This document shows, piece by piece, positions 1-64,000 of a DNA stretch of 64,000 nt. The notes beneath the pieces were generated by a model. That model did not search any database. It was not told the DNA's origin and saw only the letters and a list, made by a program, of their open reading frames with translations. This stretch comes from Geovibrio ferrireducens (GTDB lineage: Bacteria > Chrysiogenota > Deferribacteres > Deferribacterales > Geovibrionaceae), in assembly GCF_026226615.1 (NCBI RefSeq), contig NZ_JAJAPB010000001.1, positions 186,001 through 250,000 of the forward strand, given 5' to 3'. Position 1 is the stretch's first letter; the number at the start of each line of letters is the position of its first letter. The position numbers were made by a program, and so were the translations under genes.

Positions 1-120
1 ATCTGCTATTTCAACTGCCTCGACTGATTTTTTTCTGCCGAGGAAAACGGGGGTAATCATACCTGGGTATATAACCATATCCCTGAGAGGGATAAGGGCG
101 TATTGCTCGCTTATGCTCAC
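1..120 (-). CDS. lon: Lon protease, N-terminal fragment
   Basis: Reading leftward from a GTG, 40 codons run off the window edge. They contain [20 protein letters not shown], the classic start of the Lon substrate-binding domain (PLRD, then P-G-M, then P-F-GR). A TAA codon lies immediately before the GTG in frame, so no earlier start is possible, and an AGGTG Shine-Dalgarno-like stretch lies a few bases upstream. Lon is the ATP-dependent cytosolic protease for misfolded and regulatory proteins. It follows clpX on the same strand, the usual tig-clpP-clpX-lon order, but a terminator separates the two. Only the first 40 residues are visible. Confidence 0.9.
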
Positions 121-143
121 TTATGACACCTGTATGGAGGAAT

Positions 144-179
144 TAAAAAGGAAAAAGAGACGGGCTAGGCCGTCTCTTT
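144..179 (-). terminator. Intrinsic terminator overlapping the clpX stop codon
   Basis: On the minus strand a perfect 10-bp stem (154-163 with 170-179, loop 164-169) is followed by a T-rich run. The descending arm encodes the last clpX residues and the TAG stop codon sits in the loop, so gene end and terminator share the same bases. It should separate clpX from lon transcription. Confidence 0.85.
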
Positions 180-1400
180 CTGATTTTCATAGATTATTAT
201 CGGCTTTGCTTTTCCGGTGATGACATCTTCATTCACCACACACTCTTTAACATTCTTGAGGGAGGGAACCTCATACATGATGTCCATCATGGATTCCTCA
301 AGGATGGAGCGCAGACCCCTTGCTCCGGTTTTTCTGGTGAGTGCCTGCTTTGCCACAGCCTTAAGGGCGGAGTTGGTGAACTCAAGCTTCACGTCATCAA
401 ATGCGAACATCTCCTTATACTGGCGGAGAAGGGAGTTTTTGGGCTCCACAAGGATACGGATAAGCGCGTCCTCGTTGAGATCCTCAAGAGCGGCGGTAAC
501 GGGGAGCCTGCCTATGAACTCAGGTATAAGTCCGTACTTGCCGAGGTCTTCGGGGCGAACGTTCTTAAGGAGTTCATAGCGCTTCATTTCCCTTGTTTCA
601 TCTATTTTGGAGCTGAAACCGAGGGTTTTCTCGCCCATTCTCCTTTTCACTATGTCCTCGATGCCTTCAAAGGCGCCGCCGCATATGAAAAGGATGTTGG
701 AAGTGTCCACCTGAATATATTCCTGATTCGGGTGCTTGCGTCCGCCCTGAGGGGGAACGTTTGCCACCGTACCTTCGATTATTTTAAGCAGTGCCTGCTG
801 AACACCCTCGCCGCTTACATCTCTGGTGATGGAAGGGCTGTCGGTCTTCTTGGAGATTTTGTCTATCTCATCGATGAAGATAATCCCCTTCTGGGCGCGC
901 TCAACATCATAGTCAGCGTTCTGGAGAAGCTTAAGAACAACGTTTTCCACATCCTCACCCACATAGCCCGCTTCCGTAAGGGTTGTGGCATCGGCGATTG
1001 CGAAGGGAACATTCAGTATCTTCGCGAGGGTTCTGGCGAGAAGGGTCTTGCCTGTTCCGGTGGGGCCGAGGAGGAGAATGTTGCTTTTCTCAAGTTCGAC
1101 TTCGGTCTTGCTGCCGTGGAGAATACGCTTGTAGTGGTTGTGCACCGCAACGCTGAGAACCTTTTTCGCCTGCTGCTGGCCGATTACGTAATCATCCAGC
1201 TTTTTGCTGAGTTCTCTGGGAGTGAGCAGGTTCAGGTCTTTGGTTCCCTGTTCCTCAAAATTGTCTTCGCTCAGTATTTCGTTGCAGAGTTCTATGCACT
1301 CATTGCAGATATAAACATCTGGCCCTGCAATAAGCTTTTTGACCTCTTCCTGACTTTTGCCGCAGAAAGAGCAGTTGAGTGATTCTTTACTTTTTTTCAT
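165..1400 (-). CDS. clpX: ATP-dependent Clp protease ATP-binding subunit ClpX
   Basis: ClpX is the hexameric AAA+ unfoldase that recognises tagged substrates and feeds them into ClpP. The 411-residue length is normal. The N-terminal zinc-binding domain is present (Cys10, Cys13, Cys32, Cys35), followed by [12 protein letters not shown], Walker A GPTGTGKT at about 112-119, Walker B FIDEIDK, and the C-terminal small domain with ARGLRSI (sensor-2 arginine). An IGF-type ClpP-docking loop is seen as LGFSS. It lies 139 bases downstream of clpP in a tig-clpP-clpX cluster. The intervening stretch holds a 7-bp hairpin (1453-1459/1470-1476) without a T-run, so read-through from clpP is possible. Confidence 0.97.
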
Positions 1401-1539
1401 AAAAATACGCTCCCGTTAAAGGCGCTTCCGCAGGCAACTACACGCGGAAACAGGCACAGAGCTTCTGCACTGTGCCGCATTCTGATCAAGATACCTGCCT
1501 GCCTGCAAATTTCAACCTTATATTTGTATAAGACTAAAA

Positions 1540-2136
1540 TCAGCCTCTTTTCACAATAACATCGTCAATAAGGCCGTATTCTTTAGCCTCGGTGCTGCTC
1601 ATGAAAAAGTCGCGGTCGGAGTCCTTCTCAAGTTCCTGTACGCTTCTGCCGGAACGCTCGGCGAGAATCTCGTTGAGGAGCTTCTTCATGCGTCCCACTT
1701 CGCGGGCATGGATTTCAATATCCGTAGCCTGCCCCTGAAAACCGCCCAGAGGCTGGTGAATCATTATCCTTGCATTCGGTACGGCAAACCTTTTGCCCTT
1801 TGCGCCGCATGCAAGAAGAACAGCACCCATGCTGGCCGCCTGACCGAGACATATTGTAGATACCGCAGGCTTGATATAGTTCATGGTATCCATAATCGCG
1901 AACCCGCTGGTGATTACACCGCCGGGGCTGTTGATATAGAGGAATATGTCCTTCTCAGGATCTTCTGCTTCAAGGAAAAGAAGCTGCGCTATGATAAGGT
2001 TCGCCACCATATCGTCAATAGGTGTGCCGAGAAAGACAATTCTGTCTTTCAGAAGCCTTGAGTATATGTCGTAGGAGCGTTCCCCTCTGCCTGTCTGCTC
2101 TATGACAAAGGGGACGTAAGCGTTTGTTTCCTTCAT
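1540..2136 (-). CDS. clpP: ATP-dependent Clp protease proteolytic subunit ClpP
   Basis: ClpP is the serine peptidase that forms the two-ring proteolytic barrel partnered by ClpX. At 198 residues it is full length. The triad is intact: Ser102 in GQAASMGA, His127 in RIMIHQP, and Asp176 in DRDFFMS. The hydrophobic Tyr/Leu residues that dock ClpX loops are in the usual places. Its start lies three bases after the trigger factor stop, so translation is probably coupled to tig. Confidence 0.97.
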
Positions 2137-2139
2137 AAA

Positions 2140-3498
2140 TTACTCTCCGGAGGCAGTTTCTTCCGCATTCTCCTGCTCAGCTTTAAGTCTTGCCTCTAAT
2201 TCTTCTTTAGTGATTTCTTTGAGTGTAACATTATTTTTTCCGGCAAGGAAAGCTGTAACTTTATCTGTGTTGATGGAGTTTCTCAGTGAGTTCATGCCGT
2301 TGTGCTTTTCAACCTCTGTTCTGTAGTCGGCAGGGGTCATTTTGCTCATCTTCGCATATTTCTCTATTGTTTTCTCAACATCTTCATCTGTAACGGTAAG
2401 GGCGAATTTCTCAGTGATGTGGTTGATGATCAGTGCGCCTTTAACCTGTTTTTCGGCAGTTTCCATGTGCTGTTCGGCTATTTTCTCCTTGGAGATGCCG
2501 AAACGGGCGGGATCCATGCCGTAAGACATGTACTGCTGGAGGGTCTGGTCTGCAAGTCTGTAAGCCTGCTCCCTTACCATAGCCTGAGGTATGCTGAATG
2601 AGTTCTCGGCTATTACTTTCTCTATAATATCGTTGAGGAGTTTGTCATCAGCCTGACGCTCTGAGCTTTCCTCAAGTTCGGTTTTGATTGTTTCTCTGAG
2701 ATCTGCGAAGCTTTCGAATTTTTCATCAACAGCCTGAGCAAAATCATCATCAAGTGCGGGAAGAACCTTCGCCTTGATCTCCTTCATATTGATGCCGAAG
2801 GTAATAGGCTGACCTGCGAGGCTGGGCTCGTGGTATTTTTCGGGGAAGGTGACTTCGATGTCTTTCTGCTCACCGGTTTTCATGCCGATAAGCTGAGCCT
2901 CGAATCCGGGGATGAAAGCGCCGGAGCCGATTTCAAGGGAGTAGTTCTGCGCAGTTGCGGAGGGAATAACCTCGCCGTCTTTGCGGCCTTCGAAATCGAT
3001 TACCGTCATGTCGCCGTCCTGAACTGCTCTGTCAGCAACGGGCTCATAGCTTACCTGATTCTTTCTGATGTTCTCTATAACCTGCTCAACATCAGTATCA
3101 GTAACGGTAACTTTTTCCTTAATGAAGTCATAGCCTTCAAACTTGCTCACTTCTATTGCGGGGAAAACATCCACATACGCCTTGAATGTGATGGGTTCGC
3201 CGTCTTCAAACTTAACATCTTTTATTTCGGGAGCACCGAGAGCTTTAATATCCTGCTGCTGGATGGCTGCAAAAACAGAGTCGTTGATAAGTTTTTCGAG
3301 AGCCTGAACCTTAACCGCGTGTCCGTGTTCTTTCAGGATCTTATCCTTGGGTGCTTTACCCTGTCTGAAACCTGCGATTTTGGCTTTCTGAGCGACTTTT
3401 TTGTATTCAGCCTCAAAGACCTGCTCGTATTTTTCCACAGAAAGTTCTACGGAAAGCTCCTTCTGGGATTTCTCGGCGTCTCTCACTTCAACTTTCAT
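2140..3498 (-). CDS. tig: Trigger factor (ribosome-associated chaperone / PPIase)
   Basis: Trigger factor binds ribosomal protein L23 and shields nascent chains. The 452-residue product has the ribosome-binding domain with the GFRQGKAPK signature near residue 45, a central FKBP-type PPIase domain (VIDFEGRKDGEVIP to ITFGINM), and the C-terminal SurA-like arms, ending in an acidic Glu-rich tail. The start chosen is the ATG of MKVEVRD because AAGGAG lies just upstream. An upstream in-frame ATG would add 12 residues atypical of the family and has no ribosome-binding site. First gene of tig-clpP-clpX. Confidence 0.95.
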   Translation of the reverse strand: MKVEVRDAEKSQKELSVELSVEKYEQVFEAEYKKVAQKAKIAGFRQGKAPKDKILKEHGHAVKVQALEKLINDSVFAAIQQQDIKALGAPEIKDVKFEDGEPITFKAYVDVFPAIEVSKFEGYDFIKEKVTVTDTDVEQVIENIRKNQVSYEPVADRAVQDGDMTVIDFEGRKDGEVIPSATAQNYSLEIGSGAFIPGFEAQLIGMKTGEQKDIEVTFPEKYHEPSLAGQPITFGINMKEIKAKVLPALDDDFAQAVDEKFESFADLRETIKTELEESSERQADDKLLNDIIEKVIAENSFSIPQAMVREQAYRLADQTLQQYMSYGMDPARFGISKEKIAEQHMETAEKQVKGALIINHITEKFALTVTDEDVEKTIEKYAKMSKMTPADYRTEVEKHNGMNSLRNSINTDKVTAFLAGKNNVTLKEITKEELEARLKAEQENAEETASGE

Positions 3499-3556
3499 TG
3501 ACTTCTCCTTAAGATAAACAGTGCGGGAATGCATCTTTTATATTTGATTTTTTTAT

Positions 3557-3596
3557 AAAATGACAAAACAAAGCCCAAGGGGTTCCCCCGGCTTTG
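3557..3596 (-). terminator. Terminator after the tRNA cluster
   Basis: On the minus strand the stem CAAAGCC/GGCTTTG (3590-3596 with 3569-3575), with an inner G-rich/C-rich extension, is followed by TTTTGTCATTTT. It lies downstream of tRNA-Gly and upstream of tig, so it probably ends the tRNA transcript. Confidence 0.7.
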
Positions 3597-3664
3597 CAAT
3601 CGATCAAAAAAACATAATATGGAGCTTACGGACTTTCCGCTGAGATTTAAGGAAGCGTGGAAAA

Positions 3665-3737
3665 AGCGGGTGACCGGGCTCGAACCGGCGACCTCAACCT
3701 TGGCAAGGTTGCGCTCTACCAACTGAGCTACACCCGC
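3665..3737 (-). tRNA. tRNA-Gly(GCC)
   Basis: The minus strand folds into a standard cloverleaf of 73 nt: acceptor GCGGGTG/CACCCGC, D-arm GCTCAGTTGGTAGAGC, anticodon loop TTGCCAA (anticodon GCC), and T-arm with GGTTCGAGCC. Discriminator is T. CCA is not encoded. Last of four tRNAs in the cluster. Confidence 0.96.
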
Positions 3738-3774
3738 TTACAAAAATCTATGACAGACCTGATTAAGACACAAG

Positions 3775-3854
3775 TGCGAGTGAAGGGACTTGAACCCCCA
3801 CGCCAAAGGCACTTGATCCTAAGTCAAGCGCGTCTACCATTCCGCCACACTCGC
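3775..3854 (-). tRNA. tRNA-Leu(TAG)
   Basis: Class II tRNA of 80 nt on the minus strand. Acceptor GCGAGTG pairs with CACTCGC, the anticodon loop is CTTAGGA (anticodon TAG), a variable arm TGCCTTTGGCG is present, and the T-arm is GGGGGTTCAAGTCCC. Discriminator A, as expected for leucine. CCA is not encoded. Confidence 0.95.
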
Positions 3855-3867
3855 AAGGGCGAATAAG

Positions 3868-3941
3868 GGTGAGTGACGGGGATTGAACCCGCGACAACAG
3901 GAATCACAATCCTGTACTCTACCAACTGAGCTACACCCACC
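3868..3941 (-). tRNA. tRNA-His(GTG)
   Basis: Minus-strand cloverleaf with anticodon loop TTGTGAT (anticodon GTG). The diagnostic extra G at position -1 is encoded (base 3941) and faces C73 (base 3868), the identity pair of tRNA-His. T-arm CGGGTTCAATCCCCG. CCA is not encoded. Confidence 0.95.
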
Positions 3942-3962
3942 ATATTATCCGTTCTTACTCAA

Positions 3963-4036
<74 letters not shown>

Positions 4037-4054
4037 TCTGTTACAGGAAACAAG

Positions 4055-4083
4055 CTTTTATCAAAACGATGAGGAAAAGTCAA
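4055..4083 (-). promoter_or_regulatory. Putative sigma-70 promoter of the tRNA cluster
   Basis: On the minus strand TTGACT (4083-4078) and TAAAAG (4060-4055) are separated by 17 bases and lie about 20 bases upstream of tRNA-Arg. Position and spacing fit a housekeeping promoter. The -10 matches the consensus at four of six bases. Confidence 0.6.
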
Positions 4084-4209
4084 CATTTTTTAAAGAGATC
4101 AGAAAATTAAAACCGACATTAATCCGCCCGCGCCTGAAACCCCCTAATATTTCCCTTGCCTAGCCAGCGAAAAAACAATACTTTCAAGGCAGACAGCGGA
4201 GGTTATAAG

Positions 4210-4989
4210 TTGTTTTTAGACGGTACACCTATATATATAGGGACGAGTGGCTACAAGCATGACGACTGGCTCGGAACCCTTTATCCCCAATACCTTAAGA
4301 ATGAACAGTTTCTTGACTACTATGCAAACAGCTTCGGGCTGAACTTTGTGGAGATAACATACCCCTTTTACGCTGTACCCACTGCGGAAACCACAGCAAG
4401 GATAGCCGAAAACGGCGGGGACAGACTCCACTACTCGGTCCGCCTCTTTAAGGACTTTCTCAAGGAAAGGCTGGACAGGGCAAAAGTGCGCGAATTCCGC
4501 GAGGGGATGCAGCCGCTCATGGAAACGGGCAGGATCAAATGCTGGCTTGCCGATTTCCATCACACATTCAAGCCGTCAAAAGAGAATCTGGACAGAATAC
4601 TCCGCCTGCGTGACAGCTTTTCGGATCTCCCTTTCTTCGCTGAGCTTCCCAGAGGCTGGCACAGGGAGAAACAGATAGACGACCTGCGCAACAACGCCGT
4701 AGGACTTGTGGTGGCGGACATGCCCCGCAACCCCAACCTGCCCCCGTTCATACCCTGTGCGCCGAACCAGCGCGCCTACTTCCGCCTTTACGGACGGAAT
4801 AAAGGCTGGACTCTGCCCGCTAAAAAGGTTCTGGACTACAGCTATATCAAGCCTGAGCTTGAGGAGATCAAGGAAGGAATATCAACCGTCACCTCGGTCT
4901 CCAAAGAGATTTTTGTCTCCTTCTGCAATGTTGTCAGGGCACAGGGAGCTTACAATGCAAAGTATTTCGCCGGAATGACGGAAGAATGA
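4210..4989 (+). CDS. DUF72 family protein
   Basis: DUF72 (YecE-like) proteins are TIM-barrel proteins of uncertain biochemical function. The match rests on the N-terminal IYIGTSGYKHDDW, then NFVEITYPFYAVP, then the conserved FFAELPRGWH and the C-terminal RLYGR. The TTG start is chosen because GGAGG lies seven bases before it and the product then begins immediately before the conserved IGTSG strand. An earlier in-frame TTG would add 18 residues without family resemblance. The 259-residue length is normal. The next gene starts one base after the stop, so the two are probably cotranscribed. Confidence 0.8.
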   Translation: MFLDGTPIYIGTSGYKHDDWLGTLYPQYLKNEQFLDYYANSFGLNFVEITYPFYAVPTAETTARIAENGGDRLHYSVRLFKDFLKERLDRAKVREFREGMQPLMETGRIKCWLADFHHTFKPSKENLDRILRLRDSFSDLPFFAELPRGWHREKQIDDLRNNAVGLVVADMPRNPNLPPFIPCAPNQRAYFRLYGRNKGWTLPAKKVLDYSYIKPELEEIKEGISTVTSVSKEIFVSFCNVVRAQGAYNAKYFAGMTEE

Positions 4990-4990
4990 G

Positions 4991-6295
4991 ATGCGCCTCT
5001 CTGATAGATACACAGCCATGTTTCCTGCCTCCGAAAGAGAATACAGAAAAGCCCTTGAGCTTTTCCCCGGAGGCATCTGCCACGATATAAGAAGGTTTGA
5101 GCCCTTTCCTTTCGTGACCGACAGCGCAGAGGGCGCATATCTCCAGACCATAGACGGGGTAACGCTCCTTGATCTCTGGTGCGGGCATTACGGCAACATC
5201 TTAGGCCACGCCTCACCCGAAACAGCAGCAGCCCTTCGCGAGGCGGCGGAGAACGGCACACATACCGGAACACTCAACGAACAGCAGATAAGGCTCGCTT
5301 CCTTAATAAAGAGCGCAGTGCCCGAAATGGAGTTAATGCGCTTCTGCACCTCCGGCACGGAGGCCACAATGTATGCCGTGCGCACAGCCAAGGCTTACAC
5401 AGGCAGGGAGCTTGTCCTCAAGATTGAGGGCGGCTGGCACGGCGCGAACAGTGAGCTTTCATACGACATCAAACCCCCTTTCAACAGACTGACCGGCTCA
5501 GGCGGAACCATATCGCTCCCTTTTAACAATATGGAGGCAACCGCTGATGTCCTCTCCAAGGTGGATGACAATGCGGCTGCAATCATAATTGAGCCTGTGA
5601 TAGGCGCAGGCGGAGGCATACCCGCAAAAGAGGAATATCTCCGCATGCTCCGCGAATTCTGCGACCGCACCGGCACTGTGCTTATTTTCGATGAAGTGAT
5701 CACAGGATTCCGCTTCCGTTTCGGCAGCATATGGCCGCTTACGGGTGTAAAGCCGGATATGTTCACCATGGGGAAAATCATAGGCGGCGGACTGGCAATA
5801 GGCGCATACGGCGGCAGAAAAGAGATAATGAGCACTATCACAGATAAAAAAATTGTTGTGGGCGGCGGAACCTTTTCTGCCTCTCCCGTGACGATGAACG
5901 CAGGCTTCAACACGCTCACCACCCTGAAAAAGGCGGACTACACAGCACTGAACAGCGCCGGAGACACAATCAGGGAGCGCATAAAGGCCTCTGTGAGTAA
6001 ATTTACCGCAAAAGCCTGCGTAACAGGGTTCGGCTCCTTCTTCTTTCTGCATTTCCTCAACGATGTCCCTCAGGAAGTGACATGCAGACCCTCAAGGCTG
6101 CTCCCCGCCATGGACAGGGAGACCGAGAAGCTTTTTAAAACCGCAATGATACTGAACGGAGTATTCACCATGCATTCCGGCGGCGCCTTGAGCTTTGCCC
6201 ATCTCAAAACCGCAGGATTGTCCGATATAATAATAAAAGCCTACGAAGACTCTCTGGAGGCAGTATTCAGTGAAGGAAGGCAAATTCTTCCGTAA
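4991..6295 (+). CDS. Class-III aminotransferase, glutamate-1-semialdehyde aminomutase-like
   Basis: A PLP-dependent fold-type I enzyme of 434 residues. Family features are CTSGTEATMYAVR (cofactor phosphate site), IFDEVITGFRF (the Asp that binds the pyridine nitrogen), and TMGKIIGGGLAIGAYGG with the Schiff-base lysine. The layout resembles HemL, the enzyme making 5-aminolevulinate. The N-terminal region differs from standard HemL, however (GGICHDIRRFEP instead of GGVNSPVRAF, and WCGHYGNILGH). It may be a paralogue acting on another amino-keto compound. It sits between a DUF72 gene and an FlhB-tail gene, with no haem genes nearby. Confidence 0.75.
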   Translation: MRLSDRYTAMFPASEREYRKALELFPGGICHDIRRFEPFPFVTDSAEGAYLQTIDGVTLLDLWCGHYGNILGHASPETAAALREAAENGTHTGTLNEQQIRLASLIKSAVPEMELMRFCTSGTEATMYAVRTAKAYTGRELVLKIEGGWHGANSELSYDIKPPFNRLTGSGGTISLPFNNMEATADVLSKVDDNAAAIIIEPVIGAGGGIPAKEEYLRMLREFCDRTGTVLIFDEVITGFRFRFGSIWPLTGVKPDMFTMGKIIGGGLAIGAYGGRKEIMSTITDKKIVVGGGTFSASPVTMNAGFNTLTTLKKADYTALNSAGDTIRERIKASVSKFTAKACVTGFGSFFFLHFLNDVPQEVTCRPSRLLPAMDRETEKLFKTAMILNGVFTMHSGGALSFAHLKTAGLSDIIIKAYEDSLEAVFSEGRQILP

Positions 6296-6542
6296 AAAAG
6301 CCGCCGCTATCGGCTATGACCCGTCAAAGGACAGCGCACCCAGGCTTCTGGCCAAGGGGACAGGGGTGATCGCGGAAAAAATCATTGAAAAAGCCAAGGA
6401 ACATGACATCCAGATAAAAGAGGATAAAGACCTTGTGGAGGTTCTGGCAACGCTGGATCTCCATGAGGAGATACCTGAGAATATGTATAAGGCAGTCGCC
6501 CAGCTCCTCGCCGAAATCTACCGCATAAACGCAAGACTTTAA
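6270..6542 (+). CDS. FlhB C-terminal domain-like protein
   Basis: This 90-residue soluble protein resembles the cytoplasmic tail of FlhB/YscU export-switch proteins: AAAIGYDPSKDSAPRLLAKG, VIAEKIIEKAKEHDIQIKED, then LHEEIPENMYKAVAQLLAEI. It has no membrane segments and no NPTH autocleavage site, so it resembles the released post-cleavage fragment. Stand-alone homologues (YlqH in Bacillus, FlhX in epsilon-proteobacteria) are known. Some can stand in for the FlhB tail. The GTG start lies inside the end of the preceding gene (26-base overlap), which implies translational coupling. Confidence 0.75.
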   Translation: MKEGKFFRKKAAAIGYDPSKDSAPRLLAKGTGVIAEKIIEKAKEHDIQIKEDKDLVEVLATLDLHEEIPENMYKAVAQLLAEIYRINARL

Positions 6543-7036
6543 TATTTCTAAGCCTTTTCAGTTCATAATGTTTTTTTCGCTTTCAGTATTAAACCCTTTT
6601 TATTCCGTATTATATAACTGATTTATAATTCCGTCCTGCTCTGTAAACTGAAAACACAAAATTTATTGTGAATTAATTTATTTCATAAATCGAGAACCGA
6701 TATGAAATTCCTATAACGGCTATAGCCGCCTGTTTTCGCCAGTCATCTTTTAGAACATTATTTATATTACAGCCAATAGCAGAATTATTAACTTTATATT
6801 AATAATAAACAATGTTAACTTTTTTCACTAAAATTAATAGTAACTTACTGTAACTTTACTTATAAAGAACATAGTTATAAACCGATGATCACTGCGCAAT
6901 GCCCTGCTTGTGGCTGAAATTTGCTATTGCAGGGAGGTTTTATATAATATATACACAGGAAAAATAATAATTCATTGTTCATAACTTATTAAATCGGTCG
7001 GATTTTAATTCTTAAATATAGAATGGAGGTTCACTA
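6543..7036 (+). promoter_or_regulatory. Long A+T-rich leader upstream of the permease pair; promoter at 6921-6948
   Basis: No gene is seen in these 494 bases. A sigma-70-like promoter TTGCTA (6921-6926), 16 bases, TATAAT (6943-6948) would start transcription near 6955, leaving an untranslated leader of about 80 bases that ends in GGAGG. An inverted repeat CCCTGC/GCAGGG (6902-6907 with 6929-6934) brackets the -35 box and could be an operator. The upstream 300 bases are very A+T-rich with TAACTT-type repeats near 6815-6860. Their role is not evident. Confidence 0.55.
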
Positions 7037-7690
7037 ATGGCAAAACAGGAATTGACCAAACAGATTACCCCCGCTGAGGCGGTGAGCAAAAAGGTAAGTG
7101 AAGCAGCAAGCTTCGCCGAAACGGTTATCAAAGACACCACAGCCAACCCTGCGCCCCTCGGCCTTATGGGTTTCGGCCTCACAACAATCCTTCTCAACCT
7201 GCACAACATCGGCCTGTTCGGTCTGGGAAGCATGATTCTTTCCATGGGCATTTTCTACGGCGGCATAGCACAGATTATCGCCGGGATAATGGAGTGGAAA
7301 AAGAAAAACACCTTCGGCACTGTGGCATTCATATCATATGGTTTTTTCTGGATAACCCTTGTGGGTCTCATAGTTTTCCCCAAATTCGGCTTCGCTGAGG
7401 CTCCTGATGCAACAGCCATGGCTTCGTTCCTTTTCTTCTGGGGATTCTTTACTCTTATACTTTTCCTCGGCACTTTTAAAATGAACTACACTATGATAGC
7501 TATCTTCGGCTCGCTGACTGTTCTTTTCTTCCTCCTTGCTGTGGGCGACATGACAGGCAACCCCGCCATAAAAACCATAGCCGGATACGAAGGCGTTCTC
7601 TGCGGAGCACTGGCTGTTTATGCCGGAGCGGCTCAGATACTCAACGAAATATACGGCCGTGAAGTTCTCCCGCTGGGAGCAATAGACTAA
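7037..7690 (+). CDS. SatP/YaaH (GPR1/FUN34) family acetate/succinate transporter
   Basis: A six-helix inner-membrane permease for acetate and succinate. The family signature [20 protein letters not shown] is at about residue 36. Further family features are [17 protein letters not shown], the [13 protein letters not shown] segment, and a C-terminal helix ending [10 protein letters not shown]. Length (217) and a start preceded by GGAGG are normal. The gene just downstream is a close paralogue, so the pair is a tandem duplication. An organism with two such permeases probably handles acetate as an important carbon source or product. That is inference. Confidence 0.88.
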
Positions 7691-7694
7691 GCAG

Positions 7695-8501
7695 ATGGAC
7701 TATACCAGACTGGAAACTGGCCCTCTCTCCTTTGCCGGATGGACTGTGGACATACGCAGAGGGAGAGGCACTGTAACCGATTTTCACGGCAGCAGCGTCG
7801 CAGGTTTCAGCGTAACTCATGACGGCGGAATCGTGCTTGAGCACGGCTCCGCCAAGTACGCTGACATGGCGCTCATTGCCCTGCGCACCTATGTGCGTGA
7901 ACACGCTATCTCAGCCCTTATTCAGGAAGAGACCGCCATAAGGGACACAACAGCAAACCCTGCCCCCCTTGGGCTCATGGGCTTCGGTCTCACTACCATC
8001 CTCCTTAATCTTCACAACATCGGTCTTTTCGGCCTTGGCAGCATGATAATTGCCATGGGGCTTTTCTATGGCGGAGCGGCGCAGATCATCGCAGGAATGA
8101 TGGAGTGGAAAAAGAAAAATACCTTCGGAACAGTGGCGTTCATTTCCTACGGCTTCTTCTGGATAACCCTTGTCGGGATGCTGACTTTCCCCAGATTAGG
8201 CTTTGCTGAGGCTCCGGATTCCAGTGCCCTTGCCTCGTTTCTTTTCTTCTGGGGGTTTTTCACTCTCATACTTTTTGTGGGCACATTCAGGATAAGCCGC
8301 GCCCTGACTGTTGTTTTCTTTCTGCTCACACTGCTTTTTTTCATGCTCGGTGCGGCGGATATGCTGGAGAGTGCCACACTTAAAACCGCTGCGGGCTACA
8401 TAGGTATATTATGCGGGCTGTCAGCGGTTTATACCGGGGCAGCACAGATACTCGGCGAGGTTTACAAAAGAGAGATTCTCCCTTTGGGTGAGTTTAAATA
8501 G
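7695..8501 (+). CDS. SatP/YaaH family transporter with an extra N-terminal soluble domain
   Basis: From about residue 83 onward this is nearly a repeat of the preceding permease: [50 protein letters not shown]. It differs by an N-terminal extension of about 80 residues (including WTVDIRRGRGTVTDFHGSS and YADMALIALRTYVREHA) that I do not recognise. The extension looks like beta strands followed by one amphipathic helix and lacks a signal peptide, so it is probably cytosolic. The gene begins four bases after the upstream stop. The extension might sense a ligand or gate the channel. Nothing in the sequence proves either. Confidence 0.82.
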   Translation: MDYTRLETGPLSFAGWTVDIRRGRGTVTDFHGSSVAGFSVTHDGGIVLEHGSAKYADMALIALRTYVREHAISALIQEETAIRDTTANPAPLGLMGFGLTTILLNLHNIGLFGLGSMIIAMGLFYGGAAQIIAGMMEWKKKNTFGTVAFISYGFFWITLVGMLTFPRLGFAEAPDSSALASFLFFWGFFTLILFVGTFRISRALTVVFFLLTLLFFMLGAADMLESATLKTAAGYIGILCGLSAVYTGAAQILGEVYKREILPLGEFK

Positions 8502-8602
8502 AATACGCTTAAAATTTTTTTGAAAAATAAATGAATCTTCCCAAGGGGCATCTGTCTTACCTTTATACAAAGACATAATCTTCCGTGTTAACCCCTTGCA
8601 CG

Positions 8603-8633
8603 AAAAAAGCCGCCCTGCGCCGGGCGGCTTTTT
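8603..8633. terminator. Bidirectional intrinsic terminator
   Basis: The stem GCCGCCC/GGGCGGC (8609-8615 with 8622-8628) is preceded by six A and followed by five T, so it can terminate both the permease operon from the left and the kinase/regulator operon from the right. The two operons converge here. Confidence 0.9.
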
Positions 8634-8638
8634 GCATT

Positions 8639-8989
8639 TTATATGTAGTCGCTTATTTTCTTAAGAATCACTTCGGGCTTTTTTGCCTTGGTAAGGTACT
8701 CATCCGCATACAGGGAGGAGAAGTTTCTCTTGTACTGCTCATAGGCAGTCAGCAGAAAAACAGGGAGCTTCTCGTTTGCGTCCTTGACCTCTTTCAGTAT
8801 GTCCAGCCCGCTTTTGCCGGGCATGTTCACATCCAGCAGCACAAGATCAGGCAGACCAGCACCCAGAGCAGTCAGAGCCTGTTCTCCGTCCATGGCGACC
8901 TGAACCTCGTATCCGTTGCTTTCAAGGAGTTCACTGTAGTATTGAATAATACCCTTGTCATCATCCACAAGCAGTATTTTTTTAGTCAT
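8639..8989 (-). CDS. Response regulator, receiver domain only
   Basis: A 116-residue CheY-like receiver: acidic pocket LLVDDDK, phospho-acceptor Asp53 in LVLLDVNMPG, and Thr in FLLTAYE. The expected KP near the end is replaced by LTKAKKPEV, a small deviation. There is no output domain, so it may act by protein contact or as a phosphorelay intermediate. The start ATG, preceded by GGAGG, overlaps the histidine kinase stop by eight bases, so the two are translationally coupled and very probably partners. Confidence 0.88.
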   Translation of the reverse strand: MTKKILLVDDDKGIIQYYSELLESNGYEVQVAMDGEQALTALGAGLPDLVLLDVNMPGKSGLDILKEVKDANEKLPVFLLTAYEQYKRNFSSLYADEYLTKAKKPEVILKKISDYI

Positions 8990-10451
8990 CAAATCCTCCG
9001 GTTTTCGGCAGAATAAGAGAGAAAACTGCACCGGTACTGTCATTGGTAACAGTGATCTGTCCGCCGTGAGCTGTCATAATTTTTTTGGAGAGGGAGAGCC
9101 CCAGTCCTGTGCCGTCCTGCTTGCTTGAGTGGAAAGGCTCGAAAATCTTTTCCATCTCGCAGTCAGGTACACCGCCCCCCGTATCTTTAATATAAAGTAT
9201 AATCGTTTCCGAACTTTCTTCAGCACTTATTTTTAAGTCGCCGCCGCTCGGCATTACCTGAATAGCATTTATGATAACATTTATCAACACCTGAATAAAC
9301 CTGTTTTTATCAGCATAAACAGTTATTTCAGGGTCAACTGACTTGCTCACGTGTATCATCCCTATGCTTATATTTTCGGAAAGCAGCCTGAGGGTTTCAT
9401 TCACAACGCTGTCAAGGTGGATCTTCTCTATTTTGAGGTCAACACTTTTGGAGTAGTCAAGAATCTCCGTAACGAGGTTTTCAAGCCTTGTCACCTCAGA
9501 CTGAATCATGGCTATATAATTATCCATACGCGGGTCGGAGCCGAAAGCCGCAAGCCTTTTTGCGAAACCGCCTATGGCAACCAGCGGATTTTTAAGCTCG
9601 TGGGCGACAGTGGCCGCCAGCATGCCCATTTTCACAAGGTCCTTGGAGACATAGTCAACTTTTTCGAAATCTTCCTCATAGGTTTTAAGGCGTATGAGTT
9701 CGCCGCGCATATTTGCGTTGCTGATGGCAATGGAGCAGAGATTGGAGTAAAACTGTAAAACAGCAGCAGCCTCTTCAGAATAACCGCCGCTGCCTGTGGC
9801 TATTACAATTCCTGCCGCAGTGCCGTCCATATTGATGAGCGGGCTGGCGTATGCCTCACCCTTAAGGCAGTCCTGCATGCCCCTCCAGTCGTCTATTTCA
9901 TCTAGGTTCAGCCTTTCGCATCTGCCGAAGTACATAACATCTGACAGAGGGCTTTTTTTCGTAAGCCTGATCTTCCTGCTCCGGAAGCGTATGCCCTCTC
10001 CGGCTTTGCCTCCGCAGTCTCCGGCATATACAAGCCCCCTGACCTCCAGAAGGATTTCATTCAGCAGAAAAACCCCGGCGGAATCGAACAACGGGGAGGA
10101 GATAATCATCTGAACAAGCTCGTTAAGCACGCTGTCTATGCTTTCGCCGCTGACTATGCTGCCTAATATCTCCGCGCGGCGGGCGCACTCGGAGGGAATA
10201 TGCTCCCTGAACAAATCACCGTACAGATTCACCGCATCCGTGACTACCAAACGGGCTTTTTCTTCATTTATTCTGCCTCTGCCCGCAATAGTGCATGAGA
10301 AATTTTCTCCTTTAATTTCAAGGAGATAATCCCCTGTCTCACCGCTTTCGAGGAGAGTGCGTGTTTTAGCGGAGAAAGTGACAGTGCACGAAAGAATACT
10401 AACGCCGAGAGAGTTTTCCAGCAGACGGACAAAACGGGCATCCGGAGTCAT
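8982..10451 (-). CDS. Soluble GAF-domain sensor histidine kinase
   Basis: A 489-residue kinase with no membrane segment. Order of parts: an unassigned N-terminus (1-95), a GAF-like domain (about 100-245, AGVFLLNE to LCSIAISNAN), a HisKA domain with His284 in ATVAHELKNPLVAIGG, and an HATPase domain (VIINAIQVMPSGG N-box, DTGGGVP, GTGLGLSLSKK). The input domain suggests a small cytosolic ligand or a redox cue. Only about 30 bases separate its start from the ppdK terminator, so its promoter must be compact or overlap that hairpin. The following receiver gene is the likely target. Confidence 0.88.
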   Translation of the reverse strand: MTPDARFVRLLENSLGVSILSCTVTFSAKTRTLLESGETGDYLLEIKGENFSCTIAGRGRINEEKARLVVTDAVNLYGDLFREHIPSECARRAEILGSIVSGESIDSVLNELVQMIISSPLFDSAGVFLLNEILLEVRGLVYAGDCGGKAGEGIRFRSRKIRLTKKSPLSDVMYFGRCERLNLDEIDDWRGMQDCLKGEAYASPLINMDGTAAGIVIATGSGGYSEEAAAVLQFYSNLCSIAISNANMRGELIRLKTYEEDFEKVDYVSKDLVKMGMLAATVAHELKNPLVAIGGFAKRLAAFGSDPRMDNYIAMIQSEVTRLENLVTEILDYSKSVDLKIEKIHLDSVVNETLRLLSENISIGMIHVSKSVDPEITVYADKNRFIQVLINVIINAIQVMPSGGDLKISAEESSETIILYIKDTGGGVPDCEMEKIFEPFHSSKQDGTGLGLSLSKKIMTAHGGQITVTNDSTGAVFSLILPKTGGFDD

Positions 10452-10483
10452 AAAACACGACCTGAATCATTGTATTGTAATTG

Positions 10484-10507
10484 AAAAAAAGGGGGCATAA
10501 AGCCCCC
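10484..10507 (-). terminator. Terminator after ppdK
   Basis: On the minus strand GGGGGC/GCCCCC (10507-10502 with 10496-10491) with a 5-base loop is followed by seven T. It lies directly after the ppdK stop. Confidence 0.88.
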
Positions 10508-10515
10508 GTAAAATT

Positions 10516-13143
10516 TTATTTACCCTTAAGTGCAGCGTGAGCGGCAGCAAGCCTCGCCACAGGAACCCTGTAGGGAGAGCAGCTTACATAGTTAAGCCCC
10601 GCTTTCTGGCAGAAGGCGATGGAATCGGGATCACCGCCGTGCTCGCCGCATATCCCGGTTTTAAGCTCTTTCCGGACAGAGCGCCCTTTGGCGACACCCA
10701 TCTCCACAAGCTGGCCTACGCCTGACTGGTCAATGGAAACAAAAGGGTCTTCCTTGAAGATTCCTTTCTCCACATACTGGGGCAGGAACTTGCCCGCATC
10801 GTCACGGCTTATGCCGAGAGTGGTCTGGGTGAGGTCGTTTGTGCCGAAAGAGAAGAACTGCGCATGGGCAGCTATCTCATCCGCTGTGAGAGCGGCTCTG
10901 GGAAGCTCAATCATTGTTCCCACGAGATAGTCAACCTTAACGCCTGTTTTGTCCATAACCTCAGCGGCTACGTTGTCCACAAGCTCCTTCAGTTCCTCAA
11001 GCTCTTTATAGTGACCCACAAGGGGTATCATTACTTCGGGGATTACGTTTGCTCCCTCTTTTTTCAGCTTGCATGCAGCCTCGAAGATGGCGTATGCCTG
11101 CATTTCGTATATTTCAGGGAAGGTGACAGCAAGGCGGCAGCCGCGGTGTCCCAGCATGGGGTTGAACTCGTGGAGCTCCTGCGCCTTTCTCTTGAGTGCG
11201 TCAAAGGCAATGCCTGATGCCTTTGAAACCTTCTGCACATCCTCATCAGTGTGGGGGATGAACTCATGAAGGGGCGGGTCAAGGAGCCTGATAGTAACGG
11301 GCAGACCCTCCATAACCTTAAACAGACCTTCGAAATCCTCCCTCTGGTAAGGCTTGACCTTCTCAAGGGCTTTCTTGCGTCCGTCAACATCAGAGGCGAG
11401 GATCATCTCACGCACCGCATCAATTCTGTCGCCGTCGAAAAACATATGCTCCGTGCGGCAGAGGCCTATGCCCTGTGCGCCGAAATCACGGGCAACCTGA
11501 GCATCATGCGGGGTATCGGCATTGGCTCTCACTCCCAGCGTACGGAATTCGTCAGCCCATGTGAGAATCTCTGCAAACTCGCCTGAAAGCGAGGGTTCTA
11601 TAAGCTCTATCTGGCCGAGTATAACTTCACCGGTGGTTCCGTTGATTGTTATGAAGTCGCCCTCTTTAATGAGGTGGCCGCCCACGGTGAATTTTTTGCC
11701 TTTTTCATCTATATTGATTGAACCGCAGCCCGCAACGCAGCACTTGCCCATTCCTCTGGCAACAACTGCCGCATGGCTGGTCATCCCGCCTGTAGCGGTG
11801 AGAATACCCTGAGCGGCATGCATTCCGCCTATATCCTCAGGGGAGGTTTCCTTCCTCACCAGGATAACGGCCTCGCCTCTCTGCGCCCAGCTTTCAGCCT
11901 CTTCCGCGGTGAAAACAGCCTTGCCCACGGCAGCGCCGGGTGAAGCGGGAAGCCCTTTCGCCACTGAATCATATGAAGACTTGGGGTCAATCATAGGGTG
12001 CAGAAGCTGGTCAACCTGCTGGGGAGCCACACGGAGGACGGCGGTCTTCTTATCGATAAGCCCTTCCTTGAACATGTCATAGGCTATCTTAACCGCTGCC
12101 TTGGCAGTACGCTTTCCTGAACGTGTCTGGAGCATATACAGCTTGTTCTTCTCTATGGTGAACTCTATGTCCTGAACATCTTTGTAGTGTTTTTCAAGGG
12201 TCTGGTAAACCTGCTCAAGCTGGGCAAACGCCTCCGGCATTATGCTTTTCAGCTCAACGATCGGGTTCGGGGTTCTTATACCCGCCACAACGTCCTCACC
12301 CTGAGCGTTTATGAGGAATTCGCCGAAGAACTCCTTATCGCCCGTGGAGGGGTTCCTTGTGAAGGCGACTCCTGTTCCGCAGTCATTACCCATGTTGCCG
12401 AAAACCATGGCCTGAACGTTTACGCCCGTTCCCCACTCATGGGGTATTTTATTGATCTTTCTGTAGGTCTTCGCCCTCTGGTTGTTCCAGGATTCAAAAA
12501 CTGCGTTAACTGCAAGCTTAAGCTGCTCCTTCGGTTCCTGAGGGAAGTTTCTTCCTGTCTCCGTTGAAACAACATCCTTATACTGCTCAACAAGTTTTTT
12601 CAGGTCGGCTGCTTCCAGCTTGGTATCTTCATCTACATTTTTTGACTTTTTCAGGTCGGAAAGAAGCCTTTCAAACTTGCCGTGACCCACACCGAGGACA
12701 ACATCCCCGAACATCTGGATGAACCTTCTGTAGGAGTCATAGGCAAAGCGCTCATTACCGGAGGAAGAGGCAAGCCCTTTCACAGTCTCATCATTGAGGC
12801 CGAGGTTGAGGACGGTGTCCATCATACCCGGCATTGAAACTCTCGCTCCTGAGCGGACAGAAACAAGCAGAGGCGATGAAATATCGCCGAATTTTTTACC
12901 CACTGCCGCTTCAAGCTTGGTCATAGCCTCAAGCATCTGATCCGCAAGCCCGGCAGGGTACTGCTGATTATTCGAGTAGTATTCTACGCAGGCTTCCGTG
13001 GTGATGGTGAAGCCGGGAGGAACAGGGATGGAGATATTCGTCATCTCGGCAAGTCCGGCGCCTTTTCCGCCGAGAAGCTCCTTGTCGGTACCTTTGCCTT
13101 CGGCTTTTCCGTTGCCGAAGAAATACACCCATTTTTTAGACAT
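10516..13143 (-). CDS. ppdK: Pyruvate, phosphate dikinase
   Basis: PPDK interconverts pyruvate, ATP and Pi with phosphoenolpyruvate, AMP and PPi. All three domains are visible in 875 residues. The N-terminal ATP-grasp part begins with VYFFGNGKAEGKGTDKELLG. The central swivelling domain carries the catalytic histidine in GGMTSHAAVVARGMGK. The C-terminal PEP-binding barrel has GLCRTEHMFF and GICGEHGGDP, with the catalytic cysteine in the latter. Length is typical of bacterial PPDK. It follows glyS by 25 bases on the same strand and is closed by a strong terminator. In anaerobes this enzyme often supports gluconeogenesis or PPi-linked glycolysis. Confidence 0.96.
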   Translation of the reverse strand: MSKKWVYFFGNGKAEGKGTDKELLGGKGAGLAEMTNISIPVPPGFTITTEACVEYYSNNQQYPAGLADQMLEAMTKLEAAVGKKFGDISSPLLVSVRSGARVSMPGMMDTVLNLGLNDETVKGLASSSGNERFAYDSYRRFIQMFGDVVLGVGHGKFERLLSDLKKSKNVDEDTKLEAADLKKLVEQYKDVVSTETGRNFPQEPKEQLKLAVNAVFESWNNQRAKTYRKINKIPHEWGTGVNVQAMVFGNMGNDCGTGVAFTRNPSTGDKEFFGEFLINAQGEDVVAGIRTPNPIVELKSIMPEAFAQLEQVYQTLEKHYKDVQDIEFTIEKNKLYMLQTRSGKRTAKAAVKIAYDMFKEGLIDKKTAVLRVAPQQVDQLLHPMIDPKSSYDSVAKGLPASPGAAVGKAVFTAEEAESWAQRGEAVILVRKETSPEDIGGMHAAQGILTATGGMTSHAAVVARGMGKCCVAGCGSINIDEKGKKFTVGGHLIKEGDFITINGTTGEVILGQIELIEPSLSGEFAEILTWADEFRTLGVRANADTPHDAQVARDFGAQGIGLCRTEHMFFDGDRIDAVREMILASDVDGRKKALEKVKPYQREDFEGLFKVMEGLPVTIRLLDPPLHEFIPHTDEDVQKVSKASGIAFDALKRKAQELHEFNPMLGHRGCRLAVTFPEIYEMQAYAIFEAACKLKKEGANVIPEVMIPLVGHYKELEELKELVDNVAAEVMDKTGVKVDYLVGTMIELPRAALTADEIAAHAQFFSFGTNDLTQTTLGISRDDAGKFLPQYVEKGIFKEDPFVSIDQSGVGQLVEMGVAKGRSVRKELKTGICGEHGGDPDSIAFCQKAGLNYVSCSPYRVPVARLAAAHAALKGK

Positions 13144-13168
13144 TTACTAACCCCCAGTATATTGTGGT

Positions 13169-15232
13169 TTAAGCTAATTTTGAAAGGTCTCCGGCCAGAC
13201 TGAAAATGTTCCGCAGTCCGGTAAGGAGGCTCAGCCTGTTGTTTTTCACCTTTTCGTCTTCGGCCATTACCATAACAGCCTCGAAAAAGGCATCCACAGG
13301 CTTGCTGAAAGCCAAGAGCCCGCTTAACGCTGTCTCAAAGTCTTCCTTATTAATAAGCTCTGCTGTCGCCTGCTTTTTCTCCGCAAGGAGATCAGCGAGG
13401 GCTTTTTCTTCCTCTTTCTCAAAAAGGGCGGGATTAACTGCGTCTGTGTTCCATTCCTGCTTTTTCAATATGTTGTTGATACGTTTATACCCCTGTGAGA
13501 TCACGCCGAACTCTGCGCTGCTTCTGTACTTGGCAAGCGCACGGGCGCACTTTTCAAGCGTGATCACGTCAGAAGAAAGTCCTGATGCCGCATCGAAGCA
13601 TTCGCCGTCAACCCCTTCGCTGACGAGAAGCTGCTTAAGCCTCTGGAGGATGAACTCCTTCACTGCTGCGGCTGCTTTTTCCGTGTCAAACCTCACCGCA
13701 CCCGCAAGCACGGAAAGGCTTTTTTCTATGAGCCTGTCAAGGTCAAGCCTGTAACCCTTGGTTCTTATAATCTGTAAAATTCCTATGGTGCTGCGGCGCA
13801 GGGCGTAGGGGTCGTTGCTTCCGCTGGGGATAAGCCCTATGGCGAAGCAGCCGCACACAGTGTCCAGCTTGTCCGCCATGGAAACAAATGCGCCTTCCGC
13901 AGTTTCGGGCAGCCTGTCTCCGGCGAAGCGGGGCAGATAATGCTCAAATATAGCCTGAACCACATTCGCATTCTCTTTCTGGAGAGCTGCGTATTCTCTT
14001 CCCATTATACCCTGAAGTTCAGGGAACTCGTACACCATTTCGCTGAGCAGGTCAGCCTTGCAGAGATATGCGGCTCTGTCCGCTGTTTCCTTCGCCTGTT
14101 TATTCAGTGTTTCGGCGAGATAAGCGGCTACTGCCCTGAAACGCTCCATTTTGGCATAGGAAGTGCCGAGTTTTTCCTGGTAAACAACCTTTCTGAGTTC
14201 CTCTGTTCTCTGGGCGAGGGGAACATTTATGTCGTTTTCATAGAAGAACTTGGCATCCGTAAGCCTTGCCCTCAGAACCCTTTCGTACCCTTTGCGGATG
14301 AGCTCCGTGCTCTGCGGCTCGGTATTTGATATGCCTATGAAATAGTTAAGCAGTTTGCCGTTTTTATCGTTTACGTAGAAGTATTTCTGATGGTTTTTCA
14401 TGGAAGTGATAAGCACTTCGGGGGGGAGCTTGAGGAAGTCCTCCGAAAAGCTGCCGAGAACCGCCACCGGAGCCTCAACAAGGTTGCTCACAGTGTCAAG
14501 GAGATCGGCATCCACATCCACACGGAAACCGTGCTTCTCCTCAAGGGCTTTTATCTGTATCATTATCTGTTCTTTGCGGCTTTCGGTGTTCACCGTGACA
14601 CGGGCATCGGCAAGGGCTTTCACATAGCTGTCATAGTCCTTAACCTCAAAGCGTGAGGGGCACATGATTCTGTGTCCGTATGTGTAGCGGTCTGCCTGAA
14701 TGCCGTCAATCTCGAAGGGGAGAACCTCTCCGCCGAAGAGGGAGATAAACCAGTGAACAGGGCGGGCGAAGCGGAAGTCTGTGCTTCCCCAGCGCATGGA
14801 TTTCTGAAAGGGTATAGATTTTATAATGCGGGGTACAAGATCCTTAAGCACCTCAGCGGTTTCAACGCCGACGGATTTTTTAACCCCTGAGATATATTCG
14901 CCTTTATCGGTCTTGGTGCGTTTAAGGTCTTCTGTCTTAATGCCTTTTGAAGCTGCGAACCCCTGTCCGGCTTTGGTGAGGTTTCCGTCAGCATCGTAAG
15001 CTATGGAAGCGGGGGGGCCCATGATGAACTCCTCCGAGTCCGCCTGTTTCTCCGCTATGCCCGTGACATAAACATACATCCTGCGGGGCGTTCCGTCCGT
15101 TTTAACCCCTGCGTATGCTATGTTGTTTTCCTTAAGCTGCTTTTCAAACTCGCTTTTAAGAAAATCACAGGATTTGCCTATAAACCCTGCGGGAATCTCT
15201 TCACTGCCTATTTCGAGAAAATAGTAAGACAT
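13169..15232 (-). CDS. glyS: Glycyl-tRNA synthetase beta subunit
   Basis: The beta subunit of the alpha2-beta2 glycyl-tRNA synthetase binds tRNA-Gly. The 687-residue product begins with YYFLEIGSEEIPAGF and contains PFQKSMRWG and RFARPVHWF, typical of GlyS. The C-terminus is the helical DALR-type anticodon-binding region. The alpha subunit gene glyQ, usually directly upstream, is not in this window. Upstream is instead about 390 bases without a gene. The start is preceded by AGGGTG. Confidence 0.95.
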   Translation of the reverse strand: MSYYFLEIGSEEIPAGFIGKSCDFLKSEFEKQLKENNIAYAGVKTDGTPRRMYVYVTGIAEKQADSEEFIMGPPASIAYDADGNLTKAGQGFAASKGIKTEDLKRTKTDKGEYISGVKKSVGVETAEVLKDLVPRIIKSIPFQKSMRWGSTDFRFARPVHWFISLFGGEVLPFEIDGIQADRYTYGHRIMCPSRFEVKDYDSYVKALADARVTVNTESRKEQIMIQIKALEEKHGFRVDVDADLLDTVSNLVEAPVAVLGSFSEDFLKLPPEVLITSMKNHQKYFYVNDKNGKLLNYFIGISNTEPQSTELIRKGYERVLRARLTDAKFFYENDINVPLAQRTEELRKVVYQEKLGTSYAKMERFRAVAAYLAETLNKQAKETADRAAYLCKADLLSEMVYEFPELQGIMGREYAALQKENANVVQAIFEHYLPRFAGDRLPETAEGAFVSMADKLDTVCGCFAIGLIPSGSNDPYALRRSTIGILQIIRTKGYRLDLDRLIEKSLSVLAGAVRFDTEKAAAAVKEFILQRLKQLLVSEGVDGECFDAASGLSSDVITLEKCARALAKYRSSAEFGVISQGYKRINNILKKQEWNTDAVNPALFEKEEEKALADLLAEKKQATAELINKEDFETALSGLLAFSKPVDAFFEAVMVMAEDEKVKNNRLSLLTGLRNIFSLAGDLSKLA

Positions 15233-15440
15233 TCTTCACCCTTTAAGTACCGATTTATTTTAATATCCAATTTATCATTTTTCAGACAATCCAACCTTTA
15301 TATAACTTAGGAAAGGGCTTTTCAAGCAAATAATCCGCTTTTTTTGGCGTATGTGAAGCTGTTTGAAGAATAAAACATGGAATGAGTGTTTTCAGAAAGA
15401 ATTAATTTCCGGGAAAGTATTTAAACAGATTAACACGGGA

Positions 15441-15617
15441 GAGCAGACGGGCTCACATCTGCTCCGCGGCAAAGGTAATGACAAAATCCGGAGATGCGCG
15501 ATTAATACTATCAATCTCCCCCCTGCCCCTCTTTAAGAAAGAGGGGTGTTTTGCCTTTGCGGAGCGAAGTTCGGCGCGAGCGTGTACGCTGAGCGGACAG
15601 GATGTACCGCTCAGCGT
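15441..15617 (+). repeat. Intergenic hairpin repeats between leuD and glyS, including an ACAGGATGT-loop hairpin
   Basis: The gap between the two genes (15233-15623) holds no ORF but three hairpins. GAGCAGA/TCTGCTC lies at 15441-15464. CCCCTCTTT/AAAGAGGGG lies at 15526-15546 and has no adjacent T-run for either gene. An 11-bp stem lies at 15586-15596 with 15607-15617, around the loop ACAGGATGTA. The last is preceded by GGAGCGAA and GCGCGAGCGTGTAC, the linker sequences of a repeat family also seen near 26.9, 27.1 and 39.2 kb. It lies just past the leuD stop. Confidence 0.75.
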
Positions 15618-15623
15618 TTATGG

Positions 15624-16223
15624 TCAAAACCTGTAAGGCAGTGCCGCCTCAAGCTCAGCTGTCTGCGCTCTGCCGGAGAGAAGCTGCGCCAGTGAGTCAT
15701 ATGTGCAGTCGAGGAAAGCCTTTCTTGCGCCGTCCTTTATGCCCACATTATATGTTTTGCCCCCTGCGGTGAGCGTTCTGCCCTCCACATCAAGCACAAA
15801 TTCCGCTTTGGGCTCTTTTTTGACCAGTGCCATGAGCTCCGCCCTTTCCGCATCAGGGAGAGTTACGCAGACTATGCCCAGCGTGGTTGAGTTGCCGAAG
15901 AATATCTCTGCGTAGCTTCCGGCGATTATAACATCATAGCCCGCACGGATGATTGCCTGCGGGGCATGCTCACGGGAGGAACCGCAGCCGAAGTTATTGC
16001 CGCTGATGATGAACCTTGCGCCTCTGTACTCAGGAGCATCCACCGGATGTCCGAGGGGTTTGCCCCCCTCACCGAAACGCTCGTCAAAGAAGAGCGCAAG
16101 TCCAAGACCGTCAAAAGTGACGCACTTGAGGTATCTGGCGGGGATAATTCTGTCCGTGTCTATATCATCTCCGGGAACGGGAACAGCCGTGCCCTTTACC
16201 TGTTTTATCGCTTCAAGCTTCAT
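15624..16223 (-). CDS. leuD: 3-isopropylmalate dehydratase small subunit
   Basis: LeuD is the swivelling domain of isopropylmalate isomerase, the second step of leucine synthesis. Diagnostic motifs are [31 protein letters not shown] and [13 protein letters not shown]. The 199-residue product matches the longer LeuD form. Its ATG overlaps the leuC stop (ATGA), so the two subunits are translationally coupled. Confidence 0.95.
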
Positions 16224-17614
16224 TTAACACCCCCGAAGGTTTTTCTGCAGTCGGCAATACAGCCCTCAACAGCCGCTGCGGCAGCCATAACCGGGCTCAC
16301 AAGCAGTGTTCTGCCTGTGGAGGAACCCTGACGTCCCTTGAAGTTTCTGTTTGAGGTGGATGCGCTTATCTGATCCCCTTTGAGCCTGTCGGGATTCATG
16401 GCAAGGCACATGGAGCAGCCGGGCTCACGCCATTCGAAACCCGCTTCCCTGAAAACAGTGTCCAGCCCCTCTTTCTCCGCAAGTGCCTTAACCTCGTAAG
16501 AGCCGGGAACAGCAAGTGCCCTCACATGGGAAGCAACCTTCCGCCCCTTAAGGTATTTCGCCGCCAGACGGAAATCCTCTATGCGTCCGTTGGTGCAGCT
16601 TCCGATGAAGCAGACATCTATTTTTTTGCCTTCCATCTTATCGCCAGCGCCGAACTTCATATATTCAAGGGCTTCCTTCATAGTCTCGTTCACAGGTGCG
16701 GGTATGCTTTCCGAAATGCCTATGCCCTGCTCTGGGTTGATTCCCCATGTGACCATGGGCTCTATCTCTGCTGCGTCAAAAACCACAACATCATCATACT
16801 CAGCGTCAGCATCGGAGGCTATGCTCTTCCAGTATTCCCTGCGCTTTTCAAACTCTTCACCCTTAGGAGCGTAAGGCCGTCCCTTGAGATATTCGAAAGT
16901 CACCTCATCGGGGTTGATATAGCCTACCCTTGCACCGCCCTCAATCGCCATGTTACAGAGGGTCATTCTCGCTTCCATGCTCATGTTCTTCACAGCCTCG
17001 CCGCAGAACTCGTAAGCATAGCCCAGACCGCCGTTAACACCCAGCCTGCGGATTACATGCAGGATAACGTCCTTTGACGTGACCATTTCACCCAGTCTGC
17101 CCTTTATCTCAATCTTCCTCACCTTAAACGGTGAGATCGTCATTGTCTGCGTGGCGAGAACATCACGCACCTGGCTTGTGCCTATCCCGAAGGCGATTGC
17201 GCCGAAAGCGCCGTGTGTCGCCGTGTGCGAATCACCGCAGGCAACGGTCATCCCCGGCTGGGTAAGCCCCTGCTCAGGACCGACTATATGCACAACACCC
17301 TGCGCACCTGACTCAGGGTTGAAAAACTTTATGCCGAATTCCTTTGTATTAGCCTCTATAGCCTGCATCATCTCCTCTGCCATGGAATCGGCAAAAGGGC
17401 GCTCACGCCCGTCCGTGGGGATAATGTGGTCACAGGTTGCGTATGTCCTGTCCGGATAAGCCACCTTGAGCCCAAGCTCCCTTATCATGGCAAAAGCCTG
17501 CGGGCTGGTGACTTCGTGAATAAGATGCAGCCCGATGAAAAGCTGGGACTGACCGCTGGGAAGCTCACGCACAAGGTGCTTTTCCCATACTTTCTGAAAA
17601 AGATTTTTGCCCAT
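16220..17614 (-). CDS. leuC: 3-isopropylmalate dehydratase large subunit
   Basis: The aconitase-family large subunit holds the [4Fe-4S] cluster. It has [31 protein letters not shown] and [13 protein letters not shown], which supply the cluster cysteines and substrate contacts. The start is the ATG of [13 protein letters not shown] because AAGGAG precedes it. A possible 64-residue upstream extension is translated from an intergenic repeat and is rejected. The resulting 464 residues are normal. Forms an operon with leuD. Confidence 0.95.
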
Positions 17615-17638
17615 CGCTATATCTCCTTGTTTAAAGGG

Positions 17639-17698
17639 AAAGTGAGTTTTTGAGGGGGTTCGGGGGAACTTTGTTCCTAAAAAGTTTCCCCGGAAAAT
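17639..17698. repeat. Intergenic repeat R3, copy 1
   Basis: A copy of a roughly 60-base element that recurs at 53873-53930 and, more diverged, at 43571-43628. It begins AAAGTGAGTTTTTGA and folds as CGGGGGAACTT with AAGTTTCCCCG around TGTTCCTAA. Differences between copies preserve pairing. Confidence 0.75.
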
Positions 17699-17710
17699 AT
17701 TAATATTACT

Positions 17711-17767
17711 GAGAAACCCTTTTTTAACGAAAAAAAAGTGTTTCTCAAACTCTTCCCAAAAAACTGA
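17711..17767. repeat. Intergenic repeat R2, copy 1
   Basis: A copy of the element GAGAAAC...GTTTCTC followed by AAACTCTTCCCAAAAAACTG, also present at 43426-43482 and 43675-43730. The hairpin arms also include T6/A8 tracts around AACG. It lies 13 bases from repeat R3, and the two families co-occur again at 43.4-43.7 kb. Confidence 0.8.
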
Positions 17768-17862
17768 ATTTCTGAATTCAATAAAATCTACAATGTACAT
17801 GAACAAATGTAAAGGATAATGTTTGGTTTTGCTTAAATTTGTTTAGCGATGTTGTAACCTGT

Positions 17863-18732
17863 CTATTTCTCCTCAAAGACCTCGCATTCCGGTTCGGCAT
17901 TGAAATAAAGCCCCAGTATTCCGGTGAATTTGGGGTTTGCCTCGAACAGTCCGAGGGTGAGCGCTATTTCAGTCTGGTTATTAAACGGTGTTGATTTCAG
18001 GTATGAAACCACGCAGCTACGCACAGGCTCAGGCGATGCGGCAAGCTCCGTGAGGAAACATTCGGGGCTGCGGATCAGCGTGAGGGCAAGGGTGGAGTAA
18101 TATCTGTCCAGTGCGTCCTCCTCAAGGGGAAGGCGGGAGATTCTGAGAAAGTTCTTAACCTGTGCTTTGTTTTTGCAGAGGAAGACTTCGGGATAATACT
18201 GTGAGTATGCGGTCTCTGTCTCAGCCGGAGCGAGGCGGTCGAAGTTTTCAAAAACGAATGCAAAATCAAATTTACCTGTGATTTTTTCATCAAACTGACA
18301 CAGTGGCGAGGCATCGTATATTTCTGCAATGCCCGCATATTTTTCTCCGGTCAGGTAACCGGTCAGTTTCTCGTCAAATGAATCATCCTCGCTCTCCGAG
18401 TTGGTCAGGCGGAATATTACGCATGCCTGAACATCGTCCTGAGCGGCAGCAAGCTCCGCCATGAAGACATCGGGGCATTTCTTAAAATTTGTACGGAACG
18501 CTTCAGCGTATATGTTCCCCTCCTCATAGCCGTAAACAACCCTTGAAAGAGCGAGAAAACCTTTTACGGAAGCCTTTGAGGAGCAGTTTACCGTATTTTT
18601 TTCAAAAAATATCCCCAGCTCCTCCGCAGTAACGGAAGAAGCGGAGGGGTAGAGCGCTTCAAACGGGTTTTTCTCTGCGGCGGAAGCGGCAAAGACAAAC
18701 AGACAGAACAGCAAAACGGCAGAAACACGCAT
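17863..18732 (-). CDS. Secreted protein of unknown function with an internal duplication
   Basis: I do not recognise this 289-residue protein. It begins with a clear signal peptide (VSAVLLFCLFVFAASAAE), so it should be periplasmic or outer-membrane associated. The mature part is two related halves of about 125 residues. KGFLALSRV...PDVFMAELAAAQDDVQACV in the first half matches KNFLRISRL...PECFLTELAASPEPVRSCV in the second. Cysteines recur at equivalent positions, suggesting disulphides. It starts seven bases after cysK on the same strand, so it is probably cotranscribed. No function can be inferred beyond that context. Confidence 0.75.
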   Translation of the reverse strand: MRVSAVLLFCLFVFAASAAEKNPFEALYPSASSVTAEELGIFFEKNTVNCSSKASVKGFLALSRVVYGYEEGNIYAEAFRTNFKKCPDVFMAELAAAQDDVQACVIFRLTNSESEDDSFDEKLTGYLTGEKYAGIAEIYDASPLCQFDEKITGKFDFAFVFENFDRLAPAETETAYSQYYPEVFLCKNKAQVKNFLRISRLPLEEDALDRYYSTLALTLIRSPECFLTELAASPEPVRSCVVSYLKSTPFNNQTEIALTLGLFEANPKFTGILGLYFNAEPECEVFEEK

Positions 18733-18739
18733 AGTTCAC

Positions 18740-19678
18740 CTAGAATATATTCGCAGACAAATACCTTTCCCCTGAATCGGGCAGGATTATCACAATTGTT
18801 TTTCCATGGAGACCGAGTTCCCTGGCTGCGGTGTCCGCTGCCCAAACCGCTGCGCCGGAGGAGATTCCGGCGAGAACGCCCTCTTCCGCGGCGAGTCTTT
18901 TTGTCCAGTCATATGCGGCATCATCCGGCACAGTAACCATTTTATCAATAAGGCTCACATCCAGAGTTTTCGGTATAAAGCCTGCTCCGATCCCCTGAAT
19001 CTTGTGGGGTCCGGGAACCATCGGTCTGCCCGCCATAAACTGACTGATAACCGGGCTGCCCTCAGGCTCAACACCCACAGCGAGTACATCCTTCTTTTTA
19101 TCCAGCTTGAGATACTGGGCAATGCCTGTGATTGTCCCGCCTGTGCCTATGCCTGATACAATCACATCCACCTGACCGTCAGTATCGTTCCATATCTCAA
19201 CGCCTGTTGTCCTGCGGTGGACTGCGGGGTTTGCGGGGTTTTCAAACTGCTGGGGAAGGTAATATCTGTCCGGCTCTTTCTGCGCCAGTTCCACAGCCTT
19301 GTCCACTGCGCCTTTCATGCCGAGATTACCGTCAGTGAGTATGCACTCCGCCCCGAAGGCGTTCATCAGCATTCTTCGTTCCGCGCTCATGTTGTCGGGC
19401 ATGATCAGGGCAACTTTTATCCCCATCGCGGCTCCGGCGTAGGCAAGGCCGATCCCTGTGTTGCCGCTGGTGGGTTCTATTACCGTCATCCCTTTTTTAA
19501 GCGTCCCCTTTTCCAGAGCATCCCAGAGGAGAGCAGCGCCTATCCTGCATTTTACAGAGTACGCGGGGTTGCGCCCTTCTATCTTGACCAGAAAAGTATT
19601 ATCCGCCGCGCATATTTTGTTAAGCTTCACAAGCGGCGTACCGCCTATGGAAGCGGGGTTGTTTTCGAACACTCTCAT
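18740..19678 (-). CDS. cysK: Cysteine synthase (O-acetylserine sulfhydrylase)
   Basis: A PLP enzyme that makes cysteine from O-acetylserine and sulfide. Key motifs are IGGTPLVKLNKI, AYSVKCRIG with the PLP lysine, IEPTSGNTGIGLAYAGAA, GIGTGGTITGIAQYL, and SSGAAVWAA near the end. The ATG giving MRVFENNPASIG is chosen, with AAGGAG just upstream. A TTG five codons earlier overlaps that ribosome-binding site. Length 312 is normal. It is divergent from the MOSC-MogA gene and followed by the secreted protein gene. Confidence 0.93.
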   Translation of the reverse strand: MRVFENNPASIGGTPLVKLNKICAADNTFLVKIEGRNPAYSVKCRIGAALLWDALEKGTLKKGMTVIEPTSGNTGIGLAYAGAAMGIKVALIMPDNMSAERRMLMNAFGAECILTDGNLGMKGAVDKAVELAQKEPDRYYLPQQFENPANPAVHRRTTGVEIWNDTDGQVDVIVSGIGTGGTITGIAQYLKLDKKKDVLAVGVEPEGSPVISQFMAGRPMVPGPHKIQGIGAGFIPKTLDVSLIDKMVTVPDDAAYDWTKRLAAEEGVLAGISSGAAVWAADTAARELGLHGKTIVIILPDSGERYLSANIF

Positions 19679-19850
19679 CGGTGACTCCTTCAAGGTTCAT
19701 TGACATTAGGAACTGAATTATTTATTTTGCATGTAAATTCGGAAAAATAAAAGTTTTTACTTTAATTTTCCTTCCGGATGAATACTGTGAAAACAAACGA
19801 CCGTCAGCAGAGGCGGCACACACATTCTTTATTTGAACCGGAGGTCCAAA

Positions 19851-20783
19851 TTGTCAGGTAAAGTTCATTCAATAAACATCAGCGAGAAGAAAGGGGTACA
19901 GAAAACACCCGTAAACTCCGTTGAGATGAAAAACGATTTCGGCATAACAACCGATGCCCATGCGGGCAAATGGCACAGACAGGTCAGCTTCCTTGCTCAG
20001 GAAAGTATTGATAAAATGGTGGCAAAAGGCCTCAAGGTCAAAGGCGGCGACTTCGCGGAGAACATCACCACGATCGGCGTTGATCTTGTGAGCATGAAAG
20101 TGGGCGAAAGGCTCCGCATAAATAATGTCGAGTTCGTTATCTCCCAGCTCGGCAAGCTCTGCCATAACAGATGCGCCATTTACCACGCCGCAGGCGACTG
20201 CGTTATGCCCCGTGAAGGGATATTCGGCATCGTAAAAGGGAACGGAACAGTAACCCTCGGCGACGCTGCGGAAAAACTCCCGAAGGAGAACATCACCGTT
20301 GCCGTTGTGACCCTCAGCGATAAGGGGAGCAAAGGCGAGCGCACGGATGAGACAGGCCCCGCCATCATAGAAATGGTGAAGAAGGAACTCAACCCCTCCT
20401 TCACAAGGCTTGAGCTTATCCCCGATGAGGTTGACCAGCTTAAGAACATAATAAAATATCTCGTAGATATTCAGGGGTTTGACCTTGTGATAACCAACGG
20501 CTCCACCGGGCTCTCCCCCCGTGACATAGCGCCCGATGCCACTCTGGAGATGATAGAGAAGCGTCTGCCCGGCTTCGAGGAAGCCATGCGCATGGAAAGT
20601 TTCAGAAAGACTCCCCACGCTCTTTTATCAAGAGCAGTTTGCGGAACCAGAAACGGGAGTATAATATTAAATGTGCCGGGAAGCCCTAAAGGAGCCCTTG
20701 AGAATCTTGAGGTCGTGATAAAGGCTCTCCCCCACGCCATAAAAAAACTTCAGGGGGATCCTGCTGACTGCGCAGCAAAATAA
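19851..20783 (+). CDS. MOSC domain / MogA-type molybdenum cofactor protein (fusion)
   Basis: Two domains are joined in 310 residues. Residues 1-145 form a MOSC domain (GKVHSINISEKKG, DAHAGKWHRQVSFLAQ, GDFAENITTIGVDL, LGKLCHNRCAIYH), a fold that handles Mo-bound sulfur. From about 146 the MoaB/MogA domain follows (VAVVTLSDKGSKGERTDETG, ITNGSTGLSPRD, NVPGSPKGALENL), which adenylylates molybdopterin. The fusion suggests a role in late cofactor maturation. The TTG start is chosen because GGAGG lies six bases before it and the product then starts at the MOSC strand. The 3' end overlaps tmk by 20 bases. Confidence 0.85.
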   Translation: MSGKVHSINISEKKGVQKTPVNSVEMKNDFGITTDAHAGKWHRQVSFLAQESIDKMVAKGLKVKGGDFAENITTIGVDLVSMKVGERLRINNVEFVISQLGKLCHNRCAIYHAAGDCVMPREGIFGIVKGNGTVTLGDAAEKLPKENITVAVVTLSDKGSKGERTDETGPAIIEMVKKELNPSFTRLELIPDEVDQLKNIIKYLVDIQGFDLVITNGSTGLSPRDIAPDATLEMIEKRLPGFEEAMRMESFRKTPHALLSRAVCGTRNGSIILNVPGSPKGALENLEVVIKALPHAIKKLQGDPADCAAK

Positions 20784-21399
20784 CGGACTTTACATAGCGC
20801 TGGACGGAATAGACGGCTGCGGAAAGAGCACCCACTGCATTAAGCTTGCCGAGCACTTCGGGGCTTTGGGACGCAAGGTGCTCCTCACCCGTGAACCGGG
20901 CGGAACCGAAATCGGAGCCGAACTGAGAGCCAGACTTCTTTCCAGCAAATACGAGCTTGAGCCCGAATCGGAGATGATGCTCTTCTTTGTGGACAGGCTG
21001 GAGCACCTCACCAAGAAGGTTATCCCCGCGTTAAACGAGGGAATGGTGGTGATAAGCGACCGCTTCACCGCTTCCACCTTCGCCTATCAGGTCTTCGGGA
21101 GAGGCATACCGGAAAGCGTGTACACCTCTCTGGAGCGCATAGCCCTCAAGGTTGTGCCCGATGCGGCGGTTATAATCGATAACGAGCCCATAGCATGCAT
21201 AACAAGGGCAAAGGCGCGCCTTATTGAAGACGGCAAAGAGGAATCCGAAGGCAAGTTCGAGCAGCTTCCATATGAATTTTTCCGCAATGTGCGCAACGGC
21301 TTTCTCACCTTCGCAGAGAAAAACGGCTATGTCCGTGTGGTGGAAGGTCTGGGAACTGTAGAAGAAGTATTCTCCCGCGTACTCAGCAGCATAAAATGA
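20764..21399 (+). CDS. tmk: Thymidylate kinase, apparently with a CTG start
   Basis: Tmk phosphorylates dTMP to dTDP. The P-loop IALDGIDGCGKSTH, the dTMP-binding REPGGTE and the DRFTASTFAYQ segment are clear. The problem is the start. From the upstream in-frame stop at 20740 to the P-loop there is no ATG, GTG or TTG, and the first TTG (20866) would remove the P-loop. A CTG at 20764, six bases after AGGGGG, gives a 211-residue protein of normal length (another CTG precedes it at 20761). Translation may be coupled to the overlapping MogA gene. A sequencing error is the alternative. First gene of tmk-holB-ricT-metG. Confidence 0.85.
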   Translation: MTAQQNNGLYIALDGIDGCGKSTHCIKLAEHFGALGRKVLLTREPGGTEIGAELRARLLSSKYELEPESEMMLFFVDRLEHLTKKVIPALNEGMVVISDRFTASTFAYQVFGRGIPESVYTSLERIALKVVPDAAVIIDNEPIACITRAKARLIEDGKEESEGKFEQLPYEFFRNVRNGFLTFAEKNGYVRVVEGLGTVEEVFSRVLSSIK

Positions 21400-22271
21400 G
21401 ATACATAGGCCATGAAAGGGAAAGGGAGATATTCTCCAAGGCCCTGAAATCGGAAAAGCTTGTACATGCATATATTTTCAGCGGGAAGGAGAGCTGCGGC
21501 AAAAAGCTCCTCGCCCGTGAGATTGCCCGTTCGCTCTTCTGCGGATGCGGCCTGTTTGAGGAATCCGCATCCCGACACTCAGCGCAGGTTGACGCACTGA
21601 ACCATCCTGATCTCCACATATTCGAAGATGACTCCATCCCCATTGAGAAAGTACGCAGAATAGCGGAAACCGCATTCATGAGCCCCCATTCGGCAAACCA
21701 CAAGATTTTTATAATAGACAATGCCCATAACATGCGCACCGAAGCCTCCAACGCCTTCCTCAAGACCCTTGAGGAACCGGGGGAGAACACTGTGTTTTTC
21801 CTCATTACCGACAAATATGACCGCCTTCTGCCCACAATACGCTCAAGGTGCATTCACATAGAATTCTCCCGCCTCAGTGATGAGGAGGTGGTGAGCATAA
21901 TCAGGAAGCTGCGCCCCGATGTTTCGAATTACGATGCCGCTGTGAAGCTTGCAGCGGGCTCAGTGGCGCAGGCTCTTTATTTTCTGGACAACAACGCCTC
22001 CGAAAAATGGATGCTTTTTGAGGATCTCAGCGGTGAAAAACTGTACAAACGTCTGGAAAGTCTGAAAGAAAAAGATGATATAAGAATTTTCTCATCCGTT
22101 CTTTACGGCTTCATTCTGGAAAAATACAGAAGTACGGGAGATCCCGTTCTGCTTGAGTTTTCAAACTATTTGCTGGATATTTTGCAGAGGCTTAACTATA
22201 ATGTTAATCTTGACATTTTCAGGTTTGACCTGTTCACGAAAATAACAGAGGTTCTAATTGAAAGAGATTGA
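21396..22271 (+). CDS. holB: DNA polymerase III delta' subunit
   Basis: Delta' is part of the clamp loader. Typical features are LVHAYIFSGKESCGKK, IIDNAHNMRTEASNAFLKTL, EEPGENTVFFLIT and the SRC motif in TIRSRCIHI, which supplies the arginine acting in trans. The P-loop is degenerate (Lys where Ser/Thr is expected), consistent with delta' not hydrolysing ATP. The usual zinc cysteines are reduced to a CGC pair. The ATG overlaps the tmk stop, and tmk-holB-ricT is a conserved bacterial order. Confidence 0.88.
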   Translation: MRYIGHEREREIFSKALKSEKLVHAYIFSGKESCGKKLLAREIARSLFCGCGLFEESASRHSAQVDALNHPDLHIFEDDSIPIEKVRRIAETAFMSPHSANHKIFIIDNAHNMRTEASNAFLKTLEEPGENTVFFLITDKYDRLLPTIRSRCIHIEFSRLSDEEVVSIIRKLRPDVSNYDAAVKLAAGSVAQALYFLDNNASEKWMLFEDLSGEKLYKRLESLKEKDDIRIFSSVLYGFILEKYRSTGDPVLLEFSNYLLDILQRLNYNVNLDIFRFDLFTKITEVLIERD

Positions 22272-22980
22272 AGTTACCGGAGTGGCGTTTAAGCCCGCCG
22301 GAAAAATATATGACTTTTTATCCTGCGGGATAGAAACCAAGCATGGCGAACACGTTGTAGTGGAAACTGAAAAAGGCGAGGACATCGCCGCGGTTATCCT
22401 GTCCCCCCGTCCTATGGTCATTAAAAACATGGACGAGATGAAGAAGGTTATCCGCAAAGCAACAGAGGAAGACTACGCAAGACGTGCCAAAAACATAGAG
22501 GAGGAGCCCGCCGCATTTGCCGAGTGCAAGGAGCTTGTGGTAAAGCACAGCCTTGACATGAAGCTGCTTAAGGCGGAGTACACTCTGGACAGAAGCAAAC
22601 TCACCTTCTTCTTCACCTCAGACGGCCGTGTGGATTTCCGCGCCCTTGTGCGTGATCTTGCCCGTGTTTTCCGCACCCGTATCGAAATGCGTCAGGTGGG
22701 CGTCAGGGACGCAACCAAGATGCTCGGCGGTTTCGGACTCTGCGGAAAGGAGTTCTGCTGCTCCACTTTTTTAAGAAAATTCGACAACATCTCCATAAAA
22801 ATGGCAAAAGACCAGAACCTTATCCTCAACCCCACAAAAATATCCGGGGTATGCGGAAGGCTGATGTGCTGCCTGCTCTATGAAAAGGAGTCCTACTCCG
22901 GCATCATAGACGAAAACGGCAACACGGCAAAAGTTGAGTTCACTCTGGGCAGGGCGGAAGACGAAGGAGGAAACATATGA
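22258..22980 (+). CDS. ricT: RicT/YaaT-like PSP1 domain protein
   Basis: The PSP1 C-terminal signature is evident: TFFFTSDGRVDFRALVRDLA, FRTRIEMRQVGVRDATKMLG, GGFGLCGKEFCCSTFL, and SGVCGRLMCCLLYE. The cysteines in the last two segments are those that in Bacillus RicT take part in Fe-S binding by the RicAFT complex, which affects RNA maturation. The 240-residue protein starts at a TTG inside the end of holB (14-base overlap). The link to holB is conserved across phyla. Its precise role in Gram-negatives is not established by the sequence. Confidence 0.85.
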   Translation: MKEIEVTGVAFKPAGKIYDFLSCGIETKHGEHVVVETEKGEDIAAVILSPRPMVIKNMDEMKKVIRKATEEDYARRAKNIEEEPAAFAECKELVVKHSLDMKLLKAEYTLDRSKLTFFFTSDGRVDFRALVRDLARVFRTRIEMRQVGVRDATKMLGGFGLCGKEFCCSTFLRKFDNISIKMAKDQNLILNPTKISGVCGRLMCCLLYEKESYSGIIDENGNTAKVEFTLGRAEDEGGNI

Positions 22981-24920
22981 CCAAACAGCCTTTTTATATC
23001 ACAACACCGATTTACTATGTAAATGACGTGCCCCACATCGGCCACGCATATACAACGGTTGCGTGTGATGCTGTTTCCCGCTTCAAGCGCCTCACAGGAC
23101 ATGAGGTCTTCTTCCTCACCGGAACTGACGAACACGGCCAGAAGATAGAGCAGGCCGCAGAGAAGAGAGGCATAACTCCCAAGGAGCTCGCCGACGGCGT
23201 GGTTCAGCGCTTTGCCGGACTCTGGGAAAAGCTCAATATCTCCAATGACGACTTTATCCGCACAACGGATCAGATACATAAAGACTCAGTACAGAAGCTC
23301 TTTAAAACAATGCAGGAAAACGGCGACATCTACCTCGGCCACTACGAAGGCTGGTACTGCACCCCCTGCGAGACCTACTGGACAGAGACCCAGCTTCTGG
23401 ACGGAAACTGCTGCCCCTCCTGCGGCAGAACCACAGAGAAGCTTAAGGAGCCCAGCTACTTCTTCCGTATGAGCAAATACGGGGACGCACTCCTGAAACA
23501 TATTCAGGACAACCCCGACTTCATAAAACCCGAATCCAGACGCAATGAGATTATCTCATTCATCAGGGAGGGGCTTAAGGATCTCTCAGTGAGCCGCATG
23601 TCATTCAAATGGGGCATACCCGTGCCGAATGACCCCGCACATGTCATCTATGTGTGGATCGATGCCCTCACCAACTATATAACCGCCCTCGGCTACAAGG
23701 ACGACGGTGAAAATTTCAGAAAATTCTGGCCTGCCACATACCATGTTGTGGGCAAGGATATTCTCCGCTTTCACACCGTATACTGGCCTACGATGCTCAT
23801 GAGCGCAGGGCTTCCCCTGCCGAAAAGCGTTTTCGCCCACGGCTGGTGGACTGTTGAGGGGCAGAAGATGTCCAAATCCCTCGGCAACGCCATTGACCCC
23901 TACTGGCTGGCGGACACCTTCGGAGTGGATGCCATCAGGTATTTCCTCCTCCGTGAGGTTCCCTTCGGGCTGGACGGAGACTTCTCCTTCAAAGCACTTA
24001 TCCACCGCATAAACGGCGATCTGGCAAACGATCTGGGCAATCTGCTTAACCGTACCCTCGGCATGCTTACCCGCTACTTCGGCGGGGTTCTGCCGGAATA
24101 CAAAACCGGCGATCCGCTGGACGAGGCAATGGACGCAAAGATTGACGCAGTTTTTGCCGATGTTGAGAAGCATCTGGAAGGGCTCGCGTTCAACAAGGCT
24201 CTCATAAGCCTCTGGGAACTGGTGAGCGCCTTCAACAAATACATTGACGACACCGCCCCTTGGGCTCTTGCCAAAGACGAGGCGCACAAGGACAGGCTCG
24301 GTTCCGTTCTCTATAAAATCCTCGACGGTGCAAGGCTCATAGCCACGCTCATCTCCCCCTTTATGCCCGAAACGGCAGGGAGCATGCGCACCCAGCTTGG
24401 GCTTGAGCCTGAAATAACTCCCGCACCGATTGAAGAGCTTAAGAAAAGAGGCGGGCTAAAACCCGGCGCACTCCTGGACAAAGCTGTGCAGCTTTTCCCC
24501 AGAATAGACGAAAAAGAGATGCTGGAAAACATACAGAAAACCCGCACTCCCGAAGCTAAAAAAGAGGAAGCGGCAAAACCTGAGGCCATATCAGTCGCCA
24601 TTGAGTTCGCTGATTTTCAGAAAGTTGCTCTCAAAGCAGGTAAAATCCTTGACGCTGAAAGGGTTGAGAAAAGCGAAAAGCTCCTCAGACTGAAAGTCTC
24701 CCTCGGTGAAAACAGCGAGAGAACCATAGTTGCGGGCATAGCCAAAAGCTACGCACCGGAAGATCTCAAGGGCAAAACAGTTGCTGTGGTGGCAAACCTC
24801 AAACCCGCAAAGCTCATGGGAATCACATCCGAAGGGATGGTTCTGGCGGCTTTTGACGGCGAACATCACCATGTGCTGATTCTCCCTGACGGCATAACTG
24901 CGGGCACTCCGATTAAATAG
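22977..24920 (+). CDS. metG: Methionyl-tRNA synthetase with C-terminal tRNA-binding domain
   Basis: Class I synthetase of 647 residues. HIGH-type motif appears as PHIGHAYTT, the zinc knuckle as CTPCETYW...CCPSCGR, and the KMSKS loop as GQKMSKSLGN. The last 110 residues form an EMAP/Trbp-like OB domain (IEFADFQKVALKAGKI to GMVLAA), which gives dimerisation and extra tRNA affinity. The ATG overlaps the ricT stop (ATGA). It closes the four-gene tmk-metG operon. Confidence 0.96.
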   Translation: MTKQPFYITTPIYYVNDVPHIGHAYTTVACDAVSRFKRLTGHEVFFLTGTDEHGQKIEQAAEKRGITPKELADGVVQRFAGLWEKLNISNDDFIRTTDQIHKDSVQKLFKTMQENGDIYLGHYEGWYCTPCETYWTETQLLDGNCCPSCGRTTEKLKEPSYFFRMSKYGDALLKHIQDNPDFIKPESRRNEIISFIREGLKDLSVSRMSFKWGIPVPNDPAHVIYVWIDALTNYITALGYKDDGENFRKFWPATYHVVGKDILRFHTVYWPTMLMSAGLPLPKSVFAHGWWTVEGQKMSKSLGNAIDPYWLADTFGVDAIRYFLLREVPFGLDGDFSFKALIHRINGDLANDLGNLLNRTLGMLTRYFGGVLPEYKTGDPLDEAMDAKIDAVFADVEKHLEGLAFNKALISLWELVSAFNKYIDDTAPWALAKDEAHKDRLGSVLYKILDGARLIATLISPFMPETAGSMRTQLGLEPEITPAPIEELKKRGGLKPGALLDKAVQLFPRIDEKEMLENIQKTRTPEAKKEEAAKPEAISVAIEFADFQKVALKAGKILDAERVEKSEKLLRLKVSLGENSERTIVAGIAKSYAPEDLKGKTVAVVANLKPAKLMGITSEGMVLAAFDGEHHHVLILPDGITAGTPIK

Positions 24921-25030
24921 CAGACCGGAGCCCCTGAAGGCTTACATCCCGAAAGCAGAAGCCGCTGCGGCAGTTCCCGGCGGCAGATGTGGGTGGGCAG
25001 CCGCAGGAATGATATTGTCTATCAATAATA

Positions 25031-25089
25031 TTGACACAAGCATATAAATAAAATAATCTGTTCTTCGGCCTTGATCTTTACGGGGCCGA
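25031..25089 (+). promoter_or_regulatory. Putative promoter and leader hairpin before tatD
   Basis: TTGACA (25031-25036) is followed after 17 bases by TAATCT (25054-25059), a modest -10. Just downstream TCGGCC/GGCCGA (25065-25070 with 25084-25089) can form a small hairpin in the leader. The gap from metG (24921-25125) has no other evident feature. Confidence 0.4.
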
Positions 25090-25125
25090 TATGCATTTTA
25101 ATAAAAACACAGGAACAGATTAAGA

Positions 25126-25965
25126 ATGATTCCCAAAAAAGATACGCCCGAACACAGGGCATTTCTGGATAAATTAGCCGGACTTGACAGCTTTTTTACG
25201 GACTCCCATGCTCATATACACATGCAGCCCCTCTCCGATGATGCGGAGGCTGTGCTGGCAAGGGCGGCGGAGCATAAAATCGGACGTATTGTCACCATCG
25301 GCATTGATGTCGAAGACAGCGGCCGGGCAGTTCAGTTTGCGGCGGAATATGAAAACGTGTATGCCTCTGTCGGTGTACACCCCCATGACACAAGCGGCTT
25401 TCCCACTGACGGCATAGACAGCCTGAGGGAACTCTTAAAAGCACCGAAGGTCATAGCACTGGGCGAAATAGGGCTGGACTTTTACTACGACCACTCACCG
25501 AGGGAAACACAGGAAAAATGCTTCGCCTCACTCCTCGGACTTGCGGAAGATACGGGCATGCCCGTTATTATACACAACAGAGACTCAACCGCCCGCCTAA
25601 TCGAGATACTGAAGGCGGAACTGCCCGTCAGGGAAAAGAGCGGCATAATCCACTGTTTCAGCGGAGATACTGATCTCCTGCGGTATGCGCTGGATAACGG
25701 GTTTTATATTTCTTACGCCGGGGTGGTCACATACCCCAAATCGGAAGAACTGCGCAGAACTCTCCAGTTTGTGCCGAGGAACAGGCTGCTGATCGAGACT
25801 GATGCCCCTTATCTCACACCCGCTCCCTACAGAGGCAGAACAAACGAGCCCGCATACACGGCCTACACAGCGGAAACAGTAGCCGCTGAGCTTGGTATGA
25901 GCCTCAGGGAAACGGCTGAGCTTCTGGAAAACAACTTTCAGTCACTGTTCGGGGACAGGTTATGA
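25126..25965 (+). CDS. tatD: TatD family metal-dependent hydrolase
   Basis: TatD enzymes are TIM-barrel metal-dependent DNases/hydrolases. The metal ligands are recognisable: TDSHAHIHM near residue 26, ASVGVHPHD, IALGEIGLDFYYD, PVIIHNRD, IIHCFSGD, and LIETDAPYL. An extra segment of about 20 residues precedes the barrel, and the total of 279 is slightly long. The 3' end overlaps a receiver-domain gene by four bases. Confidence 0.9.
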   Translation: MIPKKDTPEHRAFLDKLAGLDSFFTDSHAHIHMQPLSDDAEAVLARAAEHKIGRIVTIGIDVEDSGRAVQFAAEYENVYASVGVHPHDTSGFPTDGIDSLRELLKAPKVIALGEIGLDFYYDHSPRETQEKCFASLLGLAEDTGMPVIIHNRDSTARLIEILKAELPVREKSGIIHCFSGDTDLLRYALDNGFYISYAGVVTYPKSEELRRTLQFVPRNRLLIETDAPYLTPAPYRGRTNEPAYTAYTAETVAAELGMSLRETAELLENNFQSLFGDRL

Positions 25966-26324
25966 AAAAGAGAATTTTGATTGTGGAGGACAACAGGTAC
26001 GAGCGCGAAGGCCTCGCATCCCTCCTCAGTGAACAAAACTACGAGGTTGATACTGTGGAAAACGGGCGCTTCGCCCTTGATAAGCTCCATGAGCAGGAGT
26101 TTGACCTTGTGGTGACGGATCTGATGATGCCCGCAACGGACGGTCTCCAGTTTCTGCACAAACTTAGAAACAACGGAAGCAGCGTCCCTGTACTGGTGAT
26201 AACGGGTAATGAAAACATGCAGAACATGCTCTCTGCCTATCAGCTTGGTGCGCTGGATGTCATCTACAAGCCTTTCCAGTTCGGTGAGCTGATGGATGTT
26301 ATCAAAAGAGTAATTCCCGGCTGA
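25962..26324 (+). CDS. Response regulator, receiver domain only
   Basis: A 120-residue CheY-like receiver with IVEDNR, phospho-acceptor Asp53 in LVVTDLMMPATDG, Thr in LVITGNE and the switch lysine in VIYKPFQFG. It has no output domain. Its ATG overlaps the tatD stop, so it is translated with tatD, but no kinase gene is nearby. Confidence 0.88.
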   Translation: MKKRILIVEDNRYEREGLASLLSEQNYEVDTVENGRFALDKLHEQEFDLVVTDLMMPATDGLQFLHKLRNNGSSVPVLVITGNENMQNMLSAYQLGALDVIYKPFQFGELMDVIKRVIPG

Positions 26325-26401
26325 TTTAGCCTTTCTTAACTGTCCGCTAAGGTATATAATAGATTTATCATAATAATTTATTACATATACGGAGGACAGT
26401 G

Positions 26402-26851
26402 ATGATAAAGATTAAAAAAATACTTTACCCCACGGATTTTTCCGAGCCTTCAAAAGTTGCCCTTGAATATGCCGCTGAACTCGCCAGACAGTTCGGAGCG
26501 GAGCTTGAAATACTGCATGTTATGTTTGACGAAACTCAGGTGGTCTCCTTCTACCTGCCGCAGGTGACTATGCAGTCCCTCTCAACCGACATAGAAACAG
26601 GCTCGGCAAAGCAGCTTGATGACTTCATACAGAGCCAGCCCTCGCTTAAAGGTGTCAACTACACCACTAAGCTGATCAAAGGCACGCCGTTCATAGAAAT
26701 AACCAAACACGCAAAAGATACAGCCGCGGATATGATAGTGATCGGCACACACGGCAGAACAGGGCTTGACCATGTTCTTTTCGGGTCGACTGCTGAAAAA
26801 GTCGTCCGTAAAGCACCCTGCCCGGTATTTACAGTAAGGCCTGCGAAGTAG
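26402..26851 (+). CDS. Universal stress protein, UspA family
   Basis: A 149-residue single-domain Usp. It starts KIKKILYPTDFSEPSKVALE and has the ATP-binding motif G-x2-G-x9-G-S in GTHGRTGLDHVLFGST, so it should bind ATP. The ATG is chosen because GGAGG is six bases upstream. A GTG one codon earlier is possible. A TATAAT box lies at 26355-26360, with a poor -35. The last 20 codons are duplicated 171 bases downstream together with the adjacent repeat. Confidence 0.92.
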   Translation: MIKIKKILYPTDFSEPSKVALEYAAELARQFGAELEILHVMFDETQVVSFYLPQVTMQSLSTDIETGSAKQLDDFIQSQPSLKGVNYTTKLIKGTPFIEITKHAKDTAADMIVIGTHGRTGLDHVLFGSTAEKVVRKAPCPVFTVRPAK

Positions 26852-27111
26852 GGAGATTAATCAGCCTTACAATCAGAACATCCTGCCAGATTGTAAGGCA
26901 CGCTCGCAGCAGGATAAACCTGCCTTCGCTCCGCACGGCGCAGTTCCATCCATGGAACTGCGGCTGAAAAAGTCGTCCGTAAAGCGCCCTGCCCGGTATT
27001 TACCGTAAGACCTGCGAAGTAAGAAGGTTAATCAGCCTTACAATCAGAACATCCTGTCAGATTGTAAGGCACGCTCGCGGCAGGATAAACCTGCCTTCGC
27101 TCCGCACGGCG
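26792..27111 (+). repeat. 171-base tandem duplication of the uspA 3' end plus a hairpin repeat
   Basis: The segment starting GCTGAAAAAGTCGTCCGTAA at 26792 recurs at 26963 with a constant offset of 171 bases until 27111. Each unit holds the uspA tail and a mosaic hairpin element. Its main stem is GCCTTACAATC/GATTGTAAGGC (26864-26874 with 26889-26899, and 27035-27045 with 27060-27070), with a loop containing ACATCCTG(C/T)C. Then follow linker ACGCTCGC, a GCAGG/CCTGC hairpin, and linker TTCGCTCCGCACGGCG. In unit one this ends with GCAGTTCC/GGAACTGC around ATCCAT. Confidence 0.9.
26963..27022 (+). pseudogene. Remnant of a uspA 3' end
   Basis: Twenty codons including the stop encode exactly the C-terminal peptide of the upstream uspA (AEKVVRKAPCPVFTVRPAK). 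The four base differences from the intact gene are all silent: GCA/GCG, ACA/ACC, AGG/AGA and the stop TAG/TAA. No start or upstream domain is present, so it cannot be a functional gene. Confidence 0.8.
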
Positions 27112-27136
27112 AAGTAGGGAGAACTCTCAATATAAG

Positions 27137-27217
27137 GAGATTCTTCGCTGATGCTCAGAATGACGCGGCCGTAGCTGAACGCTGTGCGTCATTCTGAGGC
27201 CAAGGCCGAAGAATCTC
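27137..27217. repeat. Imperfect inverted repeat between uspA and a hypothetical gene
   Basis: The outer arms GAGATTCTTCG (27137-27147) and CGAAGAATCTC (27207-27217) and the inner arms CTCAGAATGACGC (27154-27166) and GCGTCATTCTGAG (27186-27198) pair perfectly, forming a long cruciform-capable palindrome. CTCAGAATGACGC also occurs at about 39014-39026 inside the 39-kb repeat mosaic. The wording resembles short palindromic repeats seen in many unrelated genomes (recalled, not searched). Confidence 0.8.
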
Positions 27218-27232
27218 TCTGTATAATAATAC

Positions 27233-27829
27233 CTAGTGCCTCTGCTCTATCTCTGCCGAATCCATTATCCTTGCCGTCAGCTTCTCAAGCTTGTCATCAT
27301 TCCCGTCAAAGCTCACCGCTATGTGCCGCAGGAGTTTCCCCGCGGAAAAACTCAGTGCCTCAACCCTGATCTTCTGCCCTCCGGCATTGGCAGTGCCTGA
27401 AAGCCGCCAGCCGGAACTGCCCCCGACTCTCTCCGGCTTTATCTCATACTCAAAAGAGGATGCGGCGCCTGAGCCTTTTATTTTATTCACCAGATCCGCT
27501 GAAAAAGCCTCACCGCTGATTTCGTTTTCTGTCTCAACCGCAAGCACGGTAAACCCGAAACTTCCCAGAGAAAACTGCCGCACATCCTGAGATGTGGCAT
27601 TATCAGCTATTACGGCAGCAAAGGAGAGATCCCGCATATTGTCCGGAGCCAGTATCTTCACACCGGTTCTACCCACTTCCCGCTTTACCCAGTTCTGCTC
27701 CAGAACAACATCGGTCACGCCTTTTTCCGCCTTCGCCGACTTTTTGTAATATTTGAATGCCGCAGTTCCTCCGAATACAGCGAGCACAACCGCTGCTGCT
27801 ATAACCACTGCTCTGATCATACCGTTCAA
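27233..27829 (-). CDS. Membrane-anchored protein of unknown function
   Basis: Not recognised. One N-terminal hydrophobic helix (MIRAVVIAAAVVLAVFGGTAAF) followed by a basic stretch suggests an inner-membrane anchor with a periplasmic domain of about 165 residues. The mature part has alternating strands and Gly/Ser-rich turns. A TTG start is chosen because GGAGGG lies six bases before it. An ATG directly adjacent to the GGAGGG is too close, and another ATG three codons after the TTG is also possible. It is divergent from the metY transcript and its end borders the palindrome near uspA. Confidence 0.6.
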   Translation of the reverse strand: MNGMIRAVVIAAAVVLAVFGGTAAFKYYKKSAKAEKGVTDVVLEQNWVKREVGRTGVKILAPDNMRDLSFAAVIADNATSQDVRQFSLGSFGFTVLAVETENEISGEAFSADLVNKIKGSGAASSFEYEIKPERVGGSSGWRLSGTANAGGQKIRVEALSFSAGKLLRHIAVSFDGNDDKLEKLTARIMDSAEIEQRH

Positions 27830-27905
27830 AATCATCCCTCCGCTCTTAATGCTGTATTTTTTTAAACTACCAGACAAAAGACAGCCGACCAAGCAAAACA
27901 TTCCA

Positions 27906-27935
27906 TTGACTTCACAATAAAAACGGATGTAATAT
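27906..27935 (+). promoter_or_regulatory. Putative promoter of the met operon
   Basis: TTGACT (27906-27911) and TAATAT (27930-27935) are 18 bases apart. Transcription would start a few bases before the SAM-I riboswitch. Confidence 0.55.
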
Positions 27936-27948
27936 TGCAAACTTTATA

Positions 27949-28046
27949 CTTATCAAGAGTGGTGGAGGGACAGGCCCGTTGAAACCACAGCAACCGCCCT
28001 TTGAGGAAAGGTGCTAATTCCTGCCCTGCACGATGGGGGAGATAAG
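27949..28046 (+). ncRNA. SAM-I (S-box) riboswitch
   Basis: The aptamer is unmistakable. P1 forms from CTTATC (27949-27954) and GATAAG (28041-28046). Conserved core pieces follow in order: AAGAG..GG.GGAGGGA, GGCCCGTTGAAACC, CAGCAACC, GGTGCTAATTCC and the final AGATAAG. Binding of S-adenosylmethionine should favour the downstream terminator and shut off metY-metX. Confidence 0.97.
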
Positions 28047-28067
28047 AACCGTTAAGACTACTCTAAC

Positions 28068-28099
28068 GCCTCTTTCCCTCAGGGATAGAGGCTTTTTTT
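28068..28099 (+). terminator. Riboswitch-controlled terminator
   Basis: GCCTCT (28068-28073) pairs with AGAGGC (28087-28092), followed by seven T. It is the expression platform of the SAM-I riboswitch, about 20 bases before metY. Confidence 0.85.
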
Positions 28100-28116
28100 G
28101 TTTCAGGAGGCAACCT

Positions 28117-29403
28117 ATGAGCAAGCACCGCATCGAAACCATAGCAGTCCACGGCGGACAGACACCCGACCCGGTTACGGGAGCCAGAGCCGTTCCCATA
28201 TACCAGACAACCGCATACAAGTTCCGTGATGCGGATCATGCTGCAAAACTGTTTGACCTTGAAGAGGCAGGCTACATATACACCCGCCTGAACAACCCCA
28301 CTGTCGAGGTGCTGGAAAACAGGATTGCCATGCTTGAGGGCGGAACAGGAGCCGTTGCCGCATCATCCGGCCAGTTTGCCGAGTTCATGGTTTTCTCCAC
28401 CATAGCAGAAGCCGGAGACGAAATAATCACCACCAACAGACTTTACGGCGGAACAAACAATCTGTTTTTCCACACTTTCAAAAAAATGGGGATTACCTTC
28501 CGCCCTTTTGACCAGAATAACCCCGATGAGATCAAAGCTCTGATAAATGATAAAACAAAGGCGGTTTACCTTGAGACTGTGGCTAACCCCGGAAACGACA
28601 TTGCAGACTTTGAGGCGATAGCCGCAATAGCCCATGAAAACGGTCTGCCCCTCGTTATAGACAATACGTACCCCACCCCTTTTCTCTGCCGTCCTAAGGA
28701 GTTCGGCGCGGATGTGGTGATCCACTCCGTTACCAAGTTCCTCGGCGGGCACGGAAACTCAATGGGAGGCATAGCCGTTGACCTCGGCACGTTCGACTGG
28801 GCAAAGAGCGGGCGCTTCCCCTCATTCACCACTCCGGATCCCAGCTACCACGGCATGGTGTATTCTGAGCGCTTCGGCAATATGGCACTTGCGGTCAAGA
28901 TGCGCGTACAGACTATGCGTGACATAGGCGGCTGCATGAGCCCCATGAACGCCTTTCTCCTTCTTCAGGGGCTTGAGACTCTGCATGTGCGTATGGAAAG
29001 GCATGTGGAAAATGCCCGGAAACTCGCCGCTTATTTACAGAAAAGCGACATGGTGGACTGGGTGAACTTCCCAGAGCTTGAAGGAAACCCGAACTGCGAA
29101 AGAGCCCGGAAATACATGCCCAAAGGAACAGGAGCAATGCTCAGCTTCGGCATCAAGGGCGGACAGAAAGCAGGCAGAGCCTTTATAGAAGGCGTGGAGC
29201 TTGCCACCCACCTCACCAATCTGGGCGATACGAGAACTCTGGTCACACACCCCGCAAGCACCACTCACCGCCAGCTTAATGCGGAACAGAAGGCAAAAGC
29301 GGGCATAACGGACGGGCTTATCCGCCTCTCTGTGGGCATAGAGCACATAGACGACATAATAGCCGATATAGAACAGGCATTTGCGAAAGCTAAGAAGGCA
29401 TAA
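28117..29403 (+). CDS. metY: O-acetylhomoserine aminocarboxypropyltransferase (sulfhydrylase)
   Basis: A PLP enzyme of the Cys/Met metabolism family that condenses O-acetylhomoserine with sulfide to homocysteine. Seen are TIAVHGGQTPDPVTGARAVP, YTRLNNPTVEVLENRIAMLE, and the PLP lysine in HSVTKFLGGHGNSMGG. The 428-residue length fits MetY rather than MetB (about 380). The ATG is preceded by AGGAGG. An upstream GTP-like leader reading frame overlaps the riboswitch and is rejected. Direct sulfhydrylation is consistent with cysK nearby and absence of metB here. Confidence 0.95.
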   Translation: MSKHRIETIAVHGGQTPDPVTGARAVPIYQTTAYKFRDADHAAKLFDLEEAGYIYTRLNNPTVEVLENRIAMLEGGTGAVAASSGQFAEFMVFSTIAEAGDEIITTNRLYGGTNNLFFHTFKKMGITFRPFDQNNPDEIKALINDKTKAVYLETVANPGNDIADFEAIAAIAHENGLPLVIDNTYPTPFLCRPKEFGADVVIHSVTKFLGGHGNSMGGIAVDLGTFDWAKSGRFPSFTTPDPSYHGMVYSERFGNMALAVKMRVQTMRDIGGCMSPMNAFLLLQGLETLHVRMERHVENARKLAAYLQKSDMVDWVNFPELEGNPNCERARKYMPKGTGAMLSFGIKGGQKAGRAFIEGVELATHLTNLGDTRTLVTHPASTTHRQLNAEQKAKAGITDGLIRLSVGIEHIDDIIADIEQAFAKAKKA

Positions 29404-29406
29404 TAT

Positions 29407-30522
29407 ATGGAAAACTCCGCTGGCATAGTAAAACCGCAGTATGTCACATTCAGGGATGACTTCTCCTTTGAAAGCGGCAGGGTGCTTTCATCAGTCACCT
29501 GCTGTTACGAGACATACGGCAAGCTTAACATTGATAAGTCCAACGCTATCCTTATCTGCCACGCCCTGACAGGAAGCGCCCATGCAGCGGGCTTTCACAG
29601 GGCGGATGAGCAGAAGCCCGGCTGGTGGGATTCGATGATCGGGCCCGGTAAAACCTTTGATACGGAAAAATACTTTGTCATATGCTCCAACTTCCTCGGA
29701 AGCTGCTTCGGAACCACAGGCCCCTCCTCCATAGACCCTTCCACGGGCAAGAGATACGGCATCAGCTTTCCCGTGGCGTCAGTGAAAGATATGGTGAAGC
29801 TGCAAAAAAGGCTCATAGACCACTTAGGCATTGAGCAGCTCGTGGCTGTTGCCGGAGGCTCAATGGGCGGCATGCAGGTTCTGGAATGGGGAGCGACTTT
29901 TCCGGACATGATGAAAACCCTGATCCCCATTGCCACCACCCACGCCATAACCCCCATGGCGATAGCCTTCAACAGCATTGCCCGTTTCTCCATCACCAAA
30001 GATCCCAGATGGAACAAAGGGGACTACTACGAAGGGGAGTTCCCGGTGGACGGGCTGGCAATAGCACGCATGGCGGGGCACATAACATACCTTTCCGATC
30101 CGGCGTTTAACGATAAATTCGGACGCAGATATTCGGCATTTGAAGGTTTTTACGACTTTAACGGCTTCTTCGAGGTGGAAAACTACCTCCGCTACAACGG
30201 GTATAAGTTTACCGAATTTTTCGATGCCAACACTTACCTTTATGTGCTGAAAGCAATGGATATTTTCGACCTCTCATACGGGCGGGGCTCACTGGCGGAT
30301 GCGGTGGAACTCATCAGAGCGGACACCCTTCTGGTATCTGTTTCATCGGATTTCCTTTTCCCCCCGTATCTTACAGAGGAAATTTATGATATAATGAAAC
30401 ATCAGGGCAAAAAGGCCTTCTGGTATAACATACAATCCAACTACGGACATGATGCCTTCCTCCTTGAGTTTGAAGAGCTGGACAGGCTGATAAGGGAATT
30501 TTTCGCTGACAGAGGGCTGTAA
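29407..30522 (+). CDS. metX: Homoserine O-acetyltransferase
   Basis: An alpha/beta-hydrolase-fold enzyme that activates homoserine with acetyl-CoA, supplying the MetY substrate. The nucleophile serine is in AVAGGSMGGMQVLEW, the catalytic histidine in NYGHDAFLLE, and the acid in the SSDFLFPP region. HALTGSAHAAGF is the usual oxyanion region. Length 371 is normal. It begins three bases after metY. Confidence 0.95.
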   Translation: MENSAGIVKPQYVTFRDDFSFESGRVLSSVTCCYETYGKLNIDKSNAILICHALTGSAHAAGFHRADEQKPGWWDSMIGPGKTFDTEKYFVICSNFLGSCFGTTGPSSIDPSTGKRYGISFPVASVKDMVKLQKRLIDHLGIEQLVAVAGGSMGGMQVLEWGATFPDMMKTLIPIATTHAITPMAIAFNSIARFSITKDPRWNKGDYYEGEFPVDGLAIARMAGHITYLSDPAFNDKFGRRYSAFEGFYDFNGFFEVENYLRYNGYKFTEFFDANTYLYVLKAMDIFDLSYGRGSLADAVELIRADTLLVSVSSDFLFPPYLTEEIYDIMKHQGKKAFWYNIQSNYGHDAFLLEFEELDRLIREFFADRGL

Positions 30523-31236
30523 ATGGGATTCAACGAAGCGGCGTTCAACTACTACATAAGCTCCGATCACATCAAGGGTGACGACCTTGACCTCATAAGA
30601 AAAAACTTCAAAAACAAAGAGTTTGAATGCCTGCTGGATGTGGCCACAGGCGCAGGGCACTGCGCGGCGGCTGTTCCGGCTAAGAGGCGTTATACCCTTG
30701 ACCCCAGCATGCCCATGCTGAAAACAGCTAAGGATAAGTTCGGCCTTAATCTTCCCGTGTGCGCTGTTGCGGAAAACCTCCCCTACGCGGACAACACCTT
30801 CGACATTGTGACCTGCCGCATAGCCATGCACCACTTCAAAAGCCCCGAACTGTTCTTCCGTGAGGCGAAGCGCATTCTTCGTCCGCTGGGCTGGATGATC
30901 ATAATCGACAATATTGTGGATGTTGAGGATTCCTACCTCAATGTAATAGAATACATAAGAGACAGCACACATGTGCGCAGCTACAGGCTGGATGAGATAC
31001 TGGGCTTTGCCCGGAACGACTTCCGCCTGATAGACTACACCTGTATTTTCAAAAAGCATGACTTCCCCGAATGGGCTGGAAGGCTCGCAGAAGGGCCGGA
31101 GGCGGTTGAGCGCATAGAAAACGCCTTTAAAGAACTGCCGGATGATATACAGAAAGAGCTGGAGGTTGAGAAAACCTACGGCAAAATCTCCGCATACACG
31201 GATAAGAAAGGGTTTTTCGTTTTCCGCTCCGTGTGA
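30523..31236 (+). CDS. Class I SAM-dependent methyltransferase
   Basis: A 237-residue Rossmann-type methyltransferase: motif I LLDVATGAGHCAAAVP, a downstream acidic LDPSMPML, NLPYADNTFDIVTCRIAMHHF (motif II/III, UbiE-like) and REAKRILRPLGWMII. The substrate is not evident. MetX is often followed by metW, but this protein is longer and looks like UbiE/COQ5-type enzymes rather than MetW. Its ATG follows the metX stop without a gap, so it is in the SAM-controlled operon. Confidence 0.85.
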   Translation: MGFNEAAFNYYISSDHIKGDDLDLIRKNFKNKEFECLLDVATGAGHCAAAVPAKRRYTLDPSMPMLKTAKDKFGLNLPVCAVAENLPYADNTFDIVTCRIAMHHFKSPELFFREAKRILRPLGWMIIIDNIVDVEDSYLNVIEYIRDSTHVRSYRLDEILGFARNDFRLIDYTCIFKKHDFPEWAGRLAEGPEAVERIENAFKELPDDIQKELEVEKTYGKISAYTDKKGFFVFRSV

Positions 31237-31248
31237 TAAGGAAGGTCA

Positions 31249-33042
31249 GTGTTTAAATTCAGGCTCAAGGAATTCAACCTGCCTGTAATAGGCAGATGGT
31301 TTATACTGGGCTCGCTTGTGGGTATAGTGGCGGGCTTAGGCGCAATTATCTTCTTTCTGATGCTTCAGGGCTGCTCCTATATTTTCCTCGACTACCTCGG
31401 CGGTATGAGAGTGGAGGAAACAGCGGGAGAACCGGCATTCTTCGGCCACGCATCAACCCCCTTCAACAGATGGATAGTCCTCTTTCTCCCCGCTCTGGGC
31501 GGACTGATCAGCGGTTTTCTCGTCTACAGGTTCGCACCGGAGGCAGAAGGGCACGGAACAGATGCAGCAATAAAGGCTATTCACCATAAAAACGGCTACA
31601 TCAGATGGAATGTTCCTCTCATAAAAACAATAGCAAGTTCCATAACCATAGGCACAGGCGGTTCCGGCGGACGTGAAGGCCCCATAGCGCAGATAGGTGC
31701 GGGCTTCGGCTCATTCCTCGGACGGGTGCTGAACCTTACGGACAGAGAGAAACGAATCCTCACCGCCGCAGGGATGGGTGCGGGTGTGGGTGCAATATTC
31801 CGCTCACCGCTCGCCGGTGCTATTTTCGCAGCAGAAGTTCTCTACAGCAGCTCTGACATGGAGTTTGAGATTCTCCTGCCCTCAACCATAACATCAATCA
31901 TAGCTTACTCGGTTTTCTGCTCATTCTTCGGGTGGGACCCGCTGTTTGCCACTCAGGGCTTCCGGTTTGACAGCCCTCTGGAACTCGCCGGATACACCAT
32001 TCTCGGTTTTGCCTGCGCTTTTTTCGGCTGGCTGTATGTCAACACCTTTTACCGGATAACGGCTGCTTTCAAAAAAATGAAGATCTCCCCTTACTTCAAA
32101 CCAGCAATCGGCGGTCTGCTTACCGGAATAATAGGCTTCTGGCTGCCGGAGGCGATCGGCGGCGGCTACGCCAATATCGAACTTGCTATGAATGTTCATT
32201 TAAGCATTCTGTTTCTGTTTGTGCTTATATTCGCTAAAATACTCACCACATCTTTCAGCATAGGCAGCGGCGGCAGTGCAGGCATATTTGGACCCTCAAT
32301 GGTTATAGGCGCTTCTGTCGGCGGCTTCATAGGTCTGGCGCTTAACATGACCGTTCCGGTGATTGCCCCTGAGCCGGGCGCTTACGTTGTTGTGGGCATG
32401 GCCGGCTTTTTCGCAGGGATAGCAAGCGCGCCCCTCTCCACCATTATCATGGTAAGTGAGATGACGGGGAACTACCACCTGCTTGTACCCTCAATGTGGG
32501 TGAGCACACTTGCTTTCCTTCTTCTCCGCAAAACCACCATGTACCGCAATCAGGTCGAATTCCGCAGCGATTCACCCATACACAAGGGCGAGTTTTTCCT
32601 TCAGGTGCTTCAGGACATCAGAGTGAAAGACATTATGCGCCCTGACCCCATCGTCCTCAGAGAGGATATGAAGTTCAGCGACATAGTCCACTTCATTTCC
32701 GCAACCAAGCATAACAACTTCCCCGTTGTGAAGGAAAACGGCGAACTGGTTGGCGTTCTCCTTTTTGAGGAGATACGGGAGTTCGTGTTTGAGGAAGGGC
32801 TGGAGAGCATTGTAGTTGCCGGAGAGGTCTGCGAGAAGGACATACCGGTGATCAAGCCCTCCCATAATCTGGCGGATGCCATAGAGATGATAGGCTTCAA
32901 GAATATTGAGCTTCTCCCCGTGGTTGACACAGACAAGGACAATATCCTCATCGGCATCATCACAAGAAGGGACATCATATCCACATACAACAAGGTGCTC
33001 CGCAAACGCAAATCCGAGAACGAGCAGGAGGCGGACTTCTAA
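31249..33042 (+). CDS. ClC-family chloride transporter with CBS domain pair
   Basis: About 430 residues of multi-helix ClC core are followed by two CBS domains (from VKDIMRPDPIVL). Selectivity-filter motifs are GTGGSGGREGPIAQIG, with the gating glutamate in GREGP, and GSGGSAGIFGPSMVIG. The CBS pair probably binds adenine nucleotides and modulates transport. A GTG start is used after GAAGG. Whether it is a channel or a Cl-/H+ antiporter cannot be decided by eye. The gene ends four bases inside the convergent sugE gene. Confidence 0.9.
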   Translation: MFKFRLKEFNLPVIGRWFILGSLVGIVAGLGAIIFFLMLQGCSYIFLDYLGGMRVEETAGEPAFFGHASTPFNRWIVLFLPALGGLISGFLVYRFAPEAEGHGTDAAIKAIHHKNGYIRWNVPLIKTIASSITIGTGGSGGREGPIAQIGAGFGSFLGRVLNLTDREKRILTAAGMGAGVGAIFRSPLAGAIFAAEVLYSSSDMEFEILLPSTITSIIAYSVFCSFFGWDPLFATQGFRFDSPLELAGYTILGFACAFFGWLYVNTFYRITAAFKKMKISPYFKPAIGGLLTGIIGFWLPEAIGGGYANIELAMNVHLSILFLFVLIFAKILTTSFSIGSGGSAGIFGPSMVIGASVGGFIGLALNMTVPVIAPEPGAYVVVGMAGFFAGIASAPLSTIIMVSEMTGNYHLLVPSMWVSTLAFLLLRKTTMYRNQVEFRSDSPIHKGEFFLQVLQDIRVKDIMRPDPIVLREDMKFSDIVHFISATKHNNFPVVKENGELVGVLLFEEIREFVFEEGLESIVVAGEVCEKDIPVIKPSHNLADAIEMIGFKNIELLPVVDTDKDNILIGIITRRDIISTYNKVLRKRKSENEQEADF

Positions 33043-33353
33043 CCCGCTATCTTCAATCCCGCTATCCCCGCTGCGATAAGCAGAACAGACAAACCTCTGA
33101 CAAGGGTGAGCGGCTCACTGAGAAAAATCACCCCGCAGATGAAAATGCCCGTTGCTCCTATTCCCGTCCAGACAGCGTAAGCTGTGCCCATGGGGAGAGT
33201 CTTCATTGAATATGAGAGAAGGTAAAAGCTTACGAACATTGCGGCTATTGTGATAACTGACGGAAGCGGTTTTGAGAAGCCCTGACTGTATTTGAGCCCC
33301 AGAGCCCAGATGATTTCAAAAAGTCCTGCGATGAAAAGAGCAGTCCACGCCAT
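33039..33353 (-). CDS. gdx: SMR-family guanidinium exporter (SugE/Gdx)
   Basis: A four-helix small multidrug resistance protein. The motif around the essential glutamate, FEIIWALGLKYSQGFSKPLP, is of the Gdx (SugE) subtype rather than EmrE, and Gdx exports guanidinium. The ATG of MAWTALF is chosen because GAGG lies six bases before it. An ATG four codons earlier overlaps that site. The guanidine-II riboswitch just upstream independently supports the function. Confidence 0.9.
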   Translation of the reverse strand: MAWTALFIAGLFEIIWALGLKYSQGFSKPLPSVITIAAMFVSFYLLSYSMKTLPMGTAYAVWTGIGATGIFICGVIFLSEPLTLVRGLSVLLIAAGIAGLKIAG

Positions 33354-33373
33354 TTTAAACCTCATTTAAAAAA

Positions 33374-33418
33374 GCGGGGCCGTCCCCTGATGTAACCGAG
33401 AGGTGAGGCCGTCCTCAC
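33374..33418 (-). ncRNA. Guanidine-II (mini-ykkC) riboswitch
   Basis: Read on the minus strand, two short hairpins each present the diagnostic ACGG (ACGR) tetraloop: GTGAGG-ACGG-CCTCAC (33418-33403) and GGGG-ACGG-CCCC (33387-33376). They are about 15 bases apart, with the second directly before the GAGG ribosome-binding site of sugE/gdx. Guanidine binding joins the two loops and is thought to free the ribosome-binding site. Confidence 0.9.
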
Positions 33419-33471
33419 ATCGACAGATTTTAAGATCAGGTTTTTATGCACCAAAGTCAAGCGTAACCAGA

Positions 33472-33510
33472 GCAACTTTTAGTTGCATTAAGTCGCACAG
33501 CGTCTATATT
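33472..33510 (+). promoter_or_regulatory. Toxin-antitoxin promoter with palindromic operator
   Basis: TTGCAT (33483-33488), 16 bases, TATATT (33505-33510) form a plausible promoter. GCAACT/AGTTGC (33472-33477 with 33481-33486) is a palindrome overlapping the -35 box and could be the autoregulatory site of the antitoxin. The 17 bases CAAGCGTAACCAGAGCA at 33458-33474 recur exactly at 39334-39350. Confidence 0.5.
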
Positions 33511-33527
33511 TACTCCAGAGGTGCAGT

Positions 33528-33755
33528 ATGTCTCAGGCTGTCAAAATAAGTGATGAAATAATAAAGAGTGCAAAAATACACGCTAAAGCAGAGAACAGAT
33601 CTTTATCCGCGCAGATAGAGTTCTGGGCAAAAATGGGGAAAGCCGCTGAGCAGAATCCGGATATGCCCTTTTCCATGATCAAGGCAATAATGCTTGCCAG
33701 AGAAGAGGCGGAGCAGTCGGGCTGTGAGCCGTATATCTTCGGAGAAGGAGCTTGA
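33528..33755 (+). CDS. ParD-like antitoxin
   Basis: A 75-residue protein beginning MSQAVKISDEIIKSAKIHAK and ENRSLSAQIEFWAKMG, a ribbon-helix-helix-like N-terminus as in ParD-like antitoxins. The C-terminal part (EEAEQSGCEPYIFGEGA) would wrap the toxin. Its stop overlaps the start of the next gene by four bases, the usual antitoxin-first arrangement. Confidence 0.8.
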   Translation: MSQAVKISDEIIKSAKIHAKAENRSLSAQIEFWAKMGKAAEQNPDMPFSMIKAIMLAREEAEQSGCEPYIFGEGA

Positions 33756-34027
33756 GGCAGGTAGTTCAGTCCCCTGCCTTCGCGAGGCAGAAAAAGAAAC
33801 TGGATAAAAAGCAAATAACTGCGCTGGATGAAGAGGTGAGGAAGCTTGCCTCATCGCCTGATTCCGGTGAGCAGAAAAAGGGGGATCTGGCAGGAATTTA
33901 TGTTTACAAATGCAGACTGACAAACCAGCTTTATCTTATAGCCTACGAATTTAATGACAAAACCCTGAGGCTTATTTTCATTGCCCCGCACGAAAACTTC
34001 TACAGAGACCTGAAAAACAGCCTTTAG
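33752..34027 (+). CDS. RelE/ParE-family toxin
   Basis: A 91-residue basic protein with the RelE/ParE fold pattern: QSPAFARQKKKLDKKQ, the central GDLAGIYVYKCR and LIAYEFNDKTLRLIFI, and C-terminal PHENFYRDLK. Such toxins either cleave mRNA on ribosomes (RelE) or inhibit gyrase (ParE), and the sequence alone does not decide. It is translationally coupled to the ParD-like antitoxin. The 3' end overlaps lpxK from the opposite strand by four bases. Confidence 0.8.
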   Translation: MRQVVQSPAFARQKKKLDKKQITALDEEVRKLASSPDSGEQKKGDLAGIYVYKCRLTNQLYLIAYEFNDKTLRLIFIAPHENFYRDLKNSL

Positions 34028-34935
34028 CCTATTTTTTTCGCTATCTCTCCGAAAAATCCCGCCTCGTCATTGAGCGCTATATCAATCTCGGCATAGGCAT
34101 ATTTATGTCTGCGGTCTTCGGGTATTTTTACAAAGTCCTTCTGGGTGGTTATTATCATATCCAGCTTATAATGCTCCGCTATATTCTCCAGCTTGTCCAG
34201 AGTTCCGCAGCAGTAGTGCATATGGTCGGGGAACTGTCTGTTTTTTACGATGTTTACGCCGTTTTCATAGAGAAAGGCAAAAAATCTGCCGCCGCCTGCT
34301 ATGCCCGAAAAGCCGAGGCACTTTCTCCCCGCCATGTCGTCAGCAGAGAGGAGCGATCCGTCCGCTGTTCTTATACCCCTGAACTCTATATGGCTGAAAA
34401 AAACAGGCTTGTCCTTCACCAGCGGCACAACATTGCTCGGCACTTCGGTATTATCGGCTCTGGTAAAAACTATGATGTCCGCCCGGCGTATTCCTTTCGG
34501 AAACTCCCGCAGATAGCCGAAAGGGAAAGGGAGTCCTGTTGAAATCGGCTTTCTGTGATCCAGCAGGAGAATGTCAAGATCCCTGTGCATCCTTTTATGC
34601 TGAAAGCCATCGTCCAGTATAAACAGATCCGGCCTGAAATGCTCCATAGCGTAAGCGGCGCTGTCTGCCCTCTCTTTTCCGGTGATGACGATCGCCCCTT
34701 TGCAGTTTTCCGCTATCATATACGGCTCATCCGCAGCCAGCGGCGGTTTTATGAGTATATTCTCCCCGTCGGAGATTACATTGGTTTCAAGCCCTATCTT
34801 CCCCTTATACCCTCTGGAAAGTACGCAGACCTTTTTCCCCTGAGCGAGGAAATAGTTAGTGAGCCTGATTGTGAAAGGGGTTTTGCCTGTGCCGCCGAGG
34901 GATATATTCCCGACAGAGATAACTTTAGGAATCAC
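34024..34935 (-). CDS. lpxK: Tetraacyldisaccharide 4'-kinase, N-terminally short
   Basis: LpxK adds the 4'-phosphate to lipid A. The P-loop VGNISLGGTGKTPFT, SRGYKG, DEPYMIAENC, and ILDDGFQHKRMHRDLDILLLD are diagnostic. The protein begins only six residues before the P-loop strand. Most LpxK proteins carry roughly 45-55 further N-terminal residues including a membrane helix. An in-frame TGA nine bases upstream excludes a longer reading frame. It may associate with the membrane peripherally. The GTG start lies inside the glycosyltransferase gene end (11-base overlap). Confidence 0.9.
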   Translation of the reverse strand: MIPKVISVGNISLGGTGKTPFTIRLTNYFLAQGKKVCVLSRGYKGKIGLETNVISDGENILIKPPLAADEPYMIAENCKGAIVITGKERADSAAYAMEHFRPDLFILDDGFQHKRMHRDLDILLLDHRKPISTGLPFPFGYLREFPKGIRRADIIVFTRADNTEVPSNVVPLVKDKPVFFSHIEFRGIRTADGSLLSADDMAGRKCLGFSGIAGGGRFFAFLYENGVNIVKNRQFPDHMHYCCGTLDKLENIAEHYKLDMIITTQKDFVKIPEDRRHKYAYAEIDIALNDEAGFFGEIAKKIG

Positions 34936-35689
34936 GGTCTTTCATCTCCAGTTCCCAGAGGAAAACATATTTGAGAAATACATAAAGAAGGCTGCTGAAT
35001 GCGGCGAGAAATCCCCGGAACCCGTCCAGAAAACCCAGACGGAGTATATATTTTTTCAGGAATGCCCCAAGCGGGCTGAAAATGAGCTTAAAGAAAGACA
35101 TCTTCCGCCCTTTCTTCCTGTATGCCCCGGCGGAAAGGCGGGCATATTTAATCAGCCTGTGCATGTGGTCTTCTATATCTTTATATGAGAAATGCTGTAA
35201 TTCGCCTTCGAGTCGGCCCGTTTCGCCTTCGATATGAAGATATTCGTGAATATCCCCGCCGCGCCATTCAGGCTGTGCGGAAGCCTTTACAAGGCGGAGT
35301 TTGCGGTCGGGCTGCCATGAAAAGCGGAGAAATTTTCCCGCATAAAACGTGCGCCTGCTCAGGATATAGCCGCTGAAAGCCCCGCTGAGCACAGCACCGA
35401 CTATGGAATGGCGGAGCGCATCGTCCGGAACCTCGTCACAGTCAAGGGAAAGTATCCACGGCTGTGTGCATTTTTCCAGAGCGGAGTTTTTCTGCTTCTC
35501 GAAGCCTTTCCAGTCTTCTCTGTAAACCTTTGCGCCGAATTTTTCCGCTATCTCAACAGTTTTGTCAGTAGAGTGCGAATCCACCACTATTATCTCTGAT
35601 GCTATATCTGCAACGCTTTTCAGCGTTCTTTCCATGTTTGCTTCTTCGTTGAAAGAAATGAAGCAGACGGAAAGAGAAAGCTTAGCCAT
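34925..35689 (-). CDS. Family 2 glycosyltransferase, WaaE/KdtX-like
   Basis: A GT-A fold transferase of 254 residues: [30 protein letters not shown], the metal-binding [11 protein letters not shown], and [14 protein letters not shown] in the acceptor region. This pattern matches LPS core glucosyltransferases of the WaaE/KdtX type. A hydrophobic C-terminal segment ([15 protein letters not shown]) suggests membrane contact. Gene overlaps with uxs upstream and lpxK downstream place it in an envelope-sugar operon. Confidence 0.85.
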
Positions 35690-36671
35690 TCTCCTTTGTT
35701 CCCCCGTTTTTGTTTATTGTATGCCTGAAAAACTCTATTGTCTGCCTGAGACCTTCGTAGATGCTCACCACCGGCCGCCAGCCGAGAACTCTTTCCGCCT
35801 TTGTGATGTCCGGGCATCTTCTCTTCGGATCGTCCTGAGGAAGCTCCTTGTGAACAACTTCGGATTTTGAACCGAGAAAGCCTATTATAAGCCGTGCAAA
35901 GTCCTCAACGGCATATTCGTCAGTGTTGCCGAGATTTATTATCTCACCGTCAAGCCCTTCCTGCGCTGCTGTCCTGTATATGCCCTCAACCAGATCCGAT
36001 ATATAACAGAAGCTGCGGGTCTGGCTGCCGTCACCGTAAACGGTTACAGGCTCACCCTGCAATGCCTGATATGCAAAGTTCGGTATTATCCTGCCGTCAT
36101 TCAGCCTCATTCTGGGACCGTAGGTGTTGAATATACGCACTATGCGCACATCAACGCCGTGGGTTCTGTGGTATGCCATTGTCATGGCTTCGGAAAACCT
36201 TTTCGCCTCATCATAGACAGAGCGCACGCCCACGGAGTTCACATTGCCCCAGTAAGTTTCAGGCTGAGGGTGAACCTCCGGATCTCCGTACACTTCTGAG
36301 GTTGAGGCGAAAACGTATCTCGCCCCCTTCTCCTTGGCAAGGCCAAGGGTGTGCATCGTTCCCACGGAATCCACCTTAAGGGTCTGGATAGGGAAATTGA
36401 GATAATCCACAGGGCTGGCCGGACATGCAAAATGCAGCACCAGATCAACCCTGCCCTCAATATGAATATAGTTTGTTACGTTGTATTTGATAAACCGGAA
36501 TGAATCGTCCCCCAGATGGTGGGCGATGTTGTCCATGGAGCCCGTTATCAGGTTATCCATGCCGATAACCTTCCACCCCTCCGCCAGAAAGCGGTCGCAG
36601 AGATGGCTGCCTATGAACCCGGCCGCACCTGTTATAAGGACTGTTTTCCGTCTACCTGCCGATGCTGTAAT
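35682..36671 (-). CDS. uxs: UDP-glucuronate decarboxylase (UDP-xylose synthase), apparent ATT start
   Basis: An extended SDR enzyme. The NAD-binding [33 protein letters not shown], the active-site [12 protein letters not shown] (Y-x3-K), [10 protein letters not shown] and DPKRRCPDI are typical of UDP-glucuronate decarboxylase. The first conventional start, an ATG at 36560, would delete the dinucleotide-binding motif. Between the upstream in-frame TGA (36692) and that ATG there is no ATG, GTG or TTG. An ATT at 36671, six bases after AAGGGG, gives 329 residues and is my best guess. Translation is probably coupled to ugd, whose end it overlaps. Confidence 0.82.
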
Positions 36672-37959
36672 ATTCCACCCCTTGTTCCTTCATCTTTTTC
36701 GGATCAAAAGCATTTCTGCCGTCTATGACAAGCGGCAGCTTCATTATTTTTTTCAGCTCAGCCGCATCAGCCTCAACAAACTCCTTCCACTCTGTTACGA
36801 GGAGAACAGCGTCCGCACCGTCTGCCGCAGCATACTTATCTTCATAATATTTTATCTGCCCGTCTTCGGGAAAAAGTCTTGAGAAGTTCTCAACAGCCTT
36901 CGGATCGCAGAGACGGAGTTTCGCCCCCTGAGAGACGAGCTCACGCACTATGTCGATGGCGGGCGCTTCCCTTATATCGTCCGTATTGGGTTTGAAGGCA
37001 AGTCCCCATATGCAGATTTCCTTGTCTTTTGTTATCCAGAGGAGGTCTTCCACCATAGCGAGATATTTTGTTCTTCTGGCAGCGTTTATGAAATCAGCCT
37101 CTTCAAGGAGAGAAAAGTCCACACCGTTTTCGTCCGCCATGTTGATAAAAGCCTTGATGTCTTTGGGGAAGCAGCTTCCGCCGTAGCCGAGCCCTGCGTT
37201 CAGGAAAGCCCTGCCTATGCGCTTGTCATACCCCATCCCCTCAGCCACAAGCTCAATATCCGCGCCGACTTTTTCGCAGAGATCCGCAACCATATTTATA
37301 TATGATATTTTAAGGGCAAGGAATGAGTTTGAAGCATGCTTTATAAGCTCCGCCGCCGCGGGGGTAGTTATCAGCAGGGGGAAACCCTTGTCCGTGAAAG
37401 GCTTGTAAAGCTCTCTGAATATAGCTTCCGCCCTTTCGCTCTCAACTCCGGCAACTATCCTGTCCGGATTGGTGAAATCGTAAAGCGCCGAGCCTTCGCG
37501 GAGAAATTCGGGGTTTGATGCCACATCAAAAGTCACATTCGGGTTTGCATATCTTTTCAGTGTCATCTTCACCCTTCTGTGGGTGTTGACTGGAACTGTG
37601 GATTTCTCGATGATCAGCTTGTAGCCGTCCGCAACCTCTGCGATCTGCCTTGCTGCCTCCTCAACCTGAGAGAGGTCTGCCTTGCCAGTATCACTCTGCG
37701 GAGTTCCCACACAGAGAAAAACAGCTTCGGCGAACTTTGCGCCCTCTTCTATACTGTCTGTAAAGCGTATATTACCGGAGGCTATATTTTTCTTAAGAAC
37801 TTCCGTAAGTCCCGGCTCATAAATGGGCGATTCCCCGTTTTTAAGGGTTGCAAGCTTTGAGGAAACCTTTTCAACGCACATTACTTCGTTGCCGGTGTCA
37901 GCAAGACACGCAGCAGTCACAAGGCCCACATAGCCAGCGCCGATTACAGTAAGCTTCAT
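36652..37959 (-). CDS. ugd: UDP-glucose 6-dehydrogenase
   Basis: Oxidises UDP-glucose to UDP-glucuronate with NAD+. The Rossmann start [40 protein letters not shown], and the catalytic cysteine in [10 protein letters not shown] are all present in 435 residues. Its product is the substrate of the next gene, so ugd-uxs forms a route from UDP-glucose to UDP-xylose. First gene of the ugd-uxs-glycosyltransferase-lpxK cluster. The start follows AAGGTGATAAAAT. Confidence 0.95.
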
Positions 37960-38145
37960 ATTTTATCACCTTTAATGTTAAAATGTATTTTCCGAAACCG
38001 AATAACCGGACTTTACCCGCAGGCGGGATAAGTGTCAATTTATAAAAAAGTAAGAATAATCTGCTAGAATCAGGGAGGAAGAGAGGCTGTATAAGCCCTT
38101 GCGGTCACACTTCTGATATTTATATTATACCCGAAGGAGATAGCC

Positions 38146-38982
38146 ATGAAACTACGCACAATAAGAGAAACAGTGACAGGCAGAGCCTCCGTGGATGGGG
38201 CGGGAGTGCACCTCAACCGTGTGCTGAGCAGAAGAAACGCGGAGAAGTTCGACCCCTTCCTCCTTCTGGACGCTTTCGATTCCACAAATCCGGAGGACTA
38301 CATCAAAGGCTTCCCCATGCACCCCCACAGAGGGATTGAGACGGTGACTTATCTTATAGAAGGGGAGATCGAGCATCAGGACAGTCTGGGAAACAAAGGG
38401 GTGATCACCTCCGGCGCGTGTCAGTGGATGACCGCCGGAAGCGGCATACTTCATCAGGAAATGCCGCAGCCCTCCCCGCGGATGCTTGGTCTGCAGCTAT
38501 GGGTGAACCTCGCCGCCAGGAAGAAAATGACCGAGCCCGCATACCGTGACATCACGCCGGATCTGGTGGCTAAGGTAGAGGATGACTCGGCTGCGGTGGC
38601 CATAGTCGCAGGGGAATATAAAGGAAATCACGGAGGAATGAAAGGTGAGCACCTCCCCGTAACCTTCCTTGACGTAACCGCAAAACCCGGACATACATGG
38701 ACTTACACCACTCCTGCGGATGAAAACCTCTTCGTATATATCATGCAGGGAGAATGCAGCTTCGCGGACTCGGCTCCTTCGGCCGCAAAACAGGCGGTTC
38801 TCTTCACCGAAGGGGATACATTCAGGGCATATTCTGAAAAAGGCGCAAGGTTCATTCTTGTTCACGGCCAGCCGCTTAATGAACCCATTGCATGGGGCGG
38901 CCCCATTGTTATGAACACGGATGAGGAACTTAAACTCGCCTTTGACGAGCTTGACAGAGGCACGTTTATCAAGAACCGCTAG
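38146..38982 (+). CDS. Pirin family protein
   Basis: A bicupin protein of 278 residues. The N-terminal cupin has FDPFLLLDAFD, MHPHRGIETVTYLIEGEIEHQD, which carries the metal-binding histidines and glutamate, and GSGILHQEMP. The C-terminal pirin domain has VFLTEGD-type signature residues and ends GGPIVMNTDEELKLAFDE. Bacterial pirins include quercetinase-like dioxygenases and regulators of central metabolism, and the sequence does not decide. AAGGAG precedes the ATG. Probably monocistronic, because a repeat mosaic follows. Confidence 0.88.
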   Translation: MKLRTIRETVTGRASVDGAGVHLNRVLSRRNAEKFDPFLLLDAFDSTNPEDYIKGFPMHPHRGIETVTYLIEGEIEHQDSLGNKGVITSGACQWMTAGSGILHQEMPQPSPRMLGLQLWVNLAARKKMTEPAYRDITPDLVAKVEDDSAAVAIVAGEYKGNHGGMKGEHLPVTFLDVTAKPGHTWTYTTPADENLFVYIMQGECSFADSAPSAAKQAVLFTEGDTFRAYSEKGARFILVHGQPLNEPIAWGGPIVMNTDEELKLAFDELDRGTFIKNR

Positions 38983-39480
38983 GCATCAATTCCCAAAGCA
39001 GCGTAATGAAGGATCTCAGAATGACGCTCTGCTGTGTCACTGCGAGGAGCGGAGCGACGTGGCAGTCTTTCTCTGCGGAGTTCGCAATGATGTATACAAC
39101 TCCAGGGATGGAGTTGCGCCGTGCGAAGCGAAGCCTTGCCCTGCAAGGCGCGAGCGTGTACAGAAAAGGGACAGGACGTTCCCTTTTCTGCGGCAAAACA
39201 GAGATTGCTTCACCCTTTCAGGGTTCGCAATGACGTATTCGACTCCAGGGACGGAGTTGCGCCGTGCGTGATTCAGGCACTCAGGCACAGGGATGTGCCC
39301 GTGGAGTGCGTACCGGAGCGAATGCGAGGAACGCAAGCGTAACCAGAGCAGCAAGCAGTTTTACTGCGCAGGCTGCGAGTGAGAAGAAACTGCAGGACGC
39401 AGGTTTCTGCGAGCTATGGCAAAACAGACGTTCCCTTTTCTGCGGCAAGACGGATTGATCTTGACTTTCCATTTTAATCT
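38983..39480. repeat. Mosaic of hairpin repeats, about 500 bases
   Basis: There is no gene between pirin and yceD up to 39600. The stretch is assembled from modules. A CTCAGAATGACGC segment lies near 39014. GTCACTGCGAGGAGCGGAGC and TTCGCAATGA form an inverted pair near 39035-39090. CAACTCC-AGGGAT-GGAGTTG is at 39097-39116, linker CGCCGTGCGAAGCGAA, hairpin GCCTTGC/GCAAGGC (39133-39149), linker GCGAGCGTGTA, and CAGAAAAGGG/CCCTTTTCTG (39161-39190) around ACAGGACGTT. A second, degenerate series follows from 39240 (CGACTCC-AGGGAC-GGAGTTG) to an AGAAA/TTTCT hairpin with AGGAC loop at 39385-39408. 39481-39600 shows nothing clear. Confidence 0.85.
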
Positions 39481-39600
39481 ATATAAGATTTTCCCTCATT
39501 TTGACCGCTTGAAGTCTGCCCTGTTGACAGATGTTAAAAAACGGTTAAAAATCAAGGGCAAAAGCCCTGATACGCGCAGTTTGCACAAAGGTTTAAGGCA

Positions 39601-40089
39601 TTGAAAATTATACTGGAAGACATCGAAAGCACAGGTTTGGAGATAAAGGAAGAGAGGAGCTTTGCCTTTGAAGGCGGAAAGTTCCAATCCGTTATTTTCA
39701 GCGGACGCATATTCCCGATCGGGGATAACAAAACCGAATTTTACCTTGACGGTAAAATAAACGCCAGCGTCAGCATGCCCTGCGACAGATGCCTCCGGGA
39801 AATAACCCTTGAGCTTGCGGGTGAAGTGGGTGTCAGGATAGTAAAAACCGCTGAGGAAAGCCTCCCCGATGAAATTGAGCTGGGGGATGACGATGTTTCA
39901 GCCTACCTCATAGACGGTGACGAGCTTGATACTGATGAAATCACCGAGGCGGAAGCTCTGCTGCTGCTCCCGATGAAAGTAACATGCGCTGAGCCCTGCG
40001 GCAGCGAACTGATAAAAGACGAAGAAGAAGAAACAGAGAAAGAACGCGATCCCCGCTGGGACGCTCTTAATAAACTTAAAAACAACTGA
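39601..40089 (+). CDS. yceD: YceD family (DUF177) protein
   Basis: DUF177/YceD proteins are almost always found directly upstream of rpmF, as here, and have been linked to ribosomal RNA processing in some organisms. This 162-residue protein shows the family pattern: SVSMPCDRCLREITLEL in the centre, an acidic stretch (IELGDDDVSAYLIDGDELD), then LLLLPMKVTCAEPCG with two more cysteines and a charged C-terminus. The paired CxxC and CxxxC could bind zinc. A TTG start is used, with AAGG upstream. Confidence 0.85.
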   Translation: MKIILEDIESTGLEIKEERSFAFEGGKFQSVIFSGRIFPIGDNKTEFYLDGKINASVSMPCDRCLREITLELAGEVGVRIVKTAEESLPDEIELGDDDVSAYLIDGDELDTDEITEAEALLLLPMKVTCAEPCGSELIKDEEEETEKERDPRWDALNKLKNN

Positions 40090-40138
40090 CGCCTCCCCGC
40101 AACCGCGGTGAGAGCGCAAAATATTAAGGAGTACTGTA

Positions 40139-40321
40139 ATGGGTGTACCCAAGAAGAAGACCACACGTCGCAAAAAAGGTCACAGAAGAAGCCACCACCA
40201 CGCAACGGCGCATTCCTTCGGAAAATGCGAAAACTGCGGTGAGCTTAAGCTTCCTCACAGAGTTTGCCCTTCCTGCGGATACTACAAAAAAGTGCAGGTA
40301 ATCAAGACGGCTGAAATCTGA
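40139..40321 (+). CDS. rpmF: 50S ribosomal protein L32
   Basis: Small basic protein of 60 residues: MGVPKKKTTRRKKGHRRSHH and a zinc ribbon CENCGE...CPSCGYY with all four cysteines (the zinc-bearing form). It heads the conserved rpmF-plsX-fab block, coupling ribosome and lipid synthesis genes. Confidence 0.97.
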   Translation: MGVPKKKTTRRKKGHRRSHHHATAHSFGKCENCGELKLPHRVCPSCGYYKKVQVIKTAEI

Positions 40322-40322
40322 C

Positions 40323-41405
40323 ATGAGGATTGTGGTTGATGCCATGGGCGGCGACCACGCCCCGGAGGAGATAGTAAAAGGAGCCGTTGCCGCCTGCAAC
40401 GAATACGGAGCAGACATACTCCTTGTGGGCAGGGAAGAGCTTATCAAAAAAGAGCTCGACTCATGCGGCAGGTTCCCCTCCTCTAAAATCGAAATCGATC
40501 ATGCGGAAGACATTGTAGCCATGGATGATTCCCCCTCCATGATTGTGCGCGGGAAAAGAAACTCATCCATACACACAGGTCTTAAGCATGTTAAAAGCGG
40601 AAACGCAGACGCGTTTTTCAGCGCTGGCAATACTGGTGCGGTTATGGCTGTGGCCATCATGGTTCTGCGCACTCTGCCCGGTATAGACAGACCCGCCATC
40701 GGCGCTGTTCTCCCCAACATAAAGGGGCACACGGTCATGCTTGATGTCGGCGCAAATGTTGACTGCAAGCCGCTGAATTATTTCCAGTTCGCAATAATGG
40801 GCAGTGTCTACGCCCAGATAGTCCTCGGACTCTCCAGACCCTCCATCGGCCTCCTCAGCATAGGCGAGGAAGATGTTAAAGGGAATGAAACAACCAAATC
40901 CGTCCATACCCTCCTGCGCTCCGTAGGAAACGCAATAAACTTTTACGGCAATGTGGAAGGAAAAGACCTTTTCAGGGGAACCACCGATGTGGTTGTCTGT
41001 GACGGTTTCTCCGGAAACGTGGCTCTTAAGGTTGCCGAATCTGCCGGATGGTACATCTCCAAAATGCTTAAGGAGGAGATAACAAGCTCCTTCTGGGCAA
41101 AAGCGGGAGCACTCATGGCGAGAAAAGCCCTTATGAGAGTGAAGGAAAGAGCGGACTATACCGAATACGGCGGAGCACCCCTGCTCGGCGTTGAGGGCGT
41201 ATGCATAATCGGGCACGGAAGCTCAAATGCAAATGCGGTGAAAAATGGCATAAGAGTGGCAAAAGAGCTCGCCGAACACGACCTCAACAAGGTGATTCAG
41301 GAAAAGCTCGCAGCTTCAATCGGGGTTTTAGAAGTTGACAAAGATGTGTCTTTTTTGGATAATATCATCGGTAAATTCAAGAAAAAAAACCCGCAGGCTG
41401 AGTAA
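40323..41405 (+). CDS. plsX: Phosphate acyltransferase PlsX
   Basis: PlsX converts acyl-ACP to acyl-phosphate for phospholipid synthesis at the inner face of the membrane. Signatures are VVDAMGGDHAPEEIVKGA, FFSAGNTGAVMAVA, LLSIGEEDVKGNE and VVCDGFSGNVALK. Length 360 is slightly long. The start lies one base after the rpmF stop. Confidence 0.95.
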   Translation: MRIVVDAMGGDHAPEEIVKGAVAACNEYGADILLVGREELIKKELDSCGRFPSSKIEIDHAEDIVAMDDSPSMIVRGKRNSSIHTGLKHVKSGNADAFFSAGNTGAVMAVAIMVLRTLPGIDRPAIGAVLPNIKGHTVMLDVGANVDCKPLNYFQFAIMGSVYAQIVLGLSRPSIGLLSIGEEDVKGNETTKSVHTLLRSVGNAINFYGNVEGKDLFRGTTDVVVCDGFSGNVALKVAESAGWYISKMLKEEITSSFWAKAGALMARKALMRVKERADYTEYGGAPLLGVEGVCIIGHGSSNANAVKNGIRVAKELAEHDLNKVIQEKLAASIGVLEVDKDVSFLDNIIGKFKKKNPQAE

Positions 41406-41430
41406 AATCAGCCTGCCTGCGGTGGTATAG

Positions 41431-42408
41431 ATGAATATATATTCAAGATTTCTGGGAACCGGCTCCTGTTTCCCGCCGGATGTTATGACCAACCATGATT
41501 TTGAAAAATTCTTAGAAACTTCCGATGAGTGGATAACCAGCCGTACCGGAATCAAAGAACGCAGAATAGCCAAAACCATGACCTGCGGGGAAATGGCATA
41601 CGGCGCTGCGGTGAATGCTCTGGATATGGCGGGTGTAAAAGCGGAAGAGATCGACGGCATAATAGTCGCCTCGCTCACGCCGGACACCACAATGCCCTCC
41701 ACCGCGTGCAATGTCCAGAAAATGCTGGGCATCAGAGGATGTTTCGCATTCGACCTCACAGCCGCATGCTCAGGCTTCATATACGCAGTCAACATAGCCA
41801 ACGGGCTCATACGCTCAGGCGCAGCCAAAAAGCTCCTTGTTATAGGTGCGGAAAGGCTCACCGCAGGGCTTGATTGGTCAGACAGAAGCACATGCATCCT
41901 CTTCGGCGACGGAGCGGGCGCAGCAGTCATAGGCGCTGACAGCACCCCCGGAATACGCAGCATACACGCATACGCTGACGGAAGCTTCGGAGATCTGCTC
42001 ACGCTGAACTCCCTTGGCTCAACATTTTTAGCAGAAAGAAAAGAACGAAACATAGAAGATCACCTGCTCCATATGAGCGGAAACGAAATATTCAAGATCG
42101 CCGTGCGCGCCATGTCAGACGCAGCGGATGCGGCGGTTCTCTCAAGCGGGCTCACCTATGAGGACATAGACTTCCTTATCCCCCATCAGGCAAACCTGCG
42201 CATTATTGATGCCACGGCAAAAAGGCTGAAACTTCCGCCCGAAAAAGTTGTCATCAACCTTGATAAATACGGCAACACCTCTGCCGCAACCATCCCCACC
42301 GCATTTGACGGAGTCGTGAGAAACGGCACTCTCAAAAGAGGCATGAACATTGCCTGCGCTGCTTTCGGCGGCGGTCTCACTTGGGGCAGCATGGTTTTCA
42401 CTTTCTAA
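41431..42408 (+). CDS. fabH: 3-oxoacyl-ACP synthase III (KAS III)
   Basis: Starts fatty-acid synthesis by joining acetyl-CoA and malonyl-ACP. The triad is visible: Cys in LTAACSGFIYAV, His in IPHQANLRII, and Asn in KYGNTSAATIP. The N-terminus GTGSCFPPDVMTNHDF and RTGIKERR are typical. 325 residues. Confidence 0.95.
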   Translation: MNIYSRFLGTGSCFPPDVMTNHDFEKFLETSDEWITSRTGIKERRIAKTMTCGEMAYGAAVNALDMAGVKAEEIDGIIVASLTPDTTMPSTACNVQKMLGIRGCFAFDLTAACSGFIYAVNIANGLIRSGAAKKLLVIGAERLTAGLDWSDRSTCILFGDGAGAAVIGADSTPGIRSIHAYADGSFGDLLTLNSLGSTFLAERKERNIEDHLLHMSGNEIFKIAVRAMSDAADAAVLSSGLTYEDIDFLIPHQANLRIIDATAKRLKLPPEKVVINLDKYGNTSAATIPTAFDGVVRNGTLKRGMNIACAAFGGGLTWGSMVFTF

Positions 42409-42435
42409 TTAACGAAAATACGGACGGTAAAAAAC

Positions 42436-43353
42436 ATGGCAAAAACCGCAGTGGTTTTCCCCGGTCAGGGCTCTCAGTTTGCCGGAATGGGGAAAGACTT
42501 TTACGACAGATACGAAGAAGTCCGCAGAATTTTTGACAAAGCTGACGAAGTGCTCGGCTACAGCCTAACTTCCATTATGTTCAACGGACCGGAAGAGGAA
42601 CTCAAACTGACCTCCAACACCCAGCCCGCCCTGCTCACCATGAGCATCGGCATATGGGAAGCGGTTAAGAATAAAATAAAGGCTGACTTCTTCGCAGGGC
42701 ATTCCCTCGGCGAATACTCAGCTCTTGTGGCAGCAGGCGGCATTAGCTTTGAGGATGCGGTACTCGCCGTGCACAACAGAGGCAAGTTCATGCAGGAGGC
42801 CGTTCCTGTGGGAACAGGGGCAATGGCAGCCGTTATGGGTGCTGACGATGCAGTGATAGCTGATGTCTGTAAGACCTGCAGCACACCCGGTTCCGTTGTG
42901 GAACCTGCAAACTTCAACTGCCCCGGACAGACTGTAGTCGCCGGAAACGTTGATGCGGTTAACCTGTTCTGCGAAAAGATAAAAGAAGCCGGAGCAAAAA
43001 GGGCGGTTCTCCTCCCCGTGAGCGCGCCGTTCCATTGCAGCCTTATGAAACCCGCTGCGGATAAGATGGCAGAGTATCTCAAAAACATTAAAATAAACGA
43101 CCTCCGCACCCCTGTTTTCAACAACGTCAACGCAGAGATTGAAACTGACGCGGAAACAGTGTACAACTCGCTGGTTAAGCAGGTGGCAAGCCCCGTTCTC
43201 TGGACAAAATCCGTTGAAAACATGGAATCAGCCGGAGTTAGTGCTATAATAGAAGTCGGCGCAGGCAAAGTCCTCACCGGCCTTGTGAAGAAGATCAATA
43301 AAGAAATTGAAGTCAGAAACATCGGAACCCTCGGAGACGAGGACGGAATATAA
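42436..43353 (+). CDS. fabD: Malonyl-CoA:ACP transacylase
   Basis: Loads malonate onto ACP. Has VFPGQGSQFAGMGKDF, the active-site serine in FFAGHSLGEYSALVA, and the histidine in SAPFHCSLMKPA. 305 residues. The last bases of the gene plus flanking DNA (GAGGACGGAATATA) recur about 185 bases downstream, so the 3' end was duplicated. Repeats then separate fabD from fabG. Confidence 0.95.
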   Translation: MAKTAVVFPGQGSQFAGMGKDFYDRYEEVRRIFDKADEVLGYSLTSIMFNGPEEELKLTSNTQPALLTMSIGIWEAVKNKIKADFFAGHSLGEYSALVAAGGISFEDAVLAVHNRGKFMQEAVPVGTGAMAAVMGADDAVIADVCKTCSTPGSVVEPANFNCPGQTVVAGNVDAVNLFCEKIKEAGAKRAVLLPVSAPFHCSLMKPAADKMAEYLKNIKINDLRTPVFNNVNAEIETDAETVYNSLVKQVASPVLWTKSVENMESAGVSAIIEVGAGKVLTGLVKKINKEIEVRNIGTLGDEDGI

Positions 43354-43359
43354 ACCAAA

Positions 43360-43390
43360 CAACCCCATGGAAGGGGTTGCGCCGTGCGGA
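43360..43390 (+). repeat. Partial hairpin-mosaic repeat after fabD
   Basis: CAACCCC-ATGGAA-GGGGTTG (43360-43379) followed by CGCCGTGCGGA equals the first hairpin and linker of the elements at 39.1 and 26.9 kb, with a different stem sequence. Confidence 0.75.
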
Positions 43391-43512
43391 ACAGGCTATA
43401 AACTTTTGCACTAGGGTATTGTTAAGAGAAACCCTTTTTTAACGAAAAAAAAAGTGTTTCTCAAACTCTTCCCAAAAAACTGTATCTTAGAACAGTATGT
43501 ACAGTTTCCGAT
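43391..43512 (+). repeat. Direct repeat unit 1 between fabD and fabG, with R2 copy 2
   Basis: ACAGGCTATAAACTTTTGCA through GTTTCCGA recurs 250 bases downstream at 43641. It contains the R2 hairpin (43426-43482): GAGAAAC/GTTTCTC with T6/A9 tracts around AACG, followed by AAACTCTTCCCAAAAAACTG. Confidence 0.88.
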
Positions 43513-43570
43513 ATAGCCAAGCTGAGGACGGAATATAGACCATGCAACCCGTTTACACTTTGCGAAGCAG

Positions 43571-43628
43571 GTAAAAGTTTTTGAAAGGGGCGGGGAAAAG
43601 CTTTTTTCAAAAAGTTTTCCCAGAAAGA
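43571..43628. repeat. Intergenic repeat R3, copy 3 (diverged)
   Basis: Begins GTAAAAGTTTTTGAAAGGGG and folds by GGGAAAA/TTTTCCC plus CTTTT/AAAAG, the same layout as the copies at 17.6 and 53.9 kb but with altered stem bases that still pair. Confidence 0.65.
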
Positions 43629-43640
43629 ACTAAACAAAGA

Positions 43641-43761
43641 ACAGGCTATAAACTTTTGCACTAAGGTATTGTTATGAAAAACCTTTTTTAACGAAAATAA
43701 AGTGTTTTTCAAACTCTTCCCAAAAAACTGTATCTTAGAACAGTATGTACCGTTTCCGAAT
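43641..43761 (+). repeat. Direct repeat unit 2 between fabD and fabG, with R2 copy 3
   Basis: Second copy of the unit at 43391. Here the R2 stem is GAAAAAC/GTTTTTC instead of GAGAAAC/GTTTCTC, a paired change that keeps the helix. It ends just before the fabG ribosome-binding region. Confidence 0.88.
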
Positions 43762-43781
43762 AGAGTCAGGGAGTCAACAGT

Positions 43782-44525
43782 ATGCTTAAAGATAAAATTG
43801 CGCTTATAACAGGAGCATCCAGAGGCATAGGCAGAGACATAGCTATTGCATTTGCCGCTCAGGGTGCATATGTTGCTGTCAACTACTCATCCAGCCCCGC
43901 AAAGGCGGAAGAAGTCGTGAAGGCGATACTTGATGCGGGCGGCCGCGCTTTTGCCGTTAAGGCGAATGTTGCGGATGAGGAAGAAGTCAAGGCGATGTTT
44001 GACAAGGTGGAGGAAGTAACAGGCTCCACAGTTGATGTGCTTGTGAATAATGCGGGCATAACGAAAGACGGCCTTCTTATGAGAATGAAAACCGAAGACT
44101 GGCAGACAGTTATGGACGTTAACCTTAAAAGTGCTTTCCTCTGCACACGTTTTGCAGTAAAAGGCATGATGAAAAAGCGCTACGGCAAGATAATAAACGT
44201 GTCAAGCATAGTGGGCTTTATGGGCAACGCCGGTCAGGCGAACTATGTGGCGAGCAAGGCGGGGCTTATAGGCCTTACCAAAACCGCCGCTCTGGAATTT
44301 GCCTCCAGAGGAATAAGGGTGAACGCAATAGCGCCCGGATTTATAACAACTGATATGACCGACGGACTCAGCGAAGAGATTCAGCAGAAGATGATCTCCA
44401 TGATCCCTCTGGCCGCTTTCGGCTCAGGGAAGGATGTGGCGGATACGGCATTGTTCCTCGCAGGTTCCGGCTCGGACTACATAACAGGACAGACCATTCA
44501 TGTTAACGGCGGAATGTACATATAA
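43782..44525 (+). CDS. fabG: 3-oxoacyl-ACP reductase
   Basis: NADPH-dependent SDR of fatty-acid elongation. Has [46 protein letters not shown] (Ser, Tyr and Lys of the active site) and the C-terminal [13 protein letters not shown]. 247 residues. Separated from fabD by 428 bases of repeats, so it may have its own promoter. Confidence 0.95.
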
Positions 44526-44568
44526 ACACCGCCGTAAAAAAAAGAAAGAAACTCCAGGAGGATTTTGA

Positions 44569-44799
44569 ATGGATATCGCAGCAAAAGTAAAAGACATCAT
44601 CGTTAAACAGCTTAACGTTGACGAAGCAGACGTAAAACCCGAAGCTTCCTTCATCGATGACCTCGATGCAGACTCTCTCGACACAGTAGAGCTCATCATG
44701 GCTTTTGAAGAAGAATTCGACCTTGAAATTCCCGATGAGGAAGCTGAGAAAATCAAAACTGTCGGCGATGCCATCAGCTACATCGAATCTGCTCAGTAA
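44569..44799 (+). CDS. acpP: Acyl carrier protein
   Basis: 76-residue acidic protein. The phosphopantetheine attachment serine is in [13 protein letters not shown]. Strong AGGAGG precedes the ATG, as expected for a very abundant protein. Between fabG and fabF, the standard position. Confidence 0.98.
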
Positions 44800-44893
44800 T
44801 TAAGAAAGAATACGCACTTCCCGCAGAACCACAACTGCGGGCAGTGTTTCCACACACCACAAAAACAAGAGTAACCACGTACAGGAGGAACCT

Positions 44894-46132
44894 GTGAAAA
44901 GAAGGGTTGTTATCACCGGAATCGGTCTTGTGACACCGGTAGGCGTCGGAAACGATGAAAACTGGACAAACCTCATAGCCGGTAAAAGCGGAATCGGGTA
45001 TATCTCTAAGTTTGATACTTCCGAATTTCCGGTCAAAATTGCCGGTGAAGTAAAAGACTTCAATCCCGAAGAGCTTGTCGATAAAAAAGACATCAAGAGA
45101 TACGATGAGTTCATAGTTTTCGCACTTGCCGCAGCAGAAATAGCGTTCAGGGATTCAGGCATGAACCTTGAAACCATCGATAAAGAGCGCTTCGGCGTTA
45201 TCATAGGTTCCGGCATCGGCGGCTTCAAATCAACAGAAGACACAAAAGCGGCTTACTTAGCAGGCGGAATCAAAAAGATCTCCCCCTTCTTCATCCCTGC
45301 TTCCATCATAAACATGGGCAGCGGAGCCGTTTCCATACGCTACGGACTTAAAGGCCCCAACTTAAGCATAGTTACGGCATGCGCCACAGGAACACACGCC
45401 ATTGGCGACGCATTTAAAATCATTGCGCGCGGCGATGCGGACTGCATGGTTGCCGGCGGTGCGGAAGCATCCATAACCGAGCTCGCAGTGGGCGGCTTCT
45501 CCAACATGAAAGCCCTCGCAAAAAGGAACGAGGAACCCGAAAAAGCCAGCAGACCCTTTGACAAAGACAGAAACGGCTTTGTAATGGGCGAAGGCTCCGG
45601 CATACTTATCCTTGAGGAGCTTGAACACGCAAAAGCCCGCGGCGCGAAAATCTACGCCGAAGTTGTCGGCTACGGCCTCACAGGGGATGCATACCACATG
45701 ACAGCACCCGATGAATCCGGTGACGGCGCTATGAGAACAATGAGAATGGCTATTAAGGATGCGGGCATTGCTCCCGAAGAAGTGGACTATATAAACGCCC
45801 ACGGAACATCCACTCCATATAACGACGCCATCGAAACAAGAGCAATCAAAGGAGTTTTCGGCGAACATGCGGCAAAACTCAAAGTGAGCTCCACAAAATC
45901 GATGACAGGTCACCTCCTCGGTGCGGCAGGCAGCGTTGAGGGAGCAATCCTTGCCCTTTCCATCAAAAACGGCATGGTTCCCCCCACAATCAACCTTGAC
46001 ACGCCCGACCCTGACTGCGACCTTGACTACGTACCCAACAAGGCCGAAAAAATTGACATTCGCTACGGCCTCAGCAACTCTTTCGGCTTCGGAGGCACAA
46101 ACGCAACCATTCTGCTGAAAAAGTATGAGTAG
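44894..46132 (+). CDS. fabF: 3-oxoacyl-ACP synthase II (KAS II)
   Basis: Elongating condensing enzyme. Catalytic Cys in VTACATGTHAIGDA and the two histidines in NAHGTSTPYND and SMTGHLLGAAGS. 412 residues. GTG start after GGAGGAACCT. The stop lies inside the first codons of rnc (eight-base overlap). Confidence 0.96.
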   Translation: MKRRVVITGIGLVTPVGVGNDENWTNLIAGKSGIGYISKFDTSEFPVKIAGEVKDFNPEELVDKKDIKRYDEFIVFALAAAEIAFRDSGMNLETIDKERFGVIIGSGIGGFKSTEDTKAAYLAGGIKKISPFFIPASIINMGSGAVSIRYGLKGPNLSIVTACATGTHAIGDAFKIIARGDADCMVAGGAEASITELAVGGFSNMKALAKRNEEPEKASRPFDKDRNGFVMGEGSGILILEELEHAKARGAKIYAEVVGYGLTGDAYHMTAPDESGDGAMRTMRMAIKDAGIAPEEVDYINAHGTSTPYNDAIETRAIKGVFGEHAAKLKVSSTKSMTGHLLGAAGSVEGAILALSIKNGMVPPTINLDTPDPDCDLDYVPNKAEKIDIRYGLSNSFGFGGTNATILLKKYE

Positions 46133-46832
46133 TCACGGCGAACATATCAAATACGAAAATCTTGAGAGACTCCTGTCGTATCACTTTGCGAACAGGAGTC
46201 TCCTTCTTGAAGCTCTCACCCACCGCTCTTATTCCCATGAAAAAAGGTCAAAAACCAACTACGAACGTCTGGAATTCCTTGGCGACGCGGTTTTGCAGCT
46301 TGTCATAACAGAATATCTTCTCGAAAAATACAGGGATTACGATGAGGGAACCCTCTCAAAACTCAGGGGCTACTTTGTCAGTGAAGGCTTCCTGAGCATC
46401 ATAGCCCACGAAATCGGCCTCGGCAGATTTGTTCTCCTCGGCAAAGGGGAGAAGGCCAGCGGCGGAATGTTTAAGGATTCACTGCTTTGCGATATATTCG
46501 AATCTCTGGTGGCTGCTATTTACCGTGACGGCGGATATGAAGAGGCAAGGAGAACAATAATCCACCTCTTCGGCAAACGCATTGACGAGGATATTTCCAC
46601 AAACAGCTTCATAGACTCCAAAAGCGAGCTCCAGAAGCTCACCCAGAAGGTTTACGGTGTTCTGCCCGAATACACCGTGCTCAAAGAGGTGGGGCCGGAG
46701 CATAACAAAACCTTCGTAGTGGAGCTTACCATAGAGGGAATCCTCCAGGAAACAGGCGAAGGCAAAAGCAAAAAAAGCGCCGAAAAAGTCGCCGCCACCA
46801 AGGCACTGAACCGCCTTGCGCACGTCTCATAA
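46125..46832 (+). CDS. rnc: Ribonuclease III
   Basis: Double-strand-specific endoribonuclease for rRNA and mRNA processing. The signature ERLEFLGDAVLQLVITEYL and the second acidic cluster DIFESLVAAIYRDGG are intact. The C-terminal double-stranded RNA-binding domain ends with KSKKSAEKVAATKAL. 235 residues. Coupled to fabF upstream. Confidence 0.96.
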   Translation: MSSHGEHIKYENLERLLSYHFANRSLLLEALTHRSYSHEKRSKTNYERLEFLGDAVLQLVITEYLLEKYRDYDEGTLSKLRGYFVSEGFLSIIAHEIGLGRFVLLGKGEKASGGMFKDSLLCDIFESLVAAIYRDGGYEEARRTIIHLFGKRIDEDISTNSFIDSKSELQKLTQKVYGVLPEYTVLKEVGPEHNKTFVVELTIEGILQETGEGKSKKSAEKVAATKALNRLAHVS

Positions 46833-47853
46833 AAAAATTCTCCCTGTCTTCATCCCCTTTGCGGGATGCCGTAACAGGTGTGTCTACTGCAATCAGCATA
46901 AAATAACAGGAACGGGCGGCAGCGGTCTCATTGAAAACGCAGCACGCCAGATCGAAGAATATCTCACATACTCAGATACATGGGATGAGCTTGCGTTTTA
47001 CGGCGGCAGTTTTACCTGCCTTCCGGAAAAAGACAGAACAGCCCTTTACTCCCTTGCGCACTCAAAAGGCTTCCGCACCCTCCGTTTTTCCACAAGCCCG
47101 GACTGTGTGGGGAAAGATGTTCTGGACGAGGCGGAATCATGGGGGGTGCGCACTGTGGAACTTGGGGTTCAGTCGCTCTCGGATGAGGTTCTGCGGCTGA
47201 ATAAACGCCCCTATGACTCCGAAGGGTGCATTGAAGCGGTGAGGGCGGTTCAGGAGCGCTTCGTCACTGGTGTGCAGATGATGACCGGGATGTACGGCGA
47301 AACAGCGGCGGATGTTATCCGCACTGCGGACACTCTAGCCGCCTTGAAGCCCTCATACGCCCGCATCTACCCCACTGTTGTTCTGGCGGATACCGAGCTT
47401 GCGGATTTATATTCAGCCGGAGCATACATCCAACCTCCCCCTCCGGAGATGCTTCTCCGCACGGCATACGCATATGCCTCACTCACTTCCGCAGGAACAA
47501 ATGTAATCCGCACAGGGCTGCAATATACGGACAGCCTTGAAAATTCCATAAAAGGCGGATTTTACCATCCGGCGTTCGGGGATATTGTAAAGACACTTAT
47601 CATACTGATATATATACATAATCACGGCGAAATACACGCAAACGGAACGGAGATACAGAAACTCGGCGGTTACAAGGCGCTTGCAAGAAAACATTTCCCT
47701 GATAAAATCATTACCGACGAAGGTTCATCAGCGGATTTCCGCGAAATCTGCATGAAGGCAAAGGAGAATATTTTTGAGAATAACGGCAGGAACCCTGAAA
47801 GGAATGCAGCTTCATACGCCGAAGAACTCATCCGTCAGACCCACAACGGATAA
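46816..47853 (+). CDS. Radical SAM protein, Elp3-like without acetyltransferase domain
   Basis: The cluster motif CRNRCVYC at the N-terminus, followed by ELAFYGGSFTCLP, VELGVQSLSDEVLRLNKRPY and MTGMYGE, places this 345-residue protein in the Elp3-type radical SAM group. The acetyltransferase half of Elp3 is absent. Genes of this type also follow rnc in clostridia. The substrate is unknown. The TTG start overlaps rnc by 17 bases, and the gene's last 80 bases are shared in another frame with rsmD. Confidence 0.8.
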   Translation: MRTSHKKILPVFIPFAGCRNRCVYCNQHKITGTGGSGLIENAARQIEEYLTYSDTWDELAFYGGSFTCLPEKDRTALYSLAHSKGFRTLRFSTSPDCVGKDVLDEAESWGVRTVELGVQSLSDEVLRLNKRPYDSEGCIEAVRAVQERFVTGVQMMTGMYGETAADVIRTADTLAALKPSYARIYPTVVLADTELADLYSAGAYIQPPPPEMLLRTAYAYASLTSAGTNVIRTGLQYTDSLENSIKGGFYHPAFGDIVKTLIILIYIHNHGEIHANGTEIQKLGGYKALARKHFPDKIITDEGSSADFREICMKAKENIFENNGRNPERNAASYAEELIRQTHNG

Positions 47854-48307
47854 GGTAAGGCAGGCTGTTTTCTCCTCCCTTTTTGATGAAACCGAAGGGG
47901 CGGAAGTGCTGGATTTGTGCGCCGGAACAGGTGCTTTCGGATTTGAAGCCCTGAGCAGGGGAGCCGCATCCGCCGTTCTCATAGACCTTTCAACAGACAT
48001 AATCAAAAAAAACGCCCTCGCGCTTAACCTGAACCCGCGCATCATCAAAGGCGACATCAGAAAAGAGATTCCCCGGCTTAACAAAGCCTTTGACATAATA
48101 TTCATAGACCCCCCCTACGGTCTTTTCGACCCGCAGGAAATCATGAGCCTGATACACGAAAGCGGCGTACTGAAACCTGAGGGGACACTTATCTTTGAGG
48201 AAAGCACCCGCACTGCTTTCCCTGCGGAGCCTGAGCATTTCAAGGTTCTGAAGGAAAAGAAGTACGGAGAAACGGCAATATACTACTTAAAACGGATGCA
48301 GATATGA
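47774..48307 (+). CDS. rsmD: 16S rRNA (guanine966-N2)-methyltransferase
   Basis: RsmD methylates G966 of 16S rRNA. MRITAGTLKGMQL is the family N-terminus. VLDLCAGTGAFGFEALSRGA is the SAM site, and FIDPPYGL is the NPPY-type catalytic motif. A TTG start with AAGGAG eight bases upstream is required for that N-terminus, giving an 80-base overlap with the radical SAM gene. 177 residues, normal. Confidence 0.93.
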   Translation: MRITAGTLKGMQLHTPKNSSVRPTTDKVRQAVFSSLFDETEGAEVLDLCAGTGAFGFEALSRGAASAVLIDLSTDIIKKNALALNLNPRIIKGDIRKEIPRLNKAFDIIFIDPPYGLFDPQEIMSLIHESGVLKPEGTLIFEESTRTAFPAEPEHFKVLKEKKYGETAIYYLKRMQI

Positions 48308-48813
48308 AAAGAGCAGTTTATCCCGGAACCTTTGACCCCATGACGATGGGGCATCTCGACATTCTCAAAAGAAGCTCCATGCTTTTCGACGAGGTCATAC
48401 TCGCCGTTGCGAAAAGCGAAAAGAAAAGCACCCTCTTCTCCGTTGAGGAAAGAACGGATATGGCAAAAATCGCCACGCAGGACATCAAAAACATACGAGT
48501 CGTTCCCTTCTCATGCCTTCTGGTAAATTTCATGCAGCGAATGGACAGCCAGATAGTGATCAGAGGGCTGCGCGCAGTCTCTGATTATGAATATGAGCTT
48601 CAGCTTGCACTGATGAACCGCAAGCTGGACCCGAAGCTCGATACCGTATTTCTCATGCCTTCACAGCAGTTTATATTCCTCAGCTCCAGCATGGTGCGTG
48701 AGATAGCAAGCCTCGGCGGGGATGTTTCCAAGTTTGTCCCCCCTGCGGTTTATGAGAGGCTGGTCAAGAAACTGGGCTACCCGCCTGAGAACCCATGCGG
48801 TGCTCAGAGCTAA
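48304..48813 (+). CDS. coaD: Phosphopantetheine adenylyltransferase
   Basis: Penultimate step of coenzyme A synthesis. YPGTFDPMTMGHLDILKR carries the nucleotidyltransferase TxGH motif, and FLSSSMVREIASLGG is the ISSTxxR equivalent. 169 residues. Overlaps rsmD by four bases, the common rsmD-coaD pairing. Confidence 0.96.
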   Translation: MKRAVYPGTFDPMTMGHLDILKRSSMLFDEVILAVAKSEKKSTLFSVEERTDMAKIATQDIKNIRVVPFSCLLVNFMQRMDSQIVIRGLRAVSDYEYELQLALMNRKLDPKLDTVFLMPSQQFIFLSSSMVREIASLGGDVSKFVPPAVYERLVKKLGYPPENPCGAQS

Positions 48814-48821
48814 GGTTTTCT

Positions 48822-48855
48822 GCCTGTTGTACGATTCATTAACAGTACGGCAGGC
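48822..48855 (+). other. Hairpin downstream of coaD
   Basis: An 11-bp stem (48822-48832 with 48845-48855, two G-T pairs) with a 12-base loop. There is no T-run after it, so it is not a standard terminator but may mark the end of the coaD message. Confidence 0.45.
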
Positions 48856-48954
48856 TCGGAAAAGACTAATTATTTGATTTTGCCGTTATTTGGTGTTAGT
48901 TTAGCGTAAGAGGGCTGATTACGCGCAGTACAGTACCGCTCGGTGAGGGATTCC

Positions 48955-50952
48955 ATGAAAAAAGTCTTACTGATTGACGACAGCGTTACCATTCACAGGG
49001 TAATTGACATCTGCCTTGATAAGGACAGGTTTATCACGGAAAAAACCTTCTCAGCGGATGATGCTGTGATGAGGCTGAAAAACGCCCCTGCTGACGTTAT
49101 CCTGCTCGATAATAAGCTGGAGAGCATAATCCTCGGTGACTTCATCGCCAAGATCCGCTCGTTTGCTCCCTCATCATGGATAATACTCCTTACCGGAGCC
49201 TTTGATCAGTTTGATGATACTGACCTTGCCAAATCCGGCGCGGATGATTACCTTTTCAAACCGTTCGATTCACAGGCCATAGAGCTTAAAATAAACTACG
49301 GTCTCAGTGCAGCACCGAAAGCGCCGTCCGCTGATGTACCCGTTTCTGTTCCTGCAATGCCCGAACAGGTTATAGCGGAAGAAGAGACGGAGATAATCCC
49401 TCCTGTGCCGGATGTGCAGGAGGAGGAAGCCGCATTCATAGACCTGAGCGCGTCAGAGAGTCAGGCAGAAGAGGCAGCGGAACCTTCCGAAACATCTGAA
49501 TTTTCAGAGCCGGAAGCAGCGGCGGAGGAAGAGATCCCCGCGGCAGGAGACATCTTCGCCGATGAGGAACCGGAGACCGAAGCAACCCCGTCAGACATAT
49601 ACGGCGAAGAGGACAGCGAAGACAGCTTCCCGTTTGACGATGCGGAGCCCTCTGAGGCGGTATCGGAAGAGGAAAAGGCGGAACTCGGAAACCTCCTTGG
49701 GGATATTGGCGGTCTCGCAGACATAGCCGATATTACAGAAACCGAAGAAGCTCAGGCGGAAACAGAAGATCTCCCGGAAGATGTTACAGCTCCTGCCGAA
49801 GAAGCGGTGCAGGCTGATGAGCAGGAGGAGGATCTGGATTCCTTCCTCAAGGATCTGGAAACCGCGGATATACCCGAAGCTGAAATAATCCGCGACGAAG
49901 TGGAGACGATTCCGGAAACCCCTGCCGAAGATTTCAGTGACCTTCTGGAAGAGCTTGGGGAAGAGGCTGAACCTGCCCCCGAATATATTATTGAAGAGGA
50001 AGAGGAAACGGAAGCAGACCCCTTTGCAGGGCTCACAATGACAGATGAGGAAGGAGTACCTGCCGCATTCGAACCGGAGGAGGAGCCTCAGTCCGAGTCT
50101 GCTCCTGAATATGTCATCGAAGAGGAAAAAACGGATGACGGCGACATCTTCGCCGGGCTGATGCACATAAGCGAAGAGGAAATAATAGACGGCAAGCCCG
50201 CAGCGGATGAACAGCCTGCGGAGGAAGAGATTCCGCAGGAGGACGCAGAGCCCGCGGAAACAGCCGAAACCGAAGAAACAGCCCTCGATATTCTCCCGGA
50301 AGGTTTTGCAGAAGCAGGCATGCCTGTGGACGGCGAAATCATTGAGGAGGAGAAAGAGGCGGATCTCAGCATTGATGCGCTGGAAAACCTGCCCATCGAG
50401 ACAGACTTCTCTGAGCTCATGCAGGTTGATGAAACCGAGCTTGAAACAGCTTCCGAACCGGAAGCGGAAACAGAGCCTCTTATCATCAGGGAAGAGGAAA
50501 AGGCGGAGGAGGAAACTGCCGGGGAAGATTTTATCCCCGCGGAAGAGCCGCTGCCTGAGCCGGAAATGCTGTCCGCAGTTGAAGAGCCCGTGTTTGAGGA
50601 AGAACTGCTCATTCAGGAAGCAGAGGAACCGGTATTTATAACAGCAGATGAGCCTGAGACCGAACCCGCAGCATTTGAGGAGTTCCCGGCGGAACAGTTC
50701 GCCCCGCTTGAGGAAAGGGCGGAAGAACCCGCAGCCGAAGAAACGCCCCAACAGACCGCACAGCCTGCGGCAGGGCTTGCTCAGGATGAGATAAAGGAAA
50801 TAGTCTACCGCTCGCTGGACAGCGGAATGCTTAAAGCGGCAATCCAGGAAGTGCTTGCGGAAAAAATGGAGGAAGTGCTGAGAGAAGTGCTTCCCGAAAT
50901 CGCAGAAATGGTTATAAGGGAAGAAATAGAGCGCCTTAAGAGAGGAGAATAA
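48955..50952 (+). CDS. Response regulator with very long acidic tail
   Basis: Residues 1-120 are a receiver (LLIDDS, Asp52 in VILLDNK, DDYLFKPFDSQ). Residues about 125-605 are a low-complexity Glu/Ala/Pro-rich region with no predicted fold, including a repeated block (APEY(I/V)IEEE...FAGL...EEE). The last 55 residues, from QDEIKEIVYRSLDSG to REEIERLKRGE, form amphipathic helices resembling the C-termini of some delta-proteobacterial receiver proteins. The ATG is preceded by GAGGG. Its stop abuts purM. The architecture suggests a scaffold or localisation protein rather than a DNA-binding regulator. Confidence 0.85.
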   Translation: MKKVLLIDDSVTIHRVIDICLDKDRFITEKTFSADDAVMRLKNAPADVILLDNKLESIILGDFIAKIRSFAPSSWIILLTGAFDQFDDTDLAKSGADDYLFKPFDSQAIELKINYGLSAAPKAPSADVPVSVPAMPEQVIAEEETEIIPPVPDVQEEEAAFIDLSASESQAEEAAEPSETSEFSEPEAAAEEEIPAAGDIFADEEPETEATPSDIYGEEDSEDSFPFDDAEPSEAVSEEEKAELGNLLGDIGGLADIADITETEEAQAETEDLPEDVTAPAEEAVQADEQEEDLDSFLKDLETADIPEAEIIRDEVETIPETPAEDFSDLLEELGEEAEPAPEYIIEEEEETEADPFAGLTMTDEEGVPAAFEPEEEPQSESAPEYVIEEEKTDDGDIFAGLMHISEEEIIDGKPAADEQPAEEEIPQEDAEPAETAETEETALDILPEGFAEAGMPVDGEIIEEEKEADLSIDALENLPIETDFSELMQVDETELETASEPEAETEPLIIREEEKAEEETAGEDFIPAEEPLPEPEMLSAVEEPVFEEELLIQEAEEPVFITADEPETEPAAFEEFPAEQFAPLEERAEEPAAEETPQQTAQPAAGLAQDEIKEIVYRSLDSGMLKAAIQEVLAEKMEEVLREVLPEIAEMVIREEIERLKRGE

Positions 50953-51996
50953 GTGTCACAGATCGACTACAGAAGCAGCGGAGTTAATATAGACGAGGGG
51001 AACAGGTTCATAACCCTCATAAAATCCATGGCCGAATCCACCTACACCGAAGGAGTGATCGGCAGCCTCGGCGGCTTTGCCGGTTTTTTCAGCCTGAAAG
51101 ACGCGGCGGGAATGACCGACCCTGTGCTTGTTGCAGCGACCGATGGTGTGGGAACCAAGCTGAAAATAGCCTTTGATTCCGGCAAGCTGGACACAGTAGG
51201 CGTTGACCTTGTTGCAATGAGTGTGAACGATCTTGTGGTAACCGGAGCCAAGCCCCTCTTCTTCCTTGATTATCTGGCAACAGGCAAACTCGCGCCGGAG
51301 GATATGGCGGAAGTGGTAAAGGGCATAGCTGACGGATGCAGACAGTCCGGCACAGCGCTCATAGGCGGCGAAACTGCGGAGATGCCCGGCTTTTACAAGG
51401 AAGGCGAGTTCGACCTCGCAGGTTTCTGTGTGGGCATACTCGACAAGGCAAAAATGGTGGACGGCAGCAGGGTTGCAGCCGGAGATGCCATAATCGGCTT
51501 CGGGTCAACAGGTCTGCACAGCAACGGCTACTCCCTTGCCCGCAAAATATTTTTTGACGAACTTAAAATGGATGTGAAGGACGAAGTGAACGGCAAGCCC
51601 CTTTATGAGCTTCTCCTTGCACCTACAAAGATATATGTTAAAACAGTTCTCGCTCTCCTTGCCGAAGGCTTCGGCATAAAGGCTATGGCGCATATAACAG
51701 GCGGCGGCTTCTATGAAAACATACCAAGAGTTCTCCCCGAAGGGCTGAAAGCCTTGGTGGATAAGGGCAGCTTCACGAGACCCGAAATTTTCGACATCAT
51801 AACCTCGAAGGTCAGTATAGAGAACCGTGAGCTTTACAGAGTTTTCAACATGGGCATAGGCTTCATAGCGGTAATCTCCGCTGACGAGGCGGAAAAGCTC
51901 AGAGCCCGCGCGGAGGAACTCGGCGAGAAAGCCTTCATAATAGGCAGAATAGCCGAAGGCGCAAAATCAGTTGAAATAAAAGGAATAGATTTCTGA
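50953..51996 (+). CDS. purM: Phosphoribosylformylglycinamidine cyclo-ligase (AIR synthetase)
   Basis: Fifth step of purine synthesis. DYRSSGVNIDEGNR, ATDGVGTKLKIAFDSG, VDLVAMSVNDLVVTGAKP, GGETAEMPGFY, and ITGGGFYENIPRVLP are typical. 347 residues. The GTG start directly follows the preceding stop with no gap. Confidence 0.95.
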   Translation: MSQIDYRSSGVNIDEGNRFITLIKSMAESTYTEGVIGSLGGFAGFFSLKDAAGMTDPVLVAATDGVGTKLKIAFDSGKLDTVGVDLVAMSVNDLVVTGAKPLFFLDYLATGKLAPEDMAEVVKGIADGCRQSGTALIGGETAEMPGFYKEGEFDLAGFCVGILDKAKMVDGSRVAAGDAIIGFGSTGLHSNGYSLARKIFFDELKMDVKDEVNGKPLYELLLAPTKIYVKTVLALLAEGFGIKAMAHITGGGFYENIPRVLPEGLKALVDKGSFTRPEIFDIITSKVSIENRELYRVFNMGIGFIAVISADEAEKLRARAEELGEKAFIIGRIAEGAKSVEIKGIDF

Positions 51997-52598
51997 TGAA
52001 AATAGGGATACTGCTCTCCGGCAGAGGCAGCAACTTCAAGGCTATCAAGGCCGCAATAGACAAGGGCGAGATCAACAACGCCGAAATAGCCGTGGTAATC
52101 AGCAATAAGGCGGATGCCCAAGGGCTGGCCTATGCCGCTGAGTGCGGGCTTAAAACCGTTTATCTCAACCATAAGGACTTTGACGGCCGGGAAGCTTACG
52201 ACCGTGAGATAGTGAAGCATCTGAACGAAGCAGGGGTTGATCTCGTCTGCCTCGCTGGGTTCATGAGGATCATCTCCCCTTATTTTGTTGAGCAGTACAG
52301 AAACAGGATAATAAATATTCACCCCTCGCTTCTTCCCGCCTTCCCCGGACTGGACGCACAGAAACAGGCTCTTGACTACGGAGTCAAATTCGCCGGATGC
52401 ACCGTGCATTTTGTGGATGAGAAGATGGACAACGGAGCCATCATCCTCCAGAAATGCGTGCCCGTCACGGATGACGACACAGCGGAAACACTCTCCGCCC
52501 GCATCCTTGAACAGGAGCACAGGGCGTATCCCGAAGCTGTGCGCCTGATCGCAGAAGGCAGGCTGAAAACTGAGGGCAGACACGTTAAAATATTATGA
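51996..52598 (+). CDS. purN: Phosphoribosylglycinamide formyltransferase
   Basis: Third step of purine synthesis, using 10-formyl-tetrahydrofolate. ILLSGRGSNFKAIK and the catalytic NIHPSLLPAFPG with the downstream VHFVDEKMDNG are present. 200 residues. Starts on the last base of the purM stop (TGATG), so coupled. Confidence 0.95.
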   Translation: MKIGILLSGRGSNFKAIKAAIDKGEINNAEIAVVISNKADAQGLAYAAECGLKTVYLNHKDFDGREAYDREIVKHLNEAGVDLVCLAGFMRIISPYFVEQYRNRIINIHPSLLPAFPGLDAQKQALDYGVKFAGCTVHFVDEKMDNGAIILQKCVPVTDDDTAETLSARILEQEHRAYPEAVRLIAEGRLKTEGRHVKIL

Positions 52599-53842
52599 GA
52601 AAACTGCTGGCAGCATCGGTTCTCTTTCTGATAAGCCTTTCAGCCTCCGCAGGAGATACAATGACGCTTGAAAACGGAGTGACATTCACAGTCATCGAAC
52701 GCCCGTATACCGAAACGGTTTCAGTATCGGTTTTTATAAAAGGCGGATTATTCAGGGAAAACAAAACAAACAACGGCGTGGGCGCCCTCACATCCTCCGT
52801 ATGGGTCAAGGGGAGCGAAATGCTCCGTGAGATGGAGTTTTACGGCGGCAGCATAGGCGCTGGTCAGGGCACTGACTCCTTCGAGATAGCCTTCTCCTCC
52901 ACTGCCGAATATCTGGACAAGGCCATAGCCCTTTTCCGCCCCTTCCTCCACTCCCCTGAGTTCAGAGAGGATGTGTTCGAAAGGGAAAAGGCAATCCAGC
53001 TTGAGGAGATCAAAGCCATTCAGGACGATCCCTCCTCACTCTCGTTCCGCAACTTTATGAAGCTCTCCTACGAAGGCACGCCTTACGCGCTCACCATCGA
53101 AGGGGAAACGGAAGGTGTTGAGAAGCTAACCCTTGATGACATCAAGAAATTCTACCCTGTTCTGTTACAAGGGAAAAGCACCATAGTAACCGTTGCGGGC
53201 AGAATAACCCCGGAGCAGGCGGAAAAGCTTAAGGCGATCTTCGCAGACCTCCCCGCGGGCGCTGAATTCGGAACAGACTGCGCATACCCTGAGCAGAAGG
53301 AAGAAATATACAGGGAAGACCGTGACCCCAGAACACAACAGGCCAAGCTCTATGTCGGTTATGAAGCACCCGAAGCGGCTGACCCTATGTATGCGGCGGT
53401 GAAGGTCATGGCAGATATATTGGGCGGCGGGATGAGTTCACGCTATTTCACCGAAATGCGCAAAAACAGAGGCTACGCATACTCAGTGGGCGCTTTTTAC
53501 CCCTCAAGGCTCTGCAAGTCCAGATTCGTAGGCCACATAGGACTCGAATACGCCAATGTGCCGGAAGCTGTAAAAACAATGGAAGAGATAAACAAAAGCT
53601 TCCTTGACTCGCTTACGGATGAAGAGCTGACCAAGGTCAAAAACTATATGCTCGGCAGACTTCTGATAGAGACGGAAACCAACAGCAAACAGGCATGGTA
53701 CGCCAGCTTCTTCCAGAACGCAGGGCTCGGCAGCGGATACCTGACGAAATATATAGAAGACATCAAAGCCGTGGATAAGGATGCCCTCGGAAAAGCCGCG
53801 GAGATATTCAGTAAGCCGAAAACTGTCTATGTGCTGAGGTAG
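52595..53842 (+). CDS. M16-family peptidase-like protein lacking the HxxEH motif
   Basis: A secreted 415-residue protein: signal peptide KLLAASVLFLISLSASAG, then the M16 N-terminal lobe (MTLENGVTFTVIERP, VSVFIKGGLFREN) and C-terminal lobe (LYVGYEAPEAADPMYAAVKV, ILGGGMSSRYFTEMRKNRG). Where active members have H-x-x-E-H this one reads NGVGALTSSVWVKGS, so the zinc site is missing. Such inactive subunits usually pair with an active M16 protein, but none is in this window. The start overlaps the purN stop. Confidence 0.85.
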   Translation: MRKLLAASVLFLISLSASAGDTMTLENGVTFTVIERPYTETVSVSVFIKGGLFRENKTNNGVGALTSSVWVKGSEMLREMEFYGGSIGAGQGTDSFEIAFSSTAEYLDKAIALFRPFLHSPEFREDVFEREKAIQLEEIKAIQDDPSSLSFRNFMKLSYEGTPYALTIEGETEGVEKLTLDDIKKFYPVLLQGKSTIVTVAGRITPEQAEKLKAIFADLPAGAEFGTDCAYPEQKEEIYREDRDPRTQQAKLYVGYEAPEAADPMYAAVKVMADILGGGMSSRYFTEMRKNRGYAYSVGAFYPSRLCKSRFVGHIGLEYANVPEAVKTMEEINKSFLDSLTDEELTKVKNYMLGRLLIETETNSKQAWYASFFQNAGLGSGYLTKYIEDIKAVDKDALGKAAEIFSKPKTVYVLR

Positions 53843-53872
53843 AATTTCTAATATCTGAAACAGAAATCACAA

Positions 53873-53930
53873 AAGTGAGTTTTTGAAGGGTTCGGGAAAC
53901 TTTGTTCCAAAAAGTTTCCTGAAATAACCG
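53873..53930. repeat. Intergenic repeat R3, copy 2
   Basis: AAAGTGAGTTTTTGA then TTCGGGAAACTT pairing with AAGTTTCCTGAA around TGTTCCAA. It lies between the convergent M16 and S4-protein genes. Compare 17639-17698. Confidence 0.75.
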
Positions 53931-53978
53931 AATATAAATAACTAAGCCGGCAATAACCAGGCTCCGTTTCCGGAGCCG

Positions 53979-54281
53979 CTACAGTTCCTCATCATCCTCG
54001 AAGTCAGAGAAGTCGTCCGCTGTTTTTGCGCGGTATTCAAGGGTTTCGATATAGAGGGGAAGGTCTTTTTTGGGAATGCTATTCTTTTCGGGAACCTGTA
54101 TAACCTTAATCTTTTTATAAAAGTTCCACATATCAAGCTCCAGCACATCGCCCGCTTTCAGTGTGTAAGCGGGTTTGGCGGTGCGTCCGTTAACCGTGAT
54201 GAAGCCTTCCCCTGCCGCTTCGTTGGCAACGGTTCTGCGCTTCATCAGGTTCATGGTTTTGAGAAACTTGTCCAGCCGCAT
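53979..54281 (-). CDS. S4-domain RNA-binding protein (HslR-like)
   Basis: A 100-residue protein with an N-terminal S4 domain: MRLDKFLKTMNLMKRRTVAN and GFITVNGRTAKPAYTLKAGD. The C-terminus is acidic. Resembles Hsp15/HslR, which binds stalled 50S subunits. Six bases downstream of the SurA-like gene. A GGCTCCG/CGGAGCC hairpin follows near 53969-53986 without a T-run. Confidence 0.8.
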   Translation of the reverse strand: MRLDKFLKTMNLMKRRTVANEAAGEGFITVNGRTAKPAYTLKAGDVLELDMWNFYKKIKVIQVPEKNSIPKKDLPLYIETLEYRAKTADDFSDFEDDEEL

Positions 54282-54287
54282 AAGCCC

Positions 54288-55214
54288 CTAATACATATAC
54301 TGCACAAGGATGCGCTGCTTGCTGTCCTTAAGCCATTTATCATAGATGGTTTTTATTTTTTCATCTGAAATTCTGGCTGAAACGGACTGTCTTATCTCTG
54401 CTGTACCTTCGTACTTGTCTTTGAAATTTTCCACATAGAGCACTCTGTACTCGCCGCCGAAAGCCTGAACACCGGTCAAATCCCCTTTGTGTTTGCCTTT
54501 AAGGAGATCCTGAAGGCTGGAATCCAGCGAGTCATACTCAAACCAGCCGAGGTAGCCGCCGTCATCATCATCGCCGAATTTGGCAACAGTTTCGACAAAT
54601 GAGCCGTTCTTTCTGTAAAATTCCAGAGCCTTGTCAAGTGCAAGGCGGTTTTCAAGCTTAAGCATTCTCAGTTCAAGCTGGTCGCTCAGGTCAAGCTTTT
54701 CGGCGTTTTCTTTTATGTATTTGCTGATTTCGTCGTTAGTAACAACCACCTTCGGCGCAAGAACCCTGCTGCGGACTCTGGTGGAGAGGATGTCCATCTT
54801 TATCTGCCATTTATACTGCGCCATTGTGCGGTTTTCTCTGGCGAGAACATCAAGAAGCTGCTGCTCCGTGATGCTGTTTTTCTCCAGAACATCCTTCACC
54901 GCATTGTCCACTTCCTGATCACTCACGCGGACACCTTCACGGCGGGCTGAGTTAAGCACCACATACTGATCCACAAGAAAGTCCAGTGTCTTCTTGGTGT
55001 ACTCCGCGAGAACGCGGTTTTTCTCATTCTCGTCTGCTATGGCGTAAATTGCCTTTGTTCTTTCCGGATTGAGGGATTCGACATCGAATTTGGTTATAAC
55101 GTCATCCCCGACGCGGGCGTAAACCCTGTCAATTACCTGCGCCTGAACCTGCTGTGAGAGGCTCAAAAGAAGCAGGAGCAACATTAATGATCTCAGCTTT
55201 ACCATAAATTTCAT
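54288..55214 (-). CDS. SurA-like periplasmic chaperone
   Basis: Signal peptide (KLRSLMLLLLLLSLSQQVQA) followed by a SurA N-terminal domain (VIDRVYARVGDDVITKFDVE, LDFLVDQYVVLNSARREGV) and a short parvulin-like region with GGYLGWFEYDSL. 308 residues, with one PPIase region instead of the two in E. coli SurA. Likely assists outer-membrane protein folding. Its first ~80 bases overlap the end of the preceding PpiC gene in another frame. Confidence 0.85.
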   Translation of the reverse strand: MKFMVKLRSLMLLLLLLSLSQQVQAQVIDRVYARVGDDVITKFDVESLNPERTKAIYAIADENEKNRVLAEYTKKTLDFLVDQYVVLNSARREGVRVSDQEVDNAVKDVLEKNSITEQQLLDVLARENRTMAQYKWQIKMDILSTRVRSRVLAPKVVVTNDEISKYIKENAEKLDLSDQLELRMLKLENRLALDKALEFYRKNGSFVETVAKFGDDDDGGYLGWFEYDSLDSSLQDLLKGKHKGDLTGVQAFGGEYRVLYVENFKDKYEGTAEIRQSVSARISDEKIKTIYDKWLKDSKQRILVQYMY

Positions 55215-56106
55215 CTATAAAGTTCCTTACGCTTTCTTCCTGTTTCTGTGAATAGAGTCTTGCGTATATTTCTGATTTTACCTGATCAAATCTTTTATTT
55301 TCGCCGTCCCTGTAGGCAACTGTGCGGAAGATGTGAAAACCGTACTCCGACTTGATTATACCGCTGGTTTCCCCCGCTCTCAGCCTGAAGGCTTCCGCAA
55401 AAACTTCCGGATAGTCATCCATGGAGATCCAGCCGAGGTTCCCGCCGTTTTTCTTCTCATCGGATATGGAGTATTCCTCCGCCACCTCAGCAAATGGCAC
55501 ACCCTTTTTAAGCTGCGCCATGGCCTCTTTCGCCTTCTCCTCTTCTATGGTGAGTATCATGAAGACATTAGCTGTTCTTTTCCCGTTAAAGCGGGTCTTA
55601 TTTTCTTCATAATAGGCTTTAAGCTCATCATCAGTAACCTGAACATTGGTGTCAGCCACCTGAGTAAGCATCTTCTGAACCAGCACATTCTCAACCATCT
55701 GTTTTTTCAGGCGGTTTTTCAGCACCTCATCAGTTTCGTTGTCTCCGTTCTCGGCCGCTCTGCCCTCTTCCATCTTATCGATATATCCGGCAATCTTAGC
55801 GCTTCTCTCATCGCCTATGTCAAGTCCGCGCTTTTTCGCCTCGTCCAGAAGCAGCCTGTGGATTATGAAATTGCGCACTATGCGGTCTTTCACGTCCTGA
55901 TTCTCCACAGTGAGCGGGTCCATCTCCAGCACGGTGAAATAGGCATAGTCCAGAAGCTCGGAGTTATCTATCTCCGCACCGTTTATCTTAAGAATTGTGC
56001 GTTTTTCAGCCTTCGGGCGCTTGTCGGCAGATGTTTTTTTGCCGTTATCGCCGCAGCCGAAAAGAAATGCCGTTAAAATTAGTAATATAGCTGTCTTTTT
56101 CATCAT
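55129..56106 (-). CDS. Parvulin-type peptidyl-prolyl isomerase lipoprotein
   Basis: A lipoprotein: signal ILLILTAFLFGC gives an acylated Cys. Then a SurA/PrsA-type helical domain (ILKINGAEIDNSELLDYAYF) and a parvulin domain with TANVFMILTIEEEKA, FAEVAEEYSISDEKKNGGNL, and SEYGFHIFRTV. 325 residues. Together with the SurA-like gene it forms a tandem envelope-chaperone pair downstream of mfd. Confidence 0.87.
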   Translation of the reverse strand: MMKKTAILLILTAFLFGCGDNGKKTSADKRPKAEKRTILKINGAEIDNSELLDYAYFTVLEMDPLTVENQDVKDRIVRNFIIHRLLLDEAKKRGLDIGDERSAKIAGYIDKMEEGRAAENGDNETDEVLKNRLKKQMVENVLVQKMLTQVADTNVQVTDDELKAYYEENKTRFNGKRTANVFMILTIEEEKAKEAMAQLKKGVPFAEVAEEYSISDEKKNGGNLGWISMDDYPEVFAEAFRLRAGETSGIIKSEYGFHIFRTVAYRDGENKRFDQVKSEIYARLYSQKQEESVRNFIDEIYGKAEIINVAPASFEPLTAGSGAGN

Positions 56107-56173
56107 CCGCTTAAGTTACAATATTAATACCCGCAGGGCAACACAAAACGGCTGTGCAATGTTTCTGACAGTT

Positions 56174-59100
56174 TCAGACCTCAACCAGTTCAGAAAGAAT
56201 TTCGCATGTTTTTTGCAGGAAATCGTCTTTTTTCTCAAAATAAAGCACTAAGCTGTTTTCGTTTTCGAACTTGTAAACCGCCTTCGCCTCGCCCAGCACC
56301 TGAACAAGCTTTGCCGGGGAAAGGGGGGTGTCCTTATCAAAAGTTATGCGGACACGCCCTGTATGTATGGCGAGTTTTTCCGCATATGCTTTTCCTGCCA
56401 GATTTTTCATAAGCATTATCCAGCCGAGATTTTCCGTCTCCGGCCTTACATCCCCGTAAACCTGCATAAGGTCATCCAGAAGACCCCGCATCTCCTTCTC
56501 TGACTGTATCTTGGAGAAACGCCTGTAGTAGTCGAACCTGAGCGAAACATCCTCCACATATTCGGCAGAAATGAAGTAAGGCAGAGCAGAGGCCACTTCC
56601 GTCTCGCGGGAGTTGTTAAGCTCACCCTTAAGCTCCTTCACCGCCTCCTCTATCATCTGGAGGAAGAGCTCATAGCCTATCTTCACCATGAAGCCCGACT
56701 GATCAGCACCGAGAAGATCGCCTGCCCCCCTAAGCTGGAGGTCATAGAAGGCTATCTTCACCCCGCTGCCGAGGTCAGAGAGCTGCTGAATAATCTTAAG
56801 CCTTTTGCGGGCTATTTCATTGAGGCTTGTCATACTCGGTACAAGCATGTAGCAGTAGCCCCTTCTGCGTGAGCGCCCCACACGCCCCTTAAGCTGGTAA
56901 ACCTGCGCAAGGCCGAAGTGGGCGGCATTATTTATGATAATAGTGTTGGCATTGGCTATATCTATTCCGTTTTCCACAATAGTAGTGCAGACAAGCACAT
57001 CAAGCTCGCCCTGATAAAAGCTGTAGAGCACACTCTCCATACCGTCTGCGGTCATCTGCCCGTGAGCGATTCCAAGCCTCGCATGGGGCACAAGCTTCCG
57101 CACGGATTCCGCAACGGATTCTATATCCTCAACCCTGTTATGGAGAAAATACACCTGCCCGCCCCTCTCAAGCTCCTTAAGCAGGGCGTTTTTGATCTCA
57201 TCATCGGTCTTGATGACACGGGTTATAATCGGCAGCCTCTCCTCCGGCGGTGTTTCTATTACGCTTATATCCCGTATGCCGGACATGGAAAGCTGCAATG
57301 TGCGGGGGATGGGCGTGGCAGAGAGGTAGATTATATCTATGTTGCTCTTGAGAGCGGTTATCTTTTCCTTATGGGCGACACCGAAGCGCTGCTCCTCGTC
57401 TATCACAAGAAGCCCCAGATCACGGAACTCCACATCCCTGGAAAGCAGCCTGTGAGTGCCGATTATTATATCCACCTCACCGGCCGCAAGTTTGCGAAGG
57501 GTCTTTTTTATTTCAGAGGCTGTTTTGTATCTGCTGATATAGTCCACATTCACAGGCATATCAGCAAAGCGTTTCTTGAAGTTTACATAATGCTGGCGGG
57601 CAAGAACCGTGGTGGGAACAAGAACACCCACCTGCTTGCCGCAGGCAACGGCCTTGCAGGCGGCGCGCATAGCCACCTCTGTTTTCCCGAAACCCACATC
57701 ACCGCAGACAAGGCGCTCCATCGGCTTCTCGTCCTCCATACCCTGATAAACATCATGTATGGCAGAAAGCTGATCGTCCGTTTCGTCATACTCAAAGCCC
57801 TGTTCAAACTGCTCCAGAAGCACTCCGTCATCCCGGAATGCAAAACCTGTTTTCACCTTTCTGTCTGCGTACAGTTTCAGCAGGTCTATTGCCAGCTTCT
57901 TAGCCCTTGCGCTCGCCTGAACTTTCAGCTTTTTCCACGTACTGGTCTGGAGGCTGTGCACCCTCGGTGCTCTGCCTTCCGCACCTATATATTTCTGAAT
58001 ATGGCCTATTTTATCCAGCGGAACGTAGAGTATCTCCCCGTTTTCGTACTCAAGAACGAGGAAATCACCGGCAACACCGCCTATCTCCTTATGGACAAGG
58101 CCTCTGTATATACCTATTCCGTAATCCACATGGACAACGTAATCATCCGGCTCAAGGTCATTCAGGCTTGTGGCATATACCTCTTTCTTCGCTTTTCTGA
58201 CCTTTTTCTTAACCGTTCCGAAGATGTCCTCATCGGTTACAACAGCCACCTTCCCCCTTGGGTCGATAAAGCCGCCGCTCACCTTCTCCCCGTAAAGCCC
58301 TATTCCGTGGGCAGGGAGTTTGAGATATGAGGATATTTCCGTAACCGCTATTTCATGATCCCGCATGAAGTCCAGAAACAGGCTCTTGAGCTTGCGGCTC
58401 TCTATGCAGACCAGCACACCGTATCTGTCATCCAGCAGATCCTTTATCTTCGCCGCGGCATCCGTCACCGACTGGTAGAGGTTCTTCTTCTCATGGGTAA
58501 ACCGCGCCGCCGAGCTGATGAGCCCGCCGTCTTCACTGTCCGCATCCACAGACTCCTCAAAGAGGTGGAGATCACGGGCACTGAGGAGCCTTTCCGCTGT
58601 TTCTGCGTTTATGAAGTTTTTCTCGCTCCCCGCCGGAAGACCGTAGTGATCCTGCTTATCCCTGACTGTATTGTCTATCTCTATGAATGCATCCGCCAGA
58701 TCCCGCTCAAGGGTCACAACCTGCGTCCCAGCACCGAGATAGTCAAAAAGGCTTGCCATGCTTCTGTATATAAAAGGGCTGAACCAGTGGCATCCGGCAA
58801 ACTTGCCGAAGCTTTTCGCCTTCTCGCTCACATGGGGAATCTTCACCGCAGCCAGATCATCCTCATCAAAAAGCGCCTCACCAGCCGGAAGAATAGTAAG
58901 CTCCTCCAGCTTCCTCTCTGTTCTGCGGCTGAATGACTCGAAAACATCCATGCGGTCTATTTCGTCATCAAAAAATTCTATTCTCACAGGGTTTTCCATC
59001 TGCGGAGTAAAAACCTCCGCTATGTCGCCCCTGATTGTGTACTCACCCTGACCGGAAACAAGCTCAACGTTTACATAACCGGAATATTCCAGCGCGTACC

Positions 59101-59485
59101 GCAGTTCCTCCCTGTCCGCCCTGCCCTTCTTTTTCAGGTTTATTACTGACGCCGCAAAAACATCCGCAGGGGGAAGAGCCCTGGCAAGGGATTTCGGGGT
59201 GGTTACAACAACACCCTCAAAGCCGCTCATAAGCCTGTGCAGTGTGCTGACACGCATGGAGAGGACATCGGTAAGAACTCTGGCTTCCTCAAAGGGTTCC
59301 TGTGTGTATTCCGGAAAAGGCGCGACTTTATCCGCTCCGAAAAAGAAAATCAGCTCGGATAAAAGAAGATCAAAACGGTTTCTGTCGGGGGCGATGACAA
59401 GCACCCTGCCCCCGCTGAAATTTTTTCTGAGACGGTATGCGGCGCCTGCGCCCCATAAACCGCCCGTTATTGAAGTGAAGTCCAT
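56174..59485 (-). CDS. mfd: Transcription-repair coupling factor
   Basis: Mfd displaces stalled RNA polymerase and recruits UvrA. 1103 residues with UvrB-like N-terminus (FPEYTQEPFEEARV), the RNA polymerase-interacting domain (PDDYVVHVDYGIGIYRGL), helicase motifs GDVGFGKTEVAMRA, LVIDEEQRFGVAHKE, LSATPIPRTLQ, QLKGRVGRSRRRGYCYML, and a C-terminal D7 domain. Long opposite-strand frames in this region are shadows. Confidence 0.97.
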   Translation of the reverse strand: MDFTSITGGLWGAGAAYRLRKNFSGGRVLVIAPDRNRFDLLLSELIFFFGADKVAPFPEYTQEPFEEARVLTDVLSMRVSTLHRLMSGFEGVVVTTPKSLARALPPADVFAASVINLKKKGRADREELRYALEYSGYVNVELVSGQGEYTIRGDIAEVFTPQMENPVRIEFFDDEIDRMDVFESFSRRTERKLEELTILPAGEALFDEDDLAAVKIPHVSEKAKSFGKFAGCHWFSPFIYRSMASLFDYLGAGTQVVTLERDLADAFIEIDNTVRDKQDHYGLPAGSEKNFINAETAERLLSARDLHLFEESVDADSEDGGLISSAARFTHEKKNLYQSVTDAAAKIKDLLDDRYGVLVCIESRKLKSLFLDFMRDHEIAVTEISSYLKLPAHGIGLYGEKVSGGFIDPRGKVAVVTDEDIFGTVKKKVRKAKKEVYATSLNDLEPDDYVVHVDYGIGIYRGLVHKEIGGVAGDFLVLEYENGEILYVPLDKIGHIQKYIGAEGRAPRVHSLQTSTWKKLKVQASARAKKLAIDLLKLYADRKVKTGFAFRDDGVLLEQFEQGFEYDETDDQLSAIHDVYQGMEDEKPMERLVCGDVGFGKTEVAMRAACKAVACGKQVGVLVPTTVLARQHYVNFKKRFADMPVNVDYISRYKTASEIKKTLRKLAAGEVDIIIGTHRLLSRDVEFRDLGLLVIDEEQRFGVAHKEKITALKSNIDIIYLSATPIPRTLQLSMSGIRDISVIETPPEERLPIITRVIKTDDEIKNALLKELERGGQVYFLHNRVEDIESVAESVRKLVPHARLGIAHGQMTADGMESVLYSFYQGELDVLVCTTIVENGIDIANANTIIINNAAHFGLAQVYQLKGRVGRSRRRGYCYMLVPSMTSLNEIARKRLKIIQQLSDLGSGVKIAFYDLQLRGAGDLLGADQSGFMVKIGYELFLQMIEEAVKELKGELNNSRETEVASALPYFISAEYVEDVSLRFDYYRRFSKIQSEKEMRGLLDDLMQVYGDVRPETENLGWIMLMKNLAGKAYAEKLAIHTGRVRITFDKDTPLSPAKLVQVLGEAKAVYKFENENSLVLYFEKKDDFLQKTCEILSELVEV

Positions 59486-59541
59486 TATTATTTACTGTTC
59501 TTTCGCTTTCTCATTTAATAATATTCCGCTTGATGAACGGT

Positions 59542-60120
59542 CTAGCCAAATCTGCCGAACATTATCTCATCCACCAGTTCGCAGATGATGTGCGCAGCGG
59601 CGATGTGTATCTCCTGAATCCTCGGAGTGCACTCCGAAGGGGAGATAAGCAGATGATCGCACAGACCGCGCATCAGACCGCCGTCCTTGCCGGTAAAGCC
59701 GATGGTGGTCATCCCCTGCCTTCCCGCAGTGCGAAGGGCAGCCAGAACGTTGGGCGAGTTGCCGCTGGTGGAAATCCCCCACGCTATGTCGTTGGTGTTG
59801 CCAAGTGCCTTAAGCTGCTTGTCGAAAACCTCTTCAAAGCTGTAGTCATTGCCTATCGCCGTCAGGGCGGACGTATCAGTCGTCAGCGCAATGGCAGGCA
59901 GAGGCGGACGCTCCATCTTGAAACGGTTGGTAAACTCCGCAGCTATATGCTGGGAATCCGCAGCAGAACCGCCGTTGCCGAAAATCAGCACCTTCCCGCC
60001 GTTCTCAAAACACTTCACTATCTCAGTGGATATGCCTATCAGCACGGGCATAGACTCGGCCGAAAACCTCGCCTGAGTCTCCCGCATCTCATCAAAAATA
60101 TCGCTTATGAAATCTTCCAT
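59542..60120 (-). CDS. gmhA: Sedoheptulose-7-phosphate isomerase
   Basis: SIS-domain enzyme of the ADP-heptose pathway for LPS core. VLIFGNGGSAADSQHIAAEF, STSGNSPNVLAAL, and the late IQEIHIAAAHIICELVDE carry the substrate and zinc ligands. 192 residues. It lies immediately upstream of mfd on the same strand. Confidence 0.93.
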   Translation of the reverse strand: MEDFISDIFDEMRETQARFSAESMPVLIGISTEIVKCFENGGKVLIFGNGGSAADSQHIAAEFTNRFKMERPPLPAIALTTDTSALTAIGNDYSFEEVFDKQLKALGNTNDIAWGISTSGNSPNVLAALRTAGRQGMTTIGFTGKDGGLMRGLCDHLLISPSECTPRIQEIHIAAAHIICELVDEIMFGRFG

Positions 60121-60270
60121 TACGCTACCTTTTAGATTTTAAACTCTATCTGCTATGAAAGAACCCTTTTTCCACAGGAAAAAAGCCCCGTCTTCACTTA
60201 ACTTTACTTATATACTTAATTTCTTCTTATCAATAATCTGATGCTTAATCCTCACAAATTATCACACTTT

Positions 60271-62811
60271 TCACATGTTAATCTGAACAGAGGTTCCTAT
60301 TTGTATTCTGTCTTTTATTTCCGTGTAAAGCGGCACATTTACTCCTTCTTTAACTTCTAAAGTAACCAAAAGACCATATTTAACTTTATCTGACAATTTC
60401 CCTGCATCCCCTCTGCAATTGATTTTTACTCGTATTTTCTCACCATCTATGTAAGGATCAGCATCGTTTCCTTCGAATATTTCATGTTGAATAGTACCAT
60501 TCCTGACACTACGCCAATCAGCTTCTTGACGTCCTTTTACAAAAGATTCTCTTGGCGATTCAAACCACAAACTTGCTTGACGATATTTTTGATTTTGGGC
60601 TTCAATACCTGATATCCACGCAAGAGTAATTGTCAGTTTTCGAGGTATTTTAACAGATGCTAATGACGGTGGTAAAGGAAGATCAAAAAGATCGGCTTCA
60701 TCAGTGTCTAATTCGCCAAAACCAATAACAGTCGCTCTCTGCTCTGTGCATTCTATAACTCTTTTTATATCAGGAACCCCGTAGCCAAGCCACTTCGATA
60801 TGATAGGCTTAACTCTTTTGCTACTAATATTATCTTTAATTGCTTCTCTTATTATATTACCTAAATCACCCCAAGAACAACCGTGGATTAACATTGCCTT
60901 TAGAATAGGTACAAGTTTTTCTCCATATTCATCAAAACCTCTCTCAGTTAATGCCTCTAAAGTTTGAAGGCAAATACCCGCATTATGACTTGTCAAAGCA
61001 GTCGCATTACTTGTTCCCCTCGAATAACACATTCCTCCCGGTGATGCAGAATAGATACCGGGCTCTTTACTTATATTATTCAGCTTAAGCAACGTTTCAG
61101 ATCCAATTATTGGTTCTGTGTAAAGTTGTCGTCCACCAGCATGAATAAGATCAGGCTTAACTGATCTGCGATAACCTAAACCCAACCGAGAAATAGTACT
61201 GGCTAATGGCTGATTGCATATGTCAACACGATTGCCAGCTGTATACGAAAAGCATTTATCATCGTGCTGTGCCCCAACTGTGATTGAGTTTATTGATTCA
61301 GCAGGAGATATTATTTTTCTATCGTGCTCAGTCGCGTATATTCGACTTATCACTTGCTTAACTTGCTGTTTTTCATCTAGATTGCTGAATTCTGAATAGC
61401 TTATCCCTAAATCAAAAGAATTTTCGCAGTTGCCTGCACTGACAATAAATAATACATTATATTTATAACTTAACCAGTCTAATAGTTTAGCAAGAGGACT
61501 CATGGTATTATTAAAGTTAGTATTTCTAATTCCTAACGATAAATTTATGACTTTGACAGAAGGAGCTTGTGCAGAAAACTCTCCATCACCGTCAAGCATC
61601 CTCTTGACAGAAGCGTGAATCAAATCCACTAATAAAATATTTTCAGGAATAGACTCAATTGATTTCCCATGAAAATCAGTTTGAGGGAATAATATCGGTC
61701 GTACATACAATTTCCATTTAAGTGGAACCTTATTAAGACTATAATCTCCATAAAGAATTTGCGAAGCCATACTTGTGCCATGAATTCTGTCTTTGGCTTC
61801 AATATTATCTTCAAAACCATAAGGATCATCTAGCACCAAGCGATCTTTTAACAAATTATGATTCGATAAAGGTAAACCATCTAAAAGCCCAATGACTGGC
61901 TCTTCTTCGGAAGCAAGTTCATGGGGTGAAGAGACATCAGCAACTTCTTCAATAGTCTCATTTATAATCAACATCTGCCCAGTTGGCCTAAACAGCATGA
62001 CATCATCACATTTAACAAATTCAATGTATTCAGGAGAATTCACCATATTTACAATTACATTATAATTCACTTTAATTAATAAAGCATGATAAGAAATCTC
62101 TGAGATTACACAGGAATCAACAACAGAAGCACTCAATGAACTTAACATTTCTTTAAAACGTTTTTCAATACCGTTTCTTTTATCACTATTTTGCCTAAAC
62201 CACAGTTCGACTTCCACAAAGCAATCTTTTCCTTTATGAAAATCTAAGTGTCCCTCCCAATATGAAATGAATCCAGCATTCTCTAATCTATCAATATAGT
62301 TCCATAAACGGATATCTTTAACATGTGTAAAAAGAGATTTAAATGGAGCAAGTCCGTGTTCAAATGAGCTTTCATAATTTTTTGAATATCTTTCCCAAAG
62401 AGAAATAAGCTGCTGCATTCCACTGAGATTTGAAAAAACCATATATACTTTACCGGACAAAGGCTTAGTTTTATCAGCTTGGTCGAAAAAAATATCATCT
62501 GGCTCAATATTATCAAGTGCAAACTCAGACAACCACTCAAAACCTTCTATCTTCGCAACAGCATTATGGAAATTAGAGATGTCTCCTATTGTTTCAATAA
62601 CCAAGACAAACTCTGGTTCCACACCTGTAATACTTGACCGTATTTGAATCCTTTGTTTTTCAAATGCATTAACTAGGACTTTTAATTTCGGCTGAAAACG
62701 TTGAAATTGAAAAGAAGCAGAAGGAATAGAAATTTTTGAAAAACCAGATGGGCGCTTTTCTCTAGACGCTCTCGATGGGGATGGAAAAAAGAGAAGTGGA
62801 CGTTCAGGCAT
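60271..62811 (-). CDS. ietS: Subtilisin-family serine protease, IetS-like
   Basis: An 846-residue S8 protease with no signal peptide, so cytosolic. The triad is intact: Asp311 in PVIGLLDGLPLSNH, His344 in DRIHGTSMAS, Ser601 in CYSRGTSNATA, with the oxyanion Asn461 in FIVSAGNCEN. The first 300 residues are an unassigned N-terminal region and about 200 residues follow the protease domain. It follows the AAA ATPase gene by five bases. The pair matches IetAS, known from an Agrobacterium plasmid as a stability system and reported among antiphage candidates. The segment is clearly more A+T-rich than the preceding 60 kb, which suggests transfer. Confidence 0.85.
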   Translation of the reverse strand: MPERPLLFFPSPSRASREKRPSGFSKISIPSASFQFQRFQPKLKVLVNAFEKQRIQIRSSITGVEPEFVLVIETIGDISNFHNAVAKIEGFEWLSEFALDNIEPDDIFFDQADKTKPLSGKVYMVFSNLSGMQQLISLWERYSKNYESSFEHGLAPFKSLFTHVKDIRLWNYIDRLENAGFISYWEGHLDFHKGKDCFVEVELWFRQNSDKRNGIEKRFKEMLSSLSASVVDSCVISEISYHALLIKVNYNVIVNMVNSPEYIEFVKCDDVMLFRPTGQMLIINETIEEVADVSSPHELASEEEPVIGLLDGLPLSNHNLLKDRLVLDDPYGFEDNIEAKDRIHGTSMASQILYGDYSLNKVPLKWKLYVRPILFPQTDFHGKSIESIPENILLVDLIHASVKRMLDGDGEFSAQAPSVKVINLSLGIRNTNFNNTMSPLAKLLDWLSYKYNVLFIVSAGNCENSFDLGISYSEFSNLDEKQQVKQVISRIYATEHDRKIISPAESINSITVGAQHDDKCFSYTAGNRVDICNQPLASTISRLGLGYRRSVKPDLIHAGGRQLYTEPIIGSETLLKLNNISKEPGIYSASPGGMCYSRGTSNATALTSHNAGICLQTLEALTERGFDEYGEKLVPILKAMLIHGCSWGDLGNIIREAIKDNISSKRVKPIISKWLGYGVPDIKRVIECTEQRATVIGFGELDTDEADLFDLPLPPSLASVKIPRKLTITLAWISGIEAQNQKYRQASLWFESPRESFVKGRQEADWRSVRNGTIQHEIFEGNDADPYIDGEKIRVKINCRGDAGKLSDKVKYGLLVTLEVKEGVNVPLYTEIKDRIQIGTSVQINM

Positions 62812-62816
62812 GATAT

Positions 62817-63806
62817 TTATCCTCCCATATTTTCTTGTTTAACTTCTGTTGTTATTTCTCTCCAAGTTTTCAAAGTTTTTGAGATAATATCTTTCATCTT
62901 TGTGTTAGGCATATTCAACACATATTGCCTATAAACTGATTGCCCAAACTCTTCAATTTCTGCAAAGTTTTTACCAAACAACGATTTGGCAAGTGTTTCT
63001 GGAGCATAGCCTAACTCTACTCCAACCCTTGCTTGAAATCTAATAAACCATTGTGTGATATTGTCTCTTGTTGGCATACCGAGATTTAGCCTTACTTGAA
63101 ACCTTCTCCACACAGCTCGATCTAGCAATTCAGGATGGTTAGTAGCACCAATGACTACAACATGGCTCGGTAATCTATCAATTTGCAATAAAAGAGAACT
63201 CACCACTCTCTTAATCTCACCTGTTTCATGAGTATCACCTCTTTCTTTAGCAAGTGTTTCAAATTCATCAAAAAAAAGTACACATCTATTTGTGGAAGCA
63301 AAATCAAACAGCTTACTTAACCTTCCAGCTGTTTCTCCTAGATAAGAACCTATTAAAGATTCGTATCTAACTACAAATAATGGAATGGCTAACGCTTCAG
63401 CAATAGCTTCGGCCAGGCTCGTTTTACCGTTCCCTGGAGGACCTACAAGAAGAATACGATTGCGTGGTTCTAAATTGTAAGTTCTTAGAAGTGCTGCCCT
63501 GTGATGTTCATTAACAAAAGCCTCACATATTTCTAATATTTTATCATTAAGAATAAGATCAGCAAATTTTTTCTTTGGAAGAATTTCTTGGACTAAGTTA
63601 TTTGATTTTTGTTCAACATGCGCTCCGTTGATCGCACTGCGCTCAGGCGGTGTTGAATGAATGATTCTTTCAAGCTTATTAGCCAAAACATTATGCTGTT
63701 TCTGGCGCTCTTCTGCAATTATAGCCTCAACTGTTTTTCTATATGTTAATTTATCACCTTTAGCAATAGACTCTACTAAAAAAACCAAAAGATCAGCTCT
63801 GGCCAT
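62817..63806 (-). CDS. ietA: AAA+ ATPase, IetA-like
   Basis: A 329-residue single-domain AAA ATPase: Walker A GPPGNGKT (122-129), Walker B VLFFDE (176-181), sensor 1 ATNH (221-224) and arginine fingers in DRAVWRRFQVRL. An N-terminal charged helical part may contact the partner. In the Agrobacterium pair the ATPase acts as antitoxin to the protease. Its order before the protease and the five-base spacing fit that. AAGGAA precedes the ATG. Confidence 0.85.
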   Translation of the reverse strand: MARADLLVFLVESIAKGDKLTYRKTVEAIIAEERQKQHNVLANKLERIIHSTPPERSAINGAHVEQKSNNLVQEILPKKKFADLILNDKILEICEAFVNEHHRAALLRTYNLEPRNRILLVGPPGNGKTSLAEAIAEALAIPLFVVRYESLIGSYLGETAGRLSKLFDFASTNRCVLFFDEFETLAKERGDTHETGEIKRVVSSLLLQIDRLPSHVVVIGATNHPELLDRAVWRRFQVRLNLGMPTRDNITQWFIRFQARVGVELGYAPETLAKSLFGKNFAEIEEFGQSVYRQYVLNMPNTKMKDIISKTLKTWREITTEVKQENMGG

Positions 63807-63836
63807 TAAATTATTCCTTTTCGTATTTATTAAGAG

Positions 63837-63865
63837 AGTTTATGACACATTTTAAACGAAGTCAA
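63837..63865 (-). promoter_or_regulatory. Putative promoter of the ietAS pair
   Basis: On the minus strand TTGACT (63865-63860), 17 bases, TAAACT (63842-63837), about 30 bases before the ietA start. The remaining bases to the window edge show no gene. Confidence 0.6.
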
Positions 63866-64000
63866 TTTTGATGTTTTTCATAACAGTTAGGTATGCTAAC
63901 GGTAAAAATTAATAGTACTCAAGAAGATACGGTACTGATATATAACCTACGCATCATCTCAAGTTGAATATAACACTCTTCACCCAAACACTCCAATAAT

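Follow-up and report, generated by a model that had tools for sequence, protein, structure and literature searches.

The MIRU/VNTR loci of mycobacteria are dispersed intergenic elements in tandem arrays, and some integrative elements insert into the 3′ ends of genes while carrying a substitute end. Template switching at hairpins gives tandem duplications with breakpoints at palindromes. Integron attC arrays go with an integron integrase and GTTRRRY/RYYYAAC core sites. The REP/RAYT systems feature a palindrome of 20-40 nt accompanied by a GTAG or CGTC tag. The REP, BIME and REPIN elements, which go with a RAYT transposase, are described as many-copy intergenic palindromic elements that often form composite arrays (PMC2817692, PMC3116915, PMC3733652).

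The locus described here lies in a window of 64,000 nt, i.e. the whole stretch of DNA analysed (G000, contig C1:186001-250000; G000 is a draft genome of 46 contigs). As an earlier note on this DNA had reported, the 3′ end of uspA is duplicated together with a repeat: two units of 153 nt (26792-26944 and 26963-27115) match with 9 mismatches and include a 65-nt tail of the gene. The figure of 171 bases given for their distance is correct as the start-to-start spacing, but is not a gap. It is the only tandem array in the window with a score of at least 100 and is thus not a chance occurrence. The array reads tail-E-tail-E′-tail, where E denotes the repeat element, and then runs into downstream sequence (Table 1). 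The shared tail is flush with the repeat on both sides, in agreement with the proposal that the repeat was the joining point, and the true break of the second repeat is at 27110/27111, where the third tail piece, absent from the earlier note, starts. The 12-nt GAAGTAGGGAGA occurs twice on the + strand of the window.

Codon comparison upholds the earlier count of four differences in the 60 shared coding bases, all of them silent, namely: GCA/GCG at 26815, ACA/ACC at 26833, AGG/AGA at 26839 and, in the stop codon, TAG/TAA at 26851. The other five mismatches are at 26853 and 26856 (just past the stop), 26886 and 26908 (within the repeat) and 26941 (beyond the break). Tail copy and gene are 93% identical at the DNA level. 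A second inverted repeat closely follows the array, and similar GTCATTGCGAAC/GAAGCAATCTC repeats adjoin many E copies.

Table 1. Features of the window, and tandem uspA homologues in two other genomes.
Feature	Position	Strand	Details
uspA (universal stress protein), intact	26402-26851	+	ORF; stop TAG; Pfam PF00582, E 4.7e-36, residues 4-146
F0, duplicated uspA 3′ end	26792-26856	+	60 coding nt incl. stop, plus 5 nt
E1, full repeat element	26857-26962	+	model R1 107.6 bits, E 5.2e-31
E1 hairpin A	26864-26899		ACATCCTG in loop
E1 conserved ACGCTCGC	26900-26907
E1 hairpin B	26909-26923
E1 conserved TTCGCTCCGCACGGC	26925-26939
E1 hairpin C	26941-26960
F1, second uspA-end copy	26963-27027	+	coding part 26963-27022, stop TAA; flush with E1 3′ end
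E2′, second element	27028-27110	+	model R1 81.1 bits; broken off ahead of hairpin C
F2′, third uspA-end piece (GAAGTAGGGAGA)	27111-27122	+	12 nt; identical to 26845-26856; runs into downstream sequence
Second inverted repeat	27130-27224		GAGATTCTTCG ... CGAAGAATCTC
SAM riboswitch	27947-28048	+	RF00162, 88.5 bits; upstream of / overlapping start of ORF 28033-29403
E cluster	39093-39421	-	39093-39200 complete; 39239-39268 and 39278-39421 partial or diverged
Diverged solitary E	15522-15626	-	45.6 bits
Diverged solitary E	43356-43453	-	34.2 bits
Tandem uspA homologues	G013:C1:313321-314254
Tandem uspA homologues	G020:C1:101908-102841

E is a dispersed family of ~108 nt with three covarying hairpins, A, B and C. 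In an alignment of 62 copies, near-invariant ACGCTCGC and TTCGCTNCGCACGG blocks lie amid the hairpins, and 21 of the 26 predicted pairs show two-sided compensatory change; these copies were selected for a complete hairpin C, so that structure is favoured there, but many compensations are also present in A and B. Folding of three copies as single-stranded DNA gave z-scores of -2.5, -6.7 and -6.6. The window's own genome holds 52 matches to the repeat sequence used as a query. We compared three genomes of the genus, one per species: G000, G001 (a MAG) and G002 (complete, single contig); the covariance model found at least 150, at least 143 and at least 150 matches in them, with at most 150 candidates scored. 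With these three counted in, 19 of 59 genomes have a match to the model, with weaker relatives in the family and order; G003, G007 and G042, which belong to other genera, have diverged matches, some of them in tandem. Seven E loci scanned against Rfam matched no family within E, and E was therefore not assigned to a known Rfam RNA; the sole match above the gathering threshold was the SAM riboswitch outside it. Literature listings contained no description of E, which is weak evidence.

At L189, L009 and L213, hairpin C starts right after the stop codon of a gene, and E may on this account have a role at mRNA 3′ ends. At about 1480-1640 of L128 (G007, another genus), a diverged E is flanked on its two sides by copies of a gene start (ATGATCAAAATACTCC / ATGATTGAAATACTCC), which have one silent and one non-silent difference.

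The uspA locus has many counterparts. Across the three genus genomes, duplication beside E affects 25 recognisable gene ends, which belong to 22 genes: uspA; DJ-1/PfpI (its start); a POR-family subunit, a PHP-domain gene and prfA (two species each); a glycyl-radical enzyme; IMPDH; an HldE-like enzyme; two histidine kinases; phosphoglycerate mutase; proC; ilvH; cheR; DAHP synthase; coaE; enolase; hypF; arginine decarboxylase; a Tex-like gene; a radical SAM gene; and an ACT-domain gene. The same arrangement is thus found at 21 genes other than uspA, and at many loci the junctions are flush with the E edges. All 18 ends that were run against Pfam gave matches, including all 14 with differences; gene names without a Pfam match behind them were read from sequence only. 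The pool comprised about 130 stretches, nearly all picked for holding E, plus 400 kb of G002 taken regardless of E. Source rows were ORFs of at least 115 aa overlapping the duplicated flank, and the 25 genes were picked by eye once the counts were visible. Antisense, overlapping or array-spanning frames were dropped, with silent:non-silent counts of, e.g., 0:0 (L016), 0:1 (L027), 3:12 (L029), 0:4 (L155), 0:1 (L158), 1:3 (L163), 1:4 (L202) and 0:2 (L220).

Three genes are affected in two species: prfA (L009/L091), the POR-family subunit (L013/L200) and the PHP-domain gene (L213/L089). For POR and PHP, the duplicated segment begins at the same codon in both species, yet each copy resembles its own gene, which would mean either that an old duplication is shared and has been kept similar or that events recurred at a single site.

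The association with tandem duplication extends beyond gene ends. At 40 loci chosen for strong or closely spaced matches, the units found by TRF are mostly 91-228 nt and consist of E plus local sequence. In the 400 kb of G002, there are 43 matches to the E model (45-46 cores by pattern) in 23 clusters, 16 of which have at least two copies, and one copy lies wholly inside an ORF. Of the TRF rows in this stretch with a period of at least 50, 12 of 15 contain E, as against a mean of 0.42 and a maximum of 4 in 2000 trials of random placement. Direct repeats of 21-67 nt that flank E, usually adjoining its edges, exceed the 99% null at 5 of the 31 solitary clusters and at 6 of the 49 array clusters. 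Among 68 junction rows, in which some loci were entered twice, 23 place the left end of the repeated region 36-48 nt ahead of the ACGCTCGC core, i.e. at the 5′ edge of E; another 23 place it at the core itself, and the first unit there has a different hairpin A. The right end is variable or coincides with hairpin C (its base, loop or end). In the mosaic arrays L085, L094, L103 and L112, the hairpin A of the first unit differs from the rest or the types alternate, as if recombination had occurred within the conserved core. Because of these mosaics and the left ends at the core, no single simple mechanism fits all arrays.

Silent-only differences had been taken in the earlier note as unlike the decay of a dead copy, and the wider count agrees. 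Over the 25 ends, gene and copy differ by 26 silent and 6 non-silent distinct codon variants; 11 ends have no variants, and the six non-silent ones fall in L104, L183, L196 and L197. Under random change, the expected silent fraction is 0.21-0.31, depending on transition bias. The probability of at least 26 silent variants in 32 is 5e-10 for random change (transition factor 4) and 1.5e-5 for a constrained gene and a neutral copy changing at equal rates, both values being approximate as variants were treated as unlinked and genes were picked by eye. The silent:non-silent counts are 11:0 in G000, 9:4 in G001 and 6:2 in G002, and strain-mixed assembly could add silent differences in the draft G000 and the MAG G001; G002 alone gives P of 0.008 (neutral) and 0.08 (gene plus copy). 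By codon position 1, 2 and 3, the variants number 0/356, 6/357 and 26/366, compared to 20/905 in the non-coding flank and 39/2431 in E. Had the copies been free throughout, positions 1 and 2 should, from these rates, carry ~30 changes; 6 were observed.

The direction of change bears on the same point. At L200, at least three of five silent changes are on the side of the copy, judged against a relative, as are both of two at the DJ-1 gene (judged against G000); the copies themselves thus changed silently. uspA itself changed at two of its four sites, as judged against the relatives, and silent changes therefore fall on both sides. L028 is mixed: at three of four sites the copy matches G002 and the gene matches G001. 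Neutral decay does not explain the 26:6 bias, and this bias indicates that the tail copies probably belonged to working genes up to a recent time.

Both relatives, G001 and G002, have a single uspA at the syntenic place, with the same neighbours on both sides and no tail copy. The check proposed in the earlier note, a search for two intact tandem uspA genes in close relatives, thus returned one gene in each; tandem pairs of homologues were found in 2 of the 59 genomes searched (G013 and G020), both from another family of the order. Their proteins are 57-67% identical to the UspA of the window, too distant in comparison with a tail of 93% DNA identity. Polarising the four uspA differences gave a mixed result: at 26839 and 26851 the copy agrees with both relatives, at a third site it matches G002 only, and at the fourth it is uspA that matches G001. 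F0 and F2′ agree at all three variable sites and F1 alone differs; since its TAA stop is also common to both relatives, F1 looks like another allele of uspA. In G002, an E with different stems lies farther downstream of uspA, at a distance other than that in the window; this and the truncation of E2′ speak against a firm order of events at uspA.

Taken together, we consider it probable that the second uspA tail is a by-product of the dispersed three-hairpin element E, which would be tandemly duplicated with neighbouring DNA, and that the copy came from a diverged allele through strain exchange. E would be duplicated with some tens of bases of its neighbour, in this case the end of uspA. One end of the duplication would lie at an edge or loop of an E hairpin, since the folded strand may stall replication or be cut; stalling with template switching, or cutting of the hairpin, are possible origins. 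One copy would then derive from a diverged allele of the same gene, through exchange with another strain, either during the duplication or later, and F1 would be the foreign piece, which fits the agreement of F0 and F2′ against it. Because both copies were apparently functional while diverging and the relatives have a single gene at the uspA place, the divergence most likely took place in different cells, with exchange then bringing the copies together. We infer both duplication and exchange from one genome per species, with a hypothetical donor allele.

Alternatively, E could be a mobile element that makes long target duplications (roughly 40-65 nt), tail-E-tail being the duplicated target site. 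L213, L013 and L200 fit this, as one E lies there between two gene ends and the second end continues downstream without E. A broken second E is found, however, at other one-E loci (L028, DJ-1 in G002 and CoaE at L189), as tandem duplication predicts; long target duplications were therefore dropped as the account of all loci with flanking repeats and kept as a rival. None of the three genus genomes has a Y1 transposase, and a reverse transcriptase (PF00078) occurs in only one of them, so that we regard this reading as possible but unlikely. The reverse transcriptase is at G001:C3:114810-115451, and a target-primed (retro)element was set aside, as only G001 of the three many-copy genomes encodes one. 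A bolder variant, which we consider distinctly unlikely, is that E is a mobile or recombination-active structured element shuttling gene ends between strains, with excised units of E plus gene end reintegrating by homology into the same gene of another cell. If so, each array would record alleles met by the lineage, silent-only differences would be a signature of exchange, and the arrays could serve as recorders of gene flow.

A simple recent duplication followed by neutral decay, in which the all-silent pattern is luck or reflects changes in the intact gene, gains something from the two sites where the copy still agrees with both relatives and the change lies in uspA, and four silent changes alone (P ~0.007, 0.29 to the fourth) are not extreme for one finding among many. 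It appears quite improbable in view of the genome-wide 26 to 6 (22 to 6 without uspA), the copy-side silent changes at L200 and DJ-1, and the agreement of F2′ with uspA at the stop codon. An assembly artefact, with reads of two strains joined at the repeat, would explain differences that resemble those between strains, and G000 is in 46 contigs, several of which start near an E copy (C2, C4, C6 and C9 begin within about 160 nt of one). We consider it very improbable, because structures of the same kind, with identical or near-identical units, are found in the single-contig G002. We give almost no credence to the remaining reading, that of the earlier note, in which a complete second tandem uspA was deleted except for its tail: silent-only differences and the pairs in G013 and G020 speak for it, but the tail starts exactly at the edge of E1, and a lost gene at each of the 21 other genes with the same arrangement is hardly credible. 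With one uspA and no tail copy in both relatives, a second tandem gene is neither supported nor needed. Pure chance is ruled out by the array score and the silent-bias statistics.

Most long-period arrays of the 400-kb stretch thus carry a single repeat family, which repeatedly duplicates housekeeping-gene ends. As a test among neutral decay, target duplication and strain exchange, the silent bias can be applied to any set of strains. From the contig starts close to E copies, E arrays seem to break draft assemblies, and they can mislead annotation.

With respect to the systems outlined above, E shares the described traits of REP, BIME and REPIN, but differs in having three hairpins around a fixed core and array units that include neighbouring gene ends. 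A RAYT gene (Y1_Tnp, PF01797) is present in none of the three genus genomes (controls were positive in 5 of 14), which rules out a RAYT-driven REP, and neither the GTAG nor the CGTC tag is found at the ends of the E majority consensus (62 copies, by eye). By eye, the consensus ends also have no apparent terminal inverted repeat of the MITE kind, and flanking repeats, where present, are 21-67 nt; no GTTRRRY/RYYYAAC motif is apparent in the consensus either. Like MIRU/VNTR loci, E forms dispersed tandem arrays, as at prfA with two E in G002 and at least one complete E in G000, but its unit is the element plus a locus-specific flank, coding ends included. As with integrative elements at 3′ ends, the gene end stands on either side of the insert with silent differences; E, in contrast, is only ~108 nt and carries no gene, and which end is duplicated varies by locus. 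The breakpoints at palindromes are those of template switching at hairpins, whereas here one dispersed family marks 12 of the 15 long-period arrays of the stretch examined. The E family is unnamed; it is associated with duplicated gene ends, of which the uspA tail represents one instance.
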